Positions 1 through 64,000 of a stretch of DNA of 64,000 nucleotides are shown here, one piece after another. The stretch covers positions 310,001-374,000 of the forward strand of contig NZ_CP098747.1 of the NCBI RefSeq assembly GCF_023746535.1, given 5' to 3'. The stretch's first letter is position 1, and each line of letters opens with the position of its first letter. The notes under the pieces were generated by a model. It was not told where the DNA came from. It worked only from the letters and a program-made list of their open reading frames with translations, and ran no database searches. This DNA is from Sneathiella marina (GTDB lineage Bacteria > Pseudomonadota > Alphaproteobacteria > Sneathiellales > Sneathiellaceae). The position numbers and the translations under genes were made by a program.

Positions 1-417
1 CCAATTGCCGCTTGGATGGCCGATCAGTTAGGTAGAAAACCTATGATGCTTGCAGGATCCTTTTTGTTAGCATTTGGCGCTATTCCCTTTTTCCATCTCA
101 TCCATACTACGGAACCAATGTATATCTTATTGGGGGAAATCGGGTTTGCCATCGGGATCTCGATTTTCAGCGGGGGTTTAAATGCTGCCAATGTTGAACT
201 GATGCCGACATCCGTCCGCTGCACCGGATTGGCTTTTTCCTATAATGCCTCGGTTGGAATATTTGGTGGTCTGACACCTTTAATCGTTACATGGCTACTC
301 ACAACAACAGGTGACCCTATTGCACCGGCGTACTGGATCGCTTTTGCCGGTGGTTTGTCATTGATTGCCACTTTGTTTTTATACCGCGAAACACAGCACA
401 AAGTGCTTTCACCTTAA
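1..417 (+). CDS. MFS transporter of the metabolite:H+ symporter type, C-terminal part (5' end outside the window)
   Basis: The reading frame is open from base 1 and runs to a TAA at 415-417, so the N-terminal part lies upstream of the window. The visible part starts with a cytoplasmic-loop motif (MADQLGRKP) typical of MFS permeases between helices, followed by about four hydrophobic segments. The text around residues 60-85 of the fragment (NVELMPTSVRCTGLAFSYN) resembles the MHS branch (proline/betaine, citrate or shikimate:H+ symporters), which commonly has an ELFPTRVRYTG-like stretch here. The substrate cannot be told. It converges on the Fe-ADH family gene with about 36 bases between stops and no obvious terminator hairpin. 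Confidence 0.85.
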   Translation, partial: PIAAWMADQLGRKPMMLAGSFLLAFGAIPFFHLIHTTEPMYILLGEIGFAIGISIFSGGLNAANVELMPTSVRCTGLAFSYNASVGIFGGLTPLIVTWLLTTTGDPIAPAYWIAFAGGLSLIATLFLYRETQHKVLSP

Positions 418-453
418 TAACGGTATTGTTCCGGTACCACTTGGTGAATTACA

Positions 454-1614
454 CTAGTTGGCCAAAGCAAGTATCCTAGATACTTCTGCAGTCGTCGTTA
501 TTGCTCTGGCGTTAGACTGGACGACTGGATGTGTCAGGGCGGCTTCCTTAATTTCCGTGAGGGCAGCGGCGGATACATCAATTTCGGATAATCTGTTTGG
601 AAGTCCGAGAAAGCCGATAAACTCCCGTAACGCCGGCCCAGCCTGTTGTGCAGTTTCAACGCCCAGAATTCTAGCTATCCTGCTTTGCGGACCTTCCGTT
701 GCCGGTAAATTATAATCCATTACAGCCGGAAGAAGTACGCAGGATGTCAATCCATGCGGGACGTGACCTATAACGCCAAGAAGATACCCCAAGCCATGGC
801 TTGCCCCCATTCTATATCTGGAAAGACCGGCAGTTGCGTAGTAAACACCCATTTGACTTTCAGCGCGGTCATCGAGATTTTGTCCGTCGCGACGTGAACC
901 TGACATACCGGAATGTAATAATTTAAGTCCTTCTGCGCAGGCATCGGCGATATCGGCATCAACCGCCGGTGCGCAAATAGTCTCAATAGCATGATCAATG
1001 GAGCGGACGCCCGAAGATAACCAAAGGCGCTCAGGTGTCTGCAGGCTCAATGTTGAACTGAGAATTATATGATCAGGTACGAGATGGTGATTTAGAAACC
1101 CTTCCTTACGTCCTGTTATGCTGCTTGTCGCACCGGCAAGAGGCGTAAATTCAGCTCCGGATAAAGTTGTTGGTACCGCGATATGCCTTAGGGGCCAATT
1201 TTCGATAACGGTTCCTTCTTTCGTTGCATAAGTATTTGCATCCAGTTCTTCGGGGCTGGTAATTTCCTTTGTTGCTACGATGAGTGCTATTTTTGTACCG
1301 TCTATGACGCTTCCGCCGCCAATGGACAAAATATGGGTTGCATTGTGACGTGTAATTTCTGCCGCCAATTCGAAAATGTTTTCATAGGGTGAATGTTCAC
1401 TCAGCAAACTGGTGACTGCGACAATTTTCTCACCTAGTGAGTTTCGCAGTTCAGAAACAACTTCCGAAGACATGTTGAGCGATCGGGATATTGAGACGAG
1501 AATTCGAGCGTCGGCGGTGTTGACAACAATATCAGAAACAGCGCGCGAGACATCTTGCTCCACGATCAGTCGGTTCTTCATTTCTGCTAAATCTGGAAAA
1601 GGCGTATCAGTCAT
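454..1614 (-). CDS. iron-containing alcohol dehydrogenase family protein, maleylacetate-reductase-like
   Basis: The 386-residue product has the family layout: an NAD-binding N-terminal half with GGGSVIDGTK near residue 98 and a helical C-terminal half with HGLGYLLG and GHVPHGLTSCVLLP, which would carry two histidine metal ligands. The segment PTTLSGAEFTPLAGAT is characteristic of maleylacetate reductase and close relatives, which reduce maleylacetate to 3-oxoadipate in aromatic degradation. Where classical Fe-ADHs have an Asp four residues before the first His ligand, this protein has Arg (RSIDH), so metal dependence is doubtful. The ATG at 1614 is chosen because GGGGAG lies just upstream; the frame can extend to a TTG at 1650 with no ribosome binding site. 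No other aromatic-degradation genes are nearby, so the substrate stays open. Confidence 0.75.
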   Translation of the reverse strand: MTDTPFPDLAEMKNRLIVEQDVSRAVSDIVVNTADARILVSISRSLNMSSEVVSELRNSLGEKIVAVTSLLSEHSPYENIFELAAEITRHNATHILSIGGGSVIDGTKIALIVATKEITSPEELDANTYATKEGTVIENWPLRHIAVPTTLSGAEFTPLAGATSSITGRKEGFLNHHLVPDHIILSSTLSLQTPERLWLSSGVRSIDHAIETICAPAVDADIADACAEGLKLLHSGMSGSRRDGQNLDDRAESQMGVYYATAGLSRYRMGASHGLGYLLGVIGHVPHGLTSCVLLPAVMDYNLPATEGPQSRIARILGVETAQQAGPALREFIGFLGLPNRLSEIDVSAAALTEIKEAALTHPVVQSNARAITTTAEVSRILALAN

Positions 1615-1692
1615 TGGACTCCCCATTTTCTGGATGTTGTTTTTACCCAAATATCAATATAACGCGTTCGTAGAATTATGTATGCCGATTTT

Positions 1693-2823
1693 CTAATGCC
1701 GAAAGGAAACGTCTTTTAAGTAATCCTGGGATCTCATCTCCATCAACCGAGACACCGTTCTGGCAAACTCAAAATTTCCATCGCCTTGAAGATAAAGGTC
1801 TTCGGCATTAACTTCAGCCGAGATTACTAAATTCGCCCCCGCTTCATACAATATGTCGACCAACGTGACGAAACGTTTGGATTCGTTTCTTCTGGCGGGG
1901 CTTAACTGCGGTACGTTGGCGAGTAATACAGAATGAAAATGTTCGACCAAAGTCAGATAGTCAGAAGCACCAAGCGGGCGACTGCACAGTTCTTCGAATT
2001 CGAAACGGGCGACGTTTCTTGCGCAAATTTTGACCTCTAAATCCCGACCTTGAGTTGTCAAAACCATTGAATGAGGCATGGATCCTTCCGTAAGTTCATC
2101 AAACAGCCGATCCATTTCTTTTGCAGTAGTGTCGTTCAAAGGGCTAAAATAAACGGGATTTTTCGCCAAGCGGTCGAGTCGGTAATCTGTTCCGCCATCA
2201 AGATGGAGTACATCTAGTTGATCCTTTATCATCTCGATGAACGGAAGGAAGAGTTCTCGGTTAAGGCCGTCTTTGTAAAGGTCTTCGGGAATCCGATTAG
2301 ATGTTGCGACGACGACGACACCTTGCTGAAAAAGATGCTCGAACAACCGGCCTAAAATCATTGCATCTGCAACGTCAGTCACCTGAAATTCGTCGAAACA
2401 GAGAAGCCAGTACTCCTCCGTAATTGAATTTGCTAGTGAGGCAATGGGATCATCCCCGATTTTGGTTTCACTTTGACGCCATTTATGGATGAAGGCATGT
2501 ACTTCTAACATGAAGGCATGAAAATGTACGCGTCGCTTGTGACGACTTGAAACTGTATCAAAAAATAAATCCATGAGCATGGATTTGCCTCTGCCTACAT
2601 CTCCATACATATATATTCCCTGGGGAGGTTCGACGCGTGGCTTGCGGGCGCCCAGCCGGAATATCTCTGTCCATTTGGTACTTGTTCTGGGGTCGTAGTT
2701 GGCCAGGCGACGATGTAGTGTCTGTAGCTTTTCGACGGCTAACAACTGAATTGGGTCAGGTTGCAACGCATGGGTCGCCAACAAATTTCGATATGTTTCG
2801 AGAGGGCTGGGCGAATTCGTCAT
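1693..2823 (-). CDS. zapE: cell division protein ZapE (AFG1-like P-loop ATPase)
   Basis: The 376-residue protein matches the AFG1/ZapE ATPase family along its length. It has a Walker A in GDVGRGKSML near residue 75, a Walker B with the sensor-like stretch CFDEFQVTDVADA, and ATSNRIPEDLYKDGLNR downstream. ZapE in gammaproteobacteria associates with the divisome and destabilises FtsZ bundles. In alphaproteobacteria the gene usually sits just upstream of mdh, as here, but is transcribed away from it. The ATG at 2823 has only a weak purine tract upstream. A 354-base intergenic region separates it from mdh and must hold both promoters. Confidence 0.93.
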   Translation of the reverse strand: MTNSPSPLETYRNLLATHALQPDPIQLLAVEKLQTLHRRLANYDPRTSTKWTEIFRLGARKPRVEPPQGIYMYGDVGRGKSMLMDLFFDTVSSRHKRRVHFHAFMLEVHAFIHKWRQSETKIGDDPIASLANSITEEYWLLCFDEFQVTDVADAMILGRLFEHLFQQGVVVVATSNRIPEDLYKDGLNRELFLPFIEMIKDQLDVLHLDGGTDYRLDRLAKNPVYFSPLNDTTAKEMDRLFDELTEGSMPHSMVLTTQGRDLEVKICARNVARFEFEELCSRPLGASDYLTLVEHFHSVLLANVPQLSPARRNESKRFVTLVDILYEAGANLVISAEVNAEDLYLQGDGNFEFARTVSRLMEMRSQDYLKDVSFRH

Positions 2824-3080
2824 GATATTATAAAGGCAAACACTACAAAAAGGATATCCGGTAAGCGGGCTCTATTGATCTGTAGCGGCTTCGTAACTGT
2901 CTGGCAACGATCAGAAGTCGTTTTTTGATTCATTTTATTACAACGAAGATGGGATAATTTTATCTTAATCAGCATAACGTGAGCAGTGGTGATTGGATTT
3001 TGCTTCCCTATTTGTTCAATCCTTTGTCTTAGAATTCCGAATTTGTAAAAAAATTCAACTAATTTACCGGCGTATCTTGC

Positions 3081-3115
3081 TCTCGGACTGGAAACGGGGT
3101 AGTACCCCTTCGAGA
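3081..3115 (+). promoter_or_regulatory. mdh leader hairpin 1
   Basis: An outer stem TCTCG (3081-3085) pairs with CGAGA (3111-3115) and encloses an inner stem GGGG (3096-3099) / CCCC (3105-3108) with a TAGTA loop. It is followed nine bases later by a second, longer hairpin. Both would lie in the 5' untranslated part of the mdh mRNA if transcription starts upstream of 3081, which is not proven. Confidence 0.4.
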
Positions 3116-3124
3116 ATAATCAAA

Positions 3125-3154
3125 GAGGACTTTCTGTCTTCTCAGAGAGCCCTC
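3125..3154 (+). promoter_or_regulatory. mdh leader hairpin 2
   Basis: Arms GAGGACTTTCTG (3125-3136) and CAGAGAGCCCTC (3143-3154) pair over 12 positions with one mismatch and one G-T wobble, closing a six-base TCTTCT loop. It ends 13 bases before the mdh ribosome binding site and 23 bases before the ATG, with no T-run, so it is not a terminator. It could be an mRNA-stabilising or translation-controlling structure. Confidence 0.5.
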
Positions 3155-3162
3155 CCACATAG

Positions 3163-4143
<981 letters not shown>

Positions 4144-4152
4144 GTCGTTTAT

Positions 4153-4188
4153 AAGGGGTGCAACAATAACCGGTTGTGCCCCTTTTTT
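4153..4188 (+). terminator. intrinsic terminator between mdh and sucC
   Basis: Stem AAGGGGTGCAAC (4153-4164) pairs with GTTGTGCCCCTT (4173-4184) over 12 bp with two G-T wobbles and an eight-base loop, followed by a run of six T. It sits 9 bases after the mdh stop. It means sucC very likely has its own promoter, or that readthrough sets the ratio of mdh to the suc genes. Confidence 0.9.
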
Positions 4189-4196
4189 ACGGTGCT

Positions 4197-4225
4197 ATAA
4201 CTTAAGTCGAAATAACTTATATAAT
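4197..4225 (+). promoter_or_regulatory. sucC: possible sucC promoter (-10 only)
   Basis: A TATAAT hexamer stands at 4220-4225, between the mdh terminator and the sucC start at 4275. The sequence 17 bases upstream (ATAACT, 4197-4202) is a poor -35, so this is a weak call supported mainly by the terminator before it, which requires a promoter somewhere in this gap. Confidence 0.25.
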
Positions 4226-4274
4226 TAATGGGTCGACAGGGCGTCAGCCGAAACAAAGTGAACAGCGGAATACA

Positions 4275-5444
4275 ATGAATATTCATGAATATCAGGCCAA
4301 GAGCCTGCTTGCGAAATATGGTGTGACAGTACCAAAAGGTGGCGTCGCATATACAGCAGAAGAAGCCAAAACAGTGGCGCAGGAACTTGGCGGTCCGGTT
4401 TGGGTCGTGAAATCACAAATTCACGCTGGTGGCCGCGGTCTGGGTGGCGGTGTAAAAGTTGTCAAATCAATAGAAGAAGTGTCTGAAACGGCAAAAGCCA
4501 TGATTGGCATGCAGCTGGTGACACATCAGACCGGCCCGGAAGGCAAAGAAGTTAAACGGGTCTATGTCGAAGATGGATGTGATATTGCGCGTGAACTTTA
4601 TTTGGGGGCGATCATAGATCGTGCGAAAGACTGCGTTACCTTTATGGCGTCGACTGAAGGTGGAATGGAAATTGAAGAAGTTGCTGCTGCAACACCTGAG
4701 AAAATCCATATGGTTAGCATAGACCCTGCAACGGGTATCATGCCTTTTCATGCCCGAAAAATTGCCTTCGGCCTCGGACTAGAAGGAAAACAAGTCGGCG
4801 CAGCTGTTAAATTCATTACCGCCTTGTATAAATCCATCATCGATACAGATGCAAGCTTGGTTGAAATTAATCCATTGGTGATTACAGGCGGAGGTGAGGT
4901 CATCGCACTTGATGCGAAAATGAATTTTGATGACAATGCGTTGTTCCGTCATAAAGATATTGCGGAATTACGGGATCCGGATGAGGAAGATCCCTCGGAA
5001 CTCGAAGCCGCTCAGTATGACCTCAACTACATCAAGCTCGATGGAAACATTGGGTGCATGGTCAACGGTGCGGGCCTTGCAATGGCAACAATGGATATTA
5101 TTCAGCTGAATGGCGGCTCTCCTGCAAACTTCCTGGATGTTGGCGGTGGAGCAACAAAAGAAAAAGTAACCGAGGCCTTCAAGATCATTCTTAAGGATGA
5201 CAATGTCGAGGGAATTCTGGTCAATATTTTTGGCGGTATCATGCGGTGTGATGTGATTGCCGAAGGTGTTGTCGTTGCTGCAAGAGAAGTTGCATTGAGT
5301 GTTCCTTTGGTCGTACGCCTTGAAGGCACGAATGTCGACCTCGGTAAGAAAATTTTGGCCGAATCCGGCCTTCCAATCCTTTCTGCAGACGATCTTGGTG
5401 ATGCAGCGGTGAAAATAGTTAAAGCAGTGAAGGAGGCCGCGTAA
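4275..5444 (+). CDS. sucC: succinate-CoA ligase, ADP-forming, beta subunit
   Basis: The 389-residue subunit carries the nucleotide-binding part of succinyl-CoA synthetase, which makes ATP or GTP while splitting succinyl-CoA. It starts with the conserved MNIHEYQAK and shows the ATP-grasp signature around [16 protein letters not shown] near residue 195, and the CoA-ligase segment FLDVGGGA and [13 protein letters not shown]. The length equals that of bacterial SucC. The stop codon overlaps the sucD start (TAATG), so the two are translationally coupled. Confidence 0.98.
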
Positions 5445-6319
5445 TGGCCGTTCTCGTTAATAGAGATACAAAAGTTATCTGTCAGGGTTTTACTGGTTCG
5501 CAAGGAACCTTCCACTCTGAGCAAGCGATTGCTTATGGAACAAACATGGTTGGCGGTGTGACGCCAGGTAAAGGTGGTGAAAGTCATCTTGATCTTCCGA
5601 TTTTCAATACAGTTGACGAAGCCGCGCAAGTTACCGGGGCCAATGCAAGTGTCATTTATGTTCCGCCGCCATTTGCTGCTGATGCCATTCTTGAAGCCGT
5701 AGATGCAGGTATTGAGCTTGTGGTGTGTATTACCGAAGGAATTCCCGTGTTGGATATGGTTCGGGTAAAGCGTGCGCTAAAAGATAGCAAGACGCGACTG
5801 ATTGGACCGAATTGTCCGGGCGTTATTACACCCGATGAATGCAAAATTGGAATTATGCCTGGGCATATTCACCGGCGTGGAAAAGTCGGTATTGTTTCCC
5901 GGTCCGGTACATTGACTTATGAAGCGGTCGCGCAAACCACGGCGGCTGGCCTAGGTCAGACAACCTGTATCGGTATTGGCGGTGATCCGGTTAATGGCAC
6001 GAATTTTATCGATTGTCTTGATTTATTCCTTGGGGATGACGAGACAGAATCGATCATCATGATTGGTGAAATTGGCGGTTCTGCGGAAGAAGAAGCGGCG
6101 GAATTCCTGAAATCTTCGAAAACCAAGAAGCCGGTTGTTGGATTTATTGCGGGTGTTACAGCGCCTCCAGGCCGTCGAATGGGACATGCGGGTGCCATCA
6201 TTTCTGGCGGAAAAGGTGGCGCAGAAGACAAAATGGATGCTATGCGCAGTGCGGGTATTACGGTTTCTGACAGTCCGTCTGCGCTTGGTTCTACGTTGGT
6301 AAGAGTTTTGAAAGGCTAA
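5444..6319 (+). CDS. sucD: succinate-CoA ligase alpha subunit
   Basis: The 291-residue subunit binds CoA through its N-terminal Rossmann domain ([13 protein letters not shown]) and carries the phosphorylated active-site histidine in [10 protein letters not shown] (His248). The [10 protein letters not shown] stretch is typical of the family. It overlaps the sucC stop by one base, as expected for stoichiometric production of the heterotetramer. After its stop comes a 72-base gap with two hairpins before sucA. Confidence 0.98.
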
Positions 6320-6341
6320 GGCTCTATAATTAGCCTTAATT
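6318..6341 (+). other. weak hairpin after sucD
   Basis: AAGGCT (6318-6323) can pair with AGCCTT (6332-6337), followed by an A/T-rich tail containing TTTTT. The six-pair stem with an eight-base loop is weak; it may attenuate or mark an mRNA processing point between sucD and sucA rather than end transcription. Confidence 0.3.
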
Positions 6342-6361
6342 TTTATACAAGTACTTAGGGA

Positions 6362-6379
6362 GGCGGGGGAAACCCCGCC
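6362..6379 (+). promoter_or_regulatory. GC-rich tetraloop hairpin just before sucA
   Basis: Perfect stem GGCGGGG (6362-6368) / CCCCGCC (6373-6379) closed by a GAAA tetraloop, one of the most stable loop types known. It ends 12 bases before the sucA ATG, has no T-run, and takes in part of the GGGAGG sequence at 6358-6363, the best Shine-Dalgarno match near this start. This suggests a role in translation or in protecting the sucAB-lpd part of the mRNA. Confidence 0.6.
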
Positions 6380-6391
6380 GATTGACCGGAA

Positions 6392-9280
6392 ATGGCCCAA
6401 CAACTGGACAACTCTTCATTTCTCTTTGGCTCTAACGCCGGATTCATTGAGGACCTTTACGCTCGCTACTTAGACGACCCAGCTTCTGTTGATGAAAGCT
6501 GGCAACAATATTTCCAATCTCTGGGCGACGACGCCGAAACCGTTTTGGCGGAAAGTCGCGGCGCTCCATGGACACCGTCAAATGGGTTTGATCCGGAAGA
6601 CGAATATGAAATTCTTGGTAACGCCGCCAATCGTGCAACAGAAATCGCAATTGAATCCGGTGCAGAGCAACAAGATGTCCGCGCGGCGGCGATAGATACG
6701 ATACGGGCACTGATGCTGATCCGCTCCTATCGGGTAAGAGGGCATCTAAAAGCCAATCTTGATCCACTGGGATTGGAAATTCCGAAAGAACATCCGGAAC
6801 TCAACCCAACCACTTACGGGTTTGCTGAATCCGATTGGGATCGTAAAATATTTCTCGACAATGTGTTGGGACTGGAAACAGGGACAATTCGGGAAATCCT
6901 GGCGATCGTCAAACGAACTTACTGTTCGACAATCGGCGTTGAATTTATGCATATTCAGGAACCGGATCAGAAAGCCTGGATACAGGAGCGCATTGAAGGG
7001 CGGCACAAGGAAGTATCTTTTACTGCTGAAGGCAAGATTGCGATTTTGCGGAAACTGATTGAAACCGAAGGGTTTGAGCATTTCCTCAACGTCAAATACA
7101 CGGGAACCAAGAGGTTTGGCCTAGATGGTGGTGAATCTCTGGTCCCGGCAATGGAAGGTATTATCAAGCGCGGCGGTCAGTTGGGTGTACAGGAAATCAT
7201 CCTTGGCATGCCCCATCGTGGTCGCCTGAACGTACTTACGAATGTGATGGCCAAACCATTCCGTGCGGTTTTTTCTGAATTTCAGGGAAGCCCGGCAAAT
7301 CCTGAGGACGTCGAAGGCTCGGGCGATGTAAAGTATCATCTGGGCACGTCATCAGATCGTGAGTTCGATGGCAACAATGTTCATTTATCATTGACAGCAA
7401 ACCCGTCGCATTTGGAAGCCGTCAATCCGGTTGTTTTAGGTAAAGCCCGGGCAAAGCAAGCTCAGATCGGCGAAGATGTGGGCGGTCAGGTTATGCCTTT
7501 GCTACTTCATGGTGACGCCGCTTTTGCCGGACAGGGAATTGTAGCCGAGTGTTTTGGCCTTTCAGAGTTGAAAGGGTATCGCACGTCAGGAACCATTCAT
7601 TTTGTTGTTAATAACCAGATCGGTTTTACAACCAGCCCAAAATATTCTCGCTCCAGCCCCTATCCTTCTGACGTCGGTAAAATGGTACAGGCACCAATTT
7701 TCCATGTAAACGGAGATGATCCTGAGGCGGTTTGCCATGTGGCGAAAATTGCGACAGAGTTTCGTCAGCTTTTCCAGATTGACGTTGTTATTGATATGTT
7801 CTGTTATCGTCGACATGGTCATAACGAAGGTGACGAACCCGCCTTTACACAACCGCTTATGTACCGGACGATTGCGCAGCATCCGACGACCATGCAAATT
7901 TATGCGAAGAAGCTAATTGCAGAAGGCGTTCTTTCTGAAAAAGACGTTGAAACAATTATTTCTGAGTTTAAGGATTATCTGGAGAAGCAATTTGAAACGG
8001 CAACAAGCTTCAAGCCGAACAAAGCAGATTGGTTTGAAGGTCGCTGGCAGGGGTTTGAAAGAGCTGACGAGGGTGCACGCCGCGGTACGACAGCTATTGA
8101 TATCGATGAGCTAAGGGCCATTGGTAACAAACTGACAGAAGTCCCTGCGGATCACAATGTTCACCGCACCTTGCAAAGAGTATTGAAGTCGAAGAAAAAG
8201 ATGATCGATACAGGTGCCAATATTGACTGGGCGACTGCGGAAGCCTTGGCATTTGGATCTCTTCTAAAGGAAAATGTACCGGTTCGGTTATCGGGCCAGG
8301 ACTGTGGCCGCGGAACGTTCTCACAGCGCCATTCGGTGATTGTCGATCAGGTTACGGAGGGACGGTATATCCCGCTGAATAACTTGGAAGGCGAGCAAGC
8401 TCACTATGAGGTTATCGACAGCTTGCTTTCGGAAGCTGCGGTACTTGGATATGAATATGGCTATACACTGGCTGAACCTAATGCTCTGGTCTTGTGGGAA
8501 GCGCAGTTTGGTGATTTCGCCAATGGTGCGCAGGTCATCATCGATCAGTTTATTTCCAGCGGCGAGTCCAAATGGCTGCGTATGAGTGGATTGGTAATGC
8601 TTCTTCCGCATGGCTATGAGGGGCAGGGACCGGAACATTCATCGGCTCGCCTGGAAAGATACCTGCAGATGTCAGCGGAAGACAATTGGCAGGTTATCAA
8701 TTGCACCACACCAGCAAACTATTTTCACGCATTGCGCCGTCAAATACATCGTAAATTCAGAAAACCGCTTGTGGTAATGACTCCGAAATCATTGTTGCGG
8801 CATAAGCAGGCAGTATCGACGTTTGACGAAATGGGGCCGGGCTCCGCATTTCATCGTGTTTTATATGATAATGAAAAGCTGTGTGCTGATAAAGATGTCA
8901 AGCGCATCGTGCTTTGCTCTGGCAAAGTCTATTATGATTTGCATGCCCGCCGTGAGGAGCTCGGAGATAAAGAAACCTACTTCCTGAGACTGGAGCAGCT
9001 CTATCCTTTTCCATATCAGGCGCTGGAAGCGGAAATGAAAAACTTCAAGCATGTGGAAGAAGTTGTATGGTGTCAGGAAGAGCCCAAAAACATGGGGGCT
9101 TGGGCATTTGCCGAGCCGCATCTGGAGCAGGTTTTTGAAAATCTGAAAATGAAAAAGGTTACCCGTCCACGATATGCAGGTCGTAAGGCGTCGGCCTCGA
9201 CCGCAACGGGTCTTTTAAAGAAACATAATCTACAGCAAAAAGCATTGGTCGATGACGCATTAGGCGTTGCACCAGAATAG
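6392..9280 (+). CDS. sucA: 2-oxoglutarate dehydrogenase E1 component
   Basis: The 962-residue thiamine-diphosphate enzyme decarboxylates 2-oxoglutarate and passes the succinyl group to the lipoyl arm of SucB. The N-terminus (NSSFLFGSNAGFIEDLYARY) is the E2-interacting segment seen in OdhA/SucA. GMPHRGRLNVLTNVM near residue 270, HGDAAFAGQG and the RRHGHNEGDEP region mark the ThDP-binding domain, and the C-terminal third is the transketolase-like pyrimidine-binding and C-terminal domains. The length is usual for alphaproteobacterial SucA. The ATG has only a short GGA upstream next to a stable hairpin, which could limit initiation. Confidence 0.98.
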   Translation: MAQQLDNSSFLFGSNAGFIEDLYARYLDDPASVDESWQQYFQSLGDDAETVLAESRGAPWTPSNGFDPEDEYEILGNAANRATEIAIESGAEQQDVRAAAIDTIRALMLIRSYRVRGHLKANLDPLGLEIPKEHPELNPTTYGFAESDWDRKIFLDNVLGLETGTIREILAIVKRTYCSTIGVEFMHIQEPDQKAWIQERIEGRHKEVSFTAEGKIAILRKLIETEGFEHFLNVKYTGTKRFGLDGGESLVPAMEGIIKRGGQLGVQEIILGMPHRGRLNVLTNVMAKPFRAVFSEFQGSPANPEDVEGSGDVKYHLGTSSDREFDGNNVHLSLTANPSHLEAVNPVVLGKARAKQAQIGEDVGGQVMPLLLHGDAAFAGQGIVAECFGLSELKGYRTSGTIHFVVNNQIGFTTSPKYSRSSPYPSDVGKMVQAPIFHVNGDDPEAVCHVAKIATEFRQLFQIDVVIDMFCYRRHGHNEGDEPAFTQPLMYRTIAQHPTTMQIYAKKLIAEGVLSEKDVETIISEFKDYLEKQFETATSFKPNKADWFEGRWQGFERADEGARRGTTAIDIDELRAIGNKLTEVPADHNVHRTLQRVLKSKKKMIDTGANIDWATAEALAFGSLLKENVPVRLSGQDCGRGTFSQRHSVIVDQVTEGRYIPLNNLEGEQAHYEVIDSLLSEAAVLGYEYGYTLAEPNALVLWEAQFGDFANGAQVIIDQFISSGESKWLRMSGLVMLLPHGYEGQGPEHSSARLERYLQMSAEDNWQVINCTTPANYFHALRRQIHRKFRKPLVVMTPKSLLRHKQAVSTFDEMGPGSAFHRVLYDNEKLCADKDVKRIVLCSGKVYYDLHARREELGDKETYFLRLEQLYPFPYQALEAEMKNFKHVEEVVWCQEEPKNMGAWAFAEPHLEQVFENLKMKKVTRPRYAGRKASASTATGLLKKHNLQQKALVDDALGVAPE

Positions 9281-9289
9281 GAAGTCAAA

Positions 9290-10564
9290 ATGACGGTCGA
9301 AATTCGTGTCCCTGTTCTTGGGGAATCTGTAACCGAGGCGACGGTAGGTCAATGGTTCAAAAAAGTTGGTGATGCTGTCGTAAAGGACGAACCAATTGTT
9401 GAACTGGAAACTGATAAAGTTACCCTTGAAGTAAATGCAACAGAATCAGGGCGACTGGAAGAAATCGTTGTTGCCGAAGGAGAAGATGTCGAAGTCGGTG
9501 CTCTTCTTGGCCAGCTTCTTGCCGGGGGAGCCGGAAATACTTCTGCACCGGCAGAGGCGCCTCCAGAGGAACCCGCAGCCGTTGCGGCTCCTGCTACACC
9601 CGCTCCAGCAGCTACGCCTCCAGCCGCCGCACCGTCAAGCGCGGCCCCGGCATTACCTGCTGCGCAGAAACTAATCGACGAAAATGGATTGAATCCAGCC
9701 TCTATCACCGGTACCGGCAAGGACGGCCGAATTACCAAGGGCGATGTACTTGAAGCCATGGAGAATGGTGGAAGCTCTCCGGCAGCGGCACCTACTGCAC
9801 CAGCAGCTTCAGCGCCGGCTCCTGCTTCCGTATCAGCAGCTCCTTCAGGACCGCGAAGCGAAGAAGCCCGCGAAGAACGCGTAAAAATGACCCGATTGCG
9901 CAAAAGCATCGCGAACCGGCTAAAGGATGCGCAGAACACCGCAGCTATGTTGACGACATATAACGAAGTCGATATGGGCGCTATGCTCGACCTCAGGGCG
10001 GAATACAAGGAACTGTTTCTGAAAAAACATGGCGTTAAGCTTGGCTTTATGTCGTTTTTCACCAAGGCCTGTATTGCTGGCTTAAAGGAACTGCCCGCCG
10101 TGAATGCGGAAATTGATGGCGATGATCTGATTTATAAAAATTATTACAACATGGGTATTGCGGTTGGAACACCTACAGGTCTTGTTGTCCCTGTACTGCG
10201 TGATGCCGATCAGCTCAGTTTTGCAGAAGTCGAAAAAGGTATTGGTGAACTCGGTAAAAAAGCCCGTGACGGCAAACTTAGTATGGCAGACCTTCAAGGG
10301 GGCACATTCACCATCACCAATGGCGGTGTTTATGGGTCATTGATGTCGTCACCGATTTTGAATCCACCACAAGCCGGTGTCCTGGGCATGCATAAAATTC
10401 AAGAGCGGCCGATGGCTGTAAATGGTGAAATTGAAATTCGCCCCATGATGTATCTGGCTCTTACCTATGATCATCGTATCATCGATGGCAAGGAAGCTGT
10501 TACATTTCTAGTCCGTGTGAAAGAAGCCCTCGAAGATCCGCAGCGCCTGCTGCTTGATCTTTAG
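9290..10564 (+). CDS. sucB: dihydrolipoyllysine-residue succinyltransferase (2-oxoglutarate dehydrogenase E2)
   Basis: The 424-residue E2 has one N-terminal lipoyl domain with the lipoylated lysine in [11 protein letters not shown] (Lys43), an Ala/Pro-rich linker at about 80-120, a peripheral subunit-binding domain near 125-160 ([19 protein letters not shown]), a second Ala/Pro linker, and the catalytic trimer-forming domain ending with the active-site motif [11 protein letters not shown]. It transfers succinyl groups to CoA. It follows sucA after nine bases and precedes lpd by 27, forming the complete E1-E2-E3 set. Confidence 0.98.
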
Positions 10565-10591
10565 TCTTGAGTGTTCTGAAAGAGGAATAAT

Positions 10592-11995
10592 ATGAGCGAC
10601 GAAATTTTCGACCTGGTTATTGTCGGTGGCGGTCCCGGTGGATATACAGCTGCAATTCGGGCGGCTCAGCTGGGCATGAAAACAGCCTGTGTGGAAAAAC
10701 GTGGCGCTTTGGGTGGAACATGTCTGAATGTCGGATGTATTCCGTCAAAGGCATTGCTGCAATCTTCAGAACTATTCGAGGAAGCGCAACATAGTTTTGA
10801 ATCGCGTGGCATATCCACTGGTACCGTAAAGCTGGATTTGAAAAAAATGCTTGGGCAGAAGGATACAACTGTCGAAAGTTTGACCCAGGGAATCGAGTTT
10901 TTGTTCAAGAAAAACAAGGTTACCTACATCAAGGGTGCCGGAGTTCTTCAAGGTGGCGGCCGCGTCGAAGTCACTGGAGAAAACTCTCAAATCCTGAAAG
11001 CAAAAAACATCTTGATTGCGACCGGTTCGGAAGTGACTCCGCTGCCTAATGTGGAGATTGACGAAAAGCAAATTGTTTCCTCCACGGGAGCTCTCGAGCT
11101 ACCCAAGGTCCCTAAAAAAATGATTGTTATTGGCGCAGGTGTCATAGGCTTGGAGCTTGGGACTGTGTGGCGTCGGTTAGGCGCAGAGGTGACTGTTGTC
11201 GAATTTCTTGACCGGATATTACCGGGCACGGATACGGAAGTTGCGAAAACAACTCAACGGATCATGAAGAAACAGGGCATTAAGTTTATGCTCGGAAAGA
11301 AAGTGACCGGCGCCAAAAAAACAAAAACGGCAGTTACACTCTCCTTGGAGCCTGCCAAAGGCGGCGACGCGGAAAGCTTAAAAGCGGATGTAGTGCTTTT
11401 GGCGATTGGACGCCGTCCCTACACCGAGGGACTTGGTCTGGAAGATATCGGTGTAGATCAGGATAAACAGGGCCGAATAGTTGTTGACGAGAATTTTAAG
11501 TCAAGTGTCGATGGAGTGTACGCTATTGGTGATGTAATTGAAGGTCCGATGCTGGCACATAAAGCCGAAGATGAAGGCGTTGTCTGTGTTGAAAAACTTT
11601 CCGGCCAGATGCCGCATATTGATTACAATATAATTCCGGGTGTCATTTACACGTGGCCAGAGGTTGCAACGGTTGGTCAAACGGAAGAGCAATTAAAAGA
11701 ATCCAATGTTGAGTACAATGTCGGCAAGGTTCCCTTCATGGCAAATAGCCGCGCCCGCGCGAATGGATTTACGGACGGTTTCGTCAAAATCCTGGCCGAT
11801 AAAAAAACCGATAAGGTTTTAGGAGTTCATATTATCGGGCCGGACGCGGGGACAATAATCCATGAATGTGTATTGGCTATGGAATTTGGAGCATCTGCAG
11901 AAGATATCGCCCGGACCTGTCACGCGCATCCAACTTTGAACGAGGCTGTAAAAGAAGCGGCACTGGCTGTAGCTGGCCGGACATTAAACAGTTGA
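10592..11995 (+). CDS. lpd: dihydrolipoyl dehydrogenase (E3)
   Basis: The 467-residue flavoprotein reoxidises the lipoyl groups of SucB with NAD+. It has the FAD-binding GGGPGGYTAA, the redox disulfide in GGTCLNVGCIPSK (Cys44/Cys49), the NAD-binding GAGVIGLELG, and the C-terminal dimer-interface catalytic histidine in HAHPTLNEAVKEA. Good AGAGGA ribosome binding site before the ATG. It is the last gene of the suc operon: a strong intrinsic terminator follows its stop. Confidence 0.98.
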   Translation: MSDEIFDLVIVGGGPGGYTAAIRAAQLGMKTACVEKRGALGGTCLNVGCIPSKALLQSSELFEEAQHSFESRGISTGTVKLDLKKMLGQKDTTVESLTQGIEFLFKKNKVTYIKGAGVLQGGGRVEVTGENSQILKAKNILIATGSEVTPLPNVEIDEKQIVSSTGALELPKVPKKMIVIGAGVIGLELGTVWRRLGAEVTVVEFLDRILPGTDTEVAKTTQRIMKKQGIKFMLGKKVTGAKKTKTAVTLSLEPAKGGDAESLKADVVLLAIGRRPYTEGLGLEDIGVDQDKQGRIVVDENFKSSVDGVYAIGDVIEGPMLAHKAEDEGVVCVEKLSGQMPHIDYNIIPGVIYTWPEVATVGQTEEQLKESNVEYNVGKVPFMANSRARANGFTDGFVKILADKKTDKVLGVHIIGPDAGTIIHECVLAMEFGASAEDIARTCHAHPTLNEAVKEAALAVAGRTLNS

Positions 11996-12023
11996 CGCTG
12001 GCGACATAAAGTTATCACAATAC

Positions 12024-12057
12024 AGGGCTGCCTTTTCCGAGGCGGCCCTTATTTTTT
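12024..12057 (+). terminator. intrinsic terminator after lpd
   Basis: Stem AGGGCTGCCT (12024-12033) pairs with AGGCGGCCCT (12040-12049), ten pairs with one wobble, loop of six, followed by TATTTTTT. It closes the sucCDAB-lpd transcription unit. Confidence 0.92.
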
Positions 12058-12095
12058 GCTGGTATTCACCGGCGGCTTTTCTCAAAGGAGACGTT

Positions 12096-12695
12096 ATGAA
12101 GCTCTGTTATAGCCCCCTCTCACCATTTGTTCGCCGTGTTATGATTACGGCAATCGAGCATAATCTACGGGACCGGATTGTCCTCGAAGATTCCGATTCC
12201 AGCAATATATTCAAAGGGAACAACCCATCTAATCCGTTGGGGAAGGTTCCAAGTTTGACATTGGATTCCGGCGAAGTTCTATTCGATTCATATGTGATTT
12301 GTGAATATCTCGATAACATTGGCGAAGGCCCGTCGTTGTTTCCCGAAGCAGGGCCTGAACGCACAAGAATATTGACATTGTATGCCATGGCTGACGGCAT
12401 GACGGATGCGGCATATCAACGCCGTATGGACAGTATCATGCCGGATGGCGAGGGCTCACCTAGCTGGAACGCAAGGCTGAGGCTTGCCATGGAAACCTGC
12501 TTGGACGTTATGGAAACGCAGGCTGAAAGCTATGATGGACTGTTGAATATTGGAACAATTTCTGTTGCCAGCGCATTGGGGTATCACGACTTCCGTTTTT
12601 CGGATGAAAAATGGCGGAATGGTCGACCAAAATTGACAGCTTGGTATGAAGCCATAGCAACACGTCCGTCTATTGCGAGTACATCTCCAGAGTAA
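12096..12695 (+). CDS. glutathione S-transferase family protein
   Basis: The 199-residue protein has an N-terminal thioredoxin-like half (KLCYSPLSPFVRRV, then NPLGKVPSLTLDSGEVLFDSYVICEYLD, which contains the cis-Pro and the Ser/Asp glutathione-contact segment) and an all-helical C-terminal half. It resembles the small bacterial GSTs of the YibF type. A strong AAGGAG precedes the ATG. It lies after the lpd terminator and 15 bases before an MFS transporter gene, with which it may share a transcript. The substrate is unknown. Confidence 0.88.
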   Translation: MKLCYSPLSPFVRRVMITAIEHNLRDRIVLEDSDSSNIFKGNNPSNPLGKVPSLTLDSGEVLFDSYVICEYLDNIGEGPSLFPEAGPERTRILTLYAMADGMTDAAYQRRMDSIMPDGEGSPSWNARLRLAMETCLDVMETQAESYDGLLNIGTISVASALGYHDFRFSDEKWRNGRPKLTAWYEAIATRPSIASTSPE

Positions 12696-12710
12696 AGAAG
12701 GGCGGATACC

Positions 12711-13898
12711 TTGACTGCCGTTCGACTTACCATTGCGCTTTGCGTTGCCGAAATTCTGGCCATGTCGTCTTTTGCGTCATTTCCGGCGCTTACACCGTTT
12801 TTCTTTGAGCATTGGGCTTTAACAGGAACCGATGCCGGCTGGATAAACGGTATGTTCTTTTTTGGCTTTATGCTGGTTGGCCCGCTTTCCACTTCCTTTA
12901 CAGATCGGGTTGACGCACGAAATGTATTTCTTGCGGGCTGTACTCTGGCAGGAATTGGGACATATGGTTTCGCTTTTCATGCGGATGATTTCTGGAGCAC
13001 ACTGCCATGGCGGTTTCTTTCTGGTGCCGGATTGGGATGTACATATATGCCCGGCTTGAAACTTTTGACGGATCGGTTACCGCAGGGTGATCAATCGCGT
13101 TCTATTGCTTTTTACACAGCGAGTTTTTCCTGCGGATCCGCTGTTTCATTTCTCGCTGTCGGCCAAATTTTTCTTTGGTTGGATTGGAAGTCCTCTCTGG
13201 CGGTGATCATCATCGGTCCGCCACTCGCCATCGCGATTATTCTCATTTGCACCAAGCCGTTGAAGTCTGCGAATAAACGCCCCTGGTCGCAAATTATGAA
13301 CTACGCACCGGTTGTCCGGAATAGATTTACGATGGGATATATTCTCGGCTATGTGGTCCATACCTGGGAGTTGGTAGCCATGCGATCATTTATGCTCGCG
13401 TTTCTTGCCTATTCTCATACTCTGACTAACGCGCCCGCCTGGATGGAGGTTTCCGCGATAACAGCTTTTGCCGTTTTTCTTGGCCTGCCGTCCAGCATTT
13501 TGGGAAACGAGTTATCTCTGAAAATCGGTAGACGTCGATCTATTACAATCATAATGGTCATTTCGTTTATTGTTTCCTGCTTTATTGGCTTTACAGCGGA
13601 TTTGCCATTTGTATTTGTTGTCGCCGTTGCATCTCTGTACGGTATTACCATTACGGCAGATTCGTCCTCATTGACTGCTGGCGCCGTCGGGAGTTCCCCG
13701 CTGGAATTAAAGGGAGCAACCATGGCGGTTCATAGTTTTCTTGGATTTACAGGAGGCATGTTGGGGCCAGTTGTCGCCGGCATAGTTTTAGACAGTGCTG
13801 GTGGGCCAACGGATACATTTGGTTGGGGCTTGATGTTTGCCTCTGTCGGGGCCGTCACTCTTCTCGGACCGTTTTTTCTTCGCTTGACCCGTGACTAA
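12711..13898 (+). CDS. MFS transporter
   Basis: The 395-residue protein has about 12 hydrophobic segments with an MFS-like loop (FTDRVDARNVFLAG) after the second helix and charged loops at mid-protein (KPLKSANKRPW). It begins with TTG at 12711; GGCGGA lies upstream at proper spacing and no better ATG exists without losing the first helix. The first ATG downstream is inside the first helix. The substrate cannot be read from sequence. It may be co-transcribed with the GST gene. Its stop overlaps the convergent xerC stop by four bases. Confidence 0.85.
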   Translation: MTAVRLTIALCVAEILAMSSFASFPALTPFFFEHWALTGTDAGWINGMFFFGFMLVGPLSTSFTDRVDARNVFLAGCTLAGIGTYGFAFHADDFWSTLPWRFLSGAGLGCTYMPGLKLLTDRLPQGDQSRSIAFYTASFSCGSAVSFLAVGQIFLWLDWKSSLAVIIIGPPLAIAIILICTKPLKSANKRPWSQIMNYAPVVRNRFTMGYILGYVVHTWELVAMRSFMLAFLAYSHTLTNAPAWMEVSAITAFAVFLGLPSSILGNELSLKIGRRRSITIIMVISFIVSCFIGFTADLPFVFVVAVASLYGITITADSSSLTAGAVGSSPLELKGATMAVHSFLGFTGGMLGPVVAGIVLDSAGGPTDTFGWGLMFASVGAVTLLGPFFLRLTRD

Positions 13899-14812
13899 GT
13901 CTTCGGATGCGCCTTGTCATAAACAGCTAACAGTTTTTCCATATCAAGGTCAGTATATCGCTGTGTTGATGACAGTGACGCATGCCCTAAGAGTTCTTGG
14001 ATGGATCGTAAATCGCCACCCCCTTCTAGTAAATGGGTTGCGAAACTATGTCGAAGCGCGTGAGGCGTAGCGGTTTCAGGTAAATTCAAATTACGCCGTA
14101 ATGACTGCATTTTGAGTTGTATGACACGAGCGCTTAATCTCTTGCCTCGTCGTCCGACGAAAAGCGGGCCCTTTCCCGTCAAGGGATAGGGACATTGATT
14201 GGTATATAAATTCAATGCCTCCCGTACAGCAGGAAGGACAGGCACCATCCGCTCCTTATTCCCTTTTCCGACAAGTGTCAGGATGTCTGAAGTGGGAATA
14301 TCACCGTAGTTTAGCGATAAGGCTTCTCCAATACGCAACCCGCATCCATATAAAAGCGTCAATACTGCTGCGTCACGATTTTGTATCCAGTGGGGCTCTG
14401 TTGTCTCTTGTATGCTATCCAGAAGGTTCCGGGTGTCCTGTGCTGAAATGGGGCGGGGCAGCTTCACGCCGGCTTTTGGCGTACGGATTGTTTTGAGGTA
14501 CGGGTTATGGATATATTCGTCTCGCTCCTGCCTTTTGTAAAAGCTTCTTATTGAAGAAAGAACACGGCGAAGAGAGGATGCCGATAAACCTTCATTTCTT
14601 CGATAGGCAAGATACGCCCTGAAATCTGCGGCACGCAATGCTTCAAGATTTTGCAAATCGGGTTCTTTTGCGATATGGCCTGTAATGAAACTCAGGAAAT
14701 CTCGGACATCCCGTTCATATGCTTCCAGAGTATGAGGGCTTACTTTCTTTTCATGGCGAAGCCAACTTATCCAGTTTTCGAACGCGTCACTAAGGGGAGG
14801 AAGGCCTTGCAT
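13895..14812 (-). CDS. xerC: tyrosine recombinase XerC
   Basis: The 305-residue recombinase resolves chromosome dimers at dif together with XerD. It has the N-terminal SAM-like DNA-binding domain (KKVSPHTLEAYERDVRDFLSF) and the catalytic set: Arg in GCGLRIGEAL, Lys in GKGNKERMVPV, His/Arg in HALRHSFATHL, His in LLGHASLSSTQRY and the Tyr nucleophile in that last motif. The ATG at 14812 lies two bases after the stop of the DUF484 gene; an in-frame TTG at 14851 would overlap that gene by 37 bases. DUF484-xerC pairing is common in proteobacteria, so this is the housekeeping recombinase and not a mobile-element integrase. Confidence 0.95.
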   Translation of the reverse strand: MQGLPPLSDAFENWISWLRHEKKVSPHTLEAYERDVRDFLSFITGHIAKEPDLQNLEALRAADFRAYLAYRRNEGLSASSLRRVLSSIRSFYKRQERDEYIHNPYLKTIRTPKAGVKLPRPISAQDTRNLLDSIQETTEPHWIQNRDAAVLTLLYGCGLRIGEALSLNYGDIPTSDILTLVGKGNKERMVPVLPAVREALNLYTNQCPYPLTGKGPLFVGRRGKRLSARVIQLKMQSLRRNLNLPETATPHALRHSFATHLLEGGGDLRSIQELLGHASLSSTQRYTDLDMEKLLAVYDKAHPKT

Positions 14813-14814
14813 GA

Positions 14815-15540
14815 CTAATCCGATTTTTGCTCCAGCCACATCTGGAGGCAAGATTGCATGGTAATCGCCAGGAAAGTCAGTAATTCCGTGCCTTGGTCTT
14901 GTTGAAAATGATCTGATTCACGACTGCCAAAGGCAATCATGGCATTGGCGTGAAGTGAGGGAACATCGAGTTTGATGAGCGCATCTGAATGAACCAAATC
15001 TTTGGCAGGGCCAAAAATTGCCTTGGATTTAGGGGCGACCGCCCGCAGAATTATTTCACGCCCATGCCAGTTTGCTCTTTCGATACTGCCTTCCTTCAAT
15101 CGTTGCAAACCGGTCATTTCCGGCAAGGAAACCGGTCCATCTTCTATACATAACGTAATGACGTCGATTTCCAAAAGCTCTGGAAGATCTTGCGTAAGGA
15201 TATGGACAAAATGATTGAGGCTTGTTGCAGACAAAATAGCTTTTACAGAAGCATGTACCATATTTTGCGTATGAGAATTTGCGCGAGATGCTTTAATAAA
15301 TTCGTTCTGGGCAGCAGATAAATCTGCAATTTCTTTTTGCAGCCGGTTTACCAGGACGGACTGCATATCTATGACGCCATCACCTGTAACTCTTTCGGAC
15401 GGAAGTGAAGGAGCCAGTAACCCGGCATTGTTCGATAAAAAATCAGGATGGGAAATCAGCCAGTTTCGAACATCTTCCTCATTAATATCTTCAATTCGGG
15501 ATTGCAGATTTTCCGTTTTGCTGTCTGATTTTTTACTCAC
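14815..15540 (-). CDS. DUF484 family protein
   Basis: The 241-residue protein belongs to DUF484, a GAF-like family of unknown biochemical role that is usually encoded next to xerC. Visible features: an N-terminal helix pair with DVRNWLISHPDFLSNNAGLL (residues about 24-43, the family signature), a short coiled-coil stretch (LVNRLQKEIADLSAAQNEF), then a mixed alpha/beta GAF-like part. It starts with GTG at 15540. The order fsa - DUF484 - xerC on the minus strand with small gaps suggests one operon. Confidence 0.88.
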   Translation of the reverse strand: MSKKSDSKTENLQSRIEDINEEDVRNWLISHPDFLSNNAGLLAPSLPSERVTGDGVIDMQSVLVNRLQKEIADLSAAQNEFIKASRANSHTQNMVHASVKAILSATSLNHFVHILTQDLPELLEIDVITLCIEDGPVSLPEMTGLQRLKEGSIERANWHGREIILRAVAPKSKAIFGPAKDLVHSDALIKLDVPSLHANAMIAFGSRESDHFQQDQGTELLTFLAITMQSCLQMWLEQKSD

Positions 15541-15563
15541 TATTTCATCTCACTAATTGGCTA

Positions 15564-16223
15564 TTAATCCAAAATCTTTTGGCCGGTTTTTTCCCAATCT
15601 GCAAGGAAGGCGGACAATCCCTTGTCGGTCAATGGGTGGGAAACCAACTGCTTGAGAACGGAGGGTGGGATAGTACAAACATCCGCACCCATGAGAGCTG
15701 CATCGACGATATGTGTCGGGTTGCGAATTGACGCGACAAGAACTTCCGTTTCCATGCTTGGGTAATTTTCATAGATCTGGACGATGTCACCAATAAGATC
15801 CATGCCAGTTTGCCCGATATCATCCAGCCGGCCCACAAACGGAGAAATGAACGCTGCTCCTGCTTTCGCGGCCAAAATCGCTTGGGCGGCAGAAAAGCAA
15901 AGTGTGACATTTACCTGCGTACCTGCTTTACTAAGTTGAGAGCAGGTTTTGAGCCCGGCCATTGTCAGCGGCACTTTAACAGCAACATTTTCCGCCAGAC
16001 CTGCTAGCCGTTTTCCCTCTTCAAGCATGGTTTCGTAATCTGTTGCAGCGACTTCAGCGCTCACAGGGCCCTCTGTCAGGCTGCAAATCTCTTTGATGAC
16101 CTCAAAGAAATCCCGGCCAGATTTTGCGACTAATGACGGATTTGTTGTTACGCCGTCCAACAGGCCGGTGTCTGATAATTCTCTTATTTCTTCTGTGTCG
16201 GCTGTATCAACAAAAAATTTCAT
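15564..16223 (-). CDS. fsa: fructose-6-phosphate aldolase / transaldolase-like (FSA/TalC family)
   Basis: The 219-residue product has the short transaldolase layout: start [26 protein letters not shown], the Schiff-base lysine in [14 protein letters not shown], and [13 protein letters not shown]. The length (about 215-220) fits the FSA/TalC subfamily of small decameric enzymes. Many alphaproteobacterial members are annotated as transaldolase, so transaldolase and F6P-aldolase activities cannot be separated from sequence alone. The frame extends to 16271, but the ATG at 16223 gives the conserved N-terminus. It is divergent from priA. Confidence 0.93.
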
Positions 16224-16358
16224 TGTTATCTCGAATCCTGTAAAACTGGGTGCTTGGAACTGGGTGTTCACTCTCTATAATTCTTTTGATTGAAAAGAAC
16301 AATCAACCTTAATGAATAACGACTGGTTCCTCGTGTCATAATAGTCTATCGCATAGAT

Positions 16359-18539
16359 ATGAGCAGTACAAACAAACATCGACGTGTTCGTGTTCTCCTG
16401 CCTCTCGCCGTGGGCGATGTCTACGATTATCGAGCGCCGGAGGAAATGGGAGTTATCCTTGGACAATTCGTAACCGTTCCCTTGGGACGCCGGGAGGTTA
16501 CCGGTGTGGTTTGGGAAGAGGCACCGAATTCCAGTTTACCGGAGACGCGCATGAAGGATATTCTTGATATCCTGCCTGCGCCGATCCTTCCCGAGGATAG
16601 CCGAGCATTTGTGGACTGGGTTGCAAAATATACCATGCAACAGCGAGGCCGGGTTTTACGAATGGCGATGAGCGTACCGGATGCGCTATATCCCAAACCA
16701 CCGCGAATTGGATATCGGTTTACGGGAAAGCAGCCTGAGAAACTAACATCTGCTCGCAAGCGGGTACTGGAAATCGCCACAGACGGTCCAGCTTTGACGG
16801 CGGCAGACCTCAGTAGCCTCGCGGCGGTCAGCAGTTCGGTTGTGAAAGGGTTGGCAGCTCTTTCTGTATTGGAAAGCGTCAAATTACCATCAGAAAAGCC
16901 AATTAATAAGCCTGATTGGCAAAAGCCGGGCTCGGTTTTGTCTGATGATCAGGAAATGGCAGCCAAACATCTCGTACAAATGGTCGACAAAAATACGTTC
17001 GATGTTTCTCTTCTTCATGGGGTTACAGGATCGGGGAAAACAGAAGTCTATTTTGAAATGATTGCCACCTGTCTCAAGCAAAACCGACAGGCACTGGTGC
17101 TCCTTCCGGAAATAGCCCTGTCTTCGCAGTGGCTGGCCCGGTTTGAGGATCGATTTGGGACGAGACCGGTCGAATGGCATTCGGACTTAAGCCAAGCCGA
17201 ACGCCGGAGAAACTGGCGTGCCGTAATTGAGGGGCGTGCAGATGTTGTTGTTGGCGCCCGGTCCGCTTTATTTCTGCCCTTTCCCGACCTTGGCGTTATC
17301 GTGGTGGATGAGGAGCATGAGGCTTCTTTCAAACAAGATGAAGGCGTTCCCTATAATGCTCGGGATATGGCTGTCGTTCGCGGGAAAATAGGAAATTTCC
17401 CGATAGTTCTTGCTTCGGCGACGCCGTCTCTTGAAACACTGATCAATGCGCAATCAAATCGCTACGCTTATTTGAAGCTGCCCTCTCGCTTCGGTGGCGC
17501 TGCTCTCCCGGAAGTCCACATCGTCGATTTAAAAGAACATAGTCCCGGATCGCAACGTTGGATATCAGAGCCATTGAGGAAAGCTACAGAGGCGACACTG
17601 GAAGCTGGCCAGCAGGCAATGCTCTTTCTGAACCGTCGGGGATATGCGCCATTGACCCTTTGTGATACATGCGGGCATCGATTGCAATGCCCTCATTGTA
17701 GCGCCTGGCTTGTCGAGCATCGATTGATAAAGAGGCTGCAATGTCATCATTGCGGCTATACCGCGCAAACGCCTCGCCAATGTCCTGAATGTGAAACAGA
17801 AGAAAGTTTTAAGGCCTGCGGTCCAGGTATTGAACGATTGGCCGAGGAAGCGGAATTGCTTTTTCCCGATAAAAATATTGCAACGATAGCCAGCGACACC
17901 GTAACCAGCCCGCGCGCGGCCGCTGAGTTTGTTGGCGCGATGGAGCGCGGTGAAATAGATCTCCTTATCGGTACTCAAATTATTGCGAAAGGGTACCATT
18001 TTCCGAATTTGACAATGGTTGGTATTATTGATGCGGATCTTGGGCTGGCTGGGGGGGATTTGCGCGCTTCGGAGCGCACCTATCAATTGCTTTCGCAGGT
18101 TGCCGGCCGCGCGGGCCGAGAAGCTCAAAAAGGAAAAGTGATATTACAATCTCATATTCCAGAGCATCCGGTCATTGACGCTATTGTTCATCAGGATGAA
18201 GAAGCCTTCTTTGCATTTGAGACTTCAGCGCGCCAGGAAGCCCGTATGCCGCCTTTCGGTCGGCTGGCCGCTTTGGTCCTTTCAAGTATTGATGCCGAAT
18301 CAGTTGCCGGATTCGCCAGTTTATTGGCGCGCTCTGCTCCGATTGCGGACAATTTTATTATTTTGGGGCCGGCACCCGCCCCTTTATCCATGATAAGAGG
18401 GCGCCATAGATACAGATTTCTGGTCAAATGCGATAAAGCTATGAATATTCAAGCTGTGATAGGAAATTGGTTGAAGGGCCGGAAAGTACCAAGCAATGTC
18501 AGGCTTCAAATAGATATTGACCCCTATAATTTCATGTAA
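16359..18539 (+). CDS. priA: primosomal protein N' (replication restart helicase PriA)
   Basis: The 726-residue superfamily 2 helicase reloads the replisome at stalled forks. It has the N-terminal 3'-DNA-binding domain (VLLPLAVGDVYDYRAP), Walker A in LHGVTGSGKTEVY, DEEH in VVDEEHEASFKQ, the zinc-binding region with four CxxC pairs between about residues 432 and 485 (CDTCGHRLQCPHC ... CHHCGY ... CPEC), and motif VI in VAGRAGR. The length is standard. In alphaproteobacteria priA often lies just before the atp F1 operon, as here. Confidence 0.97.
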   Translation: MSSTNKHRRVRVLLPLAVGDVYDYRAPEEMGVILGQFVTVPLGRREVTGVVWEEAPNSSLPETRMKDILDILPAPILPEDSRAFVDWVAKYTMQQRGRVLRMAMSVPDALYPKPPRIGYRFTGKQPEKLTSARKRVLEIATDGPALTAADLSSLAAVSSSVVKGLAALSVLESVKLPSEKPINKPDWQKPGSVLSDDQEMAAKHLVQMVDKNTFDVSLLHGVTGSGKTEVYFEMIATCLKQNRQALVLLPEIALSSQWLARFEDRFGTRPVEWHSDLSQAERRRNWRAVIEGRADVVVGARSALFLPFPDLGVIVVDEEHEASFKQDEGVPYNARDMAVVRGKIGNFPIVLASATPSLETLINAQSNRYAYLKLPSRFGGAALPEVHIVDLKEHSPGSQRWISEPLRKATEATLEAGQQAMLFLNRRGYAPLTLCDTCGHRLQCPHCSAWLVEHRLIKRLQCHHCGYTAQTPRQCPECETEESFKACGPGIERLAEEAELLFPDKNIATIASDTVTSPRAAAEFVGAMERGEIDLLIGTQIIAKGYHFPNLTMVGIIDADLGLAGGDLRASERTYQLLSQVAGRAGREAQKGKVILQSHIPEHPVIDAIVHQDEEAFFAFETSARQEARMPPFGRLAALVLSSIDAESVAGFASLLARSAPIADNFIILGPAPAPLSMIRGRHRYRFLVKCDKAMNIQAVIGNWLKGRKVPSNVRLQIDIDPYNFM

Positions 18540-18555
18540 AATATCGCAAATTAAA

Positions 18556-18582
18556 GTCTTTCTGGAGTTAAAGACGATTTTT
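18556..18582 (+). terminator. weak terminator-like hairpin after priA
   Basis: GTCTTT (18556-18561) pairs with AAAGAC (18570-18575), eight-base loop, then GATTTTT. The stem is short, so termination before the atp operon is plausible but uncertain. Confidence 0.4.
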
Positions 18583-18745
18583 GATGAATAAACTGGTCTG
18601 CAGCATATTGCCACCCGGATTTCCCTGTGCTAATAACCCGGTGCCTTGCTAGCGGGACCTTGAAATTCAGGTGCTGAAAGTTTGGTGATTAAAAGTTTTT
18701 GTCCGGCGCAATTCGCGTCTTTTTTTCAGGCTTGGGGATCGTTCC

Positions 18746-19306
18746 TTGTCAGCTGAGAACATAACAGTTTCCGGTATTTCGGGTCGTTATGCGACAGCCC
18801 TGTTTGATTTGTCTTCTGAAGCGAAGCAGTTCGATACAGTGGCGGCAGATTTGACCACGATAAAATCGATGATGGCGGAGAGCGATGATCTCGTCCGTCT
18901 CGTTCGCAGTCCACTTATCAGCCGTGATGATCAGGCAAAGGCCATGGCGGCCGTACTTGAAAAATTGGGTGTAAGTGATCTCGTTCGTCGTTTTGTTGGC
19001 ACAGTCGCCCAGAACCGTCGTCTTTTCGCTCTGCCGGACATGATAGATGATTTTGGTAAATTGCTTGCTGCAGAACGCGGTGAGGTAGTTGCCAAGGTAA
19101 TTTCCGCCAAGAAGCTGAGTGATAGTCAGTTAGAAGCTATTTCATCGGCTCTTAAATCCGCCATCAAAAGCGATGTCAGCCTTGAGGCGGATGTGGATGA
19201 TAGCCTGATTGGGGGCTTAATAGTAAAAGTTGGTTCACGTATGGTCGATAGCTCGATCCGAACCAAGCTTCAGAATCTCAAGTTTGCGATGAAAGGGGTT
19301 GGGTGA
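18746..19306 (+). CDS. atpH: F0F1 ATP synthase subunit delta
   Basis: The 186-residue delta subunit links the F1 head to the peripheral stalk. [15 protein letters not shown] at the N-terminus and [25 protein letters not shown] in the middle are family hallmarks, and the C-terminus has the conserved [25 protein letters not shown]. The start is a TTG at 18746 with GGGGA upstream; the N-terminal sequence fits alphaproteobacterial AtpH, which often uses a non-ATG start. It is the first gene of atpHAGDC and overlaps atpA by one base. The F0 genes are not in this window, as is normal in this class. Confidence 0.95.
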
Positions 19307-20835
19307 TGGACATCCGCGCCGCAGAAATATCCGAAATTCTTAAACAACAGATTGCTGGTTTCGACACGCAAGCTGAAGTCTCAGAAGTTGGCCAAGTGCT
19401 TTCCGTTGGTGACGGTGTTGCCCGCGTATATGGTCTTGACAATATTCAGGCCGGTGAAATGGTCGAATTTCCAGGAGGAATTAAGGGTCTTGCCCTGAAC
19501 CTGGAAACTGACAATGTCGGTGTTGTTATCTTTGGTTCCGACCGAGACATCCGCGAAGGCGATACGGTTAAACGTACCGGCGCCATTGTCGAAACAAGTG
19601 TCGGCAAGGGACTTCTTGGTCGTGTCGTTGATGGGTTGGGTAACCCGATCGATGGCAAGGGACCGATTGTCGATGCTGAATCTCGTCGGGTGGATGTAAA
19701 GGCTCCTGGTATTATGCCTCGTAAGTCGGTTCATGAACCGATGATGACAGGTCTGAAAGCCATTGACAGCCTTGTGCCTGTTGGGCGCGGACAACGTGAG
19801 TTGATTATTGGCGACCGCCAGACCGGTAAAACAGCTGTTGCTGTGGACGCTATCCTCAATCAAAAATCCGTAAATGCCGGTGACGATGAAAGCAAAAAGC
19901 TATATTGCGTTTATGTCGTGATCGGGCAGAAGCGGTCAACGGTTGCGCAGGTGGTGAAAACTCTCGAAGAAAACGGCGCCATGGAATATTCCATCGTTGT
20001 TGCTGCGACGGCGTCAGATCCTGCACCGCTTCAGTATCTTGCCCCCTTTACCGGTTGCGCGATGGCTGAATTCTTCCGTGACAACGGCATGCATTCCCTG
20101 ATTATTTATGATGATCTTTCAAAGCAGGCGGTGGCCTATCGCCAGATGTCCCTATTGCTTCGTCGCCCACCTGGACGCGAAGCGTATCCTGGTGATGTTT
20201 TCTACCTTCATTCACGTCTTTTGGAACGTTCAGCTAAGTTGAACGAAGATAATGGCTCCGGTTCAATGACAGCACTGCCGGTTATTGAAACCCAGGCAGG
20301 TGACGTGTCCGCTTATATCCCGACAAACGTGATTTCGATTACGGATGGCCAGATCTTCCTTGAAACAGAATTATTCTACCAAGGTATCCGTCCCGCGATT
20401 AACGTTGGTCTTTCCGTGTCTCGTGTGGGTTCCTCCGCGCAGACGAAAGCCATGAAACAGGTTGCGGGTAGTATTAAGCTGGAATTGGCGCAGTATCGTG
20501 AAATGGCGGCCTTTGCTCAGTTCGGTTCAGATCTTGATGCGGCAACGCAGCAGTTGCTTGCCCGCGGTGCCCGGCTAACTGAGCTGTTGAAGCAGCCGCA
20601 GTATAGCCCGTTGACGATGGACGAGCAGGTTATTGTTATCTTCTCCGGTGTACGAGGCTATCTTGATCGTATCGAAGTGTCGCAAATCGGAGATTTCGAA
20701 AAACAACTTCTGTCAGAAATGCATGCGAAGCATCAGGATCTTCTGGATACAATCCTGAGCGAAGAAGCATTATCTTCAGAATCTGAAACGAAGCTTAAAG
20801 ACATTCTTGAAAGCTTTTCAACGACATTTGCGTAA
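19306..20835 (+). CDS. atpA: F0F1 ATP synthase subunit alpha
   Basis: The 509-residue regulatory subunit of F1. It starts [16 protein letters not shown], has the non-catalytic P-loop in [11 protein letters not shown] near residue 170, the alpha/beta signature around [17 protein letters not shown], and the C-terminal helical domain. The ATG at 19306 overlaps the atpH stop (TGATG). An in-frame GTG three bases upstream is possible but would only add one residue. Confidence 0.98.
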
Positions 20836-20866
20836 AGCCTGAGCGTAGGGAAGGGGCAGCCTAAAT

Positions 20867-21745
20867 ATGGCCAACCTTAAAGAACTCAAAAATCGGATCA
20901 CAAGTGTCACTTCGACGCAGAAGATCACCAAGGCCATGAAAATGGTGGCGGCGGCAAAATTGCGTCATGCAGAAGAGGCGGCGAATGCCGCGCGTCCTTA
21001 CGCAGAGCGGATGGATGGCATGATGGCGGCTCTGGCGACTGGCATGGTCGGCAGAGATGACGCGCCGAAGCTGCTTTCGGGTACTGGCTCAGACCAGCGG
21101 CATTTGATTGTTGTTGCGACGGGCGAGCGTGGCCTATGCGGTGGATTTAACAGCTCCATCTCCAAGGCGGCGGCCCTAAAGGCTGAGAGTCTGATGTCAC
21201 AGGGCAAGGATGTTAAACTCCTGTGTGTTGGGAAAAAAGGCCGGGATGCGTTAAAGCGCAAGTACGGTCATATGATAATTGATCTGGTGGACCTGTCAGG
21301 TTCGAAAAGAATTGGATTTGCGGATGCGCAGCCAATTGCTCAGAACCTTCTTGCTATGTTTGATGGCGGCGAGTTCGATGTCTGTACCGTATTCTACGCA
21401 AAATTTGTATCGGTATTGACCCAGGATGTTACCGAACAGCAAATCATTCCAGCGTCTGTGCCGGAAGCATCAAATGATGAATCCAATGACATTGTTTATG
21501 AATATGAGCCGGACGAGGCAGAAATTCTAGCTGATTTGCTTCCGCGGAATTTGTCGGTTCAGGTTTTCCGGGCTTTGCTTGAAAATTCTGCATCTGAACA
21601 AGGCGCGAGAATGTCGGCAATGGAAAATGCAACGAGAAACGCAGGGGACATGATCGATCGATTGACCTTGCAATATAACCGTGAGCGTCAGGCGGCGATC
21701 ACGAGTGAACTAATTGAAATTATCTCCGGTGCGGAAGCAGTTTAG
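20867..21745 (+). CDS. atpG: F0F1 ATP synthase subunit gamma
   Basis: The 292-residue central-stalk subunit. The N-terminal helix ([36 protein letters not shown]) and the C-terminal helix ([18 protein letters not shown] and [19 protein letters not shown]) form the rotating coiled coil, and [12 protein letters not shown] is the conserved gamma motif. It is in the standard A-G-D order between atpA and atpD. Confidence 0.98.
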
Positions 21746-23218
<1,473 letters not shown>

Positions 23219-23245
23219 GCGCTGCTGGCTGAAGGAGTGCGATGA

Positions 23246-23647
23246 ATGGTCGATATGATTACCATGGACCTAGTGTCACCGGAAAAGTTACTGCTGTCTG
23301 CTGATTTCGAGATGGTTGTTGTCCCTGGTGCCGAGGGGGACTTTGCAGTTCTTGCCGGGCATTCTCCGGTGACGTCCTCATTGCGTCCGGGGGTCATCAG
23401 CATTTATGAGAATGATGTCGAGAAAGACCGCATTTTTGTAAATGGCGGCTTTGTCGAAGTGTCAAATGATAAGCTGACCGTACTGGCAGAAGAAGCAATT
23501 TATATTGCTGATCTTAATCGCGCGGATCTTGAGCAACGGATTCAGAATGCGACGGAAGATGAGGAAGACGCGAAAGACGACGAAGTTCGCCGCCGAGCAG
23601 CGGAGAATAAGGACCATTTGCAGCAACTGCTTGATGCAATCGGATAA
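23246..23647 (+). CDS. atpC: F0F1 ATP synthase subunit epsilon
   Basis: The 133-residue subunit has the N-terminal beta-sandwich (LVSPEKLLLSADFEMVVVPGAEGDFAVLAGHSP) and a helical C-terminal part (NRADLEQRIQNATEDEED...). It couples the rotor and can inhibit hydrolysis. AAGGAG (23232-23237) is eight bases before the ATG at 23246. It is the last gene of the operon and is followed by a strong terminator. Confidence 0.96.
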   Translation: MVDMITMDLVSPEKLLLSADFEMVVVPGAEGDFAVLAGHSPVTSSLRPGVISIYENDVEKDRIFVNGGFVEVSNDKLTVLAEEAIYIADLNRADLEQRIQNATEDEEDAKDDEVRRRAAENKDHLQQLLDAIG

Positions 23648-23671
23648 GTTCTTTTAAAATGTCGATTAATT

Positions 23672-23699
23672 AGAGGCTTTTTTAAGCCTCTTTTTTTTT
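23672..23699 (+). terminator. intrinsic terminator of the atp operon
   Basis: Perfect stem AGAGGCTT (23672-23679) / AAGCCTCT (23684-23691) with a TTTT loop, followed by a run of nine T. It ends atpHAGDC. Confidence 0.94.
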
Positions 23700-23880
23700 C
23701 GAACTATCCGGCCCTATCGCGCTGCCATGAAGAAATATGGTCTAATATCCACATGAATCATTGTTAATACATGAATAGTACGAGGTAACAGTCTGTCAAA
23801 TTAAGGGTTTATTTACCTATAATAGTTACTCTGTCCGCTAGTTTCGAAAGAATTTTGGGATAATTTTCTCTAGCGAGTAT

Positions 23881-25335
23881 GTGAGTAAAGACGGGATGAC
23901 AATCTCCAAGCGGATCTCCGAACATTTTGGTTTCGGTGATTTTACAATCAACCTTTTCTCGTTACGGTTTACGGACAGTGATGAAGAGAGGCGGCATAAC
24001 AGGGCAGAGTTGAAGAAATCTCTCCCCGTCATGCGGCTTGCGTTGGGTGCCGCGCTTCCCCTCTATATGGCTTTCGCAATTCTAGATTATTACTCTGTTC
24101 CTGAAGTCTTTGCAGAAGCAATGTTTTTACGGTTCGGCATTGCTGCGCCGATCCTGCTCATTTCCATTCTTCTGACATTTAGCTCTGTCGCCAGTCGATA
24201 TGCGCAGGCAATTTTTGCATTCTGCATGTTTACATGTGGAGCCATTATTCTCTTGCTGATCGCTTTGGCGGACCCTGTTGGCGTATCTAGTTACTATGCT
24301 GGTATTGTCTTCGTCATGATCTATTGTTGCTGTATTCCGCCGGTTCGGTTTCTCTGGGCGACTATGAATATCGTTATTTTCATGATCGCTTACCAGTTTA
24401 TCGTAATTTACTATAATCCGTTACGGGGTGAAGTTCTGATACAGACAGAGTTTTTCTTCGTTTGCTCTGCCCTGTTGAGTATGTTTGCAAGTTACATTCA
24501 GGAGTTTGCTCGCCGCAGGGATTTCGTCAACATGCGGCTTTTGGAAGCTGAAAGATCTCGTTCTGTCGAGCTCGCAGACAAGGCGCAAGCGGCAAACCAC
24601 GCAAAATCTGAGTTTTTGGCAATTATGTCTCACGAACTCCGGACACCACTAAATGCCATTATTGGGTTCTCAGAAATTCTTGAAAAGGAAATGTTCGGGC
24701 CACTTGGAAAAGATCAATATAAGGAATATTCAAAAGACATCAATGTAAGCGGGCAGCATCTTCTCAGTATCATCAATGACATATTGGATTTGTCGAAAGC
24801 TGAAGCAGGTAAGTTGGTTTTACAAGAAAATCCGGTGTCAATTGTTGAAATCGTAAATTCCACTCTTCGCATTGTCAGAGATCATGCGGCTGAGCGTGGT
24901 GTGCGTTTGGCTTTTGATGTGCCGCCGCATGACAACATGCTGACAGGCGATCCGCGGCTTCTTGCACAGGTATTTCTGAACCTGTTCTCCAATGCTGTAA
25001 AATTTACACATAAGGGCGGGTCCGTAACGATCAGTTTTGAGAATGAGGAGGATGGCGGTCTTTGGATTTATATCCAAGACACCGGAATTGGCATTGATCC
25101 GAAGGATCTGGATAAAGTATTTGCTCCGTTTGTTCAAATTGAAAGCGCCATGGCACGCAACTATGAAGGAACCGGGTTGGGGCTTCCACTGTCAAAAAAT
25201 ATTATGGAGCTTCATAGCGGGTCTATTACTTTGGCCAGCAGCCTTGGTGAAGGTACAACAGCAATTGTCAAGTTCCCCAAGGAACGTGTGATTGCTCCCA
25301 GTCTCCAAGACCCACAATTACAGGCGCGTGGATAA
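23881..25335 (+). CDS. membrane sensor histidine kinase (HisKA/HATPase_c), orphan
   Basis: The 484-residue kinase has about six transmembrane helices at residues 48-205 preceded by a cytoplasmic segment (FSLRFTDSDEERRHNRAELKKS) like the integral-membrane sensor found in some bacterial adenylate cyclases. A linker coiled coil follows (215-245), then the dimerisation domain with the phospho-accepting His251 in SHELRTPLNAI, the N-box NLFSNAVKF (about 367-375), G1 DTGIG (400) and G2 GTGLGLPLS (430). There is no receiver domain and no response regulator gene next to it. The kinase domain is of the PleC/DivJ/HWE-unrelated HisKA type common in alphaproteobacteria. It begins at GTG 23881; ATG 23896 is an alternative. 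Its stop faces that of the PilZ-methyltransferase gene 17 bases away. Confidence 0.9.
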   Translation: MSKDGMTISKRISEHFGFGDFTINLFSLRFTDSDEERRHNRAELKKSLPVMRLALGAALPLYMAFAILDYYSVPEVFAEAMFLRFGIAAPILLISILLTFSSVASRYAQAIFAFCMFTCGAIILLLIALADPVGVSSYYAGIVFVMIYCCCIPPVRFLWATMNIVIFMIAYQFIVIYYNPLRGEVLIQTEFFFVCSALLSMFASYIQEFARRRDFVNMRLLEAERSRSVELADKAQAANHAKSEFLAIMSHELRTPLNAIIGFSEILEKEMFGPLGKDQYKEYSKDINVSGQHLLSIINDILDLSKAEAGKLVLQENPVSIVEIVNSTLRIVRDHAAERGVRLAFDVPPHDNMLTGDPRLLAQVFLNLFSNAVKFTHKGGSVTISFENEEDGGLWIYIQDTGIGIDPKDLDKVFAPFVQIESAMARNYEGTGLGLPLSKNIMELHSGSITLASSLGEGTTAIVKFPKERVIAPSLQDPQLQARG

Positions 25336-25352
25336 GCCTTTAGTATTCTTCG

Positions 25353-26813
25353 CTACTCAGGCTTAGTGACCAGTAGAAGATGGCAATGTCCAGTAACATC
25401 TGCGAGGACTTCGCGTTTTGCTTCAGGCTCTATTTTATCTGCCATCGCAAGCATTTCGTCTTCGGTGCGATATTCCAATTTCCAATCTGTTACATAATCC
25501 AACAGCCATTCAAGACTGTCTTCTGAATGTCGCATATTGCCGACAATTATGGTGCCGCCTGGCTTGAGTTTTCCATATAGACCGGTGACAAACCGGTTGG
25601 CCTGTCGTGCAGAAAGATAATCTACCAGCCCTACGGAATACACCAGATCTTGTAACCCCAGCTTTCCAACAAGTTTTCCTGCAGAAAGGAATTGCACGAA
25701 CGACGTATGCAGACAATTAACTTTCGCCTGTCCATTCAGTCGAGCGACTTCTGGGAATGAATTTTCGTAGGCATATGTCAGTGCTTCGTGATCCTGATCA
25801 ATCAGCGTAAAACTCACAGGGAGCGGTAGGACGTCGGCTTTTAAAAAGTTTCTCACTTCCTGAGCTGGGCCACAGCCGAGACTTGCAACATCAAAGGAAC
25901 TTTTGCCTCTTTCCGCCGCAAGAGCGGTCAATCTGGCAATGGCTTGACGTACCATCGTCATCCGAAATGAAATAACCTCTCCGGACGAGTAGCCGAGTTT
26001 ATGACAGAATTTCTCATATGCAGTCTCGCCGAGAAGCGAAATATTGTAGAAATAGTTCATAACCTGAAAATCACCAGGATAGCCCAGTGGCTTGGTGTAG
26101 GAGCGATTCCAGAGTTTCCCAGCCATTAGCTCAGGCATCAAGGTTGCTTCGGTATATCGTTTGACTGCATTGACAATTTTTGGGTCATGGCGGATCTCGC
26201 ACACGATTTTATTGCCTTGTTTATAAAATTCTTTCCAACGCGCAAACGCTATTTTCTCGCAATCAATTACGGTATCGCGAATTCGTTCATCGCGACGCGG
26301 CATATCGGGGGACAGTTCTGCTTCTATTTCTTCGAGTGTTGTCCGAGCGGATCTTAGTAAAAAGATGGCGTCGCTAATGAGCTGTTTATATTCGCCAGGA
26401 ACGAGCTCTGTCGTATCCTGCATACCGGCTTGGATGGATTTTTGAAGAGAGATTTCGTCGTGACGCCTCAGGATTTTCTTGATATCAAGATAACCCTTCG
26501 TGAATTCCAGTGCTACGATCTGCTGGCTTTTCAACGGCTCAATGCGTCGGATCGTACCACGGCCCGCAAATATTTCGGTGGAATCCAACTTCAAGCTAAG
26601 AGGAACGTCTTTATTCAATTCATCTAGCCAAGACGTACTTTGTGGGCTTACAAAACTGATGCCACTCATACTAACATCTAGCAAATCGAATGATTTATCT
26701 TGGACGTCTACTACAGGTGAGATGCTGCTCATAAGAGTTTTTGCATCAAAGCGCTCGGCTCGGTAGAAAATACGTCTACCTTCCCCACCTGTAAGCTCTT
26801 CGTAATGTTTCAT
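25353..26813 (-). CDS. PilZ domain - class I SAM-dependent methyltransferase fusion protein
   Basis: The 486-residue protein joins two modules. Residues about 10-115 form a PilZ domain with both c-di-GMP-binding signatures intact: RRIFYR (Arg14, Arg18) and DVSMSG (Asp46, Ser48, Gly51). Residues about 135-486 form a methyltransferase: a helical part with RWKEFYKQGNK and KPLGYPGDFQVMNYFY (241-256), then SAM motif I in VASLGCGPAQEV (309-320) and the acidic residue Asp340 after beta-2 (TLIDQDHEAL). The helical part and the GYPGD motif resemble proteins often annotated as extracellular-factor 3-hydroxypalmitate methyl ester biosynthesis proteins (PhcB-like); that link is from memory and the substrate is unproven. 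The obvious inference is a methyltransferase controlled by c-di-GMP. Confidence 0.82.
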   Translation of the reverse strand: MKHYEELTGGEGRRIFYRAERFDAKTLMSSISPVVDVQDKSFDLLDVSMSGISFVSPQSTSWLDELNKDVPLSLKLDSTEIFAGRGTIRRIEPLKSQQIVALEFTKGYLDIKKILRRHDEISLQKSIQAGMQDTTELVPGEYKQLISDAIFLLRSARTTLEEIEAELSPDMPRRDERIRDTVIDCEKIAFARWKEFYKQGNKIVCEIRHDPKIVNAVKRYTEATLMPELMAGKLWNRSYTKPLGYPGDFQVMNYFYNISLLGETAYEKFCHKLGYSSGEVISFRMTMVRQAIARLTALAAERGKSSFDVASLGCGPAQEVRNFLKADVLPLPVSFTLIDQDHEALTYAYENSFPEVARLNGQAKVNCLHTSFVQFLSAGKLVGKLGLQDLVYSVGLVDYLSARQANRFVTGLYGKLKPGGTIIVGNMRHSEDSLEWLLDYVTDWKLEYRTEDEMLAMADKIEPEAKREVLADVTGHCHLLLVTKPE

Positions 26814-26829
26814 GTCACGCTCACTAAAC

Positions 26830-26842
26830 GATTACAGTAATC
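26830..26842. promoter_or_regulatory. 13-bp palindrome next to the PilZ-methyltransferase start
   Basis: GATTAC (26830-26835), a central A, then GTAATC (26837-26842): a perfect 6-1-6 inverted repeat ending 17 bases upstream of the ATG at 26813 on the minus strand. Position and symmetry suit an operator; the binding protein is unknown. Confidence 0.45.
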
Positions 26843-26984
26843 AAATTAATACACTAAAAATAGCACATCTCATTTACCGCTCAGAAGATTTCGAATATTT
26901 TTTCAAAATAACGAAAAACCAACCAAGTGGTCCCCAATAGTCAAATTGTTAACCATATTTATTAACTATAAAATTTAGTTACCG

Positions 26985-26999
26985 TTAACAATTGGTTAA
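26985..26999. promoter_or_regulatory. CtrA-box-like element
   Basis: TTAA (26985-26988), seven bases CAATTGG, TTAA (26996-26999) matches the TTAA-N7-TTAA consensus of the alphaproteobacterial cell-cycle/motility regulator CtrA. It lies about 170 bases upstream of the PilZ-methyltransferase gene. The region is very AT-rich, so a chance match is possible. Confidence 0.4.
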
Positions 27000-27150
27000 G
27001 ATTATAGGCTCAACTTAAAAGGAAAGACAACAAGTTAAGTCTAAATCCGCCATTACTATTTTGCTATACAAGATATTGGGGGCATTTGTCGCAAAACTAC
27101 TGGATTTAACAAATTGTTGTATTGTGCGATATGAATTATTTTGTCTGTTT

Positions 27151-27630
27151 CTAGAAAAACGGTGAAAATTTGGTGACAATGGTTTCATAAATGTCACGCT
27201 TGAAAGGGACAATCTCGGAAACAAGGTTTTCCGGGGGTGACCATTTCCATTCAGCGAATTCAGCATGTTTTGTCGCAATATTGATGTCCGAATTCTCTCC
27301 GAGAAACCGAAAAAGAAACCATTTTTGTTTTTGACCTCTGTATTTTCCTTTCCAGACTTTACCGACTAGGTCTTCAGGAAGGTCATATTCGATCCACTCC
27401 TGTAAGCTGTGTAGAAGTTCAACTTGTTGAGTACCAATTTCTTCCATAAGTTCCCGCAGCGCTGCATCAAGCGGCTGTTCCCCCGGGTCGATACCGCCTT
27501 GAGGCATCTGCCAATATTGCGATACCATATCAATCCGTCGCCCAACAAAAACATGGTTGTGCTTGTTAATCACCATCATGCCAGCACAGGGCCGATACGG
27601 GAGTTGAGAGGCGGTGTTGGCGGTTGTCAT
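27151..27630 (-). CDS. rppH: RNA pyrophosphohydrolase (Nudix)
   Basis: The 159-residue Nudix hydrolase removes pyrophosphate from the 5' end of triphosphorylated mRNAs and so starts decay. N-terminal YRPCAGMMVINKHNHVFVGRR and WQMPQGGIDPGEQP lead into the complete Nudix box (about residues 45-67, with REL.EE.G). The length matches RppH/NudH. Its ATG overlaps the stop of the YibQ-like gene by four bases (ATGA), so it is the last gene of the gpmI-envC-ctpA-yibQ-rppH block. Confidence 0.95.
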   Translation of the reverse strand: MTTANTASQLPYRPCAGMMVINKHNHVFVGRRIDMVSQYWQMPQGGIDPGEQPLDAALRELMEEIGTQQVELLHSLQEWIEYDLPEDLVGKVWKGKYRGQKQKWFLFRFLGENSDINIATKHAEFAEWKWSPPENLVSEIVPFKRDIYETIVTKFSPFF

Positions 27631-29510
27631 TTAATATCCTGTCTATTTACAAGCGCAGAAACCGGTGCCAATACAATCCCCTTATTTTCCAGAGATGCTG
27701 TCCAGGCTGCCAAGCGTTCCAAAGTGGCTGGATAGGGGTATCCAATGCCGATGGCAGAACCAGATTTCAGCGCGATATTTTCGAGCTCGGCTAGGCGCGC
27801 ATCAAGTGTTTCAGAATCCGCCCGATGGTCTAGAAATCGATTGTTCAGCGCGACGGGAATGGAAAGCTCTTTGGCGATTTTCGCCGCGACACTATTGCTG
27901 GCGGTGCGACTGTCAACATAGAGAAGATCTTTCTCTTTGAGGACGGCTAGGACAGGTTCCATATGCTCCCGGGAAGCCGTGAATTTTGAACCCATTTGAT
28001 TTGTCAGACCAGCATAGCCGGAAAATCGGTTGAGGCTCCAATTGAGCCGTTCCGAATTTTCAGCAGGTGTCAGGCTCGTCAGCAAAGCGCGAGGGCCAGG
28101 GTCGGTTTTCGGATAGCCCACAGGTTCCATCGGTAGCTGCAACAGGACCTCATGACCCTTCGCTCGCGATTTATCGATCCAACTCTGCAATCGTTGGCCA
28201 TAAGGATTGAAGGCCAGGGTAACTGCGGCGGGAAGTTGATCAATTGCGGCTGTCGTACCAGCTTTGCTGATGCCCATCTCGCTGATTATAATCGCGATCC
28301 GCGGTCGGTTTTTTGAATCCTCGAACGGTTCCGCATTAGCCTGCCAGAGCGGTTTGCCTGTAATTGGTAGCGTCAGAACCACGGGTTCGACAGGAGGAGA
28401 AACAGCTTCTGGCTCGAGATCAGCTGGTTTCACTTCATCGACGACAGGTGGCGCCATAACTGTATAGGACGGCTGCGAAGGGGGCAGGACCAGGGCCAGC
28501 TCAACAGTACCCTCAATGGGAAGAGTTGGTGCCTCTTCAAGCCATTCGGGAGTTTCCGCCTTAATTCCTTCTATTTCTGGAACCAGCTGTTTCGCCTCAT
28601 TGTCAGGTGAAGCTTCCACGATTTCTTCGGTGTTTTCGAGGTCGGAAGAATACTCTGGAGCAACTGTGTTTTCCGGTGTATCCAGCATAACAGCATCTGT
28701 CGGAGCAATATCGGCAACAACAATATCCGGGCCTGCCTCAGTTGGAGTAATTATTGCTGGGTCAGTGGTTTCTACGGCTGTAACGACCTCATCTATTGCC
28801 ACAGAAACCAATTCCTCTGCCGCCGGTACAGCTGGCAGCTCATTATTGGTACCGGTCTCGGAAACGACAGGCGTGCCGGCGGCGGGCTCGACATTTAATA
28901 TTTCCCGCATTTCCTCTGCCGGGATAGCAGCTTCATTCTTGCTGATTGTTTCGGGGTGCTCGACAACGGTTTCTGTGACTCCCCGCCCGTCCGCTATTGC
29001 TGGGTTGCGCTCGACGGTTTTCGGTATTTCCAGGGGTAATGGATCGAGAATGGCAACTAATTCAGTGTCCTTCTGCGCGGGTTTTGCTGCCGCTACCTCG
29101 GCTGTATCAGCGGGAGTGACTTCAGGTGGTTGGGCCGCCAAAACCCCCGGATCTACAACTTTCTCAAGCGGGTCAGTAGCGGGTGTGGGCGTAACTTTTG
29201 CCGTTGCTACCGAGGCCAGTGGCTTTTGAGCGGTGCCATCAGTCTCATCTTCTGCACTCTGCATTTCTTTCTGATTGGCGGATGCTGTCTTTTCGGCGGC
29301 GGGAATAACCTGGTCAGGAAGGACTAGGGGAGTGCCAATTGCCGCTAGCGCAGAGATCGTTTTTGGCGAAAATTCGCCCTCATGATTTAGATAGACCCAG
29401 GCGCTTCCGCCAATGACGGCAAGCATTAGAGCTATGGAAAAAACGAACAAAACCGACACCCTGTTGCGGGGGGCCGGTTTTGATAAGCGGTGTTCTTTTA
29501 CATTTCGCAC
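27627..29510 (-). CDS. divergent polysaccharide deacetylase family protein (YibQ-like)
   Basis: The 627-residue protein has a short basic N-terminus, one transmembrane helix at about residues 18-40 and a long Glu/Pro/Ala/Val-rich, low-complexity periplasmic stretch up to about residue 385. The C-terminal 230 residues start RPRIAIIISEMGISKAGT and continue with EVLLQLPMEPVGYPKTDPGP, FTASREHMEPVLAVLKEKDLLYVDSRT and GSAIGIGYPYPATLERL. This C-terminal part matches the YibQ/DUF610 divergent polysaccharide deacetylases, usually encoded beside envC and ctpA and thought to act in cell-wall remodelling; catalytic activity is unproven. It starts with GTG at 29510, with AAGG upstream at long spacing. The long linker could span the periplasm. 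Confidence 0.88.
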   Translation of the reverse strand: MRNVKEHRLSKPAPRNRVSVLFVFSIALMLAVIGGSAWVYLNHEGEFSPKTISALAAIGTPLVLPDQVIPAAEKTASANQKEMQSAEDETDGTAQKPLASVATAKVTPTPATDPLEKVVDPGVLAAQPPEVTPADTAEVAAAKPAQKDTELVAILDPLPLEIPKTVERNPAIADGRGVTETVVEHPETISKNEAAIPAEEMREILNVEPAAGTPVVSETGTNNELPAVPAAEELVSVAIDEVVTAVETTDPAIITPTEAGPDIVVADIAPTDAVMLDTPENTVAPEYSSDLENTEEIVEASPDNEAKQLVPEIEGIKAETPEWLEEAPTLPIEGTVELALVLPPSQPSYTVMAPPVVDEVKPADLEPEAVSPPVEPVVLTLPITGKPLWQANAEPFEDSKNRPRIAIIISEMGISKAGTTAAIDQLPAAVTLAFNPYGQRLQSWIDKSRAKGHEVLLQLPMEPVGYPKTDPGPRALLTSLTPAENSERLNWSLNRFSGYAGLTNQMGSKFTASREHMEPVLAVLKEKDLLYVDSRTASNSVAAKIAKELSIPVALNNRFLDHRADSETLDARLAELENIALKSGSAIGIGYPYPATLERLAAWTASLENKGIVLAPVSALVNRQDIK

Positions 29511-29583
29511 GACAATCGAGCCTTTTTAACCAGACGTTGGCCCGATCGCATTGTGCATGACAAATTTCAGGCCGATAGGCAGA

Positions 29584-30885
29584 TTATCCTTTTTTGGCAT
29601 CTTTTGTAGCAAATAGCCAGACGCCTTTTAACAAATCCTTCGCCCGCAATAACTGGTAATCCAGATTTTCAGCTGGTGCGTCATTTGCGTTGGCGGCTGG
29701 ATCGGTTTTGGCGTCACCTTCATTGCCATTTTCAAGGTGGTTCCGAAGATCGGCTTCTGCCCGGCGCCCATTTTGCTTCAGAACTTCCAGCTTAGCTTGT
29801 TCAACCTCAATATCCGGTGTAATTCCTTTGGCCTGGATAGAGGTCCCGGAGGGTGTATAGTACCGGGCCGTTGTCATCCGCATTGCCCCCTTACCTTGCA
29901 AGGGAACAATTGTTTGAACGGACCCTTTACCAAAGCTTTTAGTACCAAGAATTACCGCACGGCCGTGATCTTGCAATGCGCCCGCAACGATTTCCGATGC
30001 GCTCGCCGAGCCACCATTAATCAAAACAATGACCGGTTTTCCTTCGGCAATATCGTCAGATTTTGCATTATAGCGCTGGGCGTCATTTGCATCGCGACCC
30101 CTTGTGGAGACAATTTCACCTTTTTCAAGAAAAGCATCGGAGACGGCAATAGCCTGATCTAGCAACCCACCTGGGTTATTTCTCAAATCCAAGACTATTC
30201 CCTTAAAGTCCCCACCAGCTTCGTCTTTTAGTTTTTGCACAGCTTTGCGCAGGCCTTTGTCCGTTTGCTCGGTAAAGCTCGAGACACGGACATACAGAAT
30301 ATCTTCATCCTCCACACGTCCGCGAACTGATTGTACTGTAATGATGGCTCGTGTGATTACAATTTCGAGTGGTTCTTTTTCGCCTTCCCGGCGAACGGTC
30401 AGCGCAAGATCCGTATCGACCAATCCGCGCATCCTTTCAACAGCTTCGGAAAGCGTCAGGCCCATAACAGCTTCACCGTCCAAATGCGTAATATAGTCGC
30501 CCGCCTTGATCCCCGCTTTTGATGCGGGTGTGTCGTCAATGGGGGAGACGACTTTTACCAGGCCATTTTCCATAGTGACTTCGATGCCCAAACCGCCAAA
30601 TTTACCGCGGGTCTGAACTTTCATGCCGTCATAATTTTTCGGATTCAGGTAGCTTGAATGCGGATCCAGAGAACTAAGCATGCCGTTAATGGCTGCTTCA
30701 ATAAGCTCTGCGTCATCGACTTCCTCTACATAGTCTTCGCGGATTTTAGCAAACACGTCACCAAACAGGTTCAGTTGCTGATATGTTTCTGAACTGGCCT
30801 CTACGCGCTTATCCGGCGTCGCAATGATGGCAATTGACAATATGACAACTGATACTGCCAATACACCCGTTACAACATGTCTCAT
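29584..30885 (-). CDS. ctpA: S41 family C-terminal processing peptidase (CtpA)
   Basis: The 433-residue protease has an N-terminal membrane anchor or signal (residues 4-23), a PDZ domain at about 95-165 (KFGGLGIEVTMENGLVKVVS...AGIKAGD), and the tail-protease domain with the serine in GGSASASEIVAG (about 291-302) and the general-base Lys320 in SFGKGSVQT. The C-terminal 60 residues are hydrophilic and Asn/Ala/Asp-rich. CtpA-type proteases trim or degrade periplasmic cell-wall enzymes. The start codon overlaps the envC stop by one base (TAATG), so the two are coupled. Confidence 0.95.
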   Translation of the reverse strand: MRHVVTGVLAVSVVILSIAIIATPDKRVEASSETYQQLNLFGDVFAKIREDYVEEVDDAELIEAAINGMLSSLDPHSSYLNPKNYDGMKVQTRGKFGGLGIEVTMENGLVKVVSPIDDTPASKAGIKAGDYITHLDGEAVMGLTLSEAVERMRGLVDTDLALTVRREGEKEPLEIVITRAIITVQSVRGRVEDEDILYVRVSSFTEQTDKGLRKAVQKLKDEAGGDFKGIVLDLRNNPGGLLDQAIAVSDAFLEKGEIVSTRGRDANDAQRYNAKSDDIAEGKPVIVLINGGSASASEIVAGALQDHGRAVILGTKSFGKGSVQTIVPLQGKGAMRMTTARYYTPSGTSIQAKGITPDIEVEQAKLEVLKQNGRRAEADLRNHLENGNEGDAKTDPAANANDAPAENLDYQLLRAKDLLKGVWLFATKDAKKG

Positions 30886-32267
30886 TATCCGCTTACCTTT
30901 CTATTGTTCGCCATTAACCAGGGCCCTGGATTGATAGGCGAACCTTTACTCCTAAGTTCCATATAGAGTTTTGGTTTCTCTTTACTACTTTTTTTCATTT
31001 GCCCTACCGGCTCTCCTGCAAGAAGAAGTTGTCCGACAGCGCCTTCAATAGATCCTAATCCCGCCAACAGCGTATGAAATCCATCTCCATGATCAATGAT
31101 CAGTAACAGGCCGTAATGTCGAAAAGGCCCTGCGAAGGCAATCTGTCCATCAAATGGAGAAATAACGGCGGCCTCCGGTCTGCTCTCAATTACGATCCCT
31201 TTTTGCTGTCCTGCTTTCTTGGATTCATTGTAGTTTGAAACTATCCTACCGCCAACAGGTAAAGGAAGTGTGCCTTTCGCTTCGCGAAACCGCTTACCAA
31301 TTCCCGCTCGCGCCACCTGAACAGGCTTTTCCTTGATTACTTGTTTCTTTTCAACAGGTTCTGAAGCAGCAACGGCCGCTTCCGGGGTCTGCTGTTTTTC
31401 GGCTTTCGCCAATGCATCTGCTTTTTCTCTTTGCTTTTTCAGCTCTGCTTCTTTGCGGGAGATTTCCTGCTGCAGTCGTTTTTCTTCCGCAGCCTTGGCT
31501 TTTCGCCGATCCTGCGCCAATTTTTCCATTAACGCCGTTGTGCTACGGACATTCGCCGTCAGTTCGTTCAGGCGTTTCTGTTCCTTGTTACGAACACCCG
31601 CAAGTTTGCTTTGCGCTGATTTCTTTGCCGCGATCAATTGGTCGAGGGATTTTTGCTCAATTAGTCTGATTTTCCTTAGATTTTCAAACTCGGCTTTCTC
31701 TCGAGAATAATCTGCACGGAGGTTCTCCAACGCTTTCAGTTGCTGCGCAAGCTGATCTGCATCGTCTTTGAGAGTTGGAATAATATTGCGAAGGAGTGCG
31801 GAAGTACGCAGGCTATCAATCAGGCCGGTCGGGTTTCCAATTATTGTCCCTTCAGGCTGCCGACTTAAATTGACCAGGGCTGATAGAGTTGCGGCCAATT
31901 CTTCATTTCGCTTTGATAAATCGTCAAGTGTATCATCTTCGACCTGTTTGATGTCCGCTAGTCGCTGTTCCACATCTACCAGGTTCTGATCAAGGGATGT
32001 GAGCGTCTTCGCGGCGGTAACCAACTTTGCTTTCAAGCCAATAATTTCGGCATCCAGGTTATTCAATTGGCGGGTAAAGGTCTCGTTTCGATTGGAAGAT
32101 GATGCGAGAGCTTTTTGTAACGCTTTCAAATCATCTTGGGTCGTGTTGGCTATACTGATGGTTGGCGCCAGTAGCAGGCACATAAGGCATAAATACAATG
32201 AAACGGCAGAAAACAAGCCGTTACGTGTAAAACAGCTGAAACTAGGACGCAGCACGTTTATAGTCAT
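30885..32267 (-). CDS. envC: murein hydrolase activator EnvC family protein
   Basis: The 460-residue protein has a signal sequence near residues 12-38 (LFSAVSLYLCLMCLLLAPTISIANT), long coiled coils from about 45 to 290 and a C-terminal LytM/M23 fold. In that fold HYGLLLIIDHGDGFHTLLAGL lacks the usual HxH zinc motif (an active enzyme would have YAHL where this has LAGL), so it should be an activator of amidases and not a peptidase, like EnvC. The ATG at 32267 with GGAAGGA just upstream overlaps the end of gpmI by 26 bases; the upstream frame extends only to a TTG at 32288. Confidence 0.92.
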   Translation of the reverse strand: MTINVLRPSFSCFTRNGLFSAVSLYLCLMCLLLAPTISIANTTQDDLKALQKALASSSNRNETFTRQLNNLDAEIIGLKAKLVTAAKTLTSLDQNLVDVEQRLADIKQVEDDTLDDLSKRNEELAATLSALVNLSRQPEGTIIGNPTGLIDSLRTSALLRNIIPTLKDDADQLAQQLKALENLRADYSREKAEFENLRKIRLIEQKSLDQLIAAKKSAQSKLAGVRNKEQKRLNELTANVRSTTALMEKLAQDRRKAKAAEEKRLQQEISRKEAELKKQREKADALAKAEKQQTPEAAVAASEPVEKKQVIKEKPVQVARAGIGKRFREAKGTLPLPVGGRIVSNYNESKKAGQQKGIVIESRPEAAVISPFDGQIAFAGPFRHYGLLLIIDHGDGFHTLLAGLGSIEGAVGQLLLAGEPVGQMKKSSKEKPKLYMELRSKGSPINPGPWLMANNRKVSG

Positions 32268-33822
32268 TTCCTTCCGCACCGATAGCAAGATTATGTCCCG
32301 TCATTTCGGCAGGTGCTGTAATATTTAAAAAATGTAGGAGTGTCGGCGCGATATCGGCCAGCGTTCCATTATTAAGCTGAGTGATACCGCTTCCTGCGGC
32401 AAGTACAAACGGAACAAGATTTGTTGTATGGGCCGTATGAGGCTTTTCCGTTTCCGGATCACGCATCAATTCAATATTTCCATGATCCGCCGTGATCAGC
32501 ATTGTGCCCGAAGCATCGGCCACGGCATCCCTCAAGCGGCCGATGCAGCCATCAATAGTTTCAACTGCCTTAATGGCCGCCGGCATGACACCTGTATGGC
32601 CAACCATATCTGGGTTAGCAAAATTTACGACGATGAGATCGAAGGACCCCGATTGTATTGCAGCAATAAGTTTGTCCTCCACTTCCGGTGCCGACATTTC
32701 AGGTTTCAGATCATATGTTGCAACTTTCGGGCTTGGTACGAGAATGCGTTCCTCACCGGAATACACGCGCTCTTCCCCGCCGTTCAGGAAAAACGTCACA
32801 TGGGCATATTTTTCTGTTTCGGCGATACGAAGTTGCGTGCGGCCAGCTCGCGACACTATCTCTCCCAATGTGTTGTTTACCTGCACGGGCGGGAAGAGGG
32901 CGGGAATGAAACCAGCAAGGGCCGCCGAATACTCGACCATCCCCTTTATGGATGCGAGCTGGGGGCGGTGTCCGCGGTCAAATCCGTCAAAATCCGGTTC
33001 TACTATCGCGCTGAGCAGTTCGCGTGCTCTATCTGCACGGAAATTCGCACAAATGATTCCATCGCCATCCTGAATGCCAGTAAAATCTTTCTGGACCAAC
33101 GGTTTAATGAATTCGTCGGTTTCTTCTTTATCATAAGCCGCTCGAACTGCGGTGACGGGGTCGCTGAAGGACGTGCCCTTGCCGGAAAACAGAGCTTCGT
33201 AGGCTATCTGGATCCGATCCCAGTTTGTATCCCGATCCATGGCAAAATATCGACCGCATAGGGTGGCTATGGATGTATTTTTTAATCCGGAAATGTCAGA
33301 GGTGATTTGTGCTACGAAATCCGCACCGCTCGTTGGTGGGGTATCCCGACCGTCCATAAATCCATGAATTCGCACTGGAATATCTGCATTATCAAGTATC
33401 TGCGCGACAGCCGCCATATGATCCTGGTGAGAATGAACTCCACCAGGTGACAGCAGGCCGGCCAGATGGCAAATGCCACCTGTTGCTCGGAGTTTCACAA
33501 TAAGGTCAAGAAGTTCCGGATTTGCGGCAAGCGTGCCGGTCTCTATTTCCTCATTGATCCTTGGCAGGTCCTGAAGCACAACGCGCCCACTGCCGATGGT
33601 CATGTGACCGACTTCTGAATTCCCCATTTGACCGTCGGGTAATCCAACATCCAATCCAGAAGTTCCCAGCAGGCTTTTTGGCCGTGTTTCCAGCATGTGA
33701 TCCCAATTGGGCGTCTGACCCTGCGCGATGGCATTATCGATCACTTTGTCACTATGGCCCCACCCGTCCAGAATACAAAGCAGGACAGGCCCATTTGGCT
33801 GTGTTTTTACGTCGTTTGTCAT
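32242..33822 (-). CDS. gpmI: 2,3-bisphosphoglycerate-independent phosphoglycerate mutase
   Basis: The 526-residue metalloenzyme interconverts 3- and 2-phosphoglycerate. It begins PVLLCILDGWGHS (metal-binding Asp), carries the phosphoserine in MGNSEVGHMTIGSG, then HGFMDGRDTPP, NFRADRARELLSA, NFANPDMVGHTG and the late metal site ITADHGNIELM. The length is usual. It overlaps envC by 26 bases, an arrangement common in alphaproteobacteria, and follows rlmH by 41 bases on the minus strand. Confidence 0.97.
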   Translation of the reverse strand: MTNDVKTQPNGPVLLCILDGWGHSDKVIDNAIAQGQTPNWDHMLETRPKSLLGTSGLDVGLPDGQMGNSEVGHMTIGSGRVVLQDLPRINEEIETGTLAANPELLDLIVKLRATGGICHLAGLLSPGGVHSHQDHMAAVAQILDNADIPVRIHGFMDGRDTPPTSGADFVAQITSDISGLKNTSIATLCGRYFAMDRDTNWDRIQIAYEALFSGKGTSFSDPVTAVRAAYDKEETDEFIKPLVQKDFTGIQDGDGIICANFRADRARELLSAIVEPDFDGFDRGHRPQLASIKGMVEYSAALAGFIPALFPPVQVNNTLGEIVSRAGRTQLRIAETEKYAHVTFFLNGGEERVYSGEERILVPSPKVATYDLKPEMSAPEVEDKLIAAIQSGSFDLIVVNFANPDMVGHTGVMPAAIKAVETIDGCIGRLRDAVADASGTMLITADHGNIELMRDPETEKPHTAHTTNLVPFVLAAGSGITQLNNGTLADIAPTLLHFLNITAPAEMTGHNLAIGAEGNDYKRAAS

Positions 33823-33863
33823 GATGTCTTTATAGTACTGTTAGGTTTAAGATTCTATTAGTT

Positions 33864-34322
33864 TCATGCCCGATGATAGGGATGATTTGCGAGAATTGAC
33901 GACGCCCGGTAGAGCTGCTCGGCCAGAAGGCCGCGTACCATCAAATGTGGCCAGGTCATCGGGCCCAGAGAAAGGAGGCGATCAGCAGCTTTCAGGGTTG
34001 AAGGATCATGACCCTCAGCTCCACCAATCAAAAACGCTACATTCTGCGCTCCCGTGTCGGCATATTGCTCCAGTAGTTGTGCAAATTCAACGCTTGTGAA
34101 CGCTTTCCCCGTTTCATGTAGGACGACCAAGCGGGCATTATCGGGAACTGCCTTCATCAGCAGTTCGGCCTCTCTAACTTTCCGTTGAGCGCCTTTCAAG
34201 GGGCGTTTTTCTTCAACTTCCTTCAGCTCAACGGGCCAGGGCAATCGACTGGCATACTCACTATATAATGCGGGCAAGGGACCGCCCCGAAACCTGCCGA
34301 CACTGGCAATGGTAAGGCGCAT
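33864..34322 (-). CDS. rlmH: 23S rRNA (pseudouridine1915-N3)-methyltransferase RlmH
   Basis: The 152-residue SPOUT-class methyltransferase acts on helix 69 of 23S rRNA in assembled ribosomes. The knot region holds FLIGGAEGHDPSTLKAADRLLSLGPMTWPHLMVRGLLAEQLYRA, including the SAM-binding loop, and the C-terminus ends HPYHRA as in RlmH. It follows rsfS, its normal neighbour. Confidence 0.96.
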   Translation of the reverse strand: MRLTIASVGRFRGGPLPALYSEYASRLPWPVELKEVEEKRPLKGAQRKVREAELLMKAVPDNARLVVLHETGKAFTSVEFAQLLEQYADTGAQNVAFLIGGAEGHDPSTLKAADRLLSLGPMTWPHLMVRGLLAEQLYRASSILANHPYHRA

Positions 34323-34362
34323 AAAGCCCTCCTGAACGTTACCGCTTATTCGAAGCTGATGA

Positions 34363-34734
34363 CTAGTTCGTCATTTCCATGGGGAAATCCGGAGACCAGA
34401 TTTTCTCCAGGTTGTAGAAATCCCGCACTTCCGGACGGAACAGGTGGATGATGACATCACCGGCGTCGACCAGAATCCAGTCTCCGTTGGTTTTGCCCTC
34501 TATCCGCACCGAACCGAAACCTTCTTCTTTGATACGCGTGCGTAAATGGTCCGCCATCGCGCCCACCTGACGGGAGGAGCGGCCATTGGCGATAATCATA
34601 TAATCTGCGAAGGAGGTTTTACCGGAGAGATCGATAGAAACAAGTTCTTCCGCTTTGTCATCATTGAGTGTGTCTTCAACGAGGTCGCGGAGTTTAGCAA
34701 CTACAGCTTTGTTAGCATTCATAATAGGGGTCAA
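34363..34734 (-). CDS. rsfS: ribosomal silencing factor RsfS
   Basis: The 123-residue protein binds uL14 and blocks subunit joining in starvation. LSGKTSFADYMIIANGRSSRQVGAMADHL and GDWILVDAGDVIIHLFRPEVRDFYNLEKIW are the family hallmarks. The TTG at 34734 is preferred because GGAG stands five bases upstream of it, while the in-frame ATG at 34722 is 17 bases from that site. It lies between nadD and rlmH, the usual order. Confidence 0.94.
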   Translation of the reverse strand: MTPIMNANKAVVAKLRDLVEDTLNDDKAEELVSIDLSGKTSFADYMIIANGRSSRQVGAMADHLRTRIKEEGFGSVRIEGKTNGDWILVDAGDVIIHLFRPEVRDFYNLEKIWSPDFPMEMTN

Positions 34735-34795
34735 TTATTCTCCATAAATGTGATCATGAAACATGCCTACATTGTTAATTTGGGTATTTTTTGGT

Positions 34796-35401
34796 TCAAG
34801 AGCAAGTATTACCTGCTCTGTCACGGAAATTTCTTATATGTGTACTGCTTATTTTGTGTGCCGTTTGCGATACAAAAACCCAGCAGGGAGGGGGAGAGGA
34901 AGCGAAATGGGGTATCGGTTTACCCTCTGCTGCTGGAAAAAGACGATACTCGCGGAATTTTTGGGCGATTGGACCATTTAGTGCCTGATATGTATAGCCA
35001 GGTCGGTTGAAAACAGCGATGGGAACTGTGTCCATAATGTTCTCCCATCGGTACCATTTGGGGAACTGCACAAGGTTGTCCGCGCCCATAAGCCAGACAA
35101 ATTGGCAATCGGGGTACGATTCTATCAATTTTGGTAACATTTTTGCCGTGCGCGGCTCGTTAATTCTGGTCTCAAAGTCTGATACTTTGATATTCGGGTG
35201 TTTCGCAATTTTCTTTGCGCCTGCCATCCTGTCCCGAAAATCACCCATGCCATCGCTGGTTTTCAGTGGATTTTGCGGAGAAACCAACCACCAGACCTCA
35301 TCCAGCGCAAGAAGCCGCAAGGCGGTCAGGCTGATATCCCGATGTCCCTGATGGGCTGGGTTGAAGGAGCCACCCAGAATTCCAATTTTTCGTGGCCGCA
35401 T
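34796..35401 (-). CDS. nadD: nicotinate-nucleotide adenylyltransferase
   Basis: The 201-residue enzyme adenylates nicotinate mononucleotide in NAD synthesis. It has the nucleotidyltransferase motif GGSFNPAHQGHRDIS near the N-terminus, WWLVSPQNPLK, the FVWLMGADNLVQFPKW segment and the C-terminal ISSTHIRN. It follows proA by eight bases. Confidence 0.95.
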   Translation of the reverse strand: MRPRKIGILGGSFNPAHQGHRDISLTALRLLALDEVWWLVSPQNPLKTSDGMGDFRDRMAGAKKIAKHPNIKVSDFETRINEPRTAKMLPKLIESYPDCQFVWLMGADNLVQFPKWYRWENIMDTVPIAVFNRPGYTYQALNGPIAQKFREYRLFPAAEGKPIPHFASSPPPCWVFVSQTAHKISSTHIRNFRDRAGNTCS

Positions 35402-35409
35402 ATGAGCTA

Positions 35410-36696
35410 TCAGGGCCGGATCTGGCCAGTCCCTTTAACAATATATTTGAAGCTGGTGAGCTGCTCGACGCCCACTGGGCCACGTGCATGCATTTTGCCC
35501 GTTGAGATACCGATTTCAGCGCCCATGCCAAATTCGCCGCCATCCGCAAATTGCGTCGAGGCATTCTGCAGTAATATCGCACTATCAACAACGTCCATGA
35601 AAGTTTTTGCCGCGGCTGCATTCTCGGTGATGATACAATCCGTATGGTGGGATCCATAATGCTCAATATGGTCCAAAGCAGCCTGTATATTTTCAACTGT
35701 CTTAATAGACAGGATTGGTTCCAGATACTCTGTTTGCCAATCTGCTTCAGTTGCACTGATGACACGTTTATCCATTGCCATGACGTGATCGTCACCGCGA
35801 ATTTCGCAGCCTGCATTGAACAGTGTATCAAGAATAGCCGGCAGCTGATTTGCGGCGACGGATTTATGCACCAACAATGTTTCAAGCGCACCACAGACAC
35901 TGACGCGGCGCATTTTGGAATTAAGGACAATGTCCAATGCCTTGGCAGCGTCAGAATATTCATCAATATATATATGAACAAGCCCATCCAGATGGGAGAA
36001 AACAGGGATCCGGCTTTCAGTCTGCACCCGTTCGATCAGCTTATAGCTACCGCGGGGAACGATTACATCAACATATTCCGACAGCGTTAGTAGTTCACCG
36101 ACTGCGGCCCGGTCCGTGGTCGGAATCATTTGAATGGCATCGGCGGGCAGACCCGCGCCGACCAGACCTTCTTGCAAACAGGACCAGATGGCCCGGCTGG
36201 AATGATAACTTTCAGAGCCACCGCGTAATATACAGGCATTTCCAGCTTTCAGGCAGAGGCTGCCCGCGTCCGCTGTTACGTTGGGGCGGGATTCATAAAT
36301 TATACCAATTACACCGAGAGGAACCCGAACTCGTGATATTGCAAGGCCGTTAGGCCGATCCCACTCGGCCATGATATCGCCGACCGGGTCAGGTAGATCC
36401 GCAATCGCATCCAAACCTGACGCCATGGCGCCAATCCGGTCTTCGGTCAGTTCCAGCCGGTCCAGCATGGCCGCAGAAATGCCTTTTTCCCTGGCAGCCG
36501 TCATGTCAGTTGAATTGGCAGCTAGTATTTCCGCGGATCGATCGCGCATTGCTGTTGCTGCTTTGCGGAGCGCAGAATTCTTGGCATCCGTTGACGCCAT
36601 TGCGAGGGATTTGGCAGCATTTTTTGCGCGGCGCCCCAGATCCTGCATCATGCTGGCGATGGTATCATTCTCGCTCAAGTTTGAATGTACGGTCAT
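35410..36696 (-). CDS. proA: glutamate-5-semialdehyde dehydrogenase (gamma-glutamyl phosphate reductase)
   Basis: The 428-residue NADPH enzyme reduces glutamyl-5-phosphate in proline synthesis. It has [31 protein letters not shown] and the catalytic cysteine in [14 protein letters not shown]. It follows proB by 19 bases. Confidence 0.97.
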
Positions 36697-36715
36697 ATTT
36701 TTTCCAATTTGCCCA

Positions 36716-37840
36716 TTAGTTTAATGCAAGTTCATCGCGGTGTATCATTTCATCCCGACCAGAATAGCCTAGAATCTCGGTGATCTCACCACTTTTATGA
36801 CCACATATGCGGGCGGCATCAGCCGAAGAATAGGCGACAAGGCCACGTCCGAGTTCTATGCCCCCAGCATTCATAACCGTCACCAGATCACCACGTTCGA
36901 ATCTGCCCTCTACTTTCGTAACGCCCGCGGGCAACAGACTTTTCCCCAAACCCAGGGCCTTTTCGGCACCGGTATCGACAAAAATGCGCCCTTGCGATGT
37001 CAGACTGGCAGCAATCCATTTTTTGCGGGCTTTACGCGGCGTATCATGGGCGAGGAAACAAGTTGTGTTTGCGCCGTTCTCTATTGCCGACATCGGATGA
37101 GCAATCGTGCCGCTGGCAATAAACATGTTGCAGCCCGCTGCCATGGCAATTTGTGCGGCTTTGAGTTTTGTGATCATGCCGCCGCTGCCCACTTCTGTAC
37201 GGGATATACCAGCCATGGCCATGATTTCGTCGTTAAGCTCTGTTACTTCGGGGATCAGGGCTGCATGATCGTTCCTATTCGGATCGCAGTCATATAAGCC
37301 ATCGATATCACTGAGCAGTACGAGACAATCTGCACTGATCATCTGGGCGACGCGGGCGGCCAGGCGATCATTGTCGCCATAGCGAATTTCGCTGGTGGCC
37401 ACCGTATCATTTTCATTGACCACCGGAATAGCACCGAGCCCGAGCAGGGTGGCGATGGTACTCCGCGCATTTAAATAGCGTCGGCGTTCCTCCGTGTCGG
37501 AGGGGGTCAGAAGAATTTGTGCGACTTGCAAGTTCTGTAACGCAAGAATTTCCTGATAAGCGTGAGCCAGTTGGATTTGGCCAGCCGCAGCCGCGGCCTG
37601 GCTTGCCTCCAGTTTGAGGGAGCCATTGGGTAGACCCAGCACATGCCGTCCCATGGCGATGGACCCACTGGACACAATGAGCACTTCCTGACCACGATCG
37701 CGCATTTTAGAAATGTCCTCGCTGAGCGCCTTCAGCCAGTCGCGGCGAATTCGTCCAGTTTCGCCATCCACAAGCAGTGCTGAACCGATTTTGATCACAA
37801 CCCGCCGGGCTTTGGTAAGTCGGGTAATCAGGGCTGCCAT
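36716..37840 (-). CDS. proB: glutamate 5-kinase
   Basis: The 374-residue kinase starts proline synthesis. The amino-acid kinase domain has [22 protein letters not shown] and [23 protein letters not shown]; the C-terminal 100 residues form a PUA domain ([13 protein letters not shown]...[15 protein letters not shown]). Its start overlaps the end of obg by 13 bases, so translation of proB is probably coupled to obg. Confidence 0.97.
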
Positions 37841-38892
37841 GTTTCAGGCTCTTCGCCGGCGAGGCGTTTTTCAGTGGCGATAATTTCAGCTTCTTCTTCT
37901 TTTTTACTCTCGTCGATAATCTTCTGGAGTGAAAAAAGCAATTCTTCGACATTGTCGCCGACCACGGCTGATATGGTCTGAACGGATTTACCCGACGCTT
38001 TTTCAAGGGCGGCCTTCTTTTCCTCTATTTCCTCGTCATAGAGGGAATCGATTTTGTTCAGGACAAGAATCTCTTCTTTTTCGGCGAGTTCCTGTGCATA
38101 GGCTTCCAGTTCGCCGCGGATCGTTTTATAGGCACCAACGACATCTTCCTCTGTGCCATCCACTAAATGCAGCAGAACACGACATCTTTCCACATGTCCG
38201 AGAAACCGATGGCCGAGGCCAATGCCCTCAGATGCGCCTTCAATAAGGCCGGGAATGTCGGCCAGGACAAATTCCCGTGCGCCGACGCCAACAACGCCAA
38301 GCTGCGGGACAAGCGTGGTAAAGGGATAATCGGCAATTTTCGGTTTTGCCCGACTTGTTACACTCAGAAATGTAGACTTGCCGGCATTGGGTAATCCAAC
38401 AAGGCCGGCATCGGCGATCAATTTCAATCGTAGCCATACCCAGCGTTCTTCCCCAGGCCAGCCGGGTTCAATTTTGCGCGGCGCGCGATTAGTTGAGGTT
38501 TTAAACGCCGCGTTGCCGCGACCCCCGTCCCCGCCCTTGCAAAGGACATGGCTCTGACCGATTTTGGTGAAATCCATGATCAGCGTTTTATTGTCTTCTT
38601 CAAAAACCTGCGTTCCGACAGGAACTTTAAGGATCATATCACTTGCCGCTGCTCCGCTGCGATCCCGCCCCATGCCATGGGCGCCGCTTTTGGCTTTGAA
38701 ATGTTGCTGATAGCGGTAATCGATAAGCGTATTAAGGCCATCAACGCATTCAATGACAATGGAGCCGCCCCGGCCGCCATCCCCGCCATTCGGACCGCCA
38801 AATTCAATAAATTTTTCCCGCCGGAAACTGAGGGCACCGGGCCCGCCGTTGCCGGAGCGTAAAAATACTTTTGCCTGATCCAGAAATTTCAT
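37828..38892 (-). CDS. obg: Obg family GTPase (ObgE/CgtA)
   Basis: The 354-residue GTPase acts in 50S assembly and stress signalling. The N-terminal Obg fold starts [30 protein letters not shown] and is rich in glycine; the G domain has [21 protein letters not shown] and NKIDSL. The C-terminus is a short acidic/basic tail. The frame extends upstream to 38985, but the conserved start is the ATG at 38892. It follows rpmA after a terminator. Confidence 0.97.
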
Positions 38893-38941
38893 AAAACTGC
38901 CTACCGAAATGCCACCGGAGCGACCCCCGAAGACTATAGTC

Positions 38942-38979
38942 AAAAACAAAAAAAGGGGAATGGCCGGACCATTCCCCTT
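38942..38979 (-). terminator. terminator after rplU-rpmA
   Basis: On the minus strand, AAGGGGAATGG (38979-38969) pairs with CCATTCCCCTT (38963-38953), 11 perfect pairs with a five-base loop, and a T-rich tract follows (plus-strand A-run 38942-38954). It separates the ribosomal protein genes from obg, leaving obg to readthrough or its own promoter. Confidence 0.9.
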
Positions 38980-39009
38980 CTTCAATCTCTTAGCCGTGTA
39001 ACGCGGGCG

Positions 39010-39267
39010 TTATGCCTGCTGCTCTACGGATACATAGATCTTTCCGCCACTCTTTTTGGTAAACTTAACATTACCTTCAGTAACGGCGAAGATGGTGTGA
39101 TCCTTGCCTAGTCCAACATTCTCTCCCGGGTACCATTTGGTGCCGCGCTGGCGCAGAATGATGTTGCCAGAAATAACTTTTTCGCCACCATATTTCTTGA
39201 TGCCGAGACGACGACCTGCTGAGTCGCGACCGTTACGGGATGAACCGCCAGCTTTTTTATGTGCCAT
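39010..39267 (-). CDS. rpmA: 50S ribosomal protein bL27
   Basis: The 85-residue protein begins [22 protein letters not shown], the flexible N-terminal tail that reaches the peptidyl transferase centre, and continues with [20 protein letters not shown]. There is no N-terminal cleavage extension of the Firmicutes type. It follows rplU by five bases. Confidence 0.98.
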
Positions 39268-39272
39268 CTAAA

Positions 39273-39815
39273 CTACTCCTTGGTTTTCTTTGGCGCCGCC
39301 TTTTTAGGCGCTGCCTTTTTCGGTGCCGCTTTTTCTGCCTTAGGGGCCGCCGCTTTTTTCGGGGCCGCTGCTGTCTTCGGTGCTGTTTTCTTCGGCGCAG
39401 CCTTTTTAGCTTCAGTTTTTTCTGCAGCCGGAGCCTCTGCCTTCTTGGCAGGAGCTGCTTTCTTAGGAGCGGCTTTCTTAGGAGCGGCTTTCTTGGCACC
39501 CTTGGCAGAAATATCCGTGATCCGCAGAACCGTCAAATCCTGGCGATGGCCAGCTTTACGGCGATAGTTCTGACGGCGTTTTTTCTTGAAGACAACAATT
39601 TTGTCTGCGCGAGCCTGCTCCAGCAGAGTGGCGGAAACAACCGCACCTTCCAAAATTGGCGAACCAACAGACAAAGCGCCGTCGTCGCCTGCGATGGCCA
39701 GGACCTGGTCCAACTGTACATTGTCACCGGTTTCGCCTGAGAGGCGCTCTACCTTGATGACATCGTCTTTGGCGACTTTATATTGCTTGCCGCCGGTTTT
39801 GATCACTGCAAACAT
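39273..39815 (-). CDS. rplU: 50S ribosomal protein bL21 with a long Lys/Ala/Pro-rich C-terminal tail
   Basis: The first 100 residues are a normal bL21 ([44 protein letters not shown]). Residues about 105-180 are an extension built from repeated KKAAPKK-type units with Glu/Ala spacers, giving a strongly basic, disordered tail reminiscent of histone H1. bL21 in Escherichia coli is only 103 residues. Extended bL21 proteins occur in alphaproteobacteria, but the length of the tail varies. It starts the minus-strand operon and has the ATG at 39815. Confidence 0.95.
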
Positions 39816-40033
39816 GGCTGATCCGTTTCGAACATAATGAATGGGCCGCCAAGACTGATTTCCTCGCGTACCTCAATTGAAGGGCGCAATATATCCATGA
39901 GACCTGCGAAGTCAACAGGATTCAAGCGGCTTTCGAAAGTTTTTGGACCATTCTGTACTTGCGCTGCCAAAACCCTTGCAGTAAAAGCCGCCATTCAGTG
40001 TTTTAGGGGCTGTAAACACCTATATACAGGATT

Positions 40034-40052
40034 AAGGGCGCGGCGCCCTTTT
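40034..40052 (+). other. hairpin just before tRNA-Ser
   Basis: AAGGGCG (40034-40040) pairs with CGCCCTT (40044-40050) around a CGG loop, followed by TT. It ends six bases before the mature 5' end of the tRNA. It may be part of the tRNA precursor leader or a weak terminator. Confidence 0.35.
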
Positions 40053-40056
40053 ATGC

Positions 40057-40146
40057 GGTCGGTTGGCAGAGTGGCTGAATGCGCTGGTCTCGAAAACCGG
40101 TAAGGGTGCAAGCCCTTCGAGAGTTCGAATCTCTCACCGACCGCCA
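40057..40146 (+). tRNA. tRNA-Ser(CGA)
   Basis: Acceptor GGTCGGT (40057-40063) pairs with ACCGACC (40136-40142), discriminator G, then an encoded CCA. The anticodon stem CTGGT/ACCGG closes the loop CTCGAAA with anticodon CGA at 40091-40093, which reads UCG. The long variable arm (TAAGGGTGCAAGCCCTTC) marks a type II serine tRNA, and GAGAGTTCGAATCTCTC is the T arm. It stands alone, with no integrase next to it. Confidence 0.97.
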
Positions 40147-40359
40147 TTTGCTTAGCTCCGGCGACTTTCCAATAGGCTTGAATAGATGTGAATCCCATTG
40201 TTTTTCAAGAAAACCCGTTTTCCATGAGGCACACTATTGGATCATAGAAATTTACATGCGTGATGAATATCAAGCGGTCTAGATAATTTACGAAGTCGTT
40301 TGCTATGACATTGACGGACGTACTACAGTGGTCAAAAAATAAGAAAAAATGGAAAACCC

Positions 40360-41592
40360 ATGTCAAGCTTCCGGGCTTTAAGGCCAGTCCTGCCCATACT
40401 TATTGCGGCATCCCTAATGCTAACACTTAGTTTTGGGTTCCGGCAAAGCCTGGGTATTTTCATGCCCTCCCTCACGCGTGAGATTGCGGTTACTGTTACG
40501 GATTTTACCTTTGCCATCGCCATGCAAAATCTCGTCTGGGGTCTGTGCCAACCGTTGGCCGGCATCCTGGCAGATCGTTGGGGATTTAGGCCTGTCATGA
40601 TCACTGGGGTCGTTTTCTACATTATTGGGCTTACAAGCCTGGCCAGTGCGGATGGTGTTTTTATGGTGATACTGGGCGCGGGCATTTGTGTAGGTGTGGC
40701 CATGGCGTGCGCCTCCTTCGCCATGACAATGTCTGTAACATCAAGGCTGGTTCCTGTGTCGATCCGCAGTACAGCCCTGGGCATTGTATCTGCCGTTGGA
40801 TCGCTTGGTGTCATGGTGACAGCACCGCTGGGGCAATTTCTTGTCTCATCCTTTGACTGGCGAATTGCACTTTTCGGCTTCGCTTTGCTTGCTGTGCTTG
40901 CGCTCCCAGCAGCCTGGATAGCCGGGCGCGTGGACAAAGAGGCACCGCTTGAGCTCTCCTCTGACAATTCTGACAGATTGCCGGCAGGGGCTGCGATTGC
41001 AAAGGCTTTTCAGAACGCGCCCTTTCTGGTTATGGCGACTGCCTATTTTGTTTGTGGCATGCAGCTTGTTTTTCTGACCACACATCTTCCTTCCTATTTA
41101 CAGATTTGTGGCATGGATCCGATGCTGGGCGCGTCAGCTATCGGTATAATCGGCGGTTTCAATGTTGTGGGGAGCCTGTTCTTCGGGTGGGCGGGAGGCC
41201 GGTGGCCAAAGCTGGTTCTCTTGGGGATAATCTATTGCTCCCGCTCTATTGTGCTCGCCTGCTACTTCATTCTGCCGCCAACCCCGGAAACAACAATTCT
41301 GTTTGCCGCATTGATGGGTTTCCTGTGGTTGGGTGTCTCCCCCCTTGTTGCTGGATCCGTTATTGAGATGTTCGGATTGCGGTGGCAAGCGATGTTGCAG
41401 GGTTTCGCTTTTTTCAGTCACCAGATGGGCAGTTTTCTGGGGGCCTTTGGTGGTGGATGGCTATTTGATAAGTTCGGCTCCTATGACCTCGCGTTGCAAA
41501 TTGGAGTCAGCCTGGGCTTGCTTGCCGGTGCCGTTCAAATTCTGTTTGCCTTGTACAGGCCTCCTGTAAACCCGATCGCCGCTCAAGGATGA
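40360..41592 (+). CDS. MFS transporter (oxalate/formate-antiporter-like group)
   Basis: The 410-residue protein has 12 predicted helices. The first-half loop GILADRWGFRPVMITG is the MFS signature, FGFRQSLGIFMPSLTREI in the first segment and the GGWLFDKFGSYD loop before helix 11 resemble MFS members annotated as oxalate:formate antiporter or monocarboxylate-type carriers. The substrate is not decidable. A 213-base gap separates it from the tRNA-Ser gene; I see no certain promoter there. It is 98 bases before the kappa-GST-like gene. Confidence 0.85.
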   Translation: MSSFRALRPVLPILIAASLMLTLSFGFRQSLGIFMPSLTREIAVTVTDFTFAIAMQNLVWGLCQPLAGILADRWGFRPVMITGVVFYIIGLTSLASADGVFMVILGAGICVGVAMACASFAMTMSVTSRLVPVSIRSTALGIVSAVGSLGVMVTAPLGQFLVSSFDWRIALFGFALLAVLALPAAWIAGRVDKEAPLELSSDNSDRLPAGAAIAKAFQNAPFLVMATAYFVCGMQLVFLTTHLPSYLQICGMDPMLGASAIGIIGGFNVVGSLFFGWAGGRWPKLVLLGIIYCSRSIVLACYFILPPTPETTILFAALMGFLWLGVSPLVAGSVIEMFGLRWQAMLQGFAFFSHQMGSFLGAFGGGWLFDKFGSYDLALQIGVSLGLLAGAVQILFALYRPPVNPIAAQG

Positions 41593-41690
41593 ACGTCCTG
41601 TCTTCTGCTAGAGGAGGCAAGGGTTCTCTTAGATCTGGCATTTATGCAGGCCATCTGCGAGACTATTATAAAAATACGGAGTGCTAAATC

Positions 41691-42302
41691 GTGAGTAAAT
41701 TGCAAGTCATTCACTATACGGATTACAAAAGCCCCTATGCCTATTTGGCAGTGGAGGCCGCGTATGCCTTGGAAGAGGATTTTGACTTGGAAGTCATATG
41801 GCGTCCATACACCCTTGATATTGAATCCTTCGCCGGCTCTGTTGAAAACCGGAACCCCGTACAATGGCGCAAGGTGAAATATGCATATATGGACATGCGG
41901 AGATTCGCTACGAAACGGGATCTAATTATCAAGGGACCGCGCAAGGTATACGACTCGCATCCGGCCACGATCGGCATGCTGTTTGCGCAGGATCAGGGGC
42001 GAGAGATTTTCCGCAACTATAATGATGCCGTCTTCTATCGGTTTTGGAACCATATAGTAGAAGTAGATGATGTTGGCGCCATGGAAGCGATCCTGATGGA
42101 ATCTGGGGCAGATGTTCGCGGTTATCGGGCGTTTTTGAAAGGCGAGGGCCGCAAACGGCATGATGACATAAAATGTGACGCGGAAAAGCAAGGTGTCTTT
42201 GGTGTTCCTTCGTTTTTGTTCGAAGGGGAGCAATTCTGGGGATACGACCGGATTGATCTGCTGCGGGAGCGGATAGCGGAGGCGTCAGGCCTGATGAGCT
42301 GA
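41691..42302 (+). CDS. DsbA-fold / 2-hydroxychromene-2-carboxylate isomerase-like protein
   Basis: The 203-residue protein has the DsbA/kappa-class GST fold. The N-terminal site is YTDYKSPYAYLA: Ser and Pro stand where DsbA has CxxC, as in kappa GST and HCCA isomerase. GVFGVPSFLFEGEQFWGYDRIDLLRERI is the second signature, with the cis-Pro. HCCA isomerase acts in naphthalene degradation with glutathione; no such pathway is visible here, so a general glutathione-linked isomerase is as likely. It starts with GTG at 41691 with CGGAG nine bases upstream. Confidence 0.85.
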   Translation: MSKLQVIHYTDYKSPYAYLAVEAAYALEEDFDLEVIWRPYTLDIESFAGSVENRNPVQWRKVKYAYMDMRRFATKRDLIIKGPRKVYDSHPATIGMLFAQDQGREIFRNYNDAVFYRFWNHIVEVDDVGAMEAILMESGADVRGYRAFLKGEGRKRHDDIKCDAEKQGVFGVPSFLFEGEQFWGYDRIDLLRERIAEASGLMS

Positions 42303-42428
42303 TGTTGGTTTCGAATTGTTCTCATGCGGCGCCATATCGGATAAATTGTCGCAGGCCTCTGAATATAAATGACATTTTTTCGTAATTTGCTAGATTAGCC
42401 TCGCACTTAGTCAGCGGGGTACAACAGC

Positions 42429-43826
42429 ATGTTCGATATCAGCGCAATCGATTTGGCGCGGATGCAGTTCGCTTTTACAGTTTCTTTTCACATTATATTT
42501 CCAGCCTTTTCCATTGGTCTTGCCAGTTACCTTGCCGTGCTGGAAGGATTGTGGCTGTGGAAAAAGGACGTCACCTATTTAAACGCCTTCAATTTCTGGA
42601 AAACCATTTTTGCGGTTGGCTTTGGTATGGGTGTCGTATCGGGCATCGTAATGGCGTATCAGTTTGGAACGAACTGGGCTGTCTTTTCCGACAAGGCGGG
42701 GCCGGTGATCGGGCCGCTTATGGGTTATGAAGTTCTGTCAGCCTTTTTTCTAGAGGCGGGTTTTCTGGGCGTGATGCTGTTTGGTCAGAAGAAGGTTGGA
42801 CCCAAGCTCCACTACTTCGCAACCCTGATGGTCGCGGTCGGGACCCTGTTCTCAGCGTTCTGGATCTTATCGGTTAATTCCTGGATGCAAACACCGGCCG
42901 GATACGTGATGAACGACGCGGGCCAGTTTGTTCCGGACGACTGGATTGAAGTCATCTTTAATCCGTCATTTCCGTATCGGTTTGTTCATATGGTTCTGGC
43001 AGCGTATTTGACCACGGCTTTTGTTGTTGGCGCTGTTGCCGCATATCATCTGCTGAAAAACAACACCGACAAAGCGGCGCGTGTAATGTTTTCGATGGCG
43101 ATGTGGATGGCGGCGTTGGTAACCCCGATCCAGATGGTTGCGGGCGATCAGCAGGGCTTGAACACCCTCAAGCATCAGCCCGCTAAGATCGCGGCAATAG
43201 AAGGCCATTATGAGGATTATAGGGGCGCGCCTCTAGTGCTATTCGGGATCCCGGATGACGAAAAGGAAGAGCTTCTTTATCCCATAGAGATCCCAAAACT
43301 GGGATCCCTCCTGCTCACCCATTCATGGGAGGGAGAATTGCGGGGACTGAAATCATTTCCCAAGGAAGACAGACCAAATTCTTTTATCGTTTTCTGGACA
43401 TTTAGAGTGATGGTGGCCATGGGAATGGTTATGTTGATTGTCGGCATATGGAGTCTGGTCCGTCGAGTTCAAGGTAGACTCTATGACGACCGCTGGCTGG
43501 CGCGCGCGGCTATTGTCGCCGGTCCGACCGGTTTCATTGCCGTATTATGTGGCTGGGTGACAACAGAAGTCGGGCGCCAGCCCTGGACGGTGTATGGCGC
43601 CTTGCGGACAGCGGAAAGCGTCTCTCCGATAAATGCCGCCGAAGTCGCGACATCACTCCTGGCATTTATCGTTGTGTATTTCGTGCTGTTCGGGATGGGT
43701 GTCTTTTATATGTTGCGGCTGATGTCAAAAACGCCTGATGGGGATACGGACCATGAAACCTCCAGCCTTAAGCGCGCTTCAGGCCTTACCGGAGCACCGT
43801 CAACTCTGGACCATTCTGGCCACTGA
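42429..43826 (+). CDS. cydA: cytochrome bd-type ubiquinol oxidase subunit I (cyanide-insensitive group)
   Basis: The 465-residue subunit carries the hemes. Heme-ligand His21 is in FTVSFHIIFPAF, the second His in FPYRFVHMVLAAYL and the glutamates in GYEVLSAFFLEAGFLG. The quinol site region LKHQPAKIAAIEGHYED is followed by a short Q-loop, and GWVTTEVGRQPWTVYG is the conserved C-terminal motif. The short Q-loop and the DUF2474 partner point to the CIO/CioA branch, which lacks spectral features of heme d in some species. It forms an operon with cydB and a DUF2474 gene. Confidence 0.95.
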   Translation: MFDISAIDLARMQFAFTVSFHIIFPAFSIGLASYLAVLEGLWLWKKDVTYLNAFNFWKTIFAVGFGMGVVSGIVMAYQFGTNWAVFSDKAGPVIGPLMGYEVLSAFFLEAGFLGVMLFGQKKVGPKLHYFATLMVAVGTLFSAFWILSVNSWMQTPAGYVMNDAGQFVPDDWIEVIFNPSFPYRFVHMVLAAYLTTAFVVGAVAAYHLLKNNTDKAARVMFSMAMWMAALVTPIQMVAGDQQGLNTLKHQPAKIAAIEGHYEDYRGAPLVLFGIPDDEKEELLYPIEIPKLGSLLLTHSWEGELRGLKSFPKEDRPNSFIVFWTFRVMVAMGMVMLIVGIWSLVRRVQGRLYDDRWLARAAIVAGPTGFIAVLCGWVTTEVGRQPWTVYGALRTAESVSPINAAEVATSLLAFIVVYFVLFGMGVFYMLRLMSKTPDGDTDHETSSLKRASGLTGAPSTLDHSGH

Positions 43827-43839
43827 GGAGGATTAGGAT

Positions 43840-44850
43840 ATGGAGTTTGATTTACCTCTCATATGGGCTGCAATAATCGCCTTCGCAATTTTGGCATATG
43901 TTGCGCTTGATGGTTTCGATCTTGGTGTCGGGATCATGTTTCCCTTCGTCTCTGAAAAAACGGATCATCGAGACATGATGATGAATTCGGTGGCACCAAT
44001 CTGGGATGGGAATGAAACCTGGCTGGTCCTTGGTGGTGGTGGCCTGTTTGCCGTATTTCCTCTGGCGTATGCTGTTGTAATGCCGGCTCTTTATGCGCCA
44101 ATCATTGCTATGTTATTGGGTTTGATATTCCGCGGTGTTGCATTTGAGTTTCGCTGGCGCGCGTCTCAGAAAAACCGAATCTGGTGGGATCGTTCCTTTG
44201 CCTTTGGGTCAATTCTGGCAACGTTTGCACAAGGTGTTTGTCTGGGCGCTCTTATTCAAGGTATCCATGTGGTTGATCGCAGTTATGCGGGCGGATCGTT
44301 TGACTGGCTGTCGCCATTCTCCCTTTTGACCGGATTCGCCTTGATCGTTGGATATGTCCTGTTGGGCTCTACCTGGCTGGTTATGAAAACGGAAGGTGAC
44401 CTGCAAACCATCGCGCGGAAATTTGCGCAAAGGTCCGGCGTACTGATACTGGTCCTTATTGGGGCCGTGAGCTTCGCAACGCCGTTCTTGCACCCGGATT
44501 ATTTTACTCGATGGTTCGAAGGACCCAGCCTAATATTTTCCGTATTGGTTCCATTTTTTCTAGCGATCTGCGCTGGCATTCTGTTTATCGGGTTACGGCG
44601 CAAACAAGAAATTCGCCCGTTTCTCGCGGCCCATGGCATATTTATTCTGTGCTATATCGGTATTGGGATTACTTTCTATCCCTATATGGTCCCTCCCAGT
44701 TTAACCATTTGGGCTGCCGCGGCCCCGGAAAAAAGCTTGCTCTTCCTTCTGGTGGGAACCCTGGTTTTGGTGCCAATGATACTTGCTTATACAATTCACG
44801 CCTATTGGGTCTTTCGTGGCAAGGTTGATACATCCGGTGGCTATCATTGA
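43840..44850 (+). CDS. cydB: cytochrome bd-type ubiquinol oxidase subunit II
   Basis: The 336-residue subunit has about nine helices. MEFDLPLIWAAIIAFAILAYVALDGFDLGVGIMFPF and SVAPIWDGNETWLVLGGGGLFAVFPLAYA are the CydB/CioB hallmarks. It starts 13 bases after cydA, with GAGGA upstream. Its stop shares a base with the start of the DUF2474 gene. Confidence 0.95.
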   Translation: MEFDLPLIWAAIIAFAILAYVALDGFDLGVGIMFPFVSEKTDHRDMMMNSVAPIWDGNETWLVLGGGGLFAVFPLAYAVVMPALYAPIIAMLLGLIFRGVAFEFRWRASQKNRIWWDRSFAFGSILATFAQGVCLGALIQGIHVVDRSYAGGSFDWLSPFSLLTGFALIVGYVLLGSTWLVMKTEGDLQTIARKFAQRSGVLILVLIGAVSFATPFLHPDYFTRWFEGPSLIFSVLVPFFLAICAGILFIGLRRKQEIRPFLAAHGIFILCYIGIGITFYPYMVPPSLTIWAAAAPEKSLLFLLVGTLVLVPMILAYTIHAYWVFRGKVDTSGGYH

Positions 44851-44957
44851 TGTCGGTGACAGTGAAAAGAACACTGTGGTTTATTGGCTTGTGGCTAGCA
44901 GGTGTCCTGGTCGTTGGGTCGGTTGCTTACGGGTTGCGATTGGTTTTGTTACCATAG
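44850..44957 (+). CDS. DUF2474 family small membrane protein (CydX-like partner of the bd oxidase)
   Basis: A 35-residue frame starts with ATG at 44850, overlapping the cydB stop (TGATG), and ends with TAG at 44955-44957. The product is one transmembrane helix with the start MSVTVKRTLWFIGLWLAGV, matching the LWFxxLWxAG core of DUF2474 proteins that follow cioAB genes. By position and size it corresponds to the CydX/CydY subunits needed for stability of other bd oxidases. Translational coupling supports it as real. Confidence 0.85.
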   Translation: MSVTVKRTLWFIGLWLAGVLVVGSVAYGLRLVLLP

Positions 44958-45174
44958 TTTGACATCAAACAGTTTTTTGTCGTAATAAGCACCAAATTGT
45001 GCAGCCGTGAGATTGCGTTATGTTCTTGCCTCCTTCAGTCCGTCTGTCTAGGGTGAGGTACATTTTATCAACGGCGTTTTTCTTGGGAAGGAAAAGGCGT
45101 CTCCGCAGTGCGGCTAAATGGTTACAAATTGATATTTGTCGGAGCTAACAGGTCGGCGATATCGGGGGAGCTTG

Positions 45175-46110
45175 ATGGAATATTTTACGCAGCAGTTGAT
45201 CAACGGCTTAACGCTGGGATCGATTTACGGGCTAATTGCGATCGGATATACGATGGTGTACGGAATCATCGGCATGATCAATTTTGCTCATGGCGATATT
45301 TTTATGGTTGGTTCATTTATCGCGCTTATCGTCATAACTGCGTTGGGGCTGACTGTTTCGACGGGTTTGGGGTTAACGATTTTGGCACTCATCCTTGTCC
45401 TTGTCTCCGCGATGGTCATTGCCTCGGTTTTTGGATGGACCATTGAACGACTAGCCTATCGTCCCTTGCGCGGATCTTTTCGGCTAGCGCCGCTGATTAC
45501 GGCAATCGGCATTTCAATTGTTCTTCAAAATTATATACAGATATCTCAGGGCGCGCGCGTCAAGCCACTGCAACCGATCATCAGCGGGGGTTATACGCTG
45601 ATGCAACAAAGCGCTGAAGACGGTGGATTTATTGTTCAGATATCCAATATGCAGATCCTGATAATTGTGACGACTGTAATTTTGATGACAATATTCTCCT
45701 TGATTATTGCCAAGACCTCGCTGGGCCGAGCACAAAGAGCTTGTGAGCAGGACAGAAAAATGGCGTCCTTGCTGGGGATTAATGTGGATCGGACCATCTC
45801 CATGACATTTGTGATGGGGGCTGCGCTTGCAGCTGTCGCCGGATTGATGTTCCTTTTATACTATGGCGTGATCGACTTCTTTATAGGTTTTGTTGCGGGT
45901 GTAAAGGCATTTACGGCCGCGGTTCTGGGAGGTATTGGATCATTGCCTGGCGCTATGCTTGGTGGCCTGCTAATTGGATTGATAGAAACTTTTTGGTCCG
46001 CCTATTTCTCTGTCGAGTATAAGGATGTGGCTGCCTTCTCCATGCTGGCCATTGTTCTTATCTTCTTGCCTCAAGGATTGCTTGGTAAGCCGGAGGTCGA
46101 GAAAGTATAA
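45175..46110 (+). CDS. livH: branched-chain amino acid ABC transporter permease LivH
   Basis: The 311-residue inner-membrane permease has [41 protein letters not shown], the standard LivH N-terminus, and [22 protein letters not shown] near the C-terminus. The ATG at 45175 has GGGGGAG four to five bases upstream; the frame extends to 45136 but the extra residues are polar and not conserved. It overlaps livM by one base. The 217-base gap before it has no clear promoter. Confidence 0.96.
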
Positions 46111-47450
46111 TGGCGATTTCAGAACAGACGAGCACTCTTTTGGGACGGCATCTTGATGCCAAGAAGGTGGCAAAGGATCTTCTGGTTACCGCTTTGCTGG
46201 CGACAGGTATTTTCGGGTCGACCATTGCTTTTAAGACGGTCACCGCTGCCGGTGGCCTGGCACTGGTAACGCGTTTTGATGTCGCCTTTTACGTAATTGC
46301 TGCCGTCGTCACCGGCCGACTTCTTTTGTGGTTGGTTTTTTGGAGCAAGCCGGCAGGTCCGCAAAAAAGCTTTCTACCTGATTCTGCTAAAGCCAGATAT
46401 CAGAGCTTACTCCAAAAAATTGGCAAGGGCTTTGCGCCAACAATGCTGTTGTTTGCACTTGTATTTCCGTTTCTGCCCTTTACGGACCGCTATCTGTTGG
46501 ACCTGGGAATTCTCGTCTTAACTTATGTCATGCTCGGTTGGGGTCTAAATATTGTCGTGGGTTTGGCAGGACTGCTGGATCTTGGTTATGTGGCTTTTTA
46601 CGCCATCGGCGCCTATTCCTATGCCTTGCTTGCACAATATTTCGGTTTCTCCTTCTGGATGTGTTTGCCTCTTGCAGGTATTTTGGCAGCTTTTTGGGGC
46701 GTTATCCTGGGGTTCCCCGTCTTGCGATTGCGTGGTGATTATCTGGCTATCGTGACGTTGGCTTTTGGGGAAATCATCCGCGTCGTACTCTTGAACTGGT
46801 ATCAGTTTACGGGTGGTCCGGATGGGCTTTCGGGCATTCCTCGCCCAAGCTTTTTCGGTATAACCTTTAAACGTGGCGTAGAAGGTAATTTTGCAGACGT
46901 GTTTGGGCTAGATTATTCGTCCATTCATCGGATTATGTTTTTATACTTCCTTATTCTCGTCCTTGCATTAATCACCAATTTTGTCACTAACCGACTGCGG
47001 CGGTTGCCGATCGGTCGAGCTTGGGAAGCGCTTCGTGAAGATGAAATTGCCTGCCGTTCATTGGGTCTGAATACGACGTCCGTCAAACTAACGGCCTTTG
47101 CAATCGGCGCCATGTTCGCCGGATTTGCGGGTTCGTTTTTCGCGACGCGCCAAGGCTTTATTTCACCGGAGAGTTTCACTTTCATCGAATCTGCCTTGAT
47201 ATTGGCGATCGTAGTTTTGGGAGGTATGGGGTCGCAGATCGGCGTCGTTATTGCGTCCATTGCGATGATTGGAGGATTTGAAGTTTTCCGAGAGGCAGAG
47301 CAATACCGGATGCTGATCTTTGGCTTTGCCATGGTCTTTATCATGATTTGGCGTCCGCGCGGACTGATCTCCACACGTATTCCCTCCATATTCCTGAAAG
47401 AAAAGAAGAAAGTATCTTCCGATATGGTCGCGCAAGGGGAGGGACATTAA
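46110..47450 (+). CDS. livM: branched-chain amino acid ABC transporter permease LivM
   Basis: The 446-residue permease has an N-terminal segment of about 120 residues with two or three extra helices, then the LivM core: [79 protein letters not shown] and [34 protein letters not shown]. The N-terminal extension is of the type seen in the larger LivM proteins. It overlaps livH and is one base apart from livG. Confidence 0.96.
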
Positions 47451-47451
47451 T

Positions 47452-48309
47452 ATGGCTCTCGTTATAGAAAATCCCATATTAACGGTCGAACATCTTCATA
47501 TGCGATTTGGCGGTCTTCTTGCTGTGGACAGTTTATCCTTTGATGTTGGCCGAAAAGACATTACAGCGCTTATCGGCCCGAACGGAGCAGGTAAAACGAC
47601 TGTTTTTAACTGCATTACCGGATTTTACAAACCGACTGAAGGTCGTATCACGACACATCATGAAGATGGTAAAACATTTCTGCTAGAGCAGATGGATGAC
47701 TTCAAGATACCTAAGATTGCGAAAGTCGCCCGTACATTTCAGAATATTCGCCTGTTTAGTGGCATGACAGTGCTGGAGAATTTGATGGTTGGACAGCACA
47801 ATCCGTTAATGGTTGCATCCAATTTCACGTTTGGCGGTATTTTTGGTTTGAGCGGTTACAAAAAAGCTGAAAAAGAAGCAATGGAGCTGGCCAAGTACTG
47901 GATGGAGCAAACTGGCCTGATAGACCGAGCGGATGATGCGGCGGGAGATTTACCGTACGGTGACCAGCGTAAATTGGAAATCGCACGAGCTATGTGCACG
48001 AATCCGAAACTTTTATGTTTGGATGAGCCGGCAGCAGGCCTTAATCCTCGGGAATCAGAGGATTTGAACAAGCTATTGTTGTTTATTCGCAAAGAGCGTG
48101 AAACAGGCATACTTCTGATTGAGCATGACATGAACGTGGTCATGGGGATTTCTGACCATATTGTTGTCCTGGATTATGGAAAGAAAATTTCCGATGGAAC
48201 ACCTGAGGAAATTCGCAATGATCCGAAAGTTATTGCTGCATATCTCGGTGTTGATGATGAAGAGGTAGAAGAAGTTGAGCATGAGATTGAGGAGGGACTT
48301 TCCTCATGA
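47452..48309 (+). CDS. livG: branched-chain amino acid ABC transporter ATP-binding protein LivG
   Basis: The 285-residue ATPase has Walker [18 protein letters not shown], the signature [16 protein letters not shown] and Walker [16 protein letters not shown], followed by [13 protein letters not shown] short acidic C-terminal tail ([15 protein letters not shown]) extends past the usual end. It overlaps livF by four bases (ATGA). Confidence 0.96.
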
Positions 48310-49034
48310 GCCAGCAACCATTGCTTCAAGTTAAAAATGTAGAAACCTTTTATGGGAAAATCCAGGCGCTCAGGGGTGTGACGCTGGATGTAAATGAAGG
48401 TGAAATTGTTACATTGATCGGTGCGAACGGTGCCGGAAAATCGACCTTGATGATGACGATTTGCGGTGACCCCCGAGCGGCAAAGGGTCAGATAATATAC
48501 GATGGCAAAGAAATCACCCAAATGCCGACACATGAGATTACCCGCATGAATATTGCGCAGTCTCCTGAAGGCCGGCGCATATTTGGCCGCATGACGGTTA
48601 TGGAAAACCTGATGATGGGCGCAACAACTTCTGATCCTGAGTATTATGAAGAAGATCTCGCGCATGCATTTGAATTGTTCCCCCGGCTGCACGAACGACA
48701 GCATCAAAGGGGCGGCACGTTATCAGGCGGTGAACAGCAAATGCTGGCGATAGCGCGTGCGCTGATGGCACGGCCAAGACTGTTATTGCTGGATGAGCCG
48801 TCGCTTGGACTTGCGCCCTTAGTGGTGAAGCAGATATTTGAAGTTATTAAGAATCTGAATAAGAAAGACGGTTTGACTGTATTTCTGGTTGAACAGAATG
48901 CGTATCATGCTTTGAAACTAGCAGACCGTGGTCACGTAATGGTCAATGGACTGATTACGCTAAGCGGTACGGGAAAAGAGTTGTTGGCGCGCGAAGAAGT
49001 TCGGGCTGCCTATCTCGAGGGCGGGGCACATTGA
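48306..49034 (+). CDS. livF: branched-chain amino acid ABC transporter ATP-binding protein LivF
   Basis: The 242-residue ATPase partner of LivG. Walker A GANGAGKSTLMMTICG, signature TLSGGEQQMLAIARALM, Walker B LLLLDEPSLGLAPLVV and VFLVEQNAYHALKLADRG. Its stop shares one base with the start of the DUF6867 gene. Confidence 0.96.
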   Translation: MSQQPLLQVKNVETFYGKIQALRGVTLDVNEGEIVTLIGANGAGKSTLMMTICGDPRAAKGQIIYDGKEITQMPTHEITRMNIAQSPEGRRIFGRMTVMENLMMGATTSDPEYYEEDLAHAFELFPRLHERQHQRGGTLSGGEQQMLAIARALMARPRLLLLDEPSLGLAPLVVKQIFEVIKNLNKKDGLTVFLVEQNAYHALKLADRGHVMVNGLITLSGTGKELLAREEVRAAYLEGGAH

Positions 49035-49381
49035 TGGGTATTATTTGGGAAAACAGCTTTTGGACTTTCTTCTTCGTCACTGTTGTAATTGGTGGCGGTG
49101 CAGGTTTTATGGCCGGACGTTCGTTGGCGTCAAAATGGCGCCCAATTTCCCAGCCAATATTGTATATGTTGTTGTTAGGAACGGCCGACAGGTTTTTCCA
49201 TTTTGCTCTATTTGAAGGCACGTTGCTTTCACTGCATTATTATGTCGTTGATACAATAGTATTGATTGGCATTTCTTTATTGGGTTATCGTTTGACACGC
49301 GTTTCGCAAATGGTAACACAATATAGATGGCTTTACGTAAGATCAGGGCCATTTACTTGGCGCCAGAAGAAGGGAATCTAA
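49034..49381 (+). CDS. small membrane protein of the DUF6867 type, in the liv operon
   Basis: The 115-residue protein has three predicted helices (residues about 5-30, 40-60, 70-90) and a basic C-terminus. MGIIWENSFWTFFFVTVVIGGGAGFMAGRSLA and WRPISQPILYMLLLGTADRFFHFALFEG resemble a family found in alphaproteobacterial liv operons between livF and the binding-protein gene (DUF6867 by memory). The ATG at 49034 overlaps the livF stop (TGATG); a TTG three bases earlier is possible. Its job is unknown; context suggests an accessory part of the transporter. Confidence 0.8.
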   Translation: MGIIWENSFWTFFFVTVVIGGGAGFMAGRSLASKWRPISQPILYMLLLGTADRFFHFALFEGTLLSLHYYVVDTIVLIGISLLGYRLTRVSQMVTQYRWLYVRSGPFTWRQKKGI

Positions 49382-49501
49382 CCCCTCGGGCGCAATAGGC
49401 ATTTTTTTTCAGCGAATTGTCTTTACAAGCTTGATATATTTGCGGAATTATCAATGTCAGTATAGATTTTGTTAAAGATCCTTAGAACCGGGAGTACTAA
49501 A

Positions 49502-50605
49502 ATGAAGAAAATTCTACTTGCTGTATCGGCTTTGTCGATCGGGGTAATTGCCAGTACCGGCATTGCTCAGGCAGATATTGCTATTGCAACAGCGGGCCCA
49601 ATGACGGGTCAGTATGCTAGTTTTGGCCAGCAGATGAAAGCAGGCGCTGAACAGGCGGTCGCGGACATTAATGCCGCTGGCGGTGTAAATGGTGAAATGT
49701 TGTCTCTGGAAATTGGAGATGATGCATGCGATCCGAAACAGGCGGTCGCGGTTGCCAACCAGATGGTTTCAAAAGGCGTTGTCTTTATGGCCGGCCACTT
49801 CTGTTCTGGCTCATCCATTCCAGCATCCAAGGTTTATGAAGAAGAAGGAATCATCCAGATTTCTCCAGCTTCGACGAACCCTAAGCTGACGGATGAAGGC
49901 GGAACCAATGTTTATCGTGTCTGTGGTCGTGATGACCAACAGGGCATGGTAGCGGGTGAATATCTTAAAGGTGAAGCAGCAACAGGCAAAAAAGTTGCAA
50001 TTCTCCATGATAAGACCGCTTACGGTAAAGGCCTCGCCGACGAAACCATGGCCTTTATGGTATCTGGCGGCAGTAAGCCAGAAATGTATGAAGCCTATAC
50101 AGCTGGTGAAAAAGACTACACAGCGCTGGTTTCAAAAATGAAGCAGGCAAACATCGACATTGCTTATGTTGGTGGATATCACACGGAAGCGGGCTTGATT
50201 GTACGCCAGATGCGTGATCAGGGTATGAAAACACAATTGGTATCAGGCGATGCATTAGTGACCAATGAGTACTGGTCGATTACAGGTGACGCCGGTGAAG
50301 GTACTTTGATGACTTTCTCTCCAGATCCTCGGAAAAACCCAGGTGTTGAAGAACTGGTAGCTAAGTTCCGTGCGAAAGGCATCGAGCCTGAAGGTTACGT
50401 TCTGTACACATATGCTGCAGTCCAGGCATGGGCGCAAGCTGCAGAAAATGCCAAATCTACAGATACAGACAAGGTTATTGGCTCACTCAACAGCGGCAAG
50501 TTTGATACCGTTCTTGGTAATCTAGCCTTTGACCAAAAAGGTGATGTGACATTGCCAGGCTATGTTTGGTATGAATGGAAAAACGGATCATATGATTACA
50601 AATAA
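49502..50605 (+). CDS. livK: branched-chain amino acid ABC transporter substrate-binding protein
   Basis: The 367-residue periplasmic protein has a signal peptide MKKILLAVSALSIGVIASTGIAQA with likely cleavage before DIAIATAG. The mature part is a type I Leu/Ile/Val-binding fold: GPMTGQYASFGQQMKAGAEQAVADINAAGGVNG, the ligand-contact loop GHFCSGSSIPASKVYEEEGI, and VAILHDKTAYGKGLAD. The ATG at 49502 has GGGAG seven bases upstream; the frame begins earlier at 49469. It ends the liv operon, and a strong terminator follows. It may have its own promoter in the 120-base gap after DUF6867. Confidence 0.95.
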   Translation: MKKILLAVSALSIGVIASTGIAQADIAIATAGPMTGQYASFGQQMKAGAEQAVADINAAGGVNGEMLSLEIGDDACDPKQAVAVANQMVSKGVVFMAGHFCSGSSIPASKVYEEEGIIQISPASTNPKLTDEGGTNVYRVCGRDDQQGMVAGEYLKGEAATGKKVAILHDKTAYGKGLADETMAFMVSGGSKPEMYEAYTAGEKDYTALVSKMKQANIDIAYVGGYHTEAGLIVRQMRDQGMKTQLVSGDALVTNEYWSITGDAGEGTLMTFSPDPRKNPGVEELVAKFRAKGIEPEGYVLYTYAAVQAWAQAAENAKSTDTDKVIGSLNSGKFDTVLGNLAFDQKGDVTLPGYVWYEWKNGSYDYK

Positions 50606-50627
50606 GTAGTCTTTAGTATCCAATTGA

Positions 50628-50659
50628 GGTCTCGCCAGTTCTCTGGCGAGGCCTTTTTT
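50628..50659 (+). terminator. terminator after the liv operon
   Basis: Stem GGTCTCGCCAG (50628-50638) / CTGGCGAGGCC (50643-50653), 11 pairs with one wobble, TTCT loop, then TTTTTT. The reverse direction lacks a T-run, so it serves the plus strand only. Confidence 0.93.
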
Positions 50660-50676
50660 ATACACCAAATTGAAAG

Positions 50677-51468
50677 CTAACCTGTTTGCGTTCTTGGCTG
50701 TGTAATCGTTTCGAACCTGCTTTTTATCACTTCGTAATCCTGGTCGGTCGTCTGCGCAAATCCCATAAGCAGAAGGTCGTCCCGCACACCCTCGTCCAAG
50801 GAGGCCAAGGCTTCAATGACAGCAAGGCGGATCGGTTTGAGTCTCGTTTTGTTGCCGCCTGCAGTAATAAGCGGGAGCCCTGGCGTTGGGGCAGTACAAT
50901 CGAGAATTCGGATTGCACTTGTTGCAGGTTCATGACGTTCTGCCAACGCCCAGCTGACGGCGTCGATTGAGGCAACATCCACTTGCGCTGAAGCGACAGC
51001 TTTGATCGATTCCCGATGTGATCCTGTAAGCTGTTCTGCGCCTAAAAACCCTCTGGAAAGACCCGCTGCGTTTAGATGGTAATGAAACGCCGCGTATCCC
51101 GACTGAGATATGGTGTTACTAAACCCAAATATCTTGTCTTTCAGATCTGAGATTTCTTGTATTTCTGCATCTTCTCGAACGATAAGAACGCTATAATAAG
51201 ATCCTGCGCCACATTCGATATCATACGCTGGAGTGCCAATAAGTTCGGTTTGTTGCGTGAGGAGGTTAACAAAGGGCAGGCCGCAAGTTTGCCCGAGGAT
51301 TAAGTCGGGATCTTGCCATGATTTCATCGGATCGGCTGCCCGGGCTAACTCCTTCGGTGCATCAATTTTGTGATCCTTCAAACTTTGATACAGGGCGCCC
51401 CACAATTTGTCGTTAGCGTCACGGGTTTCTGGCCAGTCATACATGGGAAGAGTTGCTGATGCGGACAT
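50677..51468 (-). CDS. PhnD/SsuA/transferrin-type substrate-binding-like protein without a signal peptide
   Basis: The 263-residue protein has a periplasmic-binding-protein fold like PhnD: LPMYDWPETRDANDKLWGALYQ, DLILGQTCGLPFVNLLTQQ, GSYYSVLIVREDA, DLKDKIFGFSNTISQSGYAAF and HRESIKAVASAQVDVASIDAVSWAL are the ligand-binding and hinge segments of that family. There is no hydrophobic leader, so it should stay in the cytoplasm, and there is no transporter gene beside it. It is five bases downstream of the desaturase gene and in the same operon. A sensor or an enzyme role is possible; its ligand is unknown. Confidence 0.75.
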   Translation of the reverse strand: MSASATLPMYDWPETRDANDKLWGALYQSLKDHKIDAPKELARAADPMKSWQDPDLILGQTCGLPFVNLLTQQTELIGTPAYDIECGAGSYYSVLIVREDAEIQEISDLKDKIFGFSNTISQSGYAAFHYHLNAAGLSRGFLGAEQLTGSHRESIKAVASAQVDVASIDAVSWALAERHEPATSAIRILDCTAPTPGLPLITAGGNKTRLKPIRLAVIEALASLDEGVRDDLLLMGFAQTTDQDYEVIKSRFETITQPRTQTG

Positions 51469-51473
51469 GTTCT

Positions 51474-52382
51474 TCAGCCATCCCTATTTTGGCGTGTTTT
51501 ATTTGGAAATATAACAGGCTCTTTCCGGACCCATGCATATTGACGAATAACGTCACCATAAGTGCCAAACCTGTATCCTCTGTTAAGACTCAGGAACTGC
51601 TCTCGGTTCTTTCTGAAAAGACCGGGCAATTGGTACCAGGCGACTGTCGGGTAGGCGTGATGAATAGCATGAAGATTGTTATTCAGGAAAAGATAGCTAA
51701 GAAGACCCCGGTCTTCGATAATGACGGATCGTGCTCTCATGCTTGGATGGGACTGATGTTCCAAATAAGTTCTGATCATCAATATGGACATTCCGACATA
51801 AGCCGCTGCGAAGTACATTAAAAGGGAAACATGCCCAAATGCGCCGAGAATTGATAGAAGTACGGCGCATGTAAATAAATGAGAAGTCCACATGAGGACG
51901 AGTTGCTTGTTTCCCTGCCGCATCTTCGAAATATCGCCCAATACCATACGTCCTGTACCAAGAAGCGGTCCTAGGACAAACCTGCCCAGAAGTGTGTTAT
52001 TTACCTGAAGCAGCATTTTGAGCGGCTTTGGCGTATTTTGCCACTGATCTGCTGTTAGATACCAGCTTTCCGGATCCTCCAGTGGATCCGTAATGCTGGC
52101 CTTTTGATGATGCGCTAAATGTAATTCCTTGTACCGCAGGTACGGCAGGAACAGACCCATTGGCATAAAAGCCAGTATGTCGTTTATCACTTGTGATTCA
52201 AACGGATGACCATGAATGCACTCATGCTGTAACGAGGAATGCAGGGTAATGACGGGGATTAGTGCCATGAATAGCAGCCAACCAGGTATTTGCACTGAGG
52301 CAAATACGATTGCTCCCCACATAATATACACTCCTCCAATAAGGAGAAGTGTCCTCCATTCATTTTGATCTCGTAATCGCAC
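51474..52382 (-). CDS. fatty acid desaturase family protein
   Basis: The 302-residue membrane protein has the three histidine clusters of di-iron desaturases and hydroxylases: HECIHG (about residue 55), HLAHH (about 90) and HAIHH (about 240), with about four helices between. The GTG at 52382 is chosen because GGAGG stands five bases upstream; the frame reaches a TTG at 52394, which is inside that ribosome binding site. Substrates of the family include fatty acyl lipids, carotenoids and small amines, and none can be chosen here. It heads a two-gene operon with the PhnD-like gene and is divergent from an XRE regulator. Confidence 0.85.
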   Translation of the reverse strand: MRLRDQNEWRTLLLIGGVYIMWGAIVFASVQIPGWLLFMALIPVITLHSSLQHECIHGHPFESQVINDILAFMPMGLFLPYLRYKELHLAHHQKASITDPLEDPESWYLTADQWQNTPKPLKMLLQVNNTLLGRFVLGPLLGTGRMVLGDISKMRQGNKQLVLMWTSHLFTCAVLLSILGAFGHVSLLMYFAAAYVGMSILMIRTYLEHQSHPSMRARSVIIEDRGLLSYLFLNNNLHAIHHAYPTVAWYQLPGLFRKNREQFLSLNRGYRFGTYGDVIRQYAWVRKEPVIFPNKTRQNRDG

Positions 52383-52464
52383 AGATACCTCCAAATTAAG
52401 TCGACTAGATTATCTCCTCATCGAAGGTGTTATTACAATGATACAATTCGCTAATTTATATGGT

Positions 52465-52474
52465 ATAACGTTAT
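52465..52474. promoter_or_regulatory. palindrome in the desaturase / XRE intergenic region
   Basis: ATAACGTTAT is a perfect 10-bp palindrome 36 bases before the regulator's GTG and 82 bases before the desaturase start. It is a candidate operator for the neighbouring XRE protein, but so short a palindrome in AT-rich sequence may be chance. Confidence 0.3.
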
Positions 52475-52510
52475 TATAGTTTTTTTGTATGACTTTAGAT
52501 TGGAATTGGT

Positions 52511-53386
52511 GTGAAAATACAACAAACTCATGTTGAAGGGACGGATAAACGGGATGTTGCGGAAATTTTCCGGGATCGCATGGCGCTGCTCTTGGCTCGC
52601 AAAGGCTTTAACCTCAGTCAATTTGCGGTCAGTGTGGGAATTGATCGATCCGCACTCAGCCAATTCCTTGCGCCCGGCTCTACAAGATTACCTCGCGCCG
52701 AAACATTATGTGCGATCGCACGCACCTATGGTGTTTCCGTAGACTGGCTCATGGGGCTAATTGCAAATGACGAAACGGACAGCGAAGCAGTACCAATGCT
52801 GGAAGTGGAGCGAATGGCTGAAACATCCGCCAGTGACAAACTGGCAGAATGGCATTTGGAAGCTGTAGGCTATAAAATCCGTTATGTTCCCAGTACGCTA
52901 CCAGACTTACTTCGAACAGAAGGTTTAAGTAAATTTGAGTTCGGTGACTATTCCATAAGAGAGCGAAAAGCCCGGGACCAACAAACCCATGATCAGCTTG
53001 TCTACTCACGGCGGCCGGAAACAGATATTGAAGTCTGCATGCCGTTTCAGACCATAGAGCAGGTCGCAAAAGGTCAGGGAGTTTGGAGCCAGGTACCGAT
53101 TGACATTCGTAGAGACCAGCTGGAGAACATGCGGCAATTGATTGAGGAGCTTTATCCTACATTTCGGTTGTTTCTGTTCGATGCACGTAAAGTTTATGCT
53201 GCGGCGTACACATTGTTTGGACCGCTCAGAGCAGCCATATATTTAGGAGACTTGTATTTGGTCGTGAATTCTGTCGAGCATATTCGGGCACTGACGGCTC
53301 ACTTTGACCAACTGATCAGAATTGCCGAGATTGGGCCCGATAGAGCAAATCAAACGATATCAGACTATCTGGATCGTTTAGTTTAA
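52511..53386 (+). CDS. XRE-family transcriptional regulator
   Basis: The 291-residue protein has an N-terminal Cro/C1-type helix-turn-helix at about residues 17-80 (FRDRMALLLARKGFNLSQFAVSVGIDRSALSQFLAPG...TLCAIARTYGVSVDWLMG). The C-terminal 200 residues are an alpha/beta region I do not recognise in detail (MPFQTIEQVAKGQGVWSQVPIDIRRDQLENMRQLIEELYP...FRLFLFDAR), perhaps for ligand sensing. It starts with GTG at 52511, divergent from the desaturase gene, which it probably controls. Its stop overlaps the convergent ABC ATPase gene by nine bases. Confidence 0.85.
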   Translation: MKIQQTHVEGTDKRDVAEIFRDRMALLLARKGFNLSQFAVSVGIDRSALSQFLAPGSTRLPRAETLCAIARTYGVSVDWLMGLIANDETDSEAVPMLEVERMAETSASDKLAEWHLEAVGYKIRYVPSTLPDLLRTEGLSKFEFGDYSIRERKARDQQTHDQLVYSRRPETDIEVCMPFQTIEQVAKGQGVWSQVPIDIRRDQLENMRQLIEELYPTFRLFLFDARKVYAAAYTLFGPLRAAIYLGDLYLVVNSVEHIRALTAHFDQLIRIAEIGPDRANQTISDYLDRLV

Positions 53387-54418
53387 CATCCAAAGAGATT
53401 GCTTGGGGAAAGCCACACGCACCTCTTGTCCATCACTCAGTAAGTGCGCGGCTTCAGGGTTGACCAGGGCCTCAAAATTTTCGCTGCCGCGGGTGAAGTG
53501 CAATCTTGTCTGTGTTCCAAGATATGTTTTTTTTACCAGGAGCGCAGAAAAACTGTTTTCAGCATTGGCGGGCGCATCAACTGTCACGTTTTCCGGTCGA
53601 ATTGTAATTACCCCTGTTCCGGCGATGCAGTCAGACAGCAGCCGAAATTTTGATATTGAAGATGTAAAAATATTGTTTGAGCTGAGACCTGCAATAAAAT
53701 TTCGGCCTCCAAAAAAACGGGCAACGGTCTGGTCTTCAGGGCGATTGTAAAAATCCTCCGCCTTTCCGGTTTGTCGGAGCTTTCCGTTTAACATTAATGC
53801 CAGCTTATCACCTAGAATGACCGCCTCTTCTTGATCGTGGGTGACAAACAATGTCGTAATTCGCATTTCCTGCTGTAGCGTTTTGATTAGGTCCCGCATT
53901 TCAAGGCGCAAATGGGCATCCAGGTTTGACAGCGGCTCGTCGAGAAGAAGAACATCCGGCTTGACGATCAATGCCCGGGCAAGCGCTACGCGTTGTTGTT
54001 GACCTCCAGACAGCTCAGAGGGTTTTCGATGTTCAAGACCGCTCAATTGAACCCGGTCCAGCATATTCAAGACTTGTTGTTGAATTTCACCTTTTGCGCG
54101 TTTCCGCATTTTCAACCCAAATCCAACATTTTCACCGACATTCATGTAGGGAAATAATAAGTGATCCTGAAACATCATGACGGCGTTTCGGCGCTCTGGC
54201 CGTGTGGAGAGAATGGTTTTTCCATCAAATCTAATATCGCCTTGGTCGGGAGAAATCAGGCCGGCGATGGCTTTCAGTACTGTTGATTTTCCGCAACCTG
54301 AGGGTCCTAAAATGACGGTCATCTTTCCGGATTCTGCAATTAGGGAAAGAGATTCCACGGCTGGATCTAAATTTTTGCCATACTGCTTCGTGAGTTTTTC
54401 AATATGGATTTCGGTCAT
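53378..54418 (-). CDS. ABC transporter ATP-binding protein (Ynj-type operon)
   Basis: The 346-residue ATPase has Walker A GPSGCGKSTVLKAIAGL, signature LSGGQQQRVALARAL and Walker B VLLLDEPLSNLDAHLRLEM, followed by TLFVTHDQEEAVILGD. About 110 residues after the ATPase core form a TOBE-like C-terminal domain (VITIRPENVTVDAPAN...LVKKTYLGTQTRLHF), as in PotA/FbpC/UgpC and unlike the short E. coli YnjD. It overlaps the upstream permease gene by four bases. Confidence 0.92.
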   Translation of the reverse strand: MTEIHIEKLTKQYGKNLDPAVESLSLIAESGKMTVILGPSGCGKSTVLKAIAGLISPDQGDIRFDGKTILSTRPERRNAVMMFQDHLLFPYMNVGENVGFGLKMRKRAKGEIQQQVLNMLDRVQLSGLEHRKPSELSGGQQQRVALARALIVKPDVLLLDEPLSNLDAHLRLEMRDLIKTLQQEMRITTLFVTHDQEEAVILGDKLALMLNGKLRQTGKAEDFYNRPEDQTVARFFGGRNFIAGLSSNNIFTSSISKFRLLSDCIAGTGVITIRPENVTVDAPANAENSFSALLVKKTYLGTQTRLHFTRGSENFEALVNPEAAHLLSDGQEVRVAFPKQSLWMLN

Positions 54419-55251
54419 AATTGATTGGCTCTGTTGGCAAGAGTATTTCGAGCAGATAGCTTTTTGGCCCCTACAAGTAACACGATGATACCCGGCAGTA
54501 TGTACAGAAGGGCGATCGCTCCAGTAATATCGTTCCTTCCGGATGTTGCAAAATTGAATAGCAACAATGGAACGGTTACAACCAATCCACCGCCGATTAT
54601 TAACGTGAGTATGTATTGGCTCCAGGAGACAAGAAAAGCAAAAAACGATCCAATAATAAGCCCCGGCATGATAGCGGGCAGGGTGACGAACCAGAATACT
54701 GCGATTGGCGAAGCACCCAGACTGCGAGCTTGGGCTTCGGCCTCAGGTTTATAATTTGCGAAAACACTGGCCATCACCAATACCATATATGGCAATGTCG
54801 GAATGAGATGAACAATCATCACGCCGCCCACATTGTTGGCAAGTCCAAGATTCAAGAAAATCACATGAAGGCCGAGAACAACAGCGATTCCCGGAACTAT
54901 GGTCGGTGCAAGAATGAGGAGTTCTACTAAGGCCTTACCCCTAAAATTATAAAGACCGAGAGCGCGTCCTGCTGGAATGCCAATGATAGCCGCAAGAATT
55001 GTTGTTCCGGATGCTATAACAGTGCTCGTCCACAAAGCTTCAGGCACGCCAGACGTGGATGATAAGGCATAGCTCCAGGCGCGCAGGCTGTATTTCGACG
55101 GAAATAAATCTGGGAAAAACCAGCTTTGGCTTACGGACCAGAGCGCCAGTGGTATCAATGGCAAAATAAGCCAGGTTATAAGCAGAGCTAAAGAGAGCCA
55201 GCCGAGCCTAGATAGCCCATTTTGCTTTTCTGGTTTACTTAGGTTGCTCAT
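54415..55251 (-). CDS. ABC transporter permease 2 (Ynj-type operon)
   Basis: The 278-residue inner-membrane permease has six helices and a binding-protein-dependent-transport loop near EAEAQARSLGASPIAVFWFVTLPAIMPG (EAA motif). It follows the other permease by nine bases and overlaps the ATPase start. In E. coli the homologous permease is one long fused protein (YnjC); here the two halves are separate genes. Confidence 0.9.
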   Translation of the reverse strand: MSNLSKPEKQNGLSRLGWLSLALLITWLILPLIPLALWSVSQSWFFPDLFPSKYSLRAWSYALSSTSGVPEALWTSTVIASGTTILAAIIGIPAGRALGLYNFRGKALVELLILAPTIVPGIAVVLGLHVIFLNLGLANNVGGVMIVHLIPTLPYMVLVMASVFANYKPEAEAQARSLGASPIAVFWFVTLPAIMPGLIIGSFFAFLVSWSQYILTLIIGGGLVVTVPLLLFNFATSGRNDITGAIALLYILPGIIVLLVGAKKLSARNTLANRANQL

Positions 55252-55260
55252 ACCAACACC

Positions 55261-56118
55261 CTAAGATCGAATGCGGCGACGTGCCGCCCAGGCGTAGCCG
55301 AGGATCAATGCGCCGCTTAGAACGGCGATTATTATCGCAAGTGCCATTGCTTCTGGTCGTGATCCCAAATCGACCTCTGTAAATTTCTGATACGCTAGGA
55401 CAGGAAGTGAGGCGGGGTGGTTTTGTCCTAAAAGGGCAGGAATTTCATAAGCTCCGAAAGTAAATGCAAAGACAATCATTGCCGCTGAGAGTAGGCCCGG
55501 AAATATCATTGGCAGTAATACATACCGAAAATTCTGCCACCGGTTAGCGCCAAGAGAACGGCCTACGCATTCATAGTCATTTCCAAAACTTTGCATATTG
55601 GCAAGAATTATGACACCGATAAACGGAACTTCTTTCCACACATATTGTAGGATTATGCCAATTGCCAAAGGATCGTATATCATTGCCGGAAATTCACCTG
55701 GTTGACTGATCAAGTGAAATTCATGTGCAAGACGGGCAAAAAAACCGGATTGAGAAAACAGGTATAGAATTCCGATGGCGCCGACCAAATGCGGGATGGT
55801 GAGGTTTACCTGGAAGAGAAAATTTGCAATTGGTCCGCCAATGAAACTTCGGCGTAGTATCAACGCAGCGCCGATGGCTAAGGCGCAGGATATTAGAGTT
55901 GAGACCAGTGATATATATGCCGTGAGAATTGCAGATAAATAAAAAGCCTTGGAAGTCAAAATCGATATATAGGCATCAAAATTTGGACTATCCAATCCTA
56001 TGATGGGCATGTAATTCAGGCTTCGAGCGAAGCCGAACCCCATACCGCCCAGAAATAGAGTGACAATGACCAGAACGGTAGGCGACAACAACAGTACAAT
56101 TTTCCACCGATCGGCCAT
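55261..56118 (-). CDS. ABC transporter permease 1 (Ynj-type operon)
   Basis: The 285-residue permease has about six helices, with the EAA-like loop YECVGRSLGANRWQNFRYVLLPMIFPG. It is 55 bases after the binding-protein gene and nine before the second permease, so all four genes form one operon. Confidence 0.9.
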   Translation of the reverse strand: MADRWKIVLLLSPTVLVIVTLFLGGMGFGFARSLNYMPIIGLDSPNFDAYISILTSKAFYLSAILTAYISLVSTLISCALAIGAALILRRSFIGGPIANFLFQVNLTIPHLVGAIGILYLFSQSGFFARLAHEFHLISQPGEFPAMIYDPLAIGIILQYVWKEVPFIGVIILANMQSFGNDYECVGRSLGANRWQNFRYVLLPMIFPGLLSAAMIVFAFTFGAYEIPALLGQNHPASLPVLAYQKFTEVDLGSRPEAMALAIIIAVLSGALILGYAWAARRRIRS

Positions 56119-56173
56119 TGTTACCTTTTGCTACAGGAATATGAAATTTGAACTACTGTAGCAAAATAGGACC

Positions 56174-57418
56174 TTATTCAGCGACATTTTTCTGCCAACC
56201 TTTTTCTATGGCACTAATCCATTTTGGATTTAGTTCAGGCAAGCTTTTCCGGGCTAAGGCTTCTGGAGAGATAACTGCCGGATTTCGAGGCAGGGCATTA
56301 AACGCCTCTCGCGACTTTTGATCGAGCCTTGAGAGGTCGATGGCCGGTGTCGCACCCCAAACATCCGCTTTAGCTTTCGTGTATTGTGCAGAAAAGGACA
56401 GAAGTTCGTTGGCCAAAATCATTGCTGCAGCTTTGCGCGGTGAATTATAAGGTATTGCGACGTAATTCGTATTGGCAATCGTGCCATTTTCCAAACCGTA
56501 GGATCTGGTGCTGGCCGGAAAGGTACCATTTTCCACATTGATCCCGAAAATTGCAGGGTCATAATTAAAATATAGAGCCACTTCCTGATTGGCGTAAAGT
56601 TGTGCCAATGTTGTAATGGAATTTGGATAGGTTTTACCCTCCCGCCACAAGTTCGGCTTCATTTCGTTTAGAATAGCCCAGGCTTTAGGGGCGACGGCGT
56701 CAAATTTTGCCTGGTCAAAGTCGCCTAGCAAGCTTTCCGGCCCTCCTGCCGCGTAATAAAAAACATGGCGAATGAACACGCTGCCATTAAAATCATTTGC
56801 AGCGGGATAGGTAAATTGGCCTGGATTGGATTTGACCCATTCAATGAGACTGGCAATGCTTTTTGGTGGCTGGGGTGTGCGTTTTTCATCATAGGCAAAC
56901 GCAAATTGAGCGCGGTTCCAGGGGACCTCACATCCGTCCACAGGCAATCCAAAATCATTGGCGATGGACGGGTCCTGCCAATTGACGAGTTTATTATTCG
57001 GTAACAGATCGAGGTAATTACAAAAGATCAGATTCCCTTGTTTCATTGTTCGAAAATTGCCGCCATTTATCCATATCAGGTCAACTGTGCCTTTATCATC
57101 TATGCCAGCCTGCTTTTCTCCCAGTACAATATTAACGGCCTCCGCCGTATCATTGATGCCAACCCTGTTGAGAGTAACGCCGTATTTCTCTTTGACTTCA
57201 TTGCCGACCCAATCGGATACATATTGATTAATGTTATCTGCGCCACCCCACATAAACCAATTCACGGAGCTCCCTTTAGCAGCGGCAACGACGTCATCCC
57301 AATTTCTAAATTCTGCATCTTCGGCAGAGGCAGGGATTGCTGACGCCGAAACGACAATAAAACTGGAAAAAGCTGCAAGGCGGATTACGGTGCGTACAGC
57401 ACTTGAAAAAATGGACAT
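56174..57418 (-). CDS. ABC transporter substrate-binding protein, YnjB type
   Basis: The 414-residue protein has a signal peptide (about residues 1-32, ending ASAIPASA) and a mature part like E. coli YnjB: KGSSVNWFMWGGADNINQYVSDWVG near the start, VDLIWINGGNFRTMKQGNL, GCEVPWNRAQFAFAYDE, PPKSIASLIEWVKSNPGQFTYPAANDF and FIRHVFYYAAGG. It belongs to the type 2 iron/thiamine/spermidine-like binding folds. The natural substrate of YnjB is not established. It leads the minus-strand operon with two permeases and an ATPase. Confidence 0.88.
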   Translation of the reverse strand: MSIFSSAVRTVIRLAAFSSFIVVSASAIPASAEDAEFRNWDDVVAAAKGSSVNWFMWGGADNINQYVSDWVGNEVKEKYGVTLNRVGINDTAEAVNIVLGEKQAGIDDKGTVDLIWINGGNFRTMKQGNLIFCNYLDLLPNNKLVNWQDPSIANDFGLPVDGCEVPWNRAQFAFAYDEKRTPQPPKSIASLIEWVKSNPGQFTYPAANDFNGSVFIRHVFYYAAGGPESLLGDFDQAKFDAVAPKAWAILNEMKPNLWREGKTYPNSITTLAQLYANQEVALYFNYDPAIFGINVENGTFPASTRSYGLENGTIANTNYVAIPYNSPRKAAAMILANELLSFSAQYTKAKADVWGATPAIDLSRLDQKSREAFNALPRNPAVISPEALARKSLPELNPKWISAIEKGWQKNVAE

Positions 57419-57540
57419 TGTATTTTCTAATTCCTCGAAACAGGCAAATTTTACGCCTGTATTCTAGTCAATTAGAGGACCTTCGTCCCAAAAATTTTGA
57501 TAAAAACCTTACAACTTTTTGCGATCAGGTCGTTGCAAAA

Positions 57541-57577
57541 AGAGGAAAACCGGCCCGCGAGAGTGCGAGCCGGTTTT
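57541..57577 (-). terminator. terminator after the AGCS symporter gene
   Basis: AAAACCGGC (57546-57554) pairs with GCCGGTTTT (57569-57577); a second CGC/GCG pairing inside gives a long stem. On the minus strand a T-rich tail (CCTCTTTTTGC) follows. It lies five bases past the symporter stop. Confidence 0.9.
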
Positions 57578-57581
57578 GAAG

Positions 57582-59108
57582 TTACGTAGCAAAAGCTCGT
57601 CTGTTACTGGATATTTCACCTGTCGCCATTTTTTGCCAATATTTTTCTACTTCTGCTTTGACAACCGGCATCAAGAGATACAGCCCAATAACATTCGGGA
57701 TCGACATGGCGAATATCATGACATCCGAGAAGTCGATGACGGGGGCTAAATCTGCACTTGCACCAACCACCGTGAAGGCACAAAAAATGAGCTTGAAGCA
57801 AAGATCTTTTTTGCGACTTTCACCAACCAAATATGTCCAGGATTTGAGACCAAAATAAAACCATGCAATTGCCGTCGATAGCGCGAACAAGATAACGGCG
57901 ACGGTCAACAATATGGGAAACCAGGGCAAAACAGTTTCAAATGCAGCGGAGGTGAGTTGAACACCTGATAAATCTGTAAGGTGGGCTTCACTTACTATGA
58001 TTATCAACGCAGTCATGGCACAAACCACCACGGTATCGAAGAACGGACCCAACATAGCTACATAGCCTTGGGTGACAGGTTCATCCGTTTTTACCGCCGC
58101 ATGGGCAATGGCCGCTGAGCCTATTCCCGCTTCATTGGAAAAAGCAGCCCGCTGAAATCCGACAATCAAGGCACCAATGGCACCACCGATAACACCCTGG
58201 CCAGTGAAGGCGCCTGCAAAAATCTCGCTAACGGCCCATCCGATATGGCCGTAGTTGATGGCCAGAATAACCATGCCCGCTCCCAAATAGACGACCGCCA
58301 TCAGTGGGACGAGTTTGCTGGTTACGTTTGCGATGGATTTGATACCCCCAATAATCACGCTGCCAATAACGGCGGCAACTATGAGACCAAAAAGCCAGCC
58401 CTTACCAGCAAAGAAGCTTTCCGCGCCGCCTGTTACAGTTACAAATTGATCAAAAGACTGATTAACCTGAAACATGTTTCCGCCACCTATGGCGCCGCCG
58501 ATACAGCAAACTGCAAACATGATCGCCAGCAACTTTCCGATACCTCCAAGCCCGCGCTCGGCAAACCCTTGTGTCAGATAATACATTGGCCCACCAGAAA
58601 TGGAGCCGTCTGCATTAACTTGGCGATATTTGACCCCCAGAACTGCTTCTGCAAATTTTGTCGACATACCGAGCAAGCCAGCGACAATCATCCAGAAAGT
58701 GGCGCCGGGACCTCCGAGGGAAACAGCTACAGCAACCCCCGCGATATTGCCTAGACCAACAGTACCTGACAGGGCTGTTGTGAGGGCCTTGAAATGAGAT
58801 ATTTCGCCGGTTTCGCCAGGTTTATCATAATCGCCGCGAAGGATTGCAAAGGAATGTCCAATTTTACGAAACTGCGCAAACTTGAAATAAATGGTAAAAA
58901 TCGTTGCGGCTAATACCAGCCAGCCAACGATGAGAGGAAAGCTCACACCTGCTATGGGGACGGAATAGAACATAGTCTCTAGAGCAGCGGCAGAAAGAGG
59001 GGTGAAAAATTCGTTGATCTTGTCATCGATTAAATGAAATTCCAACGCATGGGCTGTACTTGTTGAGGCAAGTAAAGTGACAAAGGTCAAAAGAATTCTA
59101 GTTGTCAT
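57582..59108 (-). CDS. alanine/glycine:cation symporter (AGCS family)
   Basis: The 508-residue transporter has a signal-like N-terminus (MTTRILLTFVTLLASTSTAHA), then about ten helices. GGPGATFWMIVAGLLGMSTKFAEAVLGVKYR and FQRAAFSNEAGIGSAAIAHAAVKTDEPVTQGYVAMLGPFFDT are the AGCS signatures. It uses Na+ or H+ to take up alanine or glycine. The ATG at 59108 has GGAG eight bases upstream; an ATG at 59132 adds eight residues with no ribosome binding site. Divergent from an Lrp-type regulator, which may control it. Confidence 0.93.
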   Translation of the reverse strand: MTTRILLTFVTLLASTSTAHALEFHLIDDKINEFFTPLSAAALETMFYSVPIAGVSFPLIVGWLVLAATIFTIYFKFAQFRKIGHSFAILRGDYDKPGETGEISHFKALTTALSGTVGLGNIAGVAVAVSLGGPGATFWMIVAGLLGMSTKFAEAVLGVKYRQVNADGSISGGPMYYLTQGFAERGLGGIGKLLAIMFAVCCIGGAIGGGNMFQVNQSFDQFVTVTGGAESFFAGKGWLFGLIVAAVIGSVIIGGIKSIANVTSKLVPLMAVVYLGAGMVILAINYGHIGWAVSEIFAGAFTGQGVIGGAIGALIVGFQRAAFSNEAGIGSAAIAHAAVKTDEPVTQGYVAMLGPFFDTVVVCAMTALIIIVSEAHLTDLSGVQLTSAAFETVLPWFPILLTVAVILFALSTAIAWFYFGLKSWTYLVGESRKKDLCFKLIFCAFTVVGASADLAPVIDFSDVMIFAMSIPNVIGLYLLMPVVKAEVEKYWQKMATGEISSNRRAFAT

Positions 59109-59323
59109 TATAGCATCTCCATACTCTGACATCTTTATATTGTAGTTGTCTTATAGGAAAATGCTACCAGACAGAATGCGCGGCCCAGATATCCCCATTT
59201 TTAGACTTTTAACTGGTTAATGTTGATTTTAATTACATAGTAAGAAAGCCGTAGGATTTATTACTTATTTGAGGCATTATTCAGACGATAGGTCTTTATT
59301 TTTTCAATAAACGGTACAAATGC

Positions 59324-59806
59324 ATGGTGACAGATAGAATTGATAGAACAGACTACAGAATAATCAAGGAATTGCAGGAGAATGGGCGGCTTTCTGTCGT
59401 CGATTTGTCGAAACGGGTAAATCTGACTAAGACGCCTTGTGCGGAACGTATCAAGCGCCTCGAAAAATCAGGAGTAATATCCGGTTATTTTACGCAATTG
59501 AACCCTCAAGTAGTTGACGCGGGACATATTGTTATGGTTCAGGTTCAATTATCCGGAACGACTGCAAGGGATCTGGAAGAATTTAATGACGCGGTGCGCC
59601 GTATTCCCGAGATCCAATCTTGTTTGATGGTAGCTGGCGGTTTCGATTATCTGTTGAAAGTCAGAACACGCGATATTGCCTCTTATCGAGAGTTATTGGG
59701 TAATGCAATCTCGAAACTACCCAGCGTATTGCAAACACATACTTATGTCGTTATGGAAGTGGTAAAAGATGATGTCACTTTGCACTTACCCCCAAACCAA
59801 AGCTAA
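59324..59806 (+). CDS. Lrp/AsnC family transcriptional regulator
   Basis: The 160-residue regulator has an N-terminal winged helix (ELQENGRLSVVDLSKRVNLTKTPCAERIKRLEKSGVISGY, residues about 16-56) and a C-terminal RAM domain (VMVQVQLSGTTARDLEEFNDAV, SCLMVAGGFDYLLKVRTRDIASYRELL). KTPCAERIKRLE is typical of the alphaproteobacterial AsnC/BkdR/PutR group. It is divergent from the AGCS symporter and 11 bases before guaD, so likely targets are these two genes. Confidence 0.93.
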   Translation: MVTDRIDRTDYRIIKELQENGRLSVVDLSKRVNLTKTPCAERIKRLEKSGVISGYFTQLNPQVVDAGHIVMVQVQLSGTTARDLEEFNDAVRRIPEIQSCLMVAGGFDYLLKVRTRDIASYRELLGNAISKLPSVLQTHTYVVMEVVKDDVTLHLPPNQS

Positions 59807-59817
59807 TTGAGAAAAAG

Positions 59818-61155
59818 ATGAAGACAGCGATTAGAGGGCAAATTCTATCCTTCCAGGGCAATCCGTTTACAGAACCCCTGGAAGATTGTTTGTATTACGA
59901 AGAGGACGGTCTTCTGATTATGGAAAACGGCCATATTTTGGAAGTAGGTTCCGCGGTGAAGATGCTAGCGACTTTAGCACCCGATATTCCGATTGATGTT
60001 TATCAAGATGCCCTTATTTGTCCGGGCTTTATAGATTGTCATGTCCATTATCCGCAAACCGAAATCATTGGCGCCTATGGCGCTCAGCTGATTGATTGGC
60101 TCAATAAATATACTTTTGTCGCGGAGCAGAAATTTTCTGATAAAATTCATGCTTCTCAGGCCGCAGAAATCTTTTTGAAAGAAACACTCCGTGCCGGAAC
60201 TACGACTGCATCGGTTTTCTGCACGGTTGATCCAACTTCCGTGGATGCGTTTTTCGAAAAATCTGAAAAACTCAACATGCGCAATATTGCTGGTAAAGTC
60301 CTAATGGATCGAAATGCGCCTGATGGTTTGCTGGATACGCCACAAACCGGATATGATCAAACGAAGGATCTCATTGCCAAATGGCATGGGAAGGGACGCT
60401 CTCTTTATAGTGTAACACCAAGATTTGCTCCGACAAGTTCTCCGGAGCAAATGGAAATGACGGGCGCAGTATGGCAGGAGCATCCCGGAACTTACTTGCA
60501 ATCTCATATCTCCGAAAATATTGGAGAGATTGCCTGGGTTGCGGATCTATATCCTGATCGAAGCAGCTATGTTGACGTCTATAGCCATTACAATCAACTA
60601 GGTCCGCGGGCAATTTATGGTCATGGCGTTCATTTTAAGGAAGATGATTTTCGCGTGTTCTCCGAAACGGGAACGGCTTTGGCGCATTGCCCAACATCTA
60701 ACCTCTTTCTTGGTAGCGGATTGTTCAGTATTGAAACCGCAATGACCGGGCCAAATAAGGTCCGCACTGGATTGGCGACTGATTTGGGTGGCGGGACTAA
60801 CTTCTCGCAGCTTGTAAGCATGAATGAGGCATATAAAATTGCGCAATTGGCTGGATATGCATTGAGTGCTCATCACGCCTTTTATCTCGCGACTCGCGGG
60901 GCGGCAGCCGCCTTATATCTTGAGGATAAAATTGGAACTATTGCCAAAGGATATGAAGCAGATATCACGGTTTTGGACTTAAAGGCGACACCCATCATTG
61001 ATTACCGCCTTGAGTATGCCCAGTCGCTGGAGGAAATATTGTTCGTTTTGATGATTATGGGTGATGATCGTGCGACCCGCGCCACCTATGTTTCCGGCAA
61101 GCGTGTTTACTTCAATGATAGAGACACAGGAAAAGAGCACTTTGCTGAGCTCTAG
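59818..61155 (+). CDS. guaD: guanine deaminase
   Basis: The 445-residue amidohydrolase turns guanine into xanthine and ammonia. Metal ligands and active-site residues are in PGFIDCHVHYPQTEIIGAYG, SHISENIGEIAWV, YGHGVHFKEDD, LAHCPTSNLFLGSGLF and LATDLGGGTNFSQL; the length fits GuaD. It starts 11 bases after the Lrp regulator, so the two are probably one transcript. Malate synthase follows after 189 bases. Confidence 0.93.
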   Translation: MKTAIRGQILSFQGNPFTEPLEDCLYYEEDGLLIMENGHILEVGSAVKMLATLAPDIPIDVYQDALICPGFIDCHVHYPQTEIIGAYGAQLIDWLNKYTFVAEQKFSDKIHASQAAEIFLKETLRAGTTTASVFCTVDPTSVDAFFEKSEKLNMRNIAGKVLMDRNAPDGLLDTPQTGYDQTKDLIAKWHGKGRSLYSVTPRFAPTSSPEQMEMTGAVWQEHPGTYLQSHISENIGEIAWVADLYPDRSSYVDVYSHYNQLGPRAIYGHGVHFKEDDFRVFSETGTALAHCPTSNLFLGSGLFSIETAMTGPNKVRTGLATDLGGGTNFSQLVSMNEAYKIAQLAGYALSAHHAFYLATRGAAAALYLEDKIGTIAKGYEADITVLDLKATPIIDYRLEYAQSLEEILFVLMIMGDDRATRATYVSGKRVYFNDRDTGKEHFAEL

Positions 61156-61234
61156 GCGCAATTAGGTGATCAGGAAACACTCATAAACCGAATGCAATTT
61201 TCCATTTATCCTAAACTTTAATGCAATCAGATTA

Positions 61235-61260
61235 ATAATTTCCGCGATCGCGGAAATTAT
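61235..61260. promoter_or_regulatory. perfect 26-bp palindrome upstream of glcB
   Basis: Arms ATAATTTCCGCGA (61235-61247) and TCGCGGAAATTAT (61248-61260) form a 26-bp palindrome without mismatch or spacer. It lies 85 bases before the glcB ATG, in the position of an operator. There is no T-run behind it and the tip has no loop bases, so it is a better protein-binding site than a terminator. No matching regulator binding motif is known to me. Confidence 0.7.
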
Positions 61261-61304
61261 GTCAGTATGCCGAAAATTTTGTGGGCAGGGGCGCCTTGAA
61301 ATTC

Positions 61305-61321
61305 TCACAATACTCTTGTGA
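61305..61321. promoter_or_regulatory. inverted repeat close to the glcB ribosome binding site
   Basis: TCACAA (61305-61310), five bases TACTC, TTGTGA (61316-61321): a perfect 6-5-6 inverted repeat ending 23 bases before the ATG and just ahead of the GAAGAAGG ribosome binding site. It may be an operator half-pair or a short hairpin in the leader. Confidence 0.45.
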
Positions 61322-61344
61322 AAAAAAATGAAGAAGGTTGTTAG

Positions 61345-63522
61345 ATGAACGCGCGTATCACCACAGGTAATTTATTGATCGCAACTGAAATTGCTGATTT
61401 AGTGCAAAACGAAATTCTCCCAGGGCTGAATATTGACGTAGATAAGGTGTGGGAATTACTTGATCGCGTGGTTAGAGAATTTGCGCCACGCAATCGTCAA
61501 CTCCTATCTAAGAGAGACGAACTTCAGAATAAAATCGATACCTGGCATCTAGACAGAAAAGGCATGCCGCATGATGCTGCTGCATATAAGAATTTTTTGC
61601 TAGACATAGGCTATCTGGTTCCCGAAGGACCAGCTTTCAAAGTTACAACTGAAAATGTCGATCCGGAAATATCCACTGTGGCCGGACCGCAGTTGGTTGT
61701 TCCTGTGATGAATGCCCGGTACGCGCTGAATGCCGCGAATGCGCGCTGGGGCAGTCTATACGATGCTGTTTACGGAACAGATGTTCTGTCTGAAGAAAAT
61801 GGATGCGAGAAAGGAACCGGCTACAATTCTGTCCGCGGTGCTGCTGTTGTTTCTCATGCTGCATCTGTTCTTGATGAAGCAGCGCCTTTGTCCAATGGGA
61901 GCCATGGGTCAGTTCACAGATATAGTTTACAGGCGGAAGGTGGGCGACAACGGCTCTCAGTTACTTTGGCAGATGGTACCACGGCTGGCCTCGCTAACCC
62001 CGATCAATTTGTAGGATATCTCGGTGAAGAAGAGCTAACTTCTGTCTTGCTGGTAAAGAATGGCCTGCATTTGGATATTCAAATTGATCGCGACGCCCCC
62101 ATCGGAAAAGACCATCCCGCCGGAGTAAAAGACGTCATTATGGAATCAGCACTTTCAACAATTCAGGATGCAGAGGATTCCGTTGCTGCGGTTGATGCTG
62201 AAGATAAGGCACTTGTTTACCGAAATTGGCTCGGGTTGATGAAAGGAGATCTTGAGGATAGTTTCGAAAAAGGCGGCAAGATAATAAAACGTACTCTTAA
62301 TCCAGACCGGTTGTATCGAGATGTAACCGGAGGAAAGCTAAGACTACATGGCAGAAGTTTATTGCTGGTTCGGAATGTTGGGCATCTGATGACTACAAAT
62401 GCCGTGGTTGAGGCAGACGGAACTGAAATTCCAGAAGGCATTTTGGATGTAGTAATGACAGCTTTATGTGCATTGCATGACCTCAGGAATCCGGGCGAAC
62501 TGCAAAATAGCCGCTCTGGCAGTGTGTATATTGTTAAGCCGAAAATGCATGGACCGGAAGAGGTAACTTTTACAAACGATCTCTTCGCTGCTGTTGAGGA
62601 AGGCCTTGGCCTGGCTCGTAACACACTTAAAGTCGGTGTAATGGATGAGGAAAGGCGGACGACTGTTAATTTGAAAGAATGCATTCGAGCGGTCTCTGAG
62701 CGCGTATTCTTCATAAACACCGGGTTCCTGGATAGGACAGGCGACGAAATACATACAAGTATGGAAGCTGGACCGTTTATGCGAAAAGACGCCGCTAAGG
62801 GAGAGCCGTGGATAGCAGCATATGAAGATTGGAACGTTGATATCGGGTTGGAAACCGGCTTACCTGGCCATGCTCAGATTGGCAAAGGAATGTGGGCGAT
62901 GCCAGACGAAATGGCAAAAATGATGGAAGCAAAAATCGGCCATCCACTGGCAGGTGCCAACTGTGCATGGGTGCCTTCACCAACAGCTGCGACCCTCCAT
63001 GCTATTCATTATCATCGTGTTTCCGTCAAAGGCCGGCAAGCTGAAATAGCGTCGCGGGGACGGGCGAGTCTTGACGCTATTATGACGCCACCCTTGCTCG
63101 CAGGCCAAAATTTGTCGGACATTGAAATCAGTGCTGAGCTTGATAACAATGCGCAGGGAATTCTGGGCTATGTTGTGCGATGGATTGATCAGGGAGTTGG
63201 CTGTTCCAAAGTACCGGATATTAATGATATTGGTCTTATGGAAGACAGGGCAACCTTGCGGATTTCCAGCCAGCATATTGCCAATTGGCTGCATCATGGC
63301 GTGTGCTCTCCTGAACAAGTTACAGAAACCATGGAACGCATGGCCGCTGTCGTGGACAATCAGAATTCTGACGATCCCTTATACCAATCGATGGCCGGTA
63401 ATTTTGAGGCTTCGATTGCTTACAAGGCTGCTTGCGAGTTGGTTTTTAAAGGTAAAGAACAACCAAGTGGATACACAGAGCCCATCTTGCATGCGCGGCG
63501 CATCGAAGCAAAAGCTCGTTAG
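61345..63522 (+). CDS. glcB: malate synthase G
   Basis: The 725-residue enzyme condenses glyoxylate with acetyl-CoA to malate. It is the long G-type with an N-terminal clasp, an inserted alpha/beta domain (about 130-270) and a TIM barrel; [60 protein letters not shown] and [21 protein letters not shown] are family motifs containing the catalytic Arg and metal-binding Glu and Asp. AAGAAGG precedes the ATG. The 189-base upstream gap holds two inverted repeats. No isocitrate lyase gene is in the window. Confidence 0.97.
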
Positions 63523-63560
63523 GAAACAGATTCTATAGTCATAATGTGAGGCAAAGAAAT

Positions 63561-63986
63561 ATGCTTACAATAAATCGACTCTCCCACAGTGATGCACTCA
63601 TTCTCATTGACGGGGCACGTGAAAAGTCCCGGGACATTGGAATACCGATGTGTATTTCCATAGTCGATGAGTCCGGTAATCTCATTGCCTTTGAGCGGAT
63701 GGACGGGGGCAAGGTCACAAGCATTACAATCTCTCAAGACAAAGCTTTTACCGCCGCAGCTGCCAAAAAAGCGACCCATGAATACAACGCTGCCAATGTC
63801 CCCGGAAATTTGGCGTTTGGTATCCATACGGAAGTAGGCGGACGGCTATCGAGTGTTGGTGGAGGATTGCCGGTTGTGGTGGATGGTGAGGTTGTGGGAG
63901 GTATTGGATTGAGTTCTGGTACACCAGCTCAGGATATGGAATGTGCAGAAGCTGGGCTGAAGTATTTTAAAAGAACGATCGAATAG
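63561..63986 (+). CDS. glcG: GlcG/HbpS family heme-binding-like protein (DUF336)
   Basis: The 141-residue protein has the DUF336 fold: IPMCISIVDESGNLIAFERMDGGKVTSITISQDKAFTAAAAKKATHEY, then FGIHTEVGGRLSSVGGGLPVVVDGEVVGGIGLSSGTPAQDMECAEAG. In E. coli GlcG sits with glcB in the glycolate operon, and this pairing recurs here. Its function is not settled, though relatives bind heme. The ATG at 63561 has GAGG nine bases upstream; a GTG at 63546 is possible. It is 38 bases after glcB. Confidence 0.88.
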   Translation: MLTINRLSHSDALILIDGAREKSRDIGIPMCISIVDESGNLIAFERMDGGKVTSITISQDKAFTAAAAKKATHEYNAANVPGNLAFGIHTEVGGRLSSVGGGLPVVVDGEVVGGIGLSSGTPAQDMECAEAGLKYFKRTIE

Positions 63987-64000
63987 ATCTGACGGACTTG

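Follow-up and report, generated by a model that had tools for sequence, protein, structure and literature searches.

In operons of the Phc type, PhcB is a fatty-acid methyl-ester synthase and PhcS a receptor kinase. In Ralstonia, the ester made by the Phc system is a secreted signal (PMC11960443, PMC6989110). An R22C change of PhcB has been reported for strain GMI1000; Arg22 is reported to affect signal synthesis and to sit outside the known domains (PMC6989110). Another described system is FmtB of Bordetella. The B. parapertussis protein BPP1064 (PDB 3OCJ), an FmtB orthologue, contains palmitate in its cavity, and overproduction of B. pertussis FmtB leads to more methyl-ester fatty acids, an effect that is lost when Asp147/Tyr148 are changed. 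Deletion of fmtB caused no significant loss of esters, and no activity of FmtB was seen in vitro. The gene is monocistronic and adjoins the RegAB two-component genes; no receptor is assigned to it (PMC5426589). For the alphaproteobacterial cell cycle, the CtrA consensus is quoted as TTAAN6GTTAAC, and DivK and PleD are the predicted targets of PdhS kinases (PMC7003649). PilZ domains are treated in PMC10576176 and PMC10667535. The literature that we searched treats Phc-type signalling in Ralstonia and its close relatives. Within its open-access part we found neither a link between PilZ and PhcB nor an alphaproteobacterial Phc system in print.

Here we analyzed a window of 64,000 nucleotides (64 kb) from the 4.07-Mb genome of Sneathiella marina, in which a gene for a PilZ domain fused to a methyltransferase (MT) faces a histidine kinase gene tail to tail (Table 1). 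For this locus and its relatives, we computed domains, motifs and fold matches, the pairing and co-occurrence of the two genes, the kinship of MT and sensor with those of Phc type, CtrA-box matches and, in some regions, exporter neighbours. The fused PilZ enzyme probably makes a fatty-acid methyl-ester signal, and its place next to the gene of a membrane receptor kinase, kept in many relatives, suggests that a system of chemical communication has been overlooked.

Table 1. Features of the PilZ–MT locus and its convergent partner (positions within the window)
Feature	Position	Strand	Basis or remark
PilZ–methyltransferase (MT) fusion gene	25353..26813	-	ORF, ATG start, 486 aa
PilZ domain, ~residues 13-116	26466..26777	-	PF07238; predicted model matches PilZ structures, several with c-di-GMP
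c-di-GMP motif 1, R14xxxR18	26760..26774	-	Direct reading of the sequence
c-di-GMP motif 2, D46xS48xxG51	26661..26678	-	Direct reading and alignments
Helical, probably substrate-binding region, ~residues 134-300	25914..26414	-	Aligned to 3OCJ from residue 134
GYPGD, residues 244-248	26070-26084	-	Within the helical region; invariant in 18 aligned alpha MT domains
SAM-binding Rossmann fold	25356..25901	-	Model and motifs
Motif I GCGPAQE, residues 313-319	25857-25877	-	Within the Rossmann fold
Acidic D339	25797-25799	-	Within the Rossmann fold
Partner histidine kinase, 484 aa	23881..25335	+	Pfam HisKA and HATPase_c; 6 predicted TM segments
Six-TM sensor region, ~residues 45-215	24013..24525	+	TM peaks; profile comparison
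Tail-to-tail gap, 17 bp	25336..25352	.	ORF coordinates
CtrA box TTAACCAATTGTTAAC	26984..26999	-	Begins 186 bp ahead of the start codon of PilZ–MT

Domains and fold of the fusion protein

A reading of the DNA sequence alone (below, the sequence-only reading) had described this gene as a PilZ domain fused to a class I SAM-dependent methyltransferase. The frame was confirmed with all the motifs named there at their residues, and the predicted structure contains both a PilZ barrel within residues 1-130 and a SAM fold of the class I methyltransferase type in the C-terminal part. The PilZ family PF07238 matched the domain alone at 23.5 bits and in the genome scan at 23.7 bits, above the cut-off of 22.5, and the whole protein at 20.4 bits, below it. 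The model of residues 1-130 has a mean pLDDT of 82.9, with residues 1-17, including the first Arg of RxxxR, below 50. Compared with solved PilZ domains, its best VIA row has Z 10.3 (rmsd 4.3, 106 residues). The first 23 VIA rows are PilZ proteins, some by their titles and others by our assignment, except 4q63, which is titled uncharacterised.

For the MT part, Pfam returned general methyltransferase families only, all below cut-off. Neither NCBIfam nor the PDB sequences, each searched with the single fusion protein, gave a match at E up to 1. Searched with the MT profile, PDB sequences yielded seven weak matches, to other methyltransferases; 3OCJ was not among the matches at E up to 1. In structural searches with the fusion model (mean pLDDT 74.5, with stretches below 50 at residues 232-258, 341-358 and 435-444), 3OCJ came first both in Foldseek (E 3.2e-8) and in VIA, where 251 residues were aligned, beginning at residue 134 (Z 17.2, rmsd 4.0). 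By VIA's own rule, SgvM (8RPR), an alpha-keto acid methyltransferase, is tied with it at Z 16.5. Because of this tie and the missing sequence match, the link to 3OCJ is one of fold only and is not exclusive. D339, like GYPGD, is invariant across the 18 alpha MT domains aligned. We consider it quite likely that the MT is a fatty-acid ester synthase.

No second copy of the fusion was found in the genome at E up to 0.001. A 476-aa PilZ frame elsewhere in the genome was considered as a paralogue and dropped; its N-terminal part looks unrelated by eye. Scans for promoter-like and terminator-like sites gave 11 (6.5 expected) and 4 (3.5 expected), respectively.

Conservation of the c-di-GMP motifs

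Both c-di-GMP motifs are invariant in 16/16 Sneathiella-type sequences, a set made up of the window and of all 16 relatives fetched but one, L022, whose frame is broken. Outside the window's family, D/NxSxxG is kept in all 26 PilZ N-termini compared, with RxxxR complete in 14 and its first Arg missing in 12 (L039 and L047, whose frames are broken within the PilZ part, were excluded from these rows). The first Arg is also missing in L073, which represents another genus of the window's family. Since R14 is replaced in 12/26, c-di-GMP control may hold for Sneathiella and part of the rest only. For Sneathiella itself, motifs and modelled fold make binding of c-di-GMP by the PilZ domain likely.

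A PilZ domain without c-di-GMP binding, kept for structure or interaction, seems to us an unlikely alternative, and it does draw on the replaced R14 residues. The beta N-termini described below also lend it something: they have no PilZ match and resemble the alpha N-termini only weakly by profile, and yet Arg22 in this region of PhcB is reported to affect signal synthesis (PMC6989110). Against it stand the complete motifs of the Sneathiella-type sequences, D/NxSxxG in every one of the others and a fold that matches c-di-GMP complexes.

Distribution of the fusion

How general the two-domain order might be had been left by the sequence-only reading to a genome search. The MT is present in 35 of the 385 Alphaproteobacteria genomes drawn, nearly all with PilZ, and the fusion is therefore no oddity. 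In the window's order, 23 of 25 genomes match. Among the 30 MT genomes outside the window's family, the N-terminus is PilZ in 28 (23 frames, two broken frames and three more), lacks PilZ in one (G057) and is cut by a contig end in one (G324, L105). A draw from the whole phylum gave 28 matching genomes of 398, the window's own genome counted in. Six non-alpha genomes match the MT strongly (224 to 259 bits), with an N-terminus that differs from the alpha form. The named relatives found are mostly Sneathiella.

Among the 49 records returned by the plasmid search, none covered 80% of the query at a single site; three named relatives came from this search. On the Enterobacter ludwigii plasmid NZ_CP134637.1 (L078:5751-8888 (+)), the MT match (28% identity) is part of an annotated type I polyketide synthase; MT relatives may thus also sit inside megasynthases. 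In Sneathiella glossodoripedis JCM 23214 (L022/L113), the PilZ–MT frame is interrupted past about residue 56 and the kinase is spread over two frames in this assembly, which reflects either sequencing error or real decay.

A convergent histidine kinase as conserved partner

Neither the kinase next door nor the conservation of the pair was part of the sequence-only reading. The tail-to-tail arrangement recurs in 48/48 readable rows, which correspond to 47 distinct loci besides the window, as L022 and L113 are apparently the same record. These rows come from 32 of the 35 regions fetched (five of them within the window's family and 30 outside it), from 15 of the 16 named loci, of which L019 stops too early, and from one cyanobacterial plasmid. 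By tblastn, the sensor lies near the MT in 32 of the 35 regions; in L088, L091 and L102 the contigs end nearby, and the sensor of those genomes is on another contig. The stop-to-stop distance ranges from -45 to 78 bp, except in L089 (1084), L103 (997), L108 (151) and L022/L113 (681). Outside the window's family the pair is still convergent at identities of 32-41% (MT) and 36-48% (kinase), with other neighbours from the window recognised within its family only.

A profile of the sensor, searched against the same 385 genomes, gave 46 matches. The 35 that reach at least 145 bits are exactly the 35 MT genomes, and none of the 350 genomes without MT does so; this line was set after the gap was seen, and the profile favours MT genomes because it was built mostly from kinases neighbouring MT. 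The 11 genomes without MT that match at E up to 1e-10 all score at most 86 bits. The 35 MT genomes are related, and several of the loci are near duplicates, so that a Fisher value for the pairing is no fair probability. In G057, the MT without PilZ still faces the kinase. Taken with the conserved pairing, this points to MT–kinase as the core link and to PilZ as a regulatory addition.

That the pairing is inherited synteny devoid of a functional link appears very improbable. Relatedness of the genomes and near duplication of some loci would fit such a reading. It sits poorly with convergence maintained at the identities given above when the other neighbours are recognised in-family only, and with strong sensor matches in 35/35 MT genomes as against 0/350 others.

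The phospho-acceptor of the window kinase is H251 by motif reading. A crude scan gave 6 TM peaks for this kinase and 3 to 6 for 16 other kinases; no Pfam family was found for the sensor at E up to 0.1 across 16 members. For the phospho-acceptor domain of the window kinase, the highest-scoring model is PdhS (108 bits; BarA 95.6, DivJ 94.3), while the whole kinase scores 216 bits with TorS, 215 with LuxQ, 208 with DivJ and 192 with PdhS. In five other alpha kinases, the PdhS model leads for this domain in four and DivJ in one, so that PdhS or DivJ is best in 6/6 alpha kinases scanned. No response regulator gene was found beside the pair in the window.

Several loci depart from the simple arrangement. 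On the plasmid NC_019690.1 of Pseudanabaena sp. PCC 7367 (L076:6076-8306), the convergent MT–kinase pair is accompanied by a receiver, and the annotated MT is without PilZ. The pair adjoins a recombinase and a Tn3 transposase, and acquisition of the module by transfer is possible. In L103, a gene of the cyclopropane-fatty-acid-synthase family (7740-8651 (-)) lies between PilZ–MT and kinase. In L009, a 448-aa gene with FAD_binding_3 (Pfam; 6674-8020 (-)) lies between atpC and the kinase. Frames of similar size occupy this position in several other Sneathiella loci, with none at 23648-23880 of the window or in L007.

Relation to Phc-type operons

We compared the alpha proteins with relatives from Betaproteobacteria other than Ralstonia. 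In hhalign, the alpha MT profile matched six beta MTs at 99.9% (E 1.2e-37, 320 columns), and the alpha sensor matched five beta kinase sensors at 97.2% (E 3.6e-11, 152 columns). The N-termini gave a weak profile match (52%, E 1.4e-4, 43 columns), and Pfam found no PilZ match in the beta ones. At the strong non-alpha loci and on a Paraburkholderia graminis plasmid, the MT is followed by a kinase and then by receivers, which is the phcBSRQ order. This order is legible in full in L077, L143 and L146, and in L145 with a small unmatched frame third; L142, L144 and L147, with misread ORFs, are outside the gene-order comparison.

On the P. graminis plasmid the starts of the phcB and phcS counterparts are 1408 bp apart, compared with 1417 bp in GMI1000, as computed from the mutation positions published in PMC6989110; the phcB-to-phcQ distance differs more (3341 versus 3940 bp). 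Arg at residue 22 is invariant in 7/7 beta N-termini and matches the mutated Arg22 of GMI1000 PhcB. The kinase His is at position 233 in the plasmid kinase and at 230 in PhcS (PMC11960443); residue 161 is Phe in the former and Leu in the latter. Based on gene order, Arg22, phcB–phcS start spacing and the position of the kinase His, we consider the beta operons to be of phcBSRQ type. The P. graminis kinase has 6 TM peaks, as does the window kinase, and matches MASE8 at 17.6 bits against a cut-off of 26.2. One beta kinase was scanned for phospho-acceptor type: it matched no model at E 1e-15 and so differs from the alpha PdhS/DivJ type.

The sequence-only reading had proposed a methylated fatty-acid signal under the control of c-di-GMP. 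This interpretation is partly supported. Its direction fits the findings and gains strength because the MT is kin to the Phc-type MT, 3OCJ is the first structural match and the paired kinase has a Phc-related sensor; the variable R14 speaks against a simple form of it.

CtrA boxes and exporter genes near the pair

Upstream of PilZ–MT is the only exact TTAAN6GTTAAC of the 64-kb window; the promoter of the window kinase has no CtrA match of 9/10. As the box was first noticed in the window, counts in other, related families serve as the test. Outside genus-level relatives, a box of at least 9/10 occurs in 14 of 29 MT upstream regions, against 0.68 expected by shuffling, and 7 of them have an exact box, against 0.02. 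The 29 include L109 (G385, another genus of the window's family). Excluded from the scan as a whole were L108, which lacks PilZ, and two loci with short upstream sequence, L105 (48 bp) and L016 (19 bp). In the Sneathiella set, the corresponding numbers are 17/18 (1.48 expected) and 11/18 (0.05). Background tiles contain a match of at least 9/10 in 20/1267 and an exact one in 3/1267. Other spacings and permuted motifs, tried on MT upstream regions with L105 and L108 excluded, gave 0 to 8 of 29, the 8 coming from a spacing of five bases.

Kinase genes of relatives can have such boxes too. Outside genus-level relatives, at least 9/10 is reached in 13 of 26 upstream stretches (0.60 expected), with 2 exact (0.07); in the Sneathiella set it is 7/16 (0.75 expected), none of them exact. 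The reference point for these stretches was the beginning of the sensor match, and some coding sequence falls within them. The genome also encodes a PleD-type protein behind a DivK-like receiver (L174; PleD and DivK are names that we assign presumptively, from the protein sequences) and has nine GGDEF matches over cut-off. That the kinase acts on DivK/PleD is a tentative suggestion.

In 13 of the 35 regions, the MT is closely preceded, at 64 to 791 bp, by an MMPL-family gene (8 on the same strand, 5 divergent), and in three further regions such a gene is about 7 kb away; the assignment was checked by Pfam for four genes. In 19/35 regions, including all five of the window's family, none was found near the MT at E 1e-10. 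The window itself yielded no MMPL gene, and MMPL-family matches occur elsewhere in its genome.

Proposed mechanism and alternatives

On balance, we lean towards lipid-ester signalling by a Phc-like module that c-di-GMP and CtrA would tune, with the fusion as its synthase half. The C-terminal domain would use SAM to methylate the carboxyl of a free, perhaps 3-hydroxy, fatty acid. The convergent kinase would respond to the ester through its six-TM sensor, with altered autophosphorylation at H251; we give moderate credence to the MT product being the ligand of this kinase. The PilZ domain, if it binds c-di-GMP, may adjust the synthase up or down with the level of that nucleotide. Through putative CtrA binding, the synthase gene would be expressed under CtrA, as would the kinase gene in about half of the relatives. 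By phosphotransfer to presumed partners, the kinase may feed the DivK/PleD–CtrA network.

The same genes can be read as a homeostatic circuit that involves no cell-to-cell signalling, in which the MT serves membrane physiology and the kinase senses the membrane or lipid state; we regard this as rather improbable. In its favour, MMPL-type transporters can serve envelope lipids, and the intervening gene of L103 belongs to the cyclopropane-fatty-acid-synthase family. FmtB, too, is encoded by a monocistronic gene beside RegAB and has no receptor assigned to it (PMC5426589). What weighs against the circuit is that both proteins are kin to the Phc-type pair, whose ester is a secreted signal in Ralstonia (PMC11960443, PMC6989110).

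Still less probable, in our assessment, is that the MT acts on a protein or on another small molecule. Its substrate might then be the kinase itself, and the two neighbours would form an enzyme–substrate pair. General Pfam families below cut-off and the structural tie with SgvM leave room for such a substrate. They are countered by 3OCJ ranking first in both searches, aligned across the helical and SAM parts, by the profile kinship to the MT of Phc-type operons and by the MMPL neighbours in 13/35 regions.

The lipid-ester signalling module might be extended further, to a closed circuit in which a diffusible lipid pheromone is coupled to the cell-cycle machinery of Alphaproteobacteria. Expression of the synthase, and in many relatives also of the receptor kinase, would be switched on by CtrA; c-di-GMP, for example from PleD, would act through PilZ to set how active the synthase is; the ester would be exported by an MMPL transporter in some families; and the six-TM kinase with its PdhS-type phospho-acceptor would read it and feed back on DivK/PleD and thereby on CtrA. 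We consider the complete circuit doubtful.

Comparison with known systems

If this complete circuit is real, it would constitute a quorum system, found in roughly one in ten of the Alphaproteobacteria genomes drawn and not described as such in the literature searched. The alpha pair would extend Phc-type signalling to another class, place a c-di-GMP domain inside the synthase polypeptide and tie this signalling to CtrA. It also offers an idea for Ralstonia, as PhcB Arg22 falls in an N-terminal region positioned where the alpha protein has PilZ.

CheR methylates chemoreceptors. In the MapZ–CheR1 system of Pseudomonas aeruginosa (PDB 5XLY, 5Y4R), a PilZ protein is in complex with a methyltransferase and is a structural match to the PilZ part here; MapZ and CheR1 are separate proteins, whereas the locus described here encodes one polypeptide. 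FmtB shares the fold over the helical and SAM parts and has the acidic residue of the SAM motif (Asp147, D339 here), followed by Tyr where the fusion has Gln. It is 302 or 335 aa long, and no PilZ domain is reported for it, in contrast to the 486-aa fusion with PilZ. With the PdhS/PleC/DivJ kinases, the window kinase shares the phospho-acceptor domain, for which the PdhS model is best; it differs from them by a six-TM sensor related to Phc-type kinases and by the higher whole-protein scores of TorS and LuxQ. In its components the locus resembles phcBSRQ: an MT with an N-terminal region accompanies a multi-TM histidine kinase, and MT and sensor are kin to those of beta operons that match the phcBSRQ layout. 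The arrangement is different, with convergent genes in place of one operon and, in the window, no adjacent response regulator, and the alpha form is distinguished by a recognisable PilZ domain with c-di-GMP motifs, a PdhS/DivJ phospho-acceptor, CtrA-box matches and, in some alpha families, an MMPL neighbour.
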